Below, piece after piece: positions 1-32,436 of a DNA stretch of 32,436 nt. The translations under genes were made by a program, and so were the position numbers. Origin of the DNA: Alphaproteobacteria bacterium (lineage in GTDB: Bacteria; Pseudomonadota; Alphaproteobacteria; Micropepsales; Micropepsaceae). Location: the NCBI GenBank assembly GCA_009693985.1, contig SHWE01000022.1:1-32436 (forward strand), read 5' to 3'. The notes under the pieces were generated by a model, which worked only from the letters and a program-made list of their open reading frames with translations, did no database searches and was not told the DNA's origin. Within the stretch, counting starts at the first letter, position 1, and every line of letters begins with the position of its first letter.

Positions 1-1
1 G

Positions 2-451
2 CGTCCCGATGTGATGGCGGTGGTGCACAGCCATTCGCTGGGCCTGATTCCGTTCGGCCTCGTGAAGGGCGTGCAATTGCGCCCCGTCTCGCATATGGGC
101 GGCTTCATCGGCACCGGCGCGCCGATCTACGAAATCCGCGACGCGGGCGGGCCGGCCACCGACATGCTGGTGCGGACGCCAGAGCTCGGCGTCGCGTTGG
201 CGAAATCGCTTGGGCCCTACAGCATCGTGCTGATGCGCGGGCACGGCTCGACGGTGGTCGGCTTCTCGGTGCGCCAAGCGGTCTATCGCGCGATCTACGC
301 GGAATCCAATGCGCGGCTTCAGGTCGAGGCGTTGCGTCTCGGCGAGCCGATTTACCTAACGCCCGAGGAAGCGGCGGGCGCCGCGCGCGCCAACGATCAG
401 AACATGGACCGCGCCTGGAATCTCTGGGTCCGCGCGGTACGCGGCGAGTAA
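2..451 (+). CDS. Class II aldolase/adducin family protein, 3' part
   Basis: The reading frame is open from the window edge to the TAA at 449-451, so only the last 149 residues are visible and the start lies outside. The HSHS segment near the start of the visible part and a later RGHGS segment match the zinc-binding histidines of the class II aldolase/adducin fold (fuculose-phosphate aldolase type). Members of this fold cleave aldols or decarboxylate hydroxy-aromatic acids such as dihydroxyphthalate. The neighbours (amidohydrolases, enolase superfamily enzyme, aryl-acid ligase) make a catabolic decarboxylase or aldolase plausible, but the substrate is unknown. It ends directly against the stop codon of the convergent ABC ATPase, with no terminator between them. 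Confidence 0.8.
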   Translation, partial: RPDVMAVVHSHSLGLIPFGLVKGVQLRPVSHMGGFIGTGAPIYEIRDAGGPATDMLVRTPELGVALAKSLGPYSIVLMRGHGSTVVGFSVRQAVYRAIYAESNARLQVEALRLGEPIYLTPEEAAGAARANDQNMDRAWNLWVRAVRGE

Positions 452-1570
452 TCACGCCTCCAGCAGCGCAATCGTCCGTTCAGCGGGAAAGATGAGTGAC
501 ACGGAATCGCCGTTGGAAATATCCGAGGTCGACGACGTGCGCACCAGGATCTCGCCACCGCTGACGGCGACCAGATATTCCACGATCTCGCCGAGATAGG
601 TTTCGCGCGTCACCCGCCCCGAGAGGCGATTGGCCGGACCTTCCACGTCGCCGGCCGTGCCGCGCGAAATGATGGCGATGTGTTCGGGGCGCACGACCAG
701 AGCGGCCGCTTGCCCGGCGCGCCGCGCGGCGGAGAAAAATCCGTCGAGCATGCCGAGCGCCGTTTTCACCGTGGCGACGGCTTCGGCCGCGACATCGCCG
801 ACGACAGTGCCTTTCAGAAGATTGGTGCGGCCGATGAAATTGGCGACGAATTCCGATGACGGGCGGCCATAGATTTCCTTGGGCGCGCCGATCTGAACGA
901 TGCGCCCCTGATTCATCACCGCGATGCGGTCGGAAATGGCAAGCGCTTCGGCCTGGTCGTGCGTCACATAGATCGCGGTGACGCCGGTTTCGCGTTGCAG
1001 GCGCTTCAGCTCGATGCGCATCTGCTCGCGCAATTGCGCGTCGAGATTGGACAGCGGCTCGTCGAGCAGCAGCAGACTTGGCTCGCGCGTGAAGGCGCGG
1101 GCGAGCGCCAGGCGCTGTTGCTGGCCGCCGGAAAGCTGCGTCGAGGGGCGCTTGGCGAATTCGGAAAGACCGACCATGTCGAGGGTCGCCATCGTCTTCG
1201 TCTCGATCTCGCGGGCCGAAAGCTTGCGCGTGCGCGATACGCGCAACGGATAGGCCGCGTTCTCGAACACGCTCATATGCGGCCAGATCGCATAGGACTG
1301 GAACACCATGCCGATATCGCGGTCATACATCGGAACGTTGGTCGCCGCCTCGCCGTCGAACAAAACCGTGCCGCCGAGACTGATGCGTCCGGTATCGGGG
1401 ACTTCGAGCCCCGCCACCGCGCGCAGCGTCGTCGTCTTGCCGCAGCCCGACGGGCCAAGCAGCGTGAACAATTCGCCCTGCACGATCTCGAACGAGACGC
1501 CGAGCACGCCGCCCCCGGGCCCGCCCTCGAAGCTGACATATTGCTTCTTGAGATTTTCGACTTTGAGCAC
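452..1570 (-). CDS. ABC transporter ATP-binding protein (Fe3+/polyamine/2-aminoethylphosphonate type)
   Basis: 372 residues from a GTG start. It has all ABC ATPase motifs in order: Walker A GPSGCGKT at 39-46, Q-loop Gln91, signature LSGGQ at 146-150, Walker B LLLLDE at about 166-171 and the H-loop His204. The roughly 130-residue C-terminal extension fits the TOBE/OB regulatory domain of the PotA/FbpC/UgpC class of importer ATPases. It would power uptake at the inner membrane. It lies 5 nt downstream of the binding-protein gene, so the two are clearly co-transcribed. No inner-membrane permease gene occurs here or anywhere in the window, so the partner must be encoded elsewhere or has been lost. 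The substrate cannot be told from the ATPase alone. Confidence 0.92.
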   Translation of the reverse strand: MLKVENLKKQYVSFEGGPGGGVLGVSFEIVQGELFTLLGPSGCGKTTTLRAVAGLEVPDTGRISLGGTVLFDGEAATNVPMYDRDIGMVFQSYAIWPHMSVFENAAYPLRVSRTRKLSAREIETKTMATLDMVGLSEFAKRPSTQLSGGQQQRLALARAFTREPSLLLLDEPLSNLDAQLREQMRIELKRLQRETGVTAIYVTHDQAEALAISDRIAVMNQGRIVQIGAPKEIYGRPSSEFVANFIGRTNLLKGTVVGDVAAEAVATVKTALGMLDGFFSAARRAGQAAALVVRPEHIAIISRGTAGDVEGPANRLSGRVTRETYLGEIVEYLVAVSGGEILVRTSSTSDISNGDSVSLIFPAERTIALLEA

Positions 1571-1575
1571 GCGCC

Positions 1576-2652
1576 CTACCGGAAATATTTCTGAAACAGC
1601 GCGTTCGACTCATTGCGGCTGGCGAACATCAGTTCCGGAGTGATGACGGTTTCCTTGAATCCCGCGAGGCGCGGGATGATCTTGGTGAGGCTGGGATCGG
1701 GCGCGACATTCGGATTGGGCGACAAATATTGCGCCGCGCGCAAAGTCTCCTGTCCCTCCTTTGACAGCACGAAATCGATCATCAGCATGGCGGCATGCGG
1801 ATGCGGCGCGCCTTTGACGAGCTGGATGGTGCTCAACGACGACGTCGCGGGGTTGAGCATCTGCGTGTCCAGCGGCGCCCCCTTCGCTTTGCTGATGAGC
1901 GGATGATGCGCGTAGATTTCGAGCGCGAGTCTGTATTCGCCTTCGCCGACGCGGTCGACGAGGGCGCGCGCCGAGCCGGCATAATTGACGATGCGCTGGG
2001 CGCTGAGCTTCTGGAGGTACGCTTCGCCCGCCGCCTTGCCCATGGATTGCAGCACGCTGGCGATGAAGAGGCCGGCGCCGACTTCGCTGTCGGCACGCCA
2101 GGCGATCTGCCCGCGCCATTTCGGATTGAGCAGATCCTGATAGGATTTTGGCACGTCCGCCGCCGAGACTTGGCGCGTATTGTAGGCCACGCCGAAATAA
2201 TTCAACCGCGAGGCCGCCCACATGAAGTTCTTGTCGACATAGGCGGCGGGGTACATGGCGGACGCGGGCGAAGAAAAGGCCTGCACCGCGCCGGCCTTGA
2301 TCAGCACTTCGGCGCCGCCGGTCGATTCCACGATGTCGCCGATGACCCGGTTGGCGCGCCGTTCGGTCAGCGTCTTCTGCACGAGGCCGCGGCTGTCGCC
2401 GCGCCAATATTCGACCGCCAGGAACGGATATTTTTTCTTGAACGCTTCGACCAGCGGGCGCAGCGCCTGGTTCTCGATCATGCCGGAATAGAAGGCGACC
2501 TTGCCTTCTTTCCGCGCGCCGGCGAGCAAAAGCTGTTCGCGGTCGGCGCCCTTGTAGGTGGCGATGTCGATAGCTGGCGCCGCCCAAACGGGGACCGCCA
2601 TCGCCGCCAACAGCGCGGCAAGAACGGTCAGACGCGTTCGGTATCGGCCCAT
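1576..2652 (-). CDS. ABC transporter extracellular solute-binding protein (Fe(III)/organic type)
   Basis: 358 residues. The N-terminus has Arg residues, a hydrophobic stretch and an AAP-type cleavage region near residues 24-26, a clear Sec signal peptide, so the mature protein is periplasmic. The body (AFYSG segment near 54, LLNPKWRGQIA near 170) matches the type II periplasmic binding proteins of the AfuA/FutA/extracellular-solute-binding family that serve ferric iron, phosphonates or small organic acids. The start overlaps the end of the upstream enolase superfamily gene by 25 nt; a start further in would cut the signal peptide. It feeds the ATPase 5 nt downstream. Being inside a catabolic operon, an organic substrate is as likely as iron. 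Confidence 0.88.
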   Translation of the reverse strand: MGRYRTRLTVLAALLAAMAVPVWAAPAIDIATYKGADREQLLLAGARKEGKVAFYSGMIENQALRPLVEAFKKKYPFLAVEYWRGDSRGLVQKTLTERRANRVIGDIVESTGGAEVLIKAGAVQAFSSPASAMYPAAYVDKNFMWAASRLNYFGVAYNTRQVSAADVPKSYQDLLNPKWRGQIAWRADSEVGAGLFIASVLQSMGKAAGEAYLQKLSAQRIVNYAGSARALVDRVGEGEYRLALEIYAHHPLISKAKGAPLDTQMLNPATSSLSTIQLVKGAPHPHAAMLMIDFVLSKEGQETLRAAQYLSPNPNVAPDPSLTKIIPRLAGFKETVITPELMFASRNESNALFQKYFR

Positions 2653-3743
2653 CGTCTCGCGCCCTTCAAGGTCTCGCCCTCGCGCAACACTACGCCGGAG
2701 CCGTGGCTCTCGGGTAGGGCGAGATGGCCGTTTTCGATGGCGATGCCGCTAAAGGGATCGTCCAGCAGGCGGTCGAATTCGCCGAGCTCGCAGGCATATT
2801 CGAGTTTTCGCAGCGTCGCGGCCAGATGCATCGCCTGCGCCGAGAGCAGACGCGAGCCGACCGCAGCCCCCATGCGATAGCCGACGCCGCCCGCCTCGCA
2901 GATCGACGCTGCTTCCATCGTCTTGAGAAGGCCCCCGAGCTTGGGGATTTTCAGGCTGATCGCATCGACGACGCGCCCCTCGACCAGCTCCTTCACGCGG
3001 GCGAGACTGCTGGCGCTTTCGTCGGCTTCGACGACCACCGGCACGCAGTCAGTCACTTGTTTCAGCCCTTCGAGATCGGCGGCGTTGACCGGCTGCTCGG
3101 CCAGTTCGATGCCGAACTCCGCCATGTGGTTGAGCGCCGCGATGGCGCCGCCGACCGAATAGGATTGGTTGGCATCGACGGTGAGGTGAATATCATCGCC
3201 GACGGCGCGGCGGATGGCGCGCACGCGGGCGACATCGTCTTCGACTTTGCCTTCCAGCTTGATCTTCAGATGGCGGTAACCCTTAGCCACCAACTTTTGC
3301 GCATTCGCGGCCATCTCGTCCGGTGTCTTGATCGCGAGGATGCGCAGGATGGGAACGGAATCCAGAACCTTTTCTCCCAGCAGGCGGTAAAGCGGCACAC
3401 CTTGCGCCCGCGCGGCAAGATCATGCAGCGCGCAATCGATGGCGGCTTTGGCTTGGTTGTGGCCTTCGATCTGGCTGTCCAGAAAATCCATCGTCTCCGC
3501 GATTGGTCCCGCATCGCGCCCCACCACCAGCGGCGTCAGCATTTCGAGCGCGGCGAACAGCGCTTCCGCGCCCGCGCCCATATGGGCGGTGGCCGAGCCA
3601 TAGCCGAATCCCTTGACGCCGTTGTCGCCCGTCAGTGTCACGATCACGCCTTCGGTTGTGGGGCTCGCGCCCAAAGCGAAGCGCCAATTCGGGTCTTCTT
3701 TGCGCAGCACGCAAGGATCGAGCTGGGCTTCGGCGACGATCAT
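2628..3743 (-). CDS. Mandelate racemase/muconate lactonizing enzyme family protein (MLE subgroup)
   Basis: 371 residues if started at the ATG at 3743, 4 nt after the stop of the upstream amidohydrolase; the frame stays open upstream to a TTG at 3797, but that would overlap the neighbour by 50 nt. The enolase superfamily barrel is well marked: K160-I-K162 catalytic pair, metal ligands Asp190 (DANQS), Glu216 (AEQP) and Asp241 (ADES), and the second-side Lys265 (LKIPK). A KxK motif plus the opposite Lys defines the muconate lactonizing/dipeptide epimerase/o-succinylbenzoate synthase subgroup rather than mandelate racemase (KxH). It should abstract a proton alpha to a carboxylate in the cytoplasm. 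A cycloisomerase or racemase on an aromatic breakdown product fits the neighbours, but this is inference. Confidence 0.88.
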   Translation of the reverse strand: MIVAEAQLDPCVLRKEDPNWRFALGASPTTEGVIVTLTGDNGVKGFGYGSATAHMGAGAEALFAALEMLTPLVVGRDAGPIAETMDFLDSQIEGHNQAKAAIDCALHDLAARAQGVPLYRLLGEKVLDSVPILRILAIKTPDEMAANAQKLVAKGYRHLKIKLEGKVEDDVARVRAIRRAVGDDIHLTVDANQSYSVGGAIAALNHMAEFGIELAEQPVNAADLEGLKQVTDCVPVVVEADESASSLARVKELVEGRVVDAISLKIPKLGGLLKTMEAASICEAGGVGYRMGAAVGSRLLSAQAMHLAATLRKLEYACELGEFDRLLDDPFSGIAIENGHLALPESHGSGVVLREGETLKGARRWADTERV

Positions 3744-3747
3744 CGCG

Positions 3748-4797
3748 TCAGGAGAGGCCGTAGAGCGCGCGCGCATTGGCATCGAGGATGCGGTCAATCA
3801 CCGATCGGTCGATCGTCGCGTCCTGCTTCAAGAGGCGCAGCGCCTCGATCTGCGAGGAGGTATCGGCATGGCCGTAATCGGTGCCGATGACGATGTTGTC
3901 GGCCCCGCCATGCTTGAGGATGTAGGGAAGATCGTCCGTACACTGACAGGCCACATACATATTGTTCACCTTCAGCGGATCGTCCGGAAATTTGCGGTCC
4001 TTGCGCGCGAAGCGCAGCTCCAGATCGTTATAGACGTAAGGGATCCATTCGGCGCTGACTTCGATGAAGCCCCAGCGCGCCCTCGGAAATTTCGCCGGTA
4101 TCGCGTCCATCAGCAAATTGTGGAACGCGCCCACCACGGGAAGCTTGGAGCGGGAAAAGCCGCCTTCCGCCGCATAGATATCGCGCACCTGGAACGAATT
4201 GTTGCCGGAGTGGAAACAGATCGGCAGATCGAATTCCTGCGCCATCTCGTAGAGCTTGAAGAAATACGGGTTCACCAGCCGCATCTCGGCTTCTAGCCCG
4301 CGCACGAAGATGCCGCAAGCGCCGTTCTCCTTGCCAAAGCGCAGCTCGTTGCGCGTCTCTTCCATGTTGCGCAAGGGCGGCATCACCACCCAGCGCAAAC
4401 GGCCCTTGGCCTGCTTCCAGATGTCGGCGAGCCAGCGATTGTAACTACGGCAGATCACGACCTCGACGGTCGGGTCTTGCGTCCAGGCGCGCAGGAACAC
4501 CGTCGGATAGAGCACCTGCACCTCGATATCGAGCGCGTCCATATGGGCAAGGCGCGCGCTGACATCGCGCATCTCGCGCGACACGTCCGATGTGTTGGAG
4601 CCGACATTGTGCTCCTTGGGCTGGAGGCGCCCGTCGATGATCCAGAATTCCTTCTGCGCGCCGCCTTCATTGCTCTTGAGGTGCTCGCCCTCGACTTGGC
4701 GCACCACGCGCGGGCGCAAATGGCGGTATTCCGGCTCGATGTAATCGAAGGTCGTCATCGTTTCGATGACATGCGCGTCTGAATCAATCGTCCCCAT
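3748..4797 (-). CDS. Amidohydrolase family protein (ACMSD/decarboxylase-like)
   Basis: 349 residues from the ATG at 4797; the frame extends to 4851 but the family N-terminus (TIDSDAHVIE) begins immediately after this Met. The protein is an Amidohydrolase_2 (TIM-barrel) member: an N-terminal DxH metal motif (DAH), a central histidine in FHSGNN, and a C-terminal Asp in GTDYGHAD. This family includes ACMS decarboxylase, gamma-resorcylate and 5-carboxyvanillate decarboxylases and several hydrolases. First gene of the minus-strand operon with the enolase superfamily enzyme and the ABC components (4-nt gap downstream). It is the first of three amidohydrolases in the window; like the one at 23952-25043 it has DxH in place of HxH. 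Decarboxylation or hydrolysis of a ring carboxylate is likely; the substrate is unknown. Confidence 0.87.
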   Translation of the reverse strand: MGTIDSDAHVIETMTTFDYIEPEYRHLRPRVVRQVEGEHLKSNEGGAQKEFWIIDGRLQPKEHNVGSNTSDVSREMRDVSARLAHMDALDIEVQVLYPTVFLRAWTQDPTVEVVICRSYNRWLADIWKQAKGRLRWVVMPPLRNMEETRNELRFGKENGACGIFVRGLEAEMRLVNPYFFKLYEMAQEFDLPICFHSGNNSFQVRDIYAAEGGFSRSKLPVVGAFHNLLMDAIPAKFPRARWGFIEVSAEWIPYVYNDLELRFARKDRKFPDDPLKVNNMYVACQCTDDLPYILKHGGADNIVIGTDYGHADTSSQIEALRLLKQDATIDRSVIDRILDANARALYGLS

Positions 4798-4872
4798 GCG
4801 CTTCCTCAAGCGAAAAATCGTGTGAGGAAAACAATAGAGATTTCGTGCCACAAGACAATGGCGCGGGCCGGT

Positions 4873-5289
4873 TCAGGGCTTCAGGAGAGAGAGCAGGAAG
4901 GCGCGCAATTTCGGGCTGGCGCCGACGACGAAGCCGCCGATGAGCGCGCCCCACAGCGTCTGGCTGCCATGCGTTTCGGCGAACCCGCGCAATTGCTGTC
5001 CGAGGATGCCGCCGAGCTGGGCGGCGCTTTCGGCGGCCGCCAGCGAAGGATCGTCGGCGAGCTTGCTGCGTTTGGGTTTGCGTCCCGCGAACTTGGTCGC
5101 GAACACCAGCAGCATCGCCGCGATCAGAATGGTCACGCCCGTCGCCAGCGCGGCGAGCGCAGGCGGCATATATTGAAGAATGAACTGATAGAGCGCGAAG
5201 GCGAAAAACCCCATCGCGACGAACGCGGCGACGAGCGCGATCAGCACCGCCGCAATCGAGATCGCCAGTCGCGCGAAGAATTGCCTCAC
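4873..5289 (-). CDS. YqjE/holin-superfamily-like small membrane protein
   Basis: 138 residues with two strongly hydrophobic stretches (about residues 7-38 and 43-66), then a basic segment and a polar tail that ends in a short hydrophobic region. Size, two N-terminal helices and position 8 nt after a DUF883 gene resemble enterobacterial yqjD-yqjE, where YqjE belongs to the Actinobacterial holin-X/DUF1469-like membrane proteins. It probably sits in the inner membrane, working with the DUF883 partner in an envelope-stress or stationary-phase role; that role is taken from the E. coli parallel and is not shown by the sequence. There is no peptidoglycan hydrolase nearby, so a true phage lysis function is unlikely. 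Confidence 0.6.
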   Translation of the reverse strand: MRQFFARLAISIAAVLIALVAAFVAMGFFAFALYQFILQYMPPALAALATGVTILIAAMLLVFATKFAGRKPKRSKLADDPSLAAAESAAQLGGILGQQLRGFAETHGSQTLWGALIGGFVVGASPKLRAFLLSLLKP

Positions 5290-5297
5290 GGGGTCCG

Positions 5298-5576
5298 CTA
5301 CCTGCGCCCGACGAGAAGCCCGAGCACCACGCCGATACCGAAGATGGTCAGCGCGCTTTGCACGGGGCGCTCTTCCATTTCCTTGAACACGTTCTGCGCG
5401 GTGTTCTTGGCGTCGTCCCAGTGGCGCTCCGCCCGTTCGCGGATCATGTCGGCGGCATCGGCGCTGCCGTGGCGCGCCGTCGCCTTCAACAACTCCGCGA
5501 TCTTCGCGAAATCGTCGCGCAATTTCTTCATCTCGCCCTTGAGGGCCTCGAGGTCTGCTTCGGTCGTCTGGCTCAT
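5298..5576 (-). CDS. DUF883 family protein (ElaB/YqjD-like)
   Basis: 92 residues from the ATG at 5576, chosen because an AAGGGGA ribosome site lies just upstream; an ATG at 5603 would add 9 residues. The N-terminal two thirds are a charged helix rich in Glu, Lys and Ala, typical of a coiled coil. A C-terminal single membrane helix with a glycine pattern (GIGVVLGLLVG) follows, ending in two Arg residues. This is the ElaB/YqjD layout: C-tail-anchored inner-membrane proteins that in E. coli bind ribosomes in stationary phase. It is co-transcribed with the YqjE-like gene 8 nt downstream. Confidence 0.78.
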   Translation of the reverse strand: MSQTTEADLEALKGEMKKLRDDFAKIAELLKATARHGSADAADMIRERAERHWDDAKNTAQNVFKEMEERPVQSALTIFGIGVVLGLLVGRR

Positions 5577-5689
5577 GAAATCCCCTTCGTGCGCGCTGGT
5601 CATTCGTTTACACCCTCGTTTCTGGGGGTACCACAGTTTAGGTTAATTTTCGGTTTGATGGCCAGCTAGGTTGCGCGGAATCCCTGGCG

Positions 5690-6142
5690 TTATACGCCCT
5701 GTTCCGTGTCGAAGGCTTTGCAATTCTTTCCGAAGGCCGCAAGGCCCTCTTCGAGATAGTCGGAGAGCAAAGGCAGACCGGTGAGATATTCGGCGGTGCG
5801 CTTGTTGTGCTCGTGGCGGGCGAGGTTGTGCGCCTCCCCCCATTCGGCGATGTCGTAGGTTCCCCGCCCAACCCAGGCGAGCGCGACGAGGCTGACCTGC
5901 TCGTCCTCGGAGAGCGTGCGGATGAACGCCATCAGCTCGCGATAGGACAGATCGTCCGCCTTGTCTTCCAGCACATCGGCCATGCCGTCATCGGCGGCGT
6001 TGGAGCCTGAATCTGGGTCGCTGTCCCCTTCCTTGGCGTCGAACACGCGCGCCTTGGCGATGATGTGACAGACCTTGTCGGAATTGATCCCCATTTCCAC
6101 GCCGGCGGGGATTTCGGAATCGGTGACGACGATGCGGTTCAT
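5690..6142 (-). CDS. DUF3775 domain-containing protein
   Basis: 150 residues. Recognised by the pattern of this mostly alphaproteobacterial family: an N-terminal INSDKV...AKARVFDAKE segment, then PDSGSNAADDG, an acidic stretch, and the core DEQVSLVALAWVGRG, followed by a C-terminal helix with YLEEGL. It is soluble, acidic and probably cytoplasmic. No biochemical function is established for the family. An AGGAG site 7 nt upstream supports the ATG at 6142. It appears to be its own transcription unit: 113 nt separate its stop from the DUF883 start downstream and 76 nt separate it from the dipeptidase stop upstream. Confidence 0.75.
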   Translation of the reverse strand: MNRIVVTDSEIPAGVEMGINSDKVCHIIAKARVFDAKEGDSDPDSGSNAADDGMADVLEDKADDLSYRELMAFIRTLSEDEQVSLVALAWVGRGTYDIAEWGEAHNLARHEHNKRTAEYLTGLPLLSDYLEEGLAAFGKNCKAFDTEQGV

Positions 6143-6191
6143 GACAAGCTCCTGGGCGGCGGCGAGCCGCTTCGCTTTCGCTTCTCATAGG

Positions 6192-6217
6192 ATACGCGCG
6201 CCGACGGATTAGGTTCA
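6192..6217 (-). promoter_or_regulatory. Possible ECF/EcfG-like promoter of the DUF3775 gene
   Basis: Read on the minus strand, TGAAC at 6217-6213 is followed after 16 nt by CGTAT at 6196-6192. The alphaproteobacterial general-stress sigma factor EcfG recognises GGAAC-N16/17-CGTT, so spacing and most bases agree, but the first G and the last T do not. It lies in the only upstream gap of DUF3775. Weak, by-eye evidence. Confidence 0.22.
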
Positions 6218-6218
6218 C

Positions 6219-7460
6219 TTAAGGATGCAAAAACCCGGCTGAACCTTGTGTCGCCGCTTTGGCTTCGGCGGCGCGCAGCAGACGCAGCACATTGCCGCCC
6301 CAGATCTTGGCGAGATCGTCTTCGCCGTAACCGGCTGCCATCAGGCGCTTGGTGATCTCGGGGAGGCCCGTGATGTCCATCATGCCGGTGACGCCGCCGC
6401 CGCCGTCCCAGTCGAAGCCGATGCCGACATGCTCGGGACCGGCCAGCTTCAACGTGTGGAGGAGATGGGCCATCACATCGTCGATGCCGGCCTTGCGGGC
6501 CGGATATTGCGTTTCGATGACGCTGCGCTCCGTCATGTAGGATTTGAACGCGGTGGGCGCGAGGTCGCGATAGGGACCGTATTTCATCCCGAGCGCGCGC
6601 AAGGCGGCGGCGCGCTGCGGGTTCGGCGCAATCGGGATCAGATAATCGCTGTAGGCATTGATCTGGATGACGCCGCCGGTCTGGGCGAGCTTGCGGATGC
6701 GGGCATCGTCGATATTGCGCGGATGGCGGAACACGGCGCTGGCGCCCGAATGAGAAAGAATGACCGGCGTCGTCGACAGCGCGACCATCTGGTCGAATAC
6801 CTCGTCCGAGGCGTGGCTCGCATCGAGCACCATGCCGAGCCGGTTCGCTTCGGCGACGAAGTTCTTGCCCAGCGGCGACAGCCCGTGGAATTCGGCGCCT
6901 TTGGAATCGGTCGCGGAATCGCCGAGATCGTTGTTGGAGAAATGGATCGGCCCCACCATGCGCACGCCGAGATCGTAGAACGTCTTGAGCAGCGTGAGGT
7001 CCTTGCCGATCGGGTAGGAATTCTCGATGCCGATATAGACGATGCGTTTGCCGCGCGCGGCGATACGCGCGGCGTCGTCGGCGCGAAGCGCGAGCTCGAA
7101 TGTGTCGCCGTGGCGGGCCACCATCTCGCGGATTTCGAGGCCGCGTTGGAGCGCCGCGTCGCGCGCCGCCGCATAGCCGGCGGGCGTCCGCGCACCCTGT
7201 TGCGTGAAGACAGCGAAGAAACCGCCGTCGAGCCCGCCCGTCACCATGCGCGGATGGTCGATCTGGGAAAGATCGTTCTCGAATGTGTGCGCGTCCATGA
7301 TGCTCCAGCCGGGGCGGCCGAAATTCATCGGCGTGTCCATATGGGTGTCGAGCACCATCAGGCGCTGATGCACGGCCATGGCGTCTTCGGCGGCCGATGC
7401 GGGGATCGCGCTTGCGAAACTTGCCGCCAGGATTGCGATCCGGAACGCGTGCCTGCCCAT
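6219..7460 (-). CDS. Exported membrane dipeptidase (peptidase family M19)
   Basis: 413 residues. An N-terminal signal peptide (Arg-containing start, hydrophobic core, ASA-A cleavage site near residue 23) indicates export. The renal dipeptidase fold is shown by the HxD zinc motif at H40-T/M-D42 (DTHMDTP), a central IENSYP segment carrying the bridging Glu, FSNNDLGDS, the LDASHAS and ILSHSGA histidines and the late GFDWDGG. M19 enzymes hydrolyse dipeptides, including D-amino-acid dipeptides, with two zinc ions. The length agrees with the family. It is transcribed divergently from the SDR gene and shares a 101-nt promoter region with it. It may serve nutrient scavenging or peptidoglycan peptide turnover; nothing ties it to the catabolic genes on either side. 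Confidence 0.9.
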   Translation of the reverse strand: MGRHAFRIAILAASFASAIPASAAEDAMAVHQRLMVLDTHMDTPMNFGRPGWSIMDAHTFENDLSQIDHPRMVTGGLDGGFFAVFTQQGARTPAGYAAARDAALQRGLEIREMVARHGDTFELALRADDAARIAARGKRIVYIGIENSYPIGKDLTLLKTFYDLGVRMVGPIHFSNNDLGDSATDSKGAEFHGLSPLGKNFVAEANRLGMVLDASHASDEVFDQMVALSTTPVILSHSGASAVFRHPRNIDDARIRKLAQTGGVIQINAYSDYLIPIAPNPQRAAALRALGMKYGPYRDLAPTAFKSYMTERSVIETQYPARKAGIDDVMAHLLHTLKLAGPEHVGIGFDWDGGGGVTGMMDITGLPEITKRLMAAGYGEDDLAKIWGGNVLRLLRAAEAKAATQGSAGFLHP

Positions 7461-7525
7461 ATTTGCCTCGAAAAGTAGTGACCAGCGGTGGGCACTTTAT
7501 CGGATTTGCAGCCCCGCTGTCAGTC

Positions 7526-7550
7526 GCCTAAACATGCCGCCTCTTTAGGC
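7526..7550. promoter_or_regulatory. Inverted repeat upstream of the SDR operon, candidate operator
   Basis: GCCTAAA at 7526-7532 and its exact complement TTTAGGC at 7544-7550 are separated by 11 nt, in the 101-nt gap between the divergent dipeptidase and SDR genes and 11 nt before the SDR start. The dyad would suit a dimeric repressor or activator. No regulator gene is adjacent. Confidence 0.4.
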
Positions 7551-7561
7551 AAGGACGGGAT

Positions 7562-8320
7562 ATGGCTCGCAAACGCGCGCTCGTCACGGGTGGAGCAACC
7601 GGAATCGGCCGCGCGGTGGTGCTGCATCTGGCGCGCGCCGGCTACGATGTCGCGCTGAATTACAGCAAAAGCGCCGAGGCCGCCAAGGCGACCGCCGCCG
7701 AAGCCGAGAAAGAAGGCGCCAAGATCGTGCTGGTCGCGTGCGATGTGGCGGACGATGCCGCCGTGCGCGCGATGCTCAAGACGGTCGATAAAGCCTTCGG
7801 CGGGCTGGACGCGCTCATTAATAATGCCGGCACCACGATTGCGACCCCGCCCAAGGATTTGGAAGCGCTCAGCGTCGAAGAGTGGGACCGCGTCTTCGCC
7901 GTCAATGTGCGCGGGCTGTTTTTGGTGACGCGCGCCGCCGTACCGCTTCTGAAGAAGGGCGCCAATGCGTGCATCGTCAACACGGCGAGCATTGTGGGCT
8001 TACGTCCCGGCCCCCAGCCGCTTCCCTATGCCGCCAGCAAGGCCGCCATCGTCTCGCTGACCAAGCAATTCGCCGGCGCGCTTGGGCCGGACATTCGGGT
8101 GAATGCGGTGGCGCCAGGCTGGATGGAAGGCGATTGGATGGAACGCATGCTGGGCGACAATTACGGCAAGCTGATGGAGCGCCGCGCCAAGGCGACGCCG
8201 CTGGGACGCTGCGTCACTGCCGACGATGTTGCCGAAACCATGCTGTCGCTGATCGAGAGCAACCGCTTCGTCACCGGCGAGATCGTCGTCGTCGATGGCG
8301 GCTTCGCGAATGTGACGTAG
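7562..8320 (+). CDS. SDR family oxidoreductase (FabG-like)
   Basis: 252 residues, the usual length of classical short-chain dehydrogenases. The cofactor loop TGGATGIG is at 9-16, NNAG at 87-90, and the catalytic Ser143, Tyr156 and Lys160 (YAASK) are all present; the tail ends with the typical VVDGGF. An NAD(P)-dependent reduction or oxidation of a hydroxyl/keto group in the cytoplasm is expected. It is the first gene of a tight three-gene operon: the ligase starts 2 nt after its stop. In that setting it may oxidise an alcohol or dihydrodiol to, or reduce, an aromatic acid handled by the ligase; a 2,3-dihydro-2,3-dihydroxybenzoate dehydrogenase (EntA) role is possible by analogy, but there are no EntB/EntC partners. 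Confidence 0.9.
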   Translation: MARKRALVTGGATGIGRAVVLHLARAGYDVALNYSKSAEAAKATAAEAEKEGAKIVLVACDVADDAAVRAMLKTVDKAFGGLDALINNAGTTIATPPKDLEALSVEEWDRVFAVNVRGLFLVTRAAVPLLKKGANACIVNTASIVGLRPGPQPLPYAASKAAIVSLTKQFAGALGPDIRVNAVAPGWMEGDWMERMLGDNYGKLMERRAKATPLGRCVTADDVAETMLSLIESNRFVTGEIVVVDGGFANVT

Positions 8321-8322
8321 GG

Positions 8323-9981
8323 ATGCTCCCCGGCGTAACACCGTTTCCGCCAGAATTCGCCGCGCGCTACCGCAGCCGTGGCTATTGGCAGGACCGCACG
8401 CTTGCGCGTGTGTGGGAAGAGTATTGCCGCCTCTATGGCGAACGTGTCGCGGTGATCGACGGCGATGTGCAGGCGACTTATGAAGAGTTGAACGCACGCG
8501 CCACCAACCTCGCGCTGAATTTGCTGGATTTGGGCATTCGCCCGCTCGACCGGCTGGTGGTGCAGCTCCCGAACCGGATCCAGTTCGTTTATCTTTATCT
8601 GGCGCTACAGAAGATCGGCGCATTGCCGGTGATGGCGCTGCCGGCCCATCGTTATCTCGAAATCAGCCAGTTCGTGGGAATCGCGGGCGCGATGGCATGC
8701 GCCATGCCGGATCGCCACCGCGATTTCGATTTCCGCGATCTGTTGCGCCGGATTCAAAAGGAACAACCCTCCTTGACGCACGGCATCATATTGGGCGAGG
8801 CGGGGGAGGGCTTTCATTCGCTCGACGATCTGATCGCCAGGAAAGCGACGCGCGATCCGGCCGAGCTCGCACGCATCAGAATCGATCCGACCGATCCGGC
8901 GCTGTTTCTCCTGTCGGGCGGCACCACCGGCGTGCCCAAGCTGATCCCGCGCACGCATAATGATTATGTGTACAATTCCAAGATGGCAGGCTCGGTGACG
9001 GGCATCGACGATGCTTCCGTGCTGCTCGATGTGCTGCCGATATCGCACAATCTGCCGCTGGCCTGTCCCGGCCTTCAGGGCTTTCTCTTCCGGGGCGCGA
9101 GAGTGGTGCTCTCGACCGACACTTCGCCCGAAGCCGTGTTCCGACTCGTTGAAAAACACCGCGTCACGCATATCCATGTGGTGCCGGCGCTGCTGATCCG
9201 CTGGCTTTCGGACCCTGCCATCGCGAAATACGATCTCACCTCCTTGCGCGTGATCCAGTCGGGCGGCCAGCGTTTGCAACCTGAGACGCGGCTGAAAACG
9301 CAGGAACTGATCCCGAGCGTGACCGTGCAGGAGAATTTCGGCATGGCCGAGGGCGTGCTGATGTTCGTGCGGCTCGACGATCCCGCCGATGTGCGGCTCG
9401 AAACCGTGGGGCGGCCAATCTGTCCCGACGACGAGATCATGCTGCTCGACGATGACGATGCCATCGTTCCGTTCGGCGAGGTCGGCGAATTCTGCTGTCG
9501 CGGTCCCTATACGCTGCGCGGCTATTACGGGGCCGAGGAGCACAACAAACGCGCCTTCACACCGGACGGTTTCTATCGCTCGGGCGATCTGATGCGCCAG
9601 CACGTTAGCGGCAATTACATGGTCGAGGGCCGCAAGAAGGATCTGATCAATCGCGGCGGGGAGAAGATCAGCGCCGAAGAGATCGAGAATTTGATCCTGT
9701 CGCATGCATCCGTGCAGAACGTCGCCTGCGTGCCGGTGCCCGATACCGAGCTTGGCGAGCGCATGTGCGCCTGTATCGTGCTGCACAAGGGGCGCGACCT
9801 TTCGTTTGACGAATTGCTGAATTTCCTGGAAACCAAGGAGATGGCCAAGATCAAGCTCCCCGAGCGCCTCCTCATTCTCGACGAATTGCCGCTGTCCAAT
9901 TTCGGCAAAGTGTCGAAGAAGAAATTGTCCGAGATGGCGGCGGCGAACGCCGTCGCGCGCAACCGAACGGTGCGGGCCTGA
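8323..9981 (+). CDS. Aryl-acid adenylate-forming ligase (EntE/DhbE class, salicylate-type code)
   Basis: 552 residues from the ATG at 8323; the frame is open further upstream, across the SDR gene, but that part is the SDR's shadow. ANL superfamily motifs: P-loop SGGTTGVPK at 198-206, GMAEG at 339-343, YRSGDL near 525 of the C-terminal hinge region and catalytic Lys529 (FGKVSKK). The substrate pocket segment HNLPLACPG (242-250) and L345 align with DhbE positions 235, 240 and 337 at a constant offset of 8: Asn is kept, Ser240 is Cys and Val337 is Leu, the combination associated with salicylate rather than 2,3-dihydroxybenzoate. It would form aryl-AMP and, lacking any carrier protein nearby, probably the CoA thioester. 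It overlaps the downstream amidohydrolase by one base (TGATG). Confidence 0.88.
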   Translation: MLPGVTPFPPEFAARYRSRGYWQDRTLARVWEEYCRLYGERVAVIDGDVQATYEELNARATNLALNLLDLGIRPLDRLVVQLPNRIQFVYLYLALQKIGALPVMALPAHRYLEISQFVGIAGAMACAMPDRHRDFDFRDLLRRIQKEQPSLTHGIILGEAGEGFHSLDDLIARKATRDPAELARIRIDPTDPALFLLSGGTTGVPKLIPRTHNDYVYNSKMAGSVTGIDDASVLLDVLPISHNLPLACPGLQGFLFRGARVVLSTDTSPEAVFRLVEKHRVTHIHVVPALLIRWLSDPAIAKYDLTSLRVIQSGGQRLQPETRLKTQELIPSVTVQENFGMAEGVLMFVRLDDPADVRLETVGRPICPDDEIMLLDDDDAIVPFGEVGEFCCRGPYTLRGYYGAEEHNKRAFTPDGFYRSGDLMRQHVSGNYMVEGRKKDLINRGGEKISAEEIENLILSHASVQNVACVPVPDTELGERMCACIVLHKGRDLSFDELLNFLETKEMAKIKLPERLLILDELPLSNFGKVSKKKLSEMAAANAVARNRTVRA

Positions 9982-10820
9982 TGCGCAAGATCGATCTGCA
10001 CGCCTATCCCGGCACCAAGGAATGGATCGATTCCCAAGGGCCCTATGTCGACGCGCTTGCCGCCTATTGGAAACGCGAATGGAAGCCGAAGCCCGAGGCC
10101 GACGTGATCGCCGAATTCAAAGCCGCCGGCGTCGAGATCTGCCTTGTCGCGCTCGATCTTTCGACCAGCATCGCGACGCCGCCCTGCTCGAACGATTACG
10201 TCGCCGCGATGCGCGACCGGCACGATTGCGTCATCCAGGCCTGGGGCGCGGTCGAGCCGGCGAAAGGCCAAGCGGCGGCCGAGGAAGCGCGCCACGCGAT
10301 CCGCGATCTGAAGATGATCGGCTTCCACTTTCATCCGATCATGCAGCATTTCAGCGTGGACGACCGGCGCTATTATCCGCTGTTCGAGGAGATCGCGGCG
10401 TTGGGCGCGGCCGTGATGATCGATGTCGGCATGACCGGCATGGGCGCCGGAATGCAAGGCGGCATGGGCGCCAAGACGCGCCACGCGCATCCGTCATCGG
10501 TGGACGCGCTGGCCGCCGATTTTCCAACGCTCAACATCGTCATGGCCCATCCCGGCTATCCCTGGATCGACGAGACGACAGCGGTCGCGCTCCACAAGGG
10601 CAATGTGTCGTGGGAAATGTCGGGCTGGGCGCCGAAATATCTCCCCGCCAGCCTCGTGCGCGACATGCGCGGGCGCTTGGCGGATAAGATGATGTTCGGC
10701 AGCGATTATCCGAGCATTCCCTATCCGCGTCTGTTCAAGGAATGGGAGGAGCTCGGCTTCTCCGACGCATTCCTCGAAAAATTCTATTCCCGCAATGCGG
10801 AGCGCATTCTCGGGCTCTGA
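9981..10820 (+). CDS. Amidohydrolase family protein
   Basis: 279 residues; the ATG shares its A with the ligase stop (TGATG), so translation is coupled. Amidohydrolase_2 barrel features: N-terminal KIDLHAYPG, a central GFHFHP segment, MAHPGYPW carrying a metal/catalytic His, and FGSDYP with the C-terminal Asp. In place of the usual HxH after strand 1 it has H-A-Y, so the second metal ligand is missing; this may mean a changed metal site or a decarboxylase-type centre. A Gly/Met-rich loop (about residues 152-168) is unusual. In the operon it may hydrolyse or decarboxylate a product or precursor of the aryl-CoA/AMP ligase. Last gene of this plus-strand operon; no hairpin follows. Confidence 0.83.
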   Translation: MRKIDLHAYPGTKEWIDSQGPYVDALAAYWKREWKPKPEADVIAEFKAAGVEICLVALDLSTSIATPPCSNDYVAAMRDRHDCVIQAWGAVEPAKGQAAAEEARHAIRDLKMIGFHFHPIMQHFSVDDRRYYPLFEEIAALGAAVMIDVGMTGMGAGMQGGMGAKTRHAHPSSVDALAADFPTLNIVMAHPGYPWIDETTAVALHKGNVSWEMSGWAPKYLPASLVRDMRGRLADKMMFGSDYPSIPYPRLFKEWEELGFSDAFLEKFYSRNAERILGL

Positions 10821-10844
10821 GCCATGTTTCTATTGTGCGTATTT

Positions 10845-11387
10845 CTAAGAATTAACCGATGGATTGGGGCGGAAATCGTTTTGATATTTCTCGGTAATAG
10901 CTCCAATTTGATCAGCAATGCGGTTTAGCTTAATTGCAAGCTGATCCCGCCACTCGGCCGAAATCTCGGCTTCTTTGGCAGCAGAGATCGTTTCATAAAT
11001 CTCACCAAGCTGTTCTGCCATCCCAGCAAGACCAACTTCACTCGCGTGATGAATGGATTGACGGACGCCATGCAAAATCCTTGACTTGTCGGCGCCTCGC
11101 AATGTCGCATCAACAGACCACATCACATCGTACCCAAGCCAAAATATGTTGGCGACCTTATCCGACGTTAAAGATCCAACATTTCCACTTTCCGGCGGGT
11201 TTCGCTGCGTGGACGGCAAGTCAATCTTTGATTTGCCAAAAGACAACTCCCAACCGCCAGGAAATTTCGCGCTGATTATTTGGTCGAGAATTGTACGAAT
11301 TTGCGGCTTAAGCATAAAGAAGATGATCAAAACTACAGCAGGCTAAAGCAGTTTTCCAACAAAATCCAAAAAGACCGGCCACGTCAT
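10845..11387 (-). pseudogene. Membrane-anchored hypothetical protein interrupted by an in-frame TAG
   Basis: An ATG at 11387 with GGGAG upstream opens a frame reading MTWPVFLDFVGKLL, then TAG (11345-11343), then PAVVLIIFFMLKPQ in the same frame, running on to TAG at 10847-10845. The two parts together form one N-terminal membrane helix followed by a soluble domain, a layout in which a Trp commonly precedes the Pro. A single base change (TGG to TAG, plus-strand T at 11344) explains it. The remainder (161 residues from a TTG at 11330, or 156 from the ATG at 11315) has a charged helical tail and no recognised domain. Translation from an internal start would give a protein with half a membrane helix. 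The gene is clearly richer in A+T than its neighbours, suggesting acquisition. A sequencing error cannot be excluded. Confidence 0.65.
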
Positions 11388-11662
11388 ATGCTGTCTCCCA
11401 CGTCATCAGCTTGCTCTTTGAAGCTAAGTAAAGACCCGCCACAACAATAAATTCGAATTCGCGTTTCCCGGCCCGATCCATTGCATACTCAGAGTCGCGT
11501 AATGGGTTTATTGTACCGGAATTCCGGCCTATATTTTTCGCTTTCCTTCGCTTACGGGTGCGGAATCCCTAGCCATGGGGGTGGCCTATCCTGCAAAAAG
11601 GGAGGGGGCTCAGCGGTGAGACTGCGGAGCACTCCTTCGGCGCCTCATGAGGGAGAACAGAC
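11388..11662. other. 275-nt gene-free region with two EcoRI-centred palindromes
   Basis: The longest gene-free stretch in the window. It lies between the divergent broken membrane gene and the enoyl-CoA hydratase, so it should hold promoters for both. Visible structure: CGAATTCG at 11453-11460 and the perfect 12-bp palindrome CCGGAATTCCGG at 11516-11527, about 60 nt apart; the base composition is A+T-richer up to about 11560. A GGGAG ribosome site precedes the hydratase. No RNA gene or convincing terminator was seen. Confidence 0.4.
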
Positions 11663-12427
11663 ATGCAGGAACCGCTCGACTTGGCAATCGATTCCGCCGG
11701 CATCGCGCGCCTGACGATCAACCGCACCGCCCGCGCCAATTCCATCGATGCCGAATTGACCGACGCGCTGCTGGAGGCGCTCGAATATCTGGCGGAGCAG
11801 CCCAATCTTCGCCTCGTCGTTCTGCTCGGCAATGGTCGCACCTTCTGCGCCGGCATCGACATCGGCTGGATGAAGGAATCGGGCGGCGCCTCTTATGACG
11901 AGAATTATCGCGATGCCACCAAGCTTGCCCTCGTGCTGCTGCGCCTGCGCGCGCTTCCCGTGCCCACGGTCGCGGTCGTCACCGGGCCGGCCATCGGTTT
12001 CGGCGTCGGCCTCGTCGCCGCCTGCGATATCGCCATCGCCGCCGAGACGGCCAAGTTCCGCCTCTCCGAAGTGCGGCTCGGCATCCTGCCGGCGGTGATC
12101 TCGCCCTATCTGATCGACGCCATCGGCGAGCGCGTCTGCCGGCGCTTTTTCCTCACGGCCGAAAATATCGACGCAGCTCAAGCCTTCCAGCTTGGGCTCG
12201 TCCACATCGTCTCTCCGCTCGAGGAGATCGGCGCCATCGCGGCCACCCTCGTCACCGAATTGCTGGCGGGCAAACCGCTCGCCCAGCGGGCCATCAAGGG
12301 CCTCCTCGATGCCCAGCGAGCGCCTCAGCTCAATGAGGCGCTGATCGCCGAGACCGCCCGCCGCCTCACGGAGTTGCGAGGCGGCCAAGAAGCCCAGGAC
12401 GCGCTCGCCGAATTCATCGCCCGATGA
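11663..12427 (+). CDS. Enoyl-CoA hydratase/isomerase family protein
   Basis: 254 residues, standard for the crotonase fold. The oxyanion-hole segments are FCAGIDIGWMKE (about 69-80) and GPAIGFGVGLVAACD (about 110-124), and SEVRLGILPAVISPYL carries the single catalytic Glu and resembles methylglutaconyl-CoA hydratases most. The enzyme hydrates an unsaturated acyl-CoA in the cytoplasm. The start has GGGAGA 7 nt upstream. First gene of a long plus-strand run, but separated from the cupin by 133 nt, so it may have its own promoter. It would suit the CoA-thioester branch opened by the aryl ligase, or leucine/isovalerate breakdown; no other leucine-degradation gene is present. Confidence 0.9.
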   Translation: MQEPLDLAIDSAGIARLTINRTARANSIDAELTDALLEALEYLAEQPNLRLVVLLGNGRTFCAGIDIGWMKESGGASYDENYRDATKLALVLLRLRALPVPTVAVVTGPAIGFGVGLVAACDIAIAAETAKFRLSEVRLGILPAVISPYLIDAIGERVCRRFFLTAENIDAAQAFQLGLVHIVSPLEEIGAIAATLVTELLAGKPLAQRAIKGLLDAQRAPQLNEALIAETARRLTELRGGQEAQDALAEFIAR

Positions 12428-12560
12428 CCCCGCTCTCTCGTTTTTGTACGGCTTGACAGGCTTTTAGGCGTGTGGGACGGCTTCTTTTGAAGGCGGTGGC
12501 AATGCCCACGCCGGCAGCGCACAATCGGCCACCCCAAATTCGCATTTCAGGAGGAATTTC

Positions 12561-13163
12561 TTGGCGAAAGACGACCAATTGACCGCCGAAAAGAAGGGCG
12601 GCCCGGGTCCCGGCCATAACAGCGGCGACAATGAGCCGGTGGTGTGGGAACGCTGGACCAAGAAGCGCATGTTCGTCCGGGCGCTGGAAGGCACCTATGG
12701 CGAGCTGATCCACGAATTGTTCACCCAGCCCCGCGTCTATCATTCCTCCGATCTGAAGTGGAAAGGCGGCCCGCAGAATTTCGGCAAGAAGGTGATCAAT
12801 CCGGGCTCGGCCAAAGTCGCCCAATGCATCGAGACCCATCTCGATTGCTTCGCGCCCGGCGGCTACGGCCAGCGCCACGGCCATATGAACAGCGCCGTCT
12901 TCTACGTGCTCAAGGGCAAGGGCCACGACGTCCATGACCGCCGCAACCTTCCCTGGGAAGCAGGCGATGCGCTGATCGTCGAGAATGCCTGCGTCCACCA
13001 GCATCTCAACGACGATGCCGAAGAGGAAGCCATCGTGCTCGTCGCCAAGGCGAAGCCGCTCTTCCTCTTCATGCATCTGATCTTCCAGAAGATCGCCGCC
13101 TGGCCGCCGAAAGAGCCCGAAAGCCAAGCGCAGCGCGATTACGTACCCCCTCCGGAACTGTAA
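12561..13163 (+). CDS. Cupin domain protein (HGHxNSA type), paralogue of the cupin at 21480-22064
   Basis: 200 residues from a TTG start, supported by a strong AGGAGG 6 nt upstream. A charged, Gly/Pro-rich leader (about 25 residues) precedes a conserved VVWERW segment and a single cupin barrel. Motif 1 reads GQRHGHMNSAVFYVLKGKG: His106 and His108 are present, but the metal-binding Glu of typical cupins is Ala112; motif 2 contributes His146 and His148. The metal, if bound, is therefore held by histidines only. Such proteins may be dioxygenases (gentisate or hydroxynaphthoate type) or isomerases. It is followed after 16 nt by a second, different cupin, suggesting that the two act together. Function otherwise unknown. 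Confidence 0.82.
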   Translation: MAKDDQLTAEKKGGPGPGHNSGDNEPVVWERWTKKRMFVRALEGTYGELIHELFTQPRVYHSSDLKWKGGPQNFGKKVINPGSAKVAQCIETHLDCFAPGGYGQRHGHMNSAVFYVLKGKGHDVHDRRNLPWEAGDALIVENACVHQHLNDDAEEEAIVLVAKAKPLFLFMHLIFQKIAAWPPKEPESQAQRDYVPPPEL

Positions 13164-13179
13164 GTTGGAGAAAGCATCC

Positions 13180-13740
13180 GTGACGAACCGTGTCATCGAC
13201 CCGCGCGAGCGGGCCAAATCCCATGCCGATGTCGAGCATGTGAATTTCTATGCCGAGGCGTTGAAGGCCTCCGAGCAGTTCCGCGAAGAATATAAAGGCC
13301 GGCTCAATGTGGTGAAGGCGAGCCAGATGCCGCTCGAACGCTCGCCCGACGGCCTCATCAAGCACATCATCAATGAGCGCATGTCGACCAAGGAATGCTG
13401 CCTGGACATGTATCAGCAGTTCATTCCTGGCGGTAAGGCGACGGGCAAGCACCGTCATCTCTCCGAGGAAGTGTTCTACGTCATCGAAGGCAAGGGCTAC
13501 GACCTCCATTGGGACGTCAACTTCACCTGCGATCATGAAATGGAATTCACTTGGGAGGCGGAACCCAAGCGGTTCGAATGGTCCCAGGGCGATTTCGTCT
13601 ATATCCCGCCCTATTGCGCTCACAAGCATTTCAATAGCGATCCCAACAACGAGGCGCGTATCATCGTCATCAACAGCCGGATTGTGAAAGCGATGGGCTT
13701 CGATTGGTTCGACCAGCTGGAGAACGCCGAAGGCTACTGA
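13180..13740 (+). CDS. Cupin domain protein with canonical HxH...E metal site
   Basis: 186 residues from the GTG at 13180, preferred because GGAG lies 9 nt upstream; a TTG at 13165 would add 5 residues. A helical N-terminal region (about 80 residues) precedes one cupin barrel: KHRHLSEEVFYVIEGKG gives His91, His93 and Glu97, and CAHKHFN gives His148 and His150, a normal 3-His/1-Glu metal site. The insertion between the two motifs is rich in Trp, Glu and acidic residues. With the preceding Glu-less cupin, the pair could form a heteromeric equivalent of the two-domain gentisate dioxygenase type cupins; this is inference. A canonical site in one subunit and a degenerate one in the other would fit a catalytic/structural division of labour. 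Confidence 0.82.
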   Translation: MTNRVIDPRERAKSHADVEHVNFYAEALKASEQFREEYKGRLNVVKASQMPLERSPDGLIKHIINERMSTKECCLDMYQQFIPGGKATGKHRHLSEEVFYVIEGKGYDLHWDVNFTCDHEMEFTWEAEPKRFEWSQGDFVYIPPYCAHKHFNSDPNNEARIIVINSRIVKAMGFDWFDQLENAEGY

Positions 13741-13801
13741 TCGTTTGTGCCGGGGTGAGAACGCGCCAACATAGGCGTGGAGCCCCAAGGAGGAATGGCC
13801 G

Positions 13802-14806
13802 ATGTTGAAGCGTTTTGCAGCCATGGCGATGGGTCTCGCGCTGGCCTTCACCGCGTCCGCAGCGATGGCCGCGGACGCCTCGATGTATCGCGGCAAGACG
13901 ATCACCTACATCGTCGCCACCGGCCCGGGCGGCGGCTACGACACCTATGGCCGCCTGATCGCGCGCTTCATGCAGAAATATCTGCCCGGCTCGCGCATGC
14001 TGGTGCGCAACGTTCCGGGAGCCGGCCACATCGTCGGCGCCAATACGATCTATGCCGCGCGGGCCGACGGCTTCACCATCGGCATGTTCAACACCGGCCT
14101 CATCTACAACCAGCTGATGAATCTGCCGGGCGTGAAATTCGATCTCGCCAAGATGAGCTGGGTCGGCAAGGCGTCGAACGAAATCCGCGTCGTGATCATT
14201 TCCTCGAAGTCGCCCTATAAGAATGTCGGCGACATGCTGAAGTCGACGACGCCGGTGAAGTTCGCCGCCGCGGGCGTTGGATCGGCGGCCTATCTGGACA
14301 CCCGCATCCTCGATTTCGTTCTGCCGATACAAATTCAAACCGTCACCGGCTTCGACGGCGCCGAGGGCGAGATGAGCATGATCCGAGGCGAAGTCGTCGC
14401 CCAGGTCGGCATCGCCAGTTCGTTCGACCAGTTCGTCAAGAACAAGAACGGCTATTACGCGCTCGCCATGAGCAAGCTTGCCCACGACATCCTGCCCGGC
14501 GTTCCGCAGGCGAGCGACTACGTCACCGACGAGCGCGGCAAGAAGCTTCTTGCCCTGCTCGAAGCCCTGTCCGATCTCGGCCGTCTGACCGTCGGCCCGC
14601 CCGGCATTCCCGCCGACGCTCTCGCGGTTTTGCGCGAAGCCCATTTGAAGGCCGTGCGCGATCCCGCCCTCATCGCGGAAGCGAAAAAGCTCAATATTCC
14701 CATCGATGTCGGAACCGGCGAGTTCGTTCAGCAGAGGATCAAGGAAGCTCTCACGCAGACGCCCGAGACGGTCGCTCTGCTGAAGCAGGCCGCGAGCGCT
14801 CGCTAA
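13802..14806 (+). CDS. Tripartite tricarboxylate transporter substrate-binding protein (TctC/Bug)
   Basis: 334 residues with a clean signal peptide (cleavage after AMA near residue 23) and the Bug family N-terminal pattern: YRGKTITYIV, then GPGGGYDTYGRL, then VRNVPGAGHIVGAN. Bug proteins bind carboxylates in the periplasm through water-mediated contacts to the first GGG-type loop. Strong AAGGAGG ribosome site just upstream. It precedes tctA and tctB, so the complete three-part transporter is encoded in order C-A-B. The ligand is probably a mono- or dicarboxylate, possibly aromatic; the family is too broad to say more. Confidence 0.93.
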   Translation: MLKRFAAMAMGLALAFTASAAMAADASMYRGKTITYIVATGPGGGYDTYGRLIARFMQKYLPGSRMLVRNVPGAGHIVGANTIYAARADGFTIGMFNTGLIYNQLMNLPGVKFDLAKMSWVGKASNEIRVVIISSKSPYKNVGDMLKSTTPVKFAAAGVGSAAYLDTRILDFVLPIQIQTVTGFDGAEGEMSMIRGEVVAQVGIASSFDQFVKNKNGYYALAMSKLAHDILPGVPQASDYVTDERGKKLLALLEALSDLGRLTVGPPGIPADALAVLREAHLKAVRDPALIAEAKKLNIPIDVGTGEFVQQRIKEALTQTPETVALLKQAASAR

Positions 14807-14860
14807 TGATCGCCGTCCGGCATTAGCATATAGGCCGTTCACCCTAGAGGACTCGCGAGA

Positions 14861-16363
14861 ATGAGTCTTGAAGTTGCCCTATCCGCTCTCGGCGGGATGC
14901 TGACATCGCCCTATCTCATGGGGCTGATGCTGATCGGCGTGCTGGTCGGCATTTTCATGGGCATCGCGCCGGGCGTCGGCGGCAAGCTCGGACTCGTCCT
15001 GCTCATTCCTTTCGTCTACGGCATGGACCCGCTCGCGGGCGCTGTCTTCCTGCTCTCGATGCATGCGGTCGTCCATACCGCGGGCGCGGTGACCAGCATC
15101 CTGATCGGCGTGCCGGGGGAGGGCGCGACGGCGGCAACCGTGCTCGACGGTTTCGCCATGACCAAGAACGGCGAACCCGGACGCGCTCTGGGCGCGAGCT
15201 TCGGCGCTTCGCTCGCCGGCAGTATCGCGGGCGCGATTTTCCTCGGCGCCTCGCTCGGCATTCTGGAGCCGGTGATCCTCGCCTTCAGCCCGGCGGAGTT
15301 CTTCCTTCTCGCCATTCTCGGCATCACCTTCATCGCCACCTTGAGCGGCAAGAGCGTGATCAAGGGCATGACCGTCGGCCTTTTCGGGCTGATGATTTCC
15401 TTTATCGGGCTCGATCCCTCGACCGGAGCCGAACGCTATACCGGCGGTCAGCTCTTCCTATGGGACGGCGTCGACATCATCACCGCGATCCTCGCCATGT
15501 TCGCGATCCCCGAGATGATCTCGCTCGGCGTCACGCGCCAGACCTATGCCGCCGATGTGCAGGAGCCGCAGAAAATCCGCTACGACCAGGTGGGCCAGGG
15601 CTTGATGGACGTGGTCCGCCACCGCTGGCTGGTCCTGCGCGTGTCGCTGCTGGTGGCCGCCATCGGCATCATTCCGGGCATCGGCGGCGATGCGGCGTCC
15701 TGGCTCGCTTACGGCCACACCGTGCAATCCTCCAAGACCCCGGAGCGCTTCGGCAAGGGCGCGGTCGAAGGCGTGATCGGCGCCGAGACCGGCACCTGCG
15801 CCAAGGAAGGCGGCTCGCTGCTGCCGACTCTGTTCTTCGGCGTTCCGGGCTCGTCGGGCATGGCGATCATGCTGGGCGCCTTCCTGCTGCTCGGACTTCA
15901 GCCGGGCCCCGCGATGCTGACCCAGCATCTCGATGTCGTCTGGTCACTGATCTGGTCGCTGGTGGTCGCCAACATCATCTGCGTGGCGATCCTCCTGGCG
16001 TCGGCGCCGTGGATCAGCCGGCTCGCCTATATCAAGACCAGCCTCTTGGTGCCCATCGTGCTGCTGTTCGCGATTCTCGGCTCCTATCTCGGCCAGAACG
16101 CGTGGGAGAATCTCGTCCTCATTATTTTCCTCGGCGGGCTCGGTTATCTGCTCAAGCGTCACGACTGGCCGCGCGCGCCCTTCGTGATCGGCGTCATCCT
16201 CGGCAAGATCGCCGAGGATTCGCTGCTCAAGGCGCTCGCCATCTGGGGCTACGAATTCTTCTTCCGTCCGATCTCGCTGGTGCTGATCGCCATGATCTTC
16301 GGCTCAATCGCGTTCTACGTCTATCGCCAGCGCAATCCTCGCGTGGGCATCGCCCATGGTTGA
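14861..16363 (+). CDS. Tripartite tricarboxylate transporter permease, large subunit (TctA)
   Basis: 500 residues, the typical TctA length, with about a dozen hydrophobic segments. Family signatures are visible: GIAPGVGGKLGL near 35-46, the GVPGEGATAAT loop near 85-95, and the second-half counterparts GIIPGIGGDAASWLAYG near 267-283 and FFGVPGSSGMAIML near 326-339, showing the internal inverted duplication of this carrier family. It is the secondary-active transport unit of the inner membrane. GAGGA lies upstream of the ATG, and the tctB start overlaps its end by 8 nt. Confidence 0.95.
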   Translation: MSLEVALSALGGMLTSPYLMGLMLIGVLVGIFMGIAPGVGGKLGLVLLIPFVYGMDPLAGAVFLLSMHAVVHTAGAVTSILIGVPGEGATAATVLDGFAMTKNGEPGRALGASFGASLAGSIAGAIFLGASLGILEPVILAFSPAEFFLLAILGITFIATLSGKSVIKGMTVGLFGLMISFIGLDPSTGAERYTGGQLFLWDGVDIITAILAMFAIPEMISLGVTRQTYAADVQEPQKIRYDQVGQGLMDVVRHRWLVLRVSLLVAAIGIIPGIGGDAASWLAYGHTVQSSKTPERFGKGAVEGVIGAETGTCAKEGGSLLPTLFFGVPGSSGMAIMLGAFLLLGLQPGPAMLTQHLDVVWSLIWSLVVANIICVAILLASAPWISRLAYIKTSLLVPIVLLFAILGSYLGQNAWENLVLIIFLGGLGYLLKRHDWPRAPFVIGVILGKIAEDSLLKALAIWGYEFFFRPISLVLIAMIFGSIAFYVYRQRNPRVGIAHG

Positions 16364-16796
16364 GGGCCGCACGCTCGCCGCCGGGATCATGTTCGCGATC
16401 TTCGTGATCATGGTGGGCCTTGCGCTGACCTATGACGGCGACGCGCGCTTCCTGCCGCTCGTCATCGGCATTCCGGGCCTGCTGCTTTCGGGCGCCCAGC
16501 TTGCCATCGAGCTGCGCACGGCCAAAGGCGAGCATGAATTCACCGCGGAGAACCGCAGCGCCGAATTCAAGATGATTTTCTGGTTCGTCTTTTTCGTCGT
16601 CGGCATCATCTTTTTCGGATTCCCCTATGGGGGCCCGGCGATCGTGGCGATGTACCTGCATTTCTCCTGGCGGGAACGCTGGTATGTCTCGCTCGGCGCG
16701 GCTCTGTTCGCCTGGGCGATCCTTTACGGCGTCTTTGGATATGTGCTCGGCCTGCCTCTGTTCGAAGGGCTGGTCGTACAATGGGTTTTGGGCTAG
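16356..16796 (+). CDS. Tripartite tricarboxylate transporter small subunit (TctB)
   Basis: 146 residues with four membrane helices (about 8-27, 33-49, 70-90 and 108-140 as a long hairpin), the size and layout of TctB. It overlaps tctA by 8 nt, so the stoichiometry is likely controlled by coupling. Compared with TctC-TctB-TctA operons the order here is C-A-B, which is also common. It assists the large permease subunit in the inner membrane; its own biochemical role is poorly known. Sequence identity within the family is low, so the call rests on topology plus position. Confidence 0.88.
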   Translation: MVEGRTLAAGIMFAIFVIMVGLALTYDGDARFLPLVIGIPGLLLSGAQLAIELRTAKGEHEFTAENRSAEFKMIFWFVFFVVGIIFFGFPYGGPAIVAMYLHFSWRERWYVSLGAALFAWAILYGVFGYVLGLPLFEGLVVQWVLG

Positions 16797-16848
16797 AGGC
16801 TCGGGCGAGCTTCAGCCCCCGCGCGAAATATAAAGTGGAGTTACGGGA

Positions 16849-17268
16849 ATGTGTGGAGACCTTGAGGACCAGAGCGCCGAAGACCAGGCTGAGCAATTTT
16901 ACGCCCGCTTCGTCGCGCACGCCCATTCCTTCCTCGGCGCGCTGAAGGCGAATGGCAAGAATGCCGATGCCGTGCACGCCCATCTCGACCGCCTGTTCCG
17001 CGAGCAATTGTCGGCCGCCATCGATCCCAACCGGGCGCCCGACGAAATGAGCGGCTATCAGCGCCTCGCTATGGAGCCCTTGGTGTTCGCGCGGCTGGCC
17101 GGATTCATCGCCGCCCATGCGCCGCTGTCCGAAGACCCGCTTCGCCGCATCATGGAAGCGCTGATGCTCGGCTATTCCGAAGGCGAAATCGCCGTCGATG
17201 ACGATCACGGGCACGACCATGACGATCCGTTCCATAGCCATGGTCATGGCTATGGCCATTCGCACTGA
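16849..17268 (+). CDS. Small hypothetical protein with a histidine-rich C-terminal tail
   Basis: 139 residues with a GGAG site 9 nt upstream. The first 115 residues look helical and soluble, without signal peptide or membrane segment, and no known domain was recognised. The last 23 residues contain 8 His and 6 Asp in HGH/HDH/HSH patterns, the composition of metal-binding tails in nickel, zinc and cobalt chaperones. It stands between the TTT transporter and the TPP-dependent enzyme (15-nt gap), in one transcript. A metal store or chaperone for the operon's metal-dependent enzymes, or a small subunit of the TPP enzyme, are possible roles; neither is shown. Confidence 0.7.
   Translation: MCGDLEDQSAEDQAEQFYARFVAHAHSFLGALKANGKNADAVHAHLDRLFREQLSAAIDPNRAPDEMSGYQRLAMEPLVFARLAGFIAAHAPLSEDPLRRIMEALMLGYSEGEIAVDDDHGHDHDDPFHSHGHGYGHSH
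17232..17255. repeat. Perfect 11-bp inverted repeat in the His-tail codons
   Basis: CCATAGCCATG (17232-17242) and CATGGCTATGG (17245-17255) are exact complements separated by GT. The hairpin would form in the mRNA at the end of the His-tailed gene, 29 nt before the TPP enzyme start. The repeated CAT-GGT/CAT-GGC/TAT-GGC codons produce it, so it may be only a by-product of the amino-acid repeat. Confidence 0.6.
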
Positions 17269-17283
17269 TCGCCGGGCGCATTC

Positions 17284-19047
17284 ATGGCCGATAAGAACCT
17301 GACCGGGTCCAATTCCGCTTGGCAGTCCGACGTCATCGCGGACCTCATCAAGCAATTCGGCTTTCCCTATCTCGTGGTGAATCCGGGCGCGTCCTATCGC
17401 GGGCTTCACGATTCGCTCGTCAACCACAATGGCAACGACCCGCCGATGCTGGTCTCACCGCACGAGAAGATCGCGGTGCAGATCGCCCATGGCTACGCCA
17501 AGGCGTGCGGCCAGCCGCTCTGCGTCATCGTGCACAATGTGGTCGGGCTGCTGCATTCGGTGATGGGCATCTATTACGCCTATGTCGATCGCGCGCCGGT
17601 GTTCGTCGTCGGTGCCACGGGTCCGATGGACGAAGGCAAGCGTCGCCCGCGCGTCGATTGGGATCACACCGCGAACGTGCAGGGCAACGCGGTGCGCGAC
17701 TTCGTCAAATGGGATTACCAGCCCGGCGGCGTCGAAGGCATTCCCGACTCATTCGCGCGCGCCTATTCGATCATGATGAGCGAGCCGCAGGGGCCGACCT
17801 ATCTCTGCTACGACGCCGCCATTCAGGAAGCGCCGCTGACGCAAGCGATCAAGCTTCCCAACGTGTCGTCCGCGAAACAGCCGAGCAAGCTCGCCCCCGA
17901 CATGAAGGCGCTGGCCGACATCGCCGACCGTTTGATCGCCGCGCAATGGCCGGTGCTGCTGCCCCAATATGTCGGACGCCAGCCGAGCGGAATGACCGAT
18001 ATGGTGGCGCTTGCCGAAACCATCGGCGCCCCCGTCGTCGACGGCCAGTCGCGGCTGAACTTTCCGACCGAACATCCGCTCGATTGCCGCTTCAACAAGG
18101 ACGTGTTCAAGAAGGCCGATGTGATCCTGGCGCTCGATTGCCGCGATTGGGAACGTCCGACCCATTACAACGACCGCCTCAACCGTACGCTCAAAGCCCA
18201 TTATCCAGATGGTTGCCAATGGCTCGACATCGGTTTCGCCGACATCGAAATCTCCAAATGGGCGATGGGCTATCAGAAATTCCCCGATTGCGCGGCGCGC
18301 GTGCTGGCCGATACCGAGATCGCGATTCCGGCGCTGACCGAGCTTTGCAAGACGCGCGTTGCCAAGGATGCGGGCGCCGCAAAGCGCATCGGCGCGCGGG
18401 CGCGTGAGGTCAAGGATATCCACGACAAGCAGCGCGCCAAATGGCGCGAGGAAGCGCGTGAAGATTGGGACGCCTCGCCGATCTCGCTGGCGCGTCTTGC
18501 CAGCGAAGTGTGGGAGCAGATCAAGACCGAGGATTGGGTGCTGACCACCGCGCCGTTCGAGGATTGGGCGACCAAGCTGTGGGATTTCGACAAATCCTAT
18601 CGCTGGCCCGGCAAGGCGCTCGGCACCGGCACGCAGATCGGCATGGCCATCGGCGTCGCGCTCGCCCATCGCGGCAAGGGCCGCCTCGTCGTCGATTGCC
18701 AGACCGACGGCGATCTGATGTTCGATGTCGGCGCGCTGTGGTTCGCGGCCAAGCACGAGATCCCGATGCTGTGCGTGATGCACAACAACCGCGCCTATTA
18801 CAATGATTGGGAGCATCAGATCACCATCGCGCGCCAGCGCGGCACGCCCGAGAGCCGCGCCTATATCGGCATGGACATCGAAGGGCCGGCGCCCGATTTC
18901 GCGGGGCTCGCGCGCTCGCTCGGCTGGTACGCCGAAGGGCCGATCGAAAACCCCGCCGACATCGCGCCCGCTTTGAAGCGCGCCATCGCGCAGGTGAAGG
19001 CGGGCAAGCCCGCTCTCATCGATACCATCACGCAGCATCGCGGCTGA
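17284..19047 (+). CDS. Thiamine pyrophosphate-dependent enzyme (acetolactate synthase/benzoylformate decarboxylase-like)
   Basis: 587 residues with the three-domain layout of the family. The catalytic Glu is E61 in SPHEKIAVQIAHGYAKA; the TPP/Mg motif begins at G476-D477 and ends with N501-N502 (GDLMFDVG...MHNNRAYYND). The middle domain contains a large basic/acidic helical insertion near 370-400. Such enzymes decarboxylate 2-keto acids or join/cleave two-carbon units using a carbanion intermediate. The residues around the active site (GLLHSVMGIYYAYVDRAP) do not match acetolactate synthase closely, and no small regulatory subunit (IlvH) is present, so a catabolic 2-keto-acid decarboxylase or lyase is more likely. 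The adjacent dehydrogenase could reduce or oxidise the aldehyde formed. Confidence 0.88.
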   Translation: MADKNLTGSNSAWQSDVIADLIKQFGFPYLVVNPGASYRGLHDSLVNHNGNDPPMLVSPHEKIAVQIAHGYAKACGQPLCVIVHNVVGLLHSVMGIYYAYVDRAPVFVVGATGPMDEGKRRPRVDWDHTANVQGNAVRDFVKWDYQPGGVEGIPDSFARAYSIMMSEPQGPTYLCYDAAIQEAPLTQAIKLPNVSSAKQPSKLAPDMKALADIADRLIAAQWPVLLPQYVGRQPSGMTDMVALAETIGAPVVDGQSRLNFPTEHPLDCRFNKDVFKKADVILALDCRDWERPTHYNDRLNRTLKAHYPDGCQWLDIGFADIEISKWAMGYQKFPDCAARVLADTEIAIPALTELCKTRVAKDAGAAKRIGARAREVKDIHDKQRAKWREEAREDWDASPISLARLASEVWEQIKTEDWVLTTAPFEDWATKLWDFDKSYRWPGKALGTGTQIGMAIGVALAHRGKGRLVVDCQTDGDLMFDVGALWFAAKHEIPMLCVMHNNRAYYNDWEHQITIARQRGTPESRAYIGMDIEGPAPDFAGLARSLGWYAEGPIENPADIAPALKRAIAQVKAGKPALIDTITQHRG

Positions 19048-19063
19048 ACGGAAAAAACGGCAG

Positions 19064-19924
19064 ATGAAAGTCGGCGTCGTCGGGGTAGGCGAAATGGGCG
19101 GCGCGATCGCCGGTCATCTGATCGCCAAGGGTCACATTGTCACCGTCTTCGACATCGATGCGGCGCGCGTGAAAGCGGCGGCGGAGCGCGGCGCCGCGGC
19201 GACCGCAAGCCTCGAAGACCTCGCCGGCAAAGCGGAGCTGTTCCTCGCCATCGTCTCGACCGACCAGCAATCGCGCGACGTCACCGATGTGCTGTCGCGT
19301 CATGCCGCGAAAGATTCGATCATCGCGGTCGTCGCCACCAACGGTCCCAAGACGATGCAGGAGCTGGGCGCGTTGTGCGCGTCCCGGGGAATGCGTTTTA
19401 TCGATGCGCCCGTCGTCTATGGCGCGTCGGGAGCCCGCGAAGGCACGCTGCTGTCGCTGTGCGGCGGCGCCGAGGAAGACGTCGAGCGGGCGCGGCCCGT
19501 GCTGATGGCCTATAGCCGCAACGTCCTGCGCGTCGGTCCCGTCGGTGCCGGCCAATTGGCGAAGGCGTGCAACAATCTGCTTCATTGGGCGCATTGCGTT
19601 TCCAATTACGAGACGTTGCTGATCGCCAAGCGCTTCGGCATCGACGCGCAGAAAATGCGCGAGGTTCTACTGGAGTGCCCTGCCTTCAATTTGACGCTCA
19701 AGCGCTGGGACAATACCCGCTTCACCTGGCAGGAGAAGGACATGGATTTGACCATGGACCTTGCCCAGGAAGCCGGGCTTTCCCTCCCCTTGGCCGGCCA
19801 GATCGATCAGCTCGTGAAATTGTTATCGGCCGCCGACGTGAAGGCGCTGCTATACGGCGAGGAATGCGAATATCTGGGGCGGAAGATCGTGCCCTTGAGC
19901 CCCGAAGAGGGCGGATTGGGATAA
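19064..19924 (+). CDS. NAD(P)-dependent beta-hydroxyacid dehydrogenase (3-hydroxyisobutyrate dehydrogenase family)
   Basis: 286 residues, the usual length. An N-terminal Rossmann motif GVGEMG (7-12) is followed by Asp30 closing the dinucleotide site, the substrate loop DAPVVYGASGAREGTL near 114-129, and the catalytic Lys167 in GQLAKACNN. The family oxidises beta-hydroxy acids or reduces the matching semialdehydes (tartronate semialdehyde, 3-hydroxyisobutyrate) and includes imine reductases. The Asp at the end of strand 2 favours NAD over NADP. It starts 16 nt after the TPP enzyme. A TPP carboligase plus semialdehyde reductase pair recalls glyoxylate carboligase/tartronate semialdehyde reductase, but the TPP partner keeps the catalytic Glu, whereas glyoxylate carboligase has Val there, so that assignment is not supported. 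Confidence 0.88.
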   Translation: MKVGVVGVGEMGGAIAGHLIAKGHIVTVFDIDAARVKAAAERGAAATASLEDLAGKAELFLAIVSTDQQSRDVTDVLSRHAAKDSIIAVVATNGPKTMQELGALCASRGMRFIDAPVVYGASGAREGTLLSLCGGAEEDVERARPVLMAYSRNVLRVGPVGAGQLAKACNNLLHWAHCVSNYETLLIAKRFGIDAQKMREVLLECPAFNLTLKRWDNTRFTWQEKDMDLTMDLAQEAGLSLPLAGQIDQLVKLLSAADVKALLYGEECEYLGRKIVPLSPEEGGLG

Positions 19925-19976
19925 TATAGAGTGCCTCGTGGGCGGACCACCAGGGCAGGGGGAGACGGAAAGCACC

Positions 19977-20579
19977 ATGGCGAAGAAAAGCGCCCTCTGG
20001 TCCTACACCATCGCGGGATGGTCGGGCTTCTACGTCATGCTGGTCGAGTTGCTCTCGGGCCGGCTCATCGCGCCGTCCTTCGGCAGCTCCATCTATGTCT
20101 GGGGCTCGGTGATCTTCATCTTCATGCTGGGCCTGTCGATCGGCTATCTGTTGGGCGGCATCTATTCGCAATATGCCCCGAGCGTCAGCAAATTGTGCGG
20201 CATTCTCGCGGCCTCCGCATTGACGACGCTGCCGACGGTGTTCTTCGGCACCGCGATCCTCGATTTCATGTTCAACCTGATCGTCGATCCGCGTTTCGGC
20301 TCGCTGATGACCTGCGTTTGCCTTTTCCTCGTGCCGACGATTTTCGCCGGCATGGTGTCGCCCTATGCCATCCGCATCATCGTCAAGAACCGGGAATCGT
20401 CCGGCCACGACGCCGGATATCTTTATTTTGTCTCGACGCTCGGGAGCAGCATCGGTACGCTCCTGACCGCCTTCTACCTGGTGCTGTTGTTCGAGATAAA
20501 CACGATCCTGTTGGTTGCAATCAGCATTTCACTGGTGCTTGCTGGCCTCGGAACATTTGCCAATCATGGAAAGCAATAA
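19977..20579 (+). CDS. Multi-helix membrane protein, membrane half of a split fused-MFS/spermidine-synthase
   Basis: 200 residues from the ATG at 19977 (a GTG at 19938 is possible). Six hydrophobic segments with family marks EL-SGRLIAP, VWGSVIFIFMLGLSIGYLLGG, FAGMVSPYAIR and the late STLGSSIGTLLTAFYLV. These are the N-terminal membrane features of the fused MFS/spermidine synthase-like proteins. Here the gene stops after the membrane part, and the catalytic-like domain begins in the next frame (14-nt overlap), so it is either a natural two-gene version or an old split. It sits in the inner membrane. Transport of a substrate has not been shown for the family. Confidence 0.75.
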   Translation: MAKKSALWSYTIAGWSGFYVMLVELLSGRLIAPSFGSSIYVWGSVIFIFMLGLSIGYLLGGIYSQYAPSVSKLCGILAASALTTLPTVFFGTAILDFMFNLIVDPRFGSLMTCVCLFLVPTIFAGMVSPYAIRIIVKNRESSGHDAGYLYFVSTLGSSIGTLLTAFYLVLLFEINTILLVAISISLVLAGLGTFANHGKQ

Positions 20580-21480
20580 ACCCGCCATGCGCGTTTTGAC
20601 CGCTCTCTTCGCCCTGATTTTCGCAAGCCTCGCCGCGCCCGCCGGCGCGCAGCAATTGCTTCATCAGGAACGCTCGCTCTACCGCAACATCTTCGTCACC
20701 CAGATCGGCGACGAACGCTGCATGCTGTTCCAATATCCGCGTCCCCTGGGCCGCGAATCCTGCATGCTGCTGAGCCAGCCCGACAAGCTCATCTTCGATT
20801 ACACGCAGATGATGATGGCAGGGCTCTATCTGAACCCGAAACCGGCGAAGCTTCTGATCATCGGCGAAGGCGGCGGCTCGATCCCGATGGCGATCCAGCA
20901 GATGCTGCCCGACACGCAGATCGACCTCGTCGAGCTCGACGTCGCGGTCGACCGCATCGCCAAGCGCTATTTCAATTTCAAGCCCGGCCCGAAGATGAAG
21001 GTCACCATCGCCGACGGCCGCGTCTTCGTGAAGCGCGCGATCCCGCAGAAGCCCAGTTACGATATGATCATGCTGGACGCGTTCGACGCCGATTACATCC
21101 CCGAGCACATGCTGACCCGCGAATTCCTCGAAGAGGTCAAATCCATCCTGGCGCCCAACGGCGTCATCGTCGCCAACACCTTCTCCAACAGCGCGCTCTA
21201 CGATTATGAATCGGTCACCTACCGCGCGGTGTTCGGGACGTTCTACAATCTGAAGCTCGGCAACCGCATCATCGCGACGCGTCTCGGCGGGCCGCCCCCG
21301 ATGAGCGAGATCCGCGCCAACGCGGCGGCGGTGGAGGCCGAATTCCAGAAGCGCGGCTTTGGCCAGAGCTTCTTGTTGCCGTTGTTCACCACCCAGGCCG
21401 ATTGGAACCAGAGCGCGCGCGTCCTGACCGACCAATATTCGCCGTCCAACCTTCTCAACGCGCTGCCGCGGGTGCGTTAG
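20566..21480 (+). CDS. Spermidine synthase-like SAM-dependent transferase with N-terminal signal or anchor
   Basis: 304 residues from the ATG at 20566, inside the end of the membrane gene; an ATG at 20587 is the alternative. An N-terminal hydrophobic segment ends in PAGAQQ and looks like a signal peptide or last membrane helix. Then comes the spermidine-synthase entry (ERSLYRNIFV), the nucleotide loop IIGEGGGSIPMAI near 120, an acidic VELD end of strand 2, ADGRVF, and MLDAFDADYIPEH in place of the usual catalytic D-x-x-DP. The missing catalytic Asp pattern argues against a true polyamine aminopropyltransferase. If the leader is a cleaved signal the enzyme would be periplasmic, where SAM is not expected, so topology is a real question. 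Confidence 0.75.
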   Translation: MESNKPAMRVLTALFALIFASLAAPAGAQQLLHQERSLYRNIFVTQIGDERCMLFQYPRPLGRESCMLLSQPDKLIFDYTQMMMAGLYLNPKPAKLLIIGEGGGSIPMAIQQMLPDTQIDLVELDVAVDRIAKRYFNFKPGPKMKVTIADGRVFVKRAIPQKPSYDMIMLDAFDADYIPEHMLTREFLEEVKSILAPNGVIVANTFSNSALYDYESVTYRAVFGTFYNLKLGNRIIATRLGGPPPMSEIRANAAAVEAEFQKRGFGQSFLLPLFTTQADWNQSARVLTDQYSPSNLLNALPRVR

Positions 21481-22064
21481 TGGAAGGTGAAGCGGACCCC
21501 GCCGAAAGTGCTGCCCAAGCGGGCCATAACCGCGAGCAACCCGTCGTGTGGGAACGCTGGCAGAGGAAGCGCACCTTCGTCCGCGCGCTCGAAGGCACCT
21601 ACTCGCATCTGACCAAGGAATTGCTGGATCAGCCGCGCGTCATCTCGATGCCGAAAAAGCCCTGGAAGGGCGGCCCGCAGCATTTCAGCAAAGTGGGCAT
21701 TTCACCGGGCTCGGTCGCCATCGCCCAATCCATCGAGACGCATATCGAAGCCTATGGTCCCGGCGCCTACGGCCAGAAGCACGGCCATCTCAACAGCGCC
21801 GTGTTCTATGTCCTCAAGGGGCGCGGCTACGACATCCACGACGGCAAGCACATTCCCTGGAAGGCCGGCGAGATCATGATCGTCGAGACCGGCTGTGTGC
21901 ACCAGCACTTCAACGCCGACCCCGACAACGAAGCGATCCTGCTGGTGTTCAAGGCGAAGCCGCTGTTCCTGTTCATGCACCTGCTCTATCAGAAGATGGT
22001 CATCTATCCGCCGACCACGCTTCTGGAAGGCCATGAGGACTGGAAGCCTCCGACGGATTTGTAA
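21480..22064 (+). CDS. Cupin domain protein (HGHxNSA type), paralogue of the cupin at 12561-13163
   Basis: 194 residues from a GTG that shares one base with the upstream TAG (TAGTG); an in-frame ATG at 21402 would lie deep inside the transferase gene. The protein shares with the first cupin the leader (GHN-x-x-x-PVVWERW), the RALEGTY segment, GQKHGHLNSAVFYVLKG and the KAKPLFLFMHL tail. His101 and His103 are kept, Glu is again replaced by Ala107, and His141/His143 are in motif 2. It lacks an adjacent partner of the second-cupin kind and instead is coupled to the SLC13 carrier (TAATG). Probably a diverged duplicate acting on a related substrate. Confidence 0.82.
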   Translation: MEGEADPAESAAQAGHNREQPVVWERWQRKRTFVRALEGTYSHLTKELLDQPRVISMPKKPWKGGPQHFSKVGISPGSVAIAQSIETHIEAYGPGAYGQKHGHLNSAVFYVLKGRGYDIHDGKHIPWKAGEIMIVETGCVHQHFNADPDNEAILLVFKAKPLFLFMHLLYQKMVIYPPTTLLEGHEDWKPPTDL

Positions 22065-23506
22065 TGTCGGCCGTCGAAAGCCCCAGCGCCGCCGCCTACG
22101 TCGCGCCAACGCCGCAAAACCGAAATCCCACGCTGCGTCTGGCGCAATTGGCCCTGTGCGTAGGCGTACCTTTCATCATCTGGTTCTCGCCGCTGGACGT
22201 GCCCATGAACGCCAAGGCGGCGCTCGCCATTTCCGCCTTTATGATTCTGGCGTGGATGACCGAGGTGATGGAATACGCCTCGGCCGGGCTGGTCGGTCTG
22301 CTGCTGTTCTGGTTCTTCAAGGTCGCCGAGCCCGCAATCGTGTTTCGCGGCTTCGTCGATCCGGCGTCCTGGTACTATATCGGCGCGATCCTGATTGGCG
22401 CGATGGCGATCAAGACGGGCTTGCCGCTGCGCATCGCCGCCTTCGTGGTCAAGCGCGTCGGCGTCACCTATTCGCGCCTGCTGCTTGGCCTCATCCTGAT
22501 CGACTTCCTGTTGACCTTCATTGTGCCGTCGGGGGTCGCGCGCATCGTCATCATGGCGCCCATCTGCATCGGCGTGATCAATCTCTTCGGCGTCGATCGC
22601 GGCTCCAATATCGGACGGGGCATCTTCCTCGTCGTCACCTATTCCGCGGCGCTGTTCGACAAGATGATGATCGCCGGCACCGGCGCGATCACGGCGCGCG
22701 GCTTCATCGAGCGTGTCGGCGAAGTCGAGGTCACCTATTCGTTCTGGCTGCTCGCCTTCATTCCGTGCGCCATCCTGGCGATCTTCTCCGGCTGGCGCCT
22801 GACGTTGTGGCTGTTTCCGCCGGAGGTGGAGAGCCTGGAAGCGCGCCGTGCGGAAGTGCACGAGGTATTCCGCAGCAAAACGCCATGGACGCCGCAATCG
22901 ACCAAGGCCACGTTGCTGATCGGTTTGGCGCTGGCGCTCTGGTTGACCGATGAGTGGCACCATTTGTCCGCTGCCATGATCGCCTTGAGCATCGGCCTGT
23001 TGGCGCTGCTTCCTTTTGTCGACGTGCTCGACACGGATGATTTCCGCAAAGCCAATATGCTGCCCTTCTTCTTCGTCGGTGCGGCGTTCGGCATGGGTGA
23101 GGTGTTGCGCGCCACCGGGGGCTTGGAGGTCCTCACCAGCAACATCCTCGGCGGCATGGAGCCCTATCTCGAGAACCGCGTGCTCGCGGTGCCGCTGCTT
23201 TACTGGACGGCGTTCATCTATCATTTCTTCACGGCGTCCGAGATTTCCATGCTGGCGACGTCATTGCCGGTGCTGATGGAATTCTCGAAGACGAACGCGC
23301 TCGACCCGCTCTGGGTCGGCCTCGTATGGTCGTTCGCGGCCGGAGGCAAGCTTTTCGCCTATCAATCGGCGCCGCTGATCGTGGGCTATTCCTATGGTTA
23401 TTTCCGGCACATGGATCTGGTGAAGCTCGGCTTCCTGCTGACGGTGGTCGAGTTCGGCGGGTTGTGCTTCTGCGCCTTCGTCTGGTGGCCGCTGTTCGGG
23501 TTCTAG
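22064..23506 (+). CDS. SLC13/DASS family anion symporter
   Basis: 480 residues with about eleven to twelve hydrophobic segments. Divalent-anion:Na+ symporter features: a first-half hairpin region with IVPSGVARIVIMAPICIG (about 155-172) and a second-half FFTASEISMLATSLP (about 387-401), the two pseudo-symmetric substrate loops of the family. A charged linker near 245-290 joins the halves. It would take up sulfate or, in this context, a dicarboxylate across the inner membrane. Translation is coupled to the cupin upstream (TAATG), which suggests that its substrate and the cupin's are linked. Its TAG overlaps the stop of the convergent immunity-like gene in a shared CTAG. Confidence 0.9.
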   Translation: MSAVESPSAAAYVAPTPQNRNPTLRLAQLALCVGVPFIIWFSPLDVPMNAKAALAISAFMILAWMTEVMEYASAGLVGLLLFWFFKVAEPAIVFRGFVDPASWYYIGAILIGAMAIKTGLPLRIAAFVVKRVGVTYSRLLLGLILIDFLLTFIVPSGVARIVIMAPICIGVINLFGVDRGSNIGRGIFLVVTYSAALFDKMMIAGTGAITARGFIERVGEVEVTYSFWLLAFIPCAILAIFSGWRLTLWLFPPEVESLEARRAEVHEVFRSKTPWTPQSTKATLLIGLALALWLTDEWHHLSAAMIALSIGLLALLPFVDVLDTDDFRKANMLPFFFVGAAFGMGEVLRATGGLEVLTSNILGGMEPYLENRVLAVPLLYWTAFIYHFFTASEISMLATSLPVLMEFSKTNALDPLWVGLVWSFAAGGKLFAYQSAPLIVGYSYGYFRHMDLVKLGFLLTVVEFGGLCFCAFVWWPLFGF

Positions 23507-23952
23507 CGCGGGGCCCCTTTAGGCTCAGCATCCCTAATCGGATATCGGGACAAGATGTTTTCCAAATTTGTAAGCACGGGTTTCAAATAGGGTTGATCAA
23601 TTTCGAAAAGGAATTTGTGCGACTGATTGAGGTGATCGGGCGTGATCTCAATTGTAATCGTCATGTGGCCGAGCGATTTGCAGTGTACCGTTAGGGCAAG
23701 GTCTGGCTCCATACATTGAAGGTTGGCGCTTCCAACTAACTTCTCTTGAAGCACTTGAAGTTGATCGAAAAACGACTCCAATTCGGGCGTTCTGATAATT
23801 GCGCCGTGCGCTTTAACCACCGCGCCGGTCGCCTCAACGCGCACTTGAACGTCCAACCAGTTCCCATCCCAATAGTCATACATGTCTGGGTATTGACGGC
23901 CCAATACCCAAAGCGAAAGTCCGGCAATTTTAATATCGGGTTCTTTGCGCAT
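23503..23952 (-). CDS. WapI-like immunity family protein (orphan), tentative
   Basis: 149 residues from the ATG at 23952, which shares one base with the stop of the upstream amidohydrolase (TGATG); an earlier start at 23985 would overlap more. The pattern LSLWVLGRQYPD...YWDGNWLDVQV, then a ELESFFDQLQVLQ helix and an MEPDLAL strand resembles the WapI family of contact-dependent toxin immunity proteins (two-layer alpha/beta, no signal peptide). No polymorphic toxin gene is present in the window, so it would be an orphan immunity or a housekeeping relative. The gene is visibly richer in A+T than the neighbouring enzymes, which suggests acquisition. Recognition is from motif memory only. Confidence 0.5.
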   Translation of the reverse strand: MRKEPDIKIAGLSLWVLGRQYPDMYDYWDGNWLDVQVRVEATGAVVKAHGAIIRTPELESFFDQLQVLQEKLVGSANLQCMEPDLALTVHCKSLGHMTITIEITPDHLNQSHKFLFEIDQPYLKPVLTNLENILSRYPIRDAEPKGAPR

Positions 23953-25043
23953 CACATCCGCAAAAATTCTTTCGCGTTCTCGCAAAGGATTTTCTGCTTC
24001 TGCTTCTCGCTGATGTCGCCGCGCTCTTTCAGCTCATGCACCGTGCCCGGATATTCCGAATCGAAATGCGGATAGTCGGTCGCCAGCAGCACGCGGTCTT
24101 CGCTGAATTCCGCGAGCGCATGCGGGAGCAGCCTTTCGTCGGCCTCGCAGGTGACGTAGCAATTCTGCTTGATGTATTCCGACGGCTTCCTGGTGATCTT
24201 GGGCGTGAAGCCGTTCTTCATGCGCTTATAGTCGTCGTCCATCCGGTGCATCCAATAGAGGATCCACTCGGCGCTGCATTCGAAGAAGGCAACGCGCAAA
24301 TTGGGATGGCGCTCGAAGATGCCGCCCGTGGTCAGCGCCACCAATCCGGCCGTGCAATTGAACGGGCGCCCCAGCACATGCATGGCGAAGAAATTGTCGT
24401 AGCGGTTGATCAGATCGCCCATGGTCGCGGGATGCAGCATCAGCGGCACGTCGAGCTTCGCGGCCTCGGCGTAGAACGGCTCGAACACCGGATTGTCGAT
24501 CGTGTGCTTGTGGCTGTAAGGCGTCAGATGGATCGCCTTGAAGCCGAGCGTTTTGACGCAATGGCGCAGCTCATCGACGAGCGCTTCTGGATGTCCCCAC
24601 GGCATCACGCCGATGGGCCACAGCCGGTCTTCGTTGCCGGCGATGAGGCCCTTCACCCAATTGTTGTAGGCCCGGCATAGAGCCGCGCCCAATTCGCCTT
24701 CGGTATAGGTGGGGATGGAAAGCTGCGTCGGGAACAGGAATTGGTGGTCGATGCCTTCCTTTTCGTTCTCGGCGAGCCGCGCCTTCATGTCCCAGCCGCC
24801 GACTTGGCGACGGGCGATGTCGCCGCCGTTCCAGTTCTCATAAGGGTCGTAGACGATTGAGTGATTGAAATGCTTGCCGACTTCTTCCGGCCAGGGGCGT
24901 AAGTTGTGCTTGAACTTGGCGCGGACGTTTTTCTCGTTGTTGAGCCGCACTGGAGTTTCCCCCGCGAACTTGCCCGTCAGGCGATACACCTCGTCCATGA
25001 TGTATTCCTCGCGCAGGTGCGAATCCATGTCGAAGACTTTCAT
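23952..25043 (-). CDS. Amidohydrolase family protein (DxH type)
   Basis: 363 residues from the ATG at 25043, chosen for an AAGGGGA site 5 nt upstream and because the family N-terminus (KVFDMDSHLRE) begins there; the frame is open upstream to 25154 over the binding-protein gene. An Amidohydrolase_2 barrel: N-terminal MDSH (DxH), central LMLHPATMG and the C-terminal LLATDYPHFDSEYPG with the metal Asp. It shares the DxH start and overall layout with the amidohydrolase at 3748-4797, so the two may be paralogues for related substrates. It is 22 nt downstream of the Bug-type binding protein, suggesting that an imported compound is its substrate. Confidence 0.87.
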   Translation of the reverse strand: MKVFDMDSHLREEYIMDEVYRLTGKFAGETPVRLNNEKNVRAKFKHNLRPWPEEVGKHFNHSIVYDPYENWNGGDIARRQVGGWDMKARLAENEKEGIDHQFLFPTQLSIPTYTEGELGAALCRAYNNWVKGLIAGNEDRLWPIGVMPWGHPEALVDELRHCVKTLGFKAIHLTPYSHKHTIDNPVFEPFYAEAAKLDVPLMLHPATMGDLINRYDNFFAMHVLGRPFNCTAGLVALTTGGIFERHPNLRVAFFECSAEWILYWMHRMDDDYKRMKNGFTPKITRKPSEYIKQNCYVTCEADERLLPHALAEFSEDRVLLATDYPHFDSEYPGTVHELKERGDISEKQKQKILCENAKEFLRM

Positions 25044-25065
25044 GCTGTTCCCCTTGAGTGATGTT

Positions 25066-26097
25066 CTATTTGACGATCGCCCGCGTCTTGGCGACGACGT
25101 CTTTGGGCGTCGCGTAGATTTCGGCGATGAGGCGCTGTAGCTCGGCGCCGGCAACCGGCGCGATCTGGAGATTGCTGCGTTTGGCGTCGGCGAGAAACGC
25201 CGGGTCCTTCATCGTGTCCTCGAAACCTTTGCGCAATATCGCGGTGCGCTCGGCCGGGATGCCGGGTGGTCCGATCAAGGGATAGCCGAGCACGTTGCGC
25301 GCGAAGATCAGGCGCAGGATCTGCCGCTGCTCCTCGGTCTTGGCGAAATCCATGATGAGGGGCACGTTCTGCAATTGCGGATGTTTGCGGAAACCCAGCT
25401 GCACCACCACCTTGATCGCATTGCTGTCGAGCCAGGCTTTGCGCGTCGAGATCAGGCTCGACCATGACCAGCCGCAGCGCCCATCCACCTCGCCGCGTTC
25501 GAGCGCGAAGTCGATGTCGTTGCCGCCGGGATAGCCCGCGACCACCTGCATCTTGGCGCCGAACACGCCGTTCAGCACTTTGGGGAATTGATTGGTGTCG
25601 GCGCCCGCGCCGGTGCCGCCGACGGTGAAGGGCTTGGCGACCAATTGCTCGAATGTCGCGATGCCGGCGCGGCTCGACACCACGCAGACGCTAACATCGT
25701 CGCCCGGACTGCCGATCCAGCTATATTTGACGGCATCGTAGCGGGCGAGGGCCGTTTCGCCGAGCAGCGGTTCGAACGGCGCGCCGCGATTGGGAATGCC
25801 GAGCATGGTCCCGTCTTTGCGCGCCGCGTTGTAGAGATAATTCGACAGCCGCACGCTGCCGGCGCCGTCCATGTTGGAGACGACGAGCCGCGGGTTCCCC
25901 GGGATGTGCTTGGCGTAATGACGGGCCAGCAGCCGCGCATAGATGTCATACGCCCCGCCGGGCGAGGAGCCGACAAAGAGCGTCATCGTTTGGCCGCGGA
26001 AGAAATCGCGGCCTTGCGCCGATGCGGGACTTGGCGGCAGAAGGACCGCAAGCATGGAGGCGGCGGCGAACGCAACACGCGCGAAAACTGTTCTCAT
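25066..26097 (-). CDS. Bug/TctC family periplasmic binding protein, no adjacent permease
   Basis: 343 residues from the ATG at 26097, which places a signal peptide at the N-terminus (hydrophobic AAASMLAVLL, cleavage after ASA near 28); the longer frame up to 26232 has no signal sequence at its start. Bug marks: FFRGQTMTLFVG, then SSPGGAYDIYARLLA, and VSNMDGAGSVRLSNYLY. It differs clearly from the TctC at 13802-14806. No TctA/TctB genes lie next to it; it could use the TctAB encoded 9 kb away, as Bug proteins often outnumber permeases. First gene of the minus-strand operon with the amidohydrolase. Confidence 0.88.
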   Translation of the reverse strand: MRTVFARVAFAAASMLAVLLPPSPASAQGRDFFRGQTMTLFVGSSPGGAYDIYARLLARHYAKHIPGNPRLVVSNMDGAGSVRLSNYLYNAARKDGTMLGIPNRGAPFEPLLGETALARYDAVKYSWIGSPGDDVSVCVVSSRAGIATFEQLVAKPFTVGGTGAGADTNQFPKVLNGVFGAKMQVVAGYPGGNDIDFALERGEVDGRCGWSWSSLISTRKAWLDSNAIKVVVQLGFRKHPQLQNVPLIMDFAKTEEQRQILRLIFARNVLGYPLIGPPGIPAERTAILRKGFEDTMKDPAFLADAKRSNLQIAPVAGAELQRLIAEIYATPKDVVAKTRAIVK

Positions 26098-26231
26098 CAA
26101 CGTCACAACCTCAAACCCGTTTGGACGGCGAATATATAGCCCATCGCCAAAGCCCGTCCTATCACGGCCTCGCGTTTCAATTTGTGCTTGCAGGCTTTGC
26201 TCTGTAGCTTTGGCTTTAAACAGGAGCGCCA

Positions 26232-27344
26232 ATGGCGGACGAGGGCGACCAGCGCCGCTTCAAGCATAATCTCCAGGACGAGGTGGACGGCGCCGCCGTC
26301 TACAATGCGCTCGCGGACGCGGAAAGCGACCCGAACCTCGTGCGGATTTATCGCAGGCTCGCCTCCGTCGAAAGCGCCCATGCCGAATTCTGGCGTTCGC
26401 GTTTGGGGCGCTTCGCGCCCATCCTGACGCCGAGCCTCAGAGCGCGCGCGCTCGGCTGGCTGGCGCGAAGGTTCGGAGCCGGCTTCGTGCTGCCGACATT
26501 GGTGGCCGCCGAGAAGCGGGTCAGCGCGCATTACGACGCGCAACCCGATGCGGTGGCGGGCGGGTTGCCGGCGGACGAACGCTCGCATGCCCGCATCATC
26601 GGTCTTGCGGCATCGACGCATACGGGCCTTTCGGGCCCGGCGCTGGCGCGGCTCGAAGGGCGCCACAGGGGCGGCGGCAATGCGTTGCGCGCGGCGGTGC
26701 TTGGCGCCAATGACGGCCTCGTTTCGAATTTGAGCCTGGTGATGGGCGTCGCGGGTGCGGCGGCCGCCGAGCGCACCATCCTGCTCACGGGGCTCGCCGG
26801 CCTTGTCGCGGGCGCCTGCTCGATGGCGATGGGCGAATGGCTGTCGGTCACCAGCACGCGCGAACTTTATGAGCGTCAGATCGCGACCGAGGCCGAGGAA
26901 CTGAGGCAATCGCCCGAGGAAGAGAAGGAAGAACTCGCGCTTATCTATCAGGCCAAGGGGCTTGGCGAAGCGGAAGCGCACGCGCTCGCCGCCCGCCTTA
27001 TCGCCGATGAAAGCGTGGCGCTCGACACGCTGGTGCGCGAGGAACTCGGCATCGATCCCAAGACGCTGGGCGGCTCCGCCTACGAGGCGGCGGCGACGTC
27101 GTTTCTCCTGTTCGCATTGGGCGCGATCTTTCCGGTGATCCCGTTCTTTTTTCTTACCGGCGCGCCGGCGCTGTTCGCCAGTCTCGCATTCGCGGGCGTT
27201 GCGCTTGCAGCGGTCGGCGCCGGCACATCGCTCTTCACCGGACGCGGCCTTGTCTTTTCCGCCACGCGTCAGATCGCCATAGGCTATGGCGCGGCCCTCA
27301 TCACCTATGGCATCGGACGCGTCGCCGGTGTTGCACTCGGATAA
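26232..27344 (+). CDS. mbfA: MbfA-like ferritin-domain/VIT1 iron exporter
   Basis: 370 residues with AGGAG 6 nt upstream. The N-terminal half is a ferritin-like four-helix bundle with di-iron ligands visible as Glu17, E47-x-x-H50, Glu94 and E116-x-x-H119. The C-terminal half is a VIT1/CCC1 membrane domain: LGANDGLVSNLSLVMGV, then GLVAGACSMAMGEWLSV, a charged cytoplasmic helix with Glu-rich repeats (EAEELRQSPEEEKEE), and three further helices. This fusion is that of membrane-bound ferritin A of rhizobia and Agrobacterium, which exports iron and protects against iron and peroxide stress. No Irr-type ICE box was seen upstream. It lies 15 nt before the next gene, a likely co-transcribed partner. 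Confidence 0.86.
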   Translation: MADEGDQRRFKHNLQDEVDGAAVYNALADAESDPNLVRIYRRLASVESAHAEFWRSRLGRFAPILTPSLRARALGWLARRFGAGFVLPTLVAAEKRVSAHYDAQPDAVAGGLPADERSHARIIGLAASTHTGLSGPALARLEGRHRGGGNALRAAVLGANDGLVSNLSLVMGVAGAAAAERTILLTGLAGLVAGACSMAMGEWLSVTSTRELYERQIATEAEELRQSPEEEKEELALIYQAKGLGEAEAHALAARLIADESVALDTLVREELGIDPKTLGGSAYEAAATSFLLFALGAIFPVIPFFFLTGAPALFASLAFAGVALAAVGAGTSLFTGRGLVFSATRQIAIGYGAALITYGIGRVAGVALG

Positions 27345-27359
27345 ACTCAAGGAAATGAA

Positions 27360-27947
27360 ATGACACGCCTCTCCTATGTCGATTGCACGAAGCTCTCGCC
27401 CGAGCAGAAAGAGCTTTACGATTCCATCGCCAGCGGCCCGCGCGCGGCAAAGCGCAAATCGCTGGTCGATGCGGACGGCCATCTCACCGGCCCGTTCAAT
27501 TCCTTCCTGCATAATCCGGGGCTTGGCAAACATTGGTCCGCCATCGGCGAGACTTTGCGCTTCCGCACCAGCATCGACCGGCGTCTGTTCGAGCTTGCGA
27601 TCCTCGTGATCGCGGTCCATTGGCGTTCGGGCCATGAATGGGCGGCGCATTCGCGTCTCGCGCGCGAGGAGGGGCTGGGCGAAGAGATCATCACCTCTTT
27701 ACGGCGCGGCGAGCGCCCGCAATTCGCCAAGGATGACGAAAAAATCATCTACGATTTCGTGCAGCAATTGGTCAGCGAACGGCGCGCCAGCGACGCGCAT
27801 TACGCGAACGCGGCCTCTCTCCTCGGCGAAGAGAAGCTTATCGAGCTCGTCAACGCGCTCGGCTATTACATCGGTTTGGCGGCGATGCTGAACGCGTTCG
27901 AGGTTCACCCGCCCAAGGAACTCGACGATCCCTGGCCGCTCGGCTAG
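27360..27947 (+). CDS. Carboxymuconolactone decarboxylase family protein without CxxC
   Basis: 195 residues. The CMD/AhpD helical fold is suggested by ELAILVIAVHWRSGHEWAAHSRLAREEGL (about 80-108), the family's core segment, and by a second helical repeat after it. The redox CxxC of AhpD peroxidases is absent (Ala and Ser/His positions instead), so it is unlikely to be a peroxidase; it could be a decarboxylase or have lost catalysis. The core His pair (HEWAAH) is kept. It follows the MbfA-like gene by 15 nt, so it may instead be part of a stress unit. Its stop abuts the stop of the convergent sigma factor. Confidence 0.78.
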   Translation: MTRLSYVDCTKLSPEQKELYDSIASGPRAAKRKSLVDADGHLTGPFNSFLHNPGLGKHWSAIGETLRFRTSIDRRLFELAILVIAVHWRSGHEWAAHSRLAREEGLGEEIITSLRRGERPQFAKDDEKIIYDFVQQLVSERRASDAHYANAASLLGEEKLIELVNALGYYIGLAAMLNAFEVHPPKELDDPWPLG

Positions 27948-28535
27948 TCATTCATTGCCGAGAAGATCGGCGAGGTCGCTCGGATCGAGCATCTGGGCAA
28001 GCCGCCTCTTGGCGCGGTAGACGCGCGTCTCCACCGCCTTCGCATTGATGCCGAGCGTTTCGCCGGCCTCCTTGTGCGACAGGCCCTCGAGCGCGGTGAG
28101 CACCAGAGCTTCCTTCAAGGGCCGGGGCAATTTGGCGACCGCGGTTTCGAGCCGTTGCAGCGCGTGATCCATCTGGTGCGCGGAATCGGGAGCGCTCGTG
28201 GCGGGCTCGCTCGACGCGGCGCCGATCCCGAGCAGCGCCAGCGCCGCCCGGCGCACGGCGTTGCGGCGCGCGCGGTCGCGACATTTGTTGAGCGCGATGC
28301 GCCGCAGCCAGGCTTCGAACGGGCGTTCGGGATCGAAACGGGCGAGCGCGCCCCAGGCCGAAACGAAACTCTCCTGCAACACGTCATAGGCATCGTCGCG
28401 GTCGGCGACGTAGCGGCGGATGAATTGATAGAGCCAGCCCTTGTGCCGGCGCATGATGGCGCCGAAGGCAGCCTGGTCCCCCCGCCGCGCGGCGATGGCG
28501 AGCGAGGCGTCGGATGGATCTTCGGCTGGCCTCAC
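27948..28535 (-). CDS. ECF sigma factor (CnrH-like position)
   Basis: 195 residues from a GTG overlapping the sensor stop (GTGA). Region 2 is visible near 20-90 (AFGAIMRRHKGWLYQFIRRYV, DAYDVLQESFVSAW, WLRRIALNKCRD) and region 4 near 130-185, with the helix-turn-helix LSHKEAGETLGINAKAVETRVYRAKRRL. An Ala/Ser-rich linker joins them. There is no C-terminal extension. It should direct RNA polymerase to its target promoters after release from the anti-sigma encoded two genes upstream. Last of a three-gene operon in the order anti-sigma, sensor, sigma, the same order as cnrYXH and nccYXN of Cupriavidus. Confidence 0.9.
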   Translation of the reverse strand: MRPAEDPSDASLAIAARRGDQAAFGAIMRRHKGWLYQFIRRYVADRDDAYDVLQESFVSAWGALARFDPERPFEAWLRRIALNKCRDRARRNAVRRAALALLGIGAASSEPATSAPDSAHQMDHALQRLETAVAKLPRPLKEALVLTALEGLSHKEAGETLGINAKAVETRVYRAKRRLAQMLDPSDLADLLGNE

Positions 28536-28993
28536 GGGTTGGAGGCGGTCGCGGTCAAGACCTCACGGACCTTGCGGTCGTAGATCATCTGCTGTTCGGG
28601 CGTGAGAATGTCGCGCACTTCGAGGACGTAAAGAATCGTCGCCCGCTGCAATTCGCCCAATCCCTGCTCGACGTGATTGCTGGCTTCCTGTGCTTCGCGG
28701 CCGAACGCCATGTCGGACATCAGCGCGTCGGCGAGCTCGCGATTGGCTTCGGCGACCTGCGAGCGCAGCATGACGCGGCGGTCGTAATATTTGCTCTCGA
28801 TGGTGCGGACGTCGCGGGACTGTTCCGAGGAGAGCTGCAGATCGCTATGGACGATCTCCGAGACCGTCTGGCGCAGCGGCAGTCCTTGCGCGTCATTGTC
28901 GAGCGCGTTGCGCGCGCCCATCCATCCGCCGACGGTGCCCGCCAGCAGGGCGACGGCGACGGTCAGCACGAGATTGCGCCAAAACGGGTTCAA
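28532..28993 (-). CDS. Periplasmic sensor, CnrX/heavy-metal-resistance family
   Basis: 153 residues from a TTG at 28993 that overlaps the upstream stop (TTGA); the frame is open further but that part is the shadow of the anti-sigma gene. One N-terminal membrane anchor (7-27) precedes an all-helical periplasmic domain that ends in DILTPEQQMIYDRKV, the LTPEQ mark of the CnrX/CpxP/Spy-like group. CnrX binds Co/Ni with His42, His46, Glu63, His119 and Met123; here H49 and E66 keep the 17-residue spacing of His46/Glu63, H107 may match His119, but position 45 is Ser and no Met follows. The metal site is thus incomplete, so the signal could be a different metal or not a metal. It overlaps the sigma start by 4 nt. 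Confidence 0.8.
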   Translation of the reverse strand: MNPFWRNLVLTVAVALLAGTVGGWMGARNALDNDAQGLPLRQTVSEIVHSDLQLSSEQSRDVRTIESKYYDRRVMLRSQVAEANRELADALMSDMAFGREAQEASNHVEQGLGELQRATILYVLEVRDILTPEQQMIYDRKVREVLTATASNP

Positions 28994-29286
28994 ACGCCGC
29001 CCTCGAGCCGCACCGACGGTGCCATGAAGCTGTCGTCGGAGAGCACCACGGTTTCGCTGTGCAGCGGCATCGGCATCACGGAGATGCCGGTGAACTGGGC
29101 AACCAGAAGGCCGAGCAGCAGCGCCCCGCAACTGACCGCGAGCTGGACTTGCAGCGTCTTGCCGCCGAAAATGTCCTGCTGGCTCTTGCGATCGATTCGC
29201 AACCACACATTGGCTTCCAACCGGTCGAGACCGCGGTCGGGAGGCGTCGCCTTCAGCCGGCTTAAAAGTTCGTCAATTCCTGCCAT
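28990..29286 (-). CDS. Anti-sigma factor-like single-pass membrane protein (CnrY position)
   Basis: 98 residues with GGAGG 8 nt upstream. Residues 1-44 are polar and helical (GIDELLSRLKATPPDRGLDRLE) and would face the cytoplasm to hold the sigma factor; residues 45-70 form one membrane helix; the rest is periplasmic. Short N-terminal sigma-binding helices plus one membrane helix are the layout of CnrY. Operon position first, before the CnrX-like sensor (4-nt overlap) and the ECF sigma, supports the role. Sequence similarity to CnrY is not evident by eye, as expected for such short proteins. Confidence 0.75.
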   Translation of the reverse strand: MAGIDELLSRLKATPPDRGLDRLEANVWLRIDRKSQQDIFGGKTLQVQLAVSCGALLLGLLVAQFTGISVMPMPLHSETVVLSDDSFMAPSVRLEGGV

Positions 29287-29344
29287 TGCCGCGACCTCCG
29301 AAAGCCATAGCCCTCCGCGCTACATACGCATCGGGGGGCTTATT

Positions 29345-29378
29345 CCCTCACAAACCCGTTCTTCCCGCCGGGTGAGGG
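29345..29378. repeat. Bulged inverted repeat in the divergent sigma-operon/DUF6152 promoter region
   Basis: CCCTC (29345-29349) plus ACCCG (29354-29358) pair with CGGGT (29369-29373) plus GAGGG (29374-29378), leaving a 4-nt bulge and a 10-nt loop. No T-tract follows, so a terminator is unlikely. The 167-nt gap holds the promoters of both divergent transcripts; the dyad may be a binding site. Confidence 0.35.
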
Positions 29379-29453
29379 GGATACAGCCCGCCCACGTATG
29401 ATACAGTAGGAACTCCCCGGGCCGAAATGGCCTAAACCGGCGGAAGCTGTGGG

Positions 29454-29879
29454 ATGAAATACGGGCTCCCCGTTTTGGTTGCCGTCCTCGCTTCCGCTGG
29501 CGCGAATTCCGCTGCCGCGCACCATTCATTCTCCATGTACGACCGTTACCGGACGGTTACGCTCTCGGGCACAGTCAAGGAATATATCTGGACCAGCCCT
29601 CACGTGACGATCCAATTGCTCCGCAATGCTGGCCGCGGCCCGGTGGTGTGGACGGTCGAAGGCAGTTCTCCGACCGTGCTTGCCCGCGGCGGCTGGACCA
29701 GCACGGTGATGAAGCCGGGCGACAGGATTTCGCTCGGCCTGCATCCGCGGAAAGACGGAAGCGCGGGCGGGCTGCTTGCTGACGAACAGCAATTGCTGGT
29801 CAACGGCCATCCCGCCAAGGGCGTGCTGTGGCTGCGACAGCACGGTGAAGAACTGAACGAGATGACAATTCGGCAATAA
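29454..29879 (+). CDS. Exported DUF6152-like protein
   Basis: 141 residues. The signal peptide (hydrophobic PVLVAVLASAGA, cleavage before AHH near residue 22) is followed by HHSFSMYD, typical of the DUF6152 proteins, then a small beta-rich domain (VTLSGTVKEYIWTSPHVTI) resembling an OB-like barrel, ending with a polar tail. The mature protein is periplasmic. Function is unknown in the family; the HH at the mature N-terminus could bind metal. It lies 256 nt upstream of the duplicated membrane protein, and the two may belong to one functional unit, though the gap suggests separate promoters. Confidence 0.7.
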   Translation: MKYGLPVLVAVLASAGANSAAAHHSFSMYDRYRTVTLSGTVKEYIWTSPHVTIQLLRNAGRGPVVWTVEGSSPTVLARGGWTSTVMKPGDRISLGLHPRKDGSAGGLLADEQQLLVNGHPAKGVLWLRQHGEELNEMTIRQ

Positions 29880-30079
29880 ATCGGCGGCAAAAGACCGCAT
29901 CGTTCGGGCGGGCGCGCGCGGGCATTTTTTGGATTGTTTCCACCTCGCGTTCCAAGCCTCCGATTTCGCGAGGACTTTTTGTTTCGGATGTGTGGGATCG
30001 GAAGTTTGCCGCAACCGGAAGACGGTGAAAACACGGTGCCGGTTTTCCGATTTGTGCGGGTGCTAAGAGGATTAGAACA

Positions 30080-30113
30080 TTGACAATTGCGCCATTTGCC
30101 TGCACTAGCAGGC
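30080..30113 (+). promoter_or_regulatory. Candidate promoter and operator of the membrane module
   Basis: TTGACA, a perfect -35 box, is at 30080-30085. The perfect 16-bp dyad GCCTGC-ACTA-GCAGGC (30098-30113) lies where the -10 region should be, 23 nt before the ATG at 30136. No good TATAAT is seen at 16-18 nt spacing. The overlap of a -35 box with a dyad is a common repressor or activator arrangement. The rest of the 256-nt gap (29880-30135) shows nothing else convincing. Confidence 0.4.
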
Positions 30114-30135
30114 TGGGTCGTTGTGAGGGACTTTC

Positions 30136-31572
30136 ATGCATGTGATACCGGAATCTTGGTCGCATTTGCACATTCTTGTGACCGTCTTTCCGTCGGTCGG
30201 ATTGCTGCTTTTGCTCGGTTTGTACGGCGGCGCGTTCCTCTGGAACAACGAGATGATGAAGCGAACCTGCCTCGTCTCGTTCGCCATTTTAGGCATCCTG
30301 GCGATCCCGACCTATTTCAGCGGCGAATATGCGACGGCCGCGGTCCTCGCCGCGGACGACATGATCAACGAAGTGACGTTGGACCAGCATGTCTTCTGGG
30401 GCTACTTCGCGCTCACCCTCCTTGTGGCGATGGGTACAGCCGCGGGTTACGAATTGTGGCGCTTCCGCTCGCGCGGGAGCCTGTCGCTCAACGCGCTGCA
30501 CCTGGTCCTCGGTCTTGCCGTCGCGACCATGGTGATGATGCTCTATGTCGGCGAGCGCGGCTGGGAGATCAAACATCACGAGCTTCAACTCGTCGCCCAG
30601 GTGAACAACATTGTTTCCGCCGGCGACGTTCCGCAGGGGCAGGGAACGACGCAGGGCTGGTCGCACGTCCACATGATCCTCAATCACTTCCCGACCGTCG
30701 GGTTCGTGATTGCGCTCGGCTTCTTCGTCATTGCTCTGCTGACGCAGAACACCGGCATGAAGCGCGGCAGCCTAGTACTCTTCACCATTTGCGGCATCTT
30801 GGGCGCCCCGACCTATGTCACGGGCGCGGCGGCGATGTGGGCGTTGACCGATCCTCAGCCGGTGCTTGGGATTACCAAGGCCTCGATCGACGCGCATCGA
30901 GATATGGCGTTGCTGGCGCTATTCGGTCTCGCCTTTACCGGCGTCACCGCCTGGATAGCGCTGTGGCGGTTCCGCTATCTCGGCACGTTCTCCGACCGCG
31001 CGATGTATACGGTCCTCGGCTTCGGTATCGTCACGCTTGGTTTCATGGCCGAGACCGGCCACCGCGGCGGGCAGATCAATCATCCCGAAATCCGCACCGA
31101 GGCGCTGCCGACCGACGCCACCGCCTTCTGGAGCCCGCAGATCGAGCTCCTGATCAACAACGTGATCTGGTTCGTGCCCTGGCAGACCGTGCATTTCTTC
31201 GGCTATTCGCTGGTCTTCGGCACCGTGCTGGCCGTCGCGCTGCGCGTGCTGGGCTTCTGGAAAACCGTACCGTTCTCCGCCGTGCACCGGTTCCTGCCCT
31301 TGGGCGTGTTCGGTGTGGTGATGAACGTCTTCACCGGCATGCTGATGCTGATGGCCGATACGTTCCGCTATGTGAACGAAGCGTCCTTCACGCCGAAGAT
31401 GATCCTGCTTCCGATCGGCGCCATCGCGGTTCTGTATTTCTCTCTGTCGGAACCGCTTTGGAAGATCAAGGCGGGAGAGGACGCGCCGATGGCCGCCAAA
31501 TGGGTCGCCGTCATCGTCCTCTTGTCTTGGGTTGGCGTGATCATGGGCGGCCGGTTGCTGCCCTATACGTGA
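30136..31572 (+). CDS. Internally duplicated multi-helix membrane protein (DUF2231-like x2 plus DUF6644-like)
   Basis: 478 residues with GAGGGA upstream. The first two thirds are a tandem repeat with spacing about 167 residues: WSHLHILVTVFPSVG (8-22) and WSHVHMILNHFPTVG (175-189), MKR (41, 208), PTYFSG/PTYVTG (58, 225), an aligned His (85, 254), LWRFR (107, 276) and a GERGWEIKHHEL/GHRGGQINHPEI end (139, 308). Each repeat has four or so membrane helices. The last third (about 340-478) resembles the 159-aa protein encoded downstream (VHFFG/LHAFG, ALRVLGF/GLRLLGL). Conserved histidines at membrane edges could hold heme or transfer protons. No signal peptide, CxxCH or known catalytic motif. Family names are tentative and the function is unknown. 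Confidence 0.7.
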   Translation: MHVIPESWSHLHILVTVFPSVGLLLLLGLYGGAFLWNNEMMKRTCLVSFAILGILAIPTYFSGEYATAAVLAADDMINEVTLDQHVFWGYFALTLLVAMGTAAGYELWRFRSRGSLSLNALHLVLGLAVATMVMMLYVGERGWEIKHHELQLVAQVNNIVSAGDVPQGQGTTQGWSHVHMILNHFPTVGFVIALGFFVIALLTQNTGMKRGSLVLFTICGILGAPTYVTGAAAMWALTDPQPVLGITKASIDAHRDMALLALFGLAFTGVTAWIALWRFRYLGTFSDRAMYTVLGFGIVTLGFMAETGHRGGQINHPEIRTEALPTDATAFWSPQIELLINNVIWFVPWQTVHFFGYSLVFGTVLAVALRVLGFWKTVPFSAVHRFLPLGVFGVVMNVFTGMLMLMADTFRYVNEASFTPKMILLPIGAIAVLYFSLSEPLWKIKAGEDAPMAAKWVAVIVLLSWVGVIMGGRLLPYT

Positions 31573-31590
31573 TACGGAGGGGATACCCCT

Positions 31591-31695
31591 ATGGAACTCT
31601 TATTGATGGTCGTTGCCGTCTCGGCGTTTGTCTTGGCCCTGTCTTTCACCGGGATATATTTCTTGAACAAGGATGTGGACCGCACCGGCCTCTAA
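31591..31695 (+). CDS. 34-residue single-helix membrane microprotein
   Basis: An ATG at 31591 with GGAGG 10 nt upstream opens a 34-codon frame to TAA at 31693-31695. The product is one hydrophobic helix (about residues 3-25) followed by a charged end (NKDVDRTGL). It lies 18 nt after the duplicated membrane protein and 46 nt before the 159-aa membrane protein, on the same strand. Size and position resemble the small helper subunits of respiratory complexes such as CydX or CcoQ, but no sequence match is claimed. Ribosome site, composition and spacing make it a likely real gene. Confidence 0.6.
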   Translation: MELLLMVVAVSAFVLALSFTGIYFLNKDVDRTGL

Positions 31696-31741
31696 ACCGG
31701 CCCGTATCGGTGGACACAGCGCGATCGAGGGAGACTGAACA

Positions 31742-32221
31742 ATGTTCGAAATGATCACGAGTACCCAGTATGCGACCTGGGTCAGGGAATCCTGGGGCTG
31801 GCCCTATGCACTGACGCTGCACGCCTTCGGGACGGCGGTCGTCGTCGGTCTCATCTTCATCATCGGCCTGCGTCTCCTCGGTTTATTCCGCACGATCCCG
31901 CACGCCTCGCTGCTCCGGCTGATCCCCGTCATCTGGGTCGGCGTCATCGTGCAGGCCTATAGCGGCTTCACGCTGTGGACCTCGAAGCCGGACAAATATT
32001 TCGCCGACGGGATGTTCCTGTGGAAGTTCTCGCTGGTCGTGCTCGGGGTCATCGTGACCCTATATTTCCAGAAGATCCTCAAGCAAGAGGCCGCCGGCTG
32101 GGACAAGTCGGGAAAGGCCTCCAAGCGCGGCGTGCAGTTCGTCGCCCTGACGGCCCTGTGCTGGACCGCCGTTTTGGTCGCCGGCCGCCTGACCGCCTAT
32201 ATCGGGACCTTGTACGGCTAA
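31742..32221 (+). CDS. DUF6644-like membrane protein, paralogue of the C-terminal domain of the 478-aa protein
   Basis: 159 residues with GAGGGAGA upstream. Four membrane helices: about 22-45, 60-80, 93-112 and 133-155. His27 in LTLHAFG and GLRLLGLFRTIPHASLLRLIPVIWVGVIVQAYSG align with VHFFG and ALRVLGFWKTVP...HRFLPLGVFGVVMNVFTG of the larger protein. A large soluble domain is absent. The two proteins probably associate, with the microprotein, in one inner-membrane complex. No redox cofactor motif other than the aligned His was seen. It ends 23 nt before a strong terminator. Confidence 0.72.
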   Translation: MFEMITSTQYATWVRESWGWPYALTLHAFGTAVVVGLIFIIGLRLLGLFRTIPHASLLRLIPVIWVGVIVQAYSGFTLWTSKPDKYFADGMFLWKFSLVVLGVIVTLYFQKILKQEAAGWDKSGKASKRGVQFVALTALCWTAVLVAGRLTAYIGTLYG

Positions 32222-32244
32222 ACAAAAGCCGGCTTTCGACATGC

Positions 32245-32283
32245 AAAAACCGCCGCCCTCATCCGAGGCGCGGCGGTTTTTTT
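32245..32283. terminator. Rho-independent terminator
   Basis: A-rich flank, then CCGCCGC-CCTC, loop ATCC, GAGG-C-GCGGCGG with a single-base bulge, followed by T7. The A-run before and T-run after allow it to work for both the plus-strand membrane module and the convergent minus-strand gene. Confidence 0.92.
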
Positions 32284-32293
32284 CGTTAGAGAT

Positions 32294-32436
32294 CTAAACC
32301 AGTGGCCGATTGCGCCACTTGTCTCTCAGAAGCGTCACGCTGCCGCTTAGGCCGAGGATGAAGAAGGCCGTCATCAGCATAAAAGCCAAGGTCGTGCCGG
32401 CACCGACGCCGGAAAAGGCGAGCAAGCCCGCGATCA
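32294..32436 (-). CDS. Small membrane protein, 3' part
   Basis: Read on the minus strand, a frame is open from the window edge to TAG at 32296-32294, giving 46 visible C-terminal residues. They are Ala/Gly/Leu-rich and hydrophobic (LLAFSGVGAGTTLAFMLMTAFFILGL) and end in a basic tail (RDKWRNRPLV). The Gly/Ala-rich helix pair recalls DUF1328-like small membrane proteins, but this is weak. It is convergent with the 159-aa membrane gene and shares the bidirectional terminator. The 5' end is outside the window. Confidence 0.5.
   Translation of the reverse strand, partial: IAGLLAFSGVGAGTTLAFMLMTAFFILGLSGSVTLLRDKWRNRPLV

Follow-up and report, generated by a model that had tools for sequence, protein, structure and literature searches.

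A conserved three-gene membrane module joining tandem DUF2231 domains to DUF6644-like proteins in Alphaproteobacteria

Contig SHWE01000022.1 of an alphaproteobacterium of the family Micropepsaceae (assembly GCA_009693985.1) is 32,436 nucleotides long, and we refer to this whole stretch of analysed DNA as the window. Three adjacent genes near its end raise the question of what a large membrane protein, a microprotein and a small membrane protein might do together; the original prediction had taken them for subunits of an uncharacterised inner-membrane complex, perhaps one that binds heme. Our analysis found the three open reading frames at the coordinates originally given, and these three genes very probably encode a conserved, unstudied membrane complex. 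A 555-aa open reading frame in another frame (30087-31754) was dropped because the conserved frame is that of the 478-aa protein. The features of the module are the following.

30136-31572, plus strand: 478-aa membrane protein with tandem DUF2231 domains (D1, D2) and a DUF6644-like D3 (open reading frame, Pfam, internal repeat, AlphaFold2, relatives)
30136-30615, plus strand: D1, residues 1-160, first DUF2231-like four-helix bundle; conserved H10, H12, H85 and H147 (hhalign, invariant columns, family alignment)
30634-31122, plus strand: D2, residues 167-329, second DUF2231 bundle; conserved H177, H179, H184, H254, H309 and H316 (PF09990, alignments)
31123-31569, plus strand: D3, residues 330-478, DUF6644-like bundle with conserved H353, R370, K421 and R473, corresponding to member B of unfused DUF6644 pairs (hhalign, PF20349, tree, columns)
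31591-31695, plus strand: 34-aa single-helix microprotein (conservation, dN<dS, GGAGG ribosome site upstream)
31742-32221, plus strand: 159-aa four-helix DUF6644-like protein with conserved H27, corresponding to member A of unfused pairs (alignment of eight orthologues, tree)
32250-32283, plus strand: terminator-like hairpin and T-run 3' of the small gene, recognised by reading the sequence (CCGCCGC, 13 nt, GCGGCGG, then 7 T; the loop exceeds the scanner's length)

Spread of the module and its microprotein

Gene order in relatives had been proposed as a check on the complex, and the order large gene, microprotein gene, small gene indeed recurs in five other loci from alphaproteobacterial MAGs (L006, L007, L008, L009 and L019/L057, the last being a second copy of the module in genome G001). 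Full-length orthologues, collected by a species-genome scan and a relative search, are 53-65% identical and come from MAGs labelled Alphaproteobacteria, Hyphomicrobiales and Caulobacterales. The three-domain protein appears to be rare, since sampling 385 genomes from the class and 398 from the phylum turned it up in no other genome; matches to D3 alone are commoner. In genomes G002 and G005 the large and small genes stand together without the microprotein, and the large gene is cut there by contig ends. That of G002 spans two contig ends with overlapping sequence (C351 and C463; loci L061 and L060), and D1 of its product is longer by some 65 inserted residues that are absent from the other orthologues.

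Judged by its pattern of sequence conservation, the 34-aa open reading frame is a real gene under purifying selection. It is conserved in L006, L007, L008 and L009 and as a 36-aa reading in L019, with M, V, L, F, N-K and D positions invariant across the alignment of five loci, and dN was lower than dS in all eight pairs for which dS is defined. The microprotein is predicted by the positive-inside rule to have its N-terminus outside, and it may now be counted among the candidates for very small subunits of membrane complexes.

Two domain types and their descent

The large protein had been described as two copies of a histidine-bearing domain, about 167 residues apart, followed by a third domain related to the small protein, and profile comparisons bear out this architecture. 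Ungapped self-comparison gave 35 identities over 160 residues at offset 167 and 32 at offset 169, against 9-15 at the other offsets between 160 and 175. Aligned by hhalign, D1 and D2 are homologous (P 99.94, E 5e-37, score 218.8 over 153 columns, compared with a maximum of 16.6 in 40 column shuffles), and their common fold is confidently modelled. D3 and the 159-aa protein align with a score of 107 (E 7.5e-18; shuffle maximum 22.7). Profile comparison of D1 or D2 with D3 gave no significant homology, so the module contains two domain types, one duplicated within the large protein and the other common to both proteins. The term "uncharacterised" is still apt for the complex as a whole, but its domains are recognisable as DUF2231 and divergent DUF6644.

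By sequence criteria, D1 and D2 belong to DUF2231. The PF09990 profile scores 26.6 bits on D2 alone, passing the cut-off of 26.4; it scores 14.4 bits on D1 alone, below the cut-off, and 25.1 bits on the whole 478-aa protein, slightly under it. Whole orthologues from L006 and L057 pass with 32.5 and 32.8 bits, respectively. Like other members of the family, each domain has four membrane helices, an H-x4-HFP-type motif at helix 1, and a histidine or aromatic residue at the end of helix 4 preceded by G-G; the module differs in that the domain is duplicated in tandem and fused to DUF6644, and the second motif histidine is missing from D1. Among the single-domain relatives seen, the closest are 160-aa proteins encoded by Hymenobacter plasmids; others are on Fibrella and Gemmatirosa plasmids. 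D1 and D2 are nearest in sequence to the single-domain HLHLxLNHxPIxG subfamily on Bacteroidota plasmids. The pattern of these relatives reads AHLHLxLNHxPILG...PTQLTG...HEHEEA...GGQIMHPEA. On one Hymenobacter plasmid (L102), a VIT gene adjoins the DUF2231 relative.

The histidine correspondences originally drawn between the domains (10/12 with 177/179, 85 with 254, 147 with 316, and 353 with residue 27 of the small protein) proved right. H10, H12, H85, H147, H177, H179, H184, H254, H309, H316, H353 and H384 are all invariant in an alignment of six large proteins, and H27 is invariant in eight small ones. H184 of D2 is a family histidine beyond those first listed; D1 has V17 at that position. 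The histidines originally pointed out are those of DUF2231 itself: in a 24-row alignment of the family, the H12/H179 column (column 43) is His in 23 rows, the H85/H254 column (column 123) is His in 17, and the H147/H316 column (column 188) is His or Tyr throughout. The equivalent of H254 is missing from classic DUF2231 members, and a histidine pair involving H254 is therefore not universal in the family.

D3 and the small protein are, on sequence evidence, divergent but clear relatives of DUF6644 (PF20349), with which they share four helices and a P/H/R/G/K/R pattern. Both fall short of the Pfam threshold, D3 scoring 24.5 bits under a cut-off of 27 and the small protein giving no match to PF20349 in the Pfam scan, and phmmer links the large and small proteins to DUF6644 paralogues of L009 that lie above the cut-off (E 2.6e-11 to 3.7e-14). 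DUF6644 genes often stand in tandem pairs, and contig C47 of the window's own genome has one as well. A maximum-likelihood tree built from 40 DUF6644 sequences gives the D3 domains a clade of their own (support 100/99) that joins the B members of these pairs (95/88); the clade of the small proteins (100/100) joins the A members (97/89). D3 and the small protein thus go back to the two members of an older tandem pair, and in the simplest history the B member of that A+B pair became attached downstream of a duplicated DUF2231. Compared with the unfused pairs, the module has the opposite gene order, a B member fused to DUF2231 and an added microprotein. Because A and B have persisted together, it is a natural inference that D3 and the small protein form a heterodimer, and the tree thus gives a subunit pairing that is directly testable.

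Genes around the module

The module is preceded by four further genes, which the original prediction had not covered.

27948-28535, minus strand: ECF sigma factor (PF04542, 6.4e-18; PF08281, 1.6e-14)
28532-28993, minus strand: CnrX-like periplasmic sensor of the Metal_resist family (PF13801, 2.3e-10)
28990-29286, minus strand: CnrY-like one-helix anti-sigma candidate of 98 aa (orthologues in the same place in L006 and L008; role from position)
29454-29879, plus strand: DUF6152 gene for a secreted, probably OB-fold protein (PF19649, alignment of 11 proteins, AlphaFold2 core, fold matches)

The DUF6152 gene lies directly upstream of the module, and its product matches PF19649 with 96.5 bits against a cut-off of 27. 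An alignment of 11 DUF6152 proteins shows Ala as the last residue of the signal peptide, then an invariant His-His and, further on, an invariant Pro-His. The core of the protein is probably an OB fold, since the matches listed in the fold search were of OB type; the underlying AlphaFold2 model is of moderate quality (mean pLDDT 66, core mostly 75-92), which makes this fold a good guess and not a result. A CopC-like fold, considered before modelling, does not resemble the model. DUF6152 also adjoins DUF6644 genes in several other genera and on an annotated Azospirillum plasmid, and a Novosphingobium plasmid has a DUF6644 pair less than 3 kb from DUF6152. The DUF6152 gene is thus probably linked functionally to the module. 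In four genomes (L044, L049, L053 and L054), a DUF6152-DUF6644 pair follows the gene of a MPSLSRSLEQAL protein of about 775 aa, ClpA-like by reading; this position of the pair is a stable one.

The three genes at 27948-29286 resemble CnrYXH in their Y-X-H order and in the homology of X to CnrX/NccX, and the L006 orthologue of the sensor matches CnrX 2y39 with E 3.5e-15. The 98-aa protein has no Pfam match, and its assignment as Y is by position and size only. The trio diverges from the DUF6152/module operon in three loci (the window, L006 and L008) and was not found near the module in L007, L009 or L057. The Ni/Co ligands of CnrX are H42, H46, E63, H119 and M123. In contrast to CnrX, all three CnrX-like proteins have Tyr in place of H119 and Val in place of M123, and H42, H46 and E63 are not conserved; without the H119 and M123 ligands, the signal of the trio is not predicted.

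Redox and metal genes occur around other copies and relatives. In G001, genes for a NosR-like polyferredoxin and ApbE (L057, 1305-4512) immediately precede the second copy of the module on the same strand; no nosZ was found on the 1.3 kb read upstream of them. Another NosR-like gene is on the module's contig in G002, and relatives of the L057 NosR-like protein are present in G002, G018 and G037. In the phylum sample, two loci (L072 and L073, by reading) have DUF2231 genes adjoining a cox2/ctaC gene, and the block around one single-domain relative contains Rieske, YceI, Dps, catalase and CusA/CzcA genes. Downstream of the module, genes for a HupE/UreJ-type protein, a PpiC-type isomerase and a diheme cytochrome c recur (L006, 9324-12464; L008, 10431-13975), and the L008 region additionally has TonB receptors.

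Predicted structure and possible function

The AlphaFold2 model of the 478-aa protein, built from 20 sequences, has 12 membrane helices in three bundles (pLDDT 82.8, pTM 0.85). In each bundle positive residues come after helices 1 and 3, which would place the starts of these helices and the end of helix 4 on the periplasmic side, so that all the conserved histidine clusters are predicted to lie at periplasmic helix ends. Together, the conserved gene order, the selection on the microprotein, the 12 predicted helices and the descent from a DUF6644 pair support well the view of these proteins as subunits of an inner-membrane complex.

A direct Foldseek search with the large-protein model gave no match with E up to 0.001, and searching solved structures by sequence with profiles of D1-D2, the small protein and DUF6152 gave nothing useful. 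Using VIA-align on D1+D2, with chains pre-ranked by Foldseek, the best matches were ten entries of cytochrome bd subunit I (Z 11.1-13.3, 273-287 residues, rmsd 4.0-4.9), followed by NrfD-type subunits, those of alternative complex III at Z 9.7-10.6 and PsrC of polysulfide reductase at 9.5. Helical bundles can attain Z values of this size merely by being arranged alike, and the same list includes single-bundle matches to a designed bundle and talin at Z 11-12.5; we therefore treat the likeness to cytochrome bd as one of plan and not of kinship. The modelled superposition, of two consecutive four-helix bundles in each case, may reflect this common arrangement only. Cytochrome bd shares with the module a single-helix operon product of about 35 aa, CydX, and histidines on the periplasmic side; it differs in that the third bundle here is DUF6644-like and the CydA profile is absent, a Pfam scan of the whole large protein with E up to 1 giving only DUF2231 and NDUF_B12.

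The probable role of the module is to carry electrons or to handle metal on the outer side of the inner membrane. On the strength of its redox neighbours, its bundle plan and its histidines on the periplasmic side, we tentatively favour an inner-membrane electron-transfer module with b-type hemes, linked to heme and quinol at the periplasmic face, at a probability of roughly 0.4. Heme binding, as originally suggested, would fit the histidines modelled at periplasmic helix ends and makes heme a candidate cofactor. Against it, searches by sequence and by Foldseek gave no match to known heme proteins, the Z scores may stem from a common bundle arrangement, and classic DUF2231 members have no counterpart of H254. 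In this mechanism, the small protein and D3, as A and B halves, would form a pseudo-symmetric heterodimer, and each DUF2231 bundle would hold one b-type heme near the periplasmic surface, with H12 and H85 as candidate ligands in D1 and H179 or H184 together with H254 in D2. A third cofactor might be held jointly by H353 and H27 across the A/B interface, and the microprotein would steady the assembly in the manner of CydX in cytochrome bd. The quinone pool would exchange electrons with a periplasmic partner, here probably the DUF6152 protein with its His-His N-terminus and, for the second copy in G001, a NosR-like/ApbE flavin chain. In a survey of ApbE-linked electron-transfer systems, ApbE substrates are described as mediating extracytosolic electron transfer, and Nos-type and other membrane partners are listed (PMC8238504). 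DUF2231, DUF6644 and DUF6152 do not occur in the text of that paper, according to a full-text search.

The metal-linked neighbours (the CnrX-like sensor, the His-His of DUF6152 and the Cus/Czc gene near a relative) fit metal handling equally well. The handling of copper or another metal is a serious rival because of these neighbours and the DUF6152 partner, and we regard it as possible if somewhat doubtful. The invariant Ala-His-His and Pro-His of the 11 DUF6152 proteins would bind metal and deliver it to the histidines on the periplasmic side of the membrane proteins, so that it could be imported, detoxified or inserted into a cuproenzyme, analogously to CopC-CopD or CusF-Cus. CusF is among the weak Foldseek matches of the DUF6152 model (E 0.021), and the adjacency of DUF6152 and DUF6644 across genera, including Azospirillum, the divergent trio in three loci and the DUF2231 genes beside cox2/ctaC all agree with such a role. 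As in CopC-CopD, the gene of a secreted protein with a His-rich N-terminus stands beside that of a multi-helix membrane protein, and one DUF6644 paralogue matches CopD weakly (E 0.0012). The two systems differ in that CopC is a beta-sandwich and DUF6152 models as an OB fold. Against a copper role, neither D3 nor the small protein matches CopD (PF05425) with E up to 1. The comparison of DUF6644 and CopD profiles (24.7) barely tops its reversed control (22.7; shuffle maximum 14.8), and we do not claim this kinship; nor do we claim one with HemJ, for which DUF6644 scored 16.95 against a shuffle maximum of 16.7. The absence of H119 and M123 from the CnrX-like protein also weighs against metal handling, and the NosR-like/ApbE context points to electrons, although NosR itself serves a copper enzyme.

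It is quite improbable that the module is a sensor or regulatory complex, feeding an envelope or redox signal to the CnrYXH-like sigma system with histidines that are structural or pH-sensing. The divergence of the trio from the operon in the window, L006 and L008 would suit this role, as would a CnrX homologue whose input is not given by Ni/Co ligands, but in L007, L009 and L057 no such trio accompanies the module. No ECF promoter motif common to the divergent region and the module was found, and a TTGACA-like element precedes the large gene by 50-60 bases in both the window and L006. Least probable, and in our view very unlikely, is a module that binds heme and hands it to periplasmic apocytochromes. 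CcmE is an OB-fold heme chaperone, and DUF6152, secreted, probably of OB fold and with conserved histidines, might be a similar carrier; in L006 and L008 the module has cytochrome c genes in its vicinity, and CcmF appears in the structural list at Z 9.7. This last match is within the chance range for bundles, however, and nothing was seen that connects the module with an operon for cytochrome c maturation.

An extension of the electron-transfer reading, which we hold to be unlikely, is that the module represents a new class of periplasmic-face membrane oxidoreductases with no sequence kinship to cytochrome bd or b561. Such an enzyme, made up of two heme bundles of the DUF2231 type, an A/B heterodimer that shares a third cofactor across a pseudo-two-fold axis and a CydX-like microprotein, would couple quinones either to DUF6152 as a metalloprotein or to a NosR-like chain that is flavinylated; if true, this would give DUF2231, DUF6644 and DUF6152 together their first function. 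A full-text literature search found no paper on DUF6644 or DUF6152, and DUF2231 was named in one database paper only. Beyond the original prediction, our analysis adds the DUF2231 and DUF6644 identities, the ancestry in a gene pair, the DUF6152 neighbour, the CnrYXH-like trio and a second copy linked to NosR-like and ApbE genes. The three families are annotated in many bacteria, and since fusion and gene order unite them in this module, a single purification could be enough to assign each of them a cofactor.

Further out in the window, the plus-strand gene at 26232-27344 joins a rubrerythrin-like domain to a transporter of the VIT type and is MbfA-like by reading, and a small membrane open reading frame on the minus strand at 32294-32436, DUF1328-like by reading only, is truncated by the contig end.
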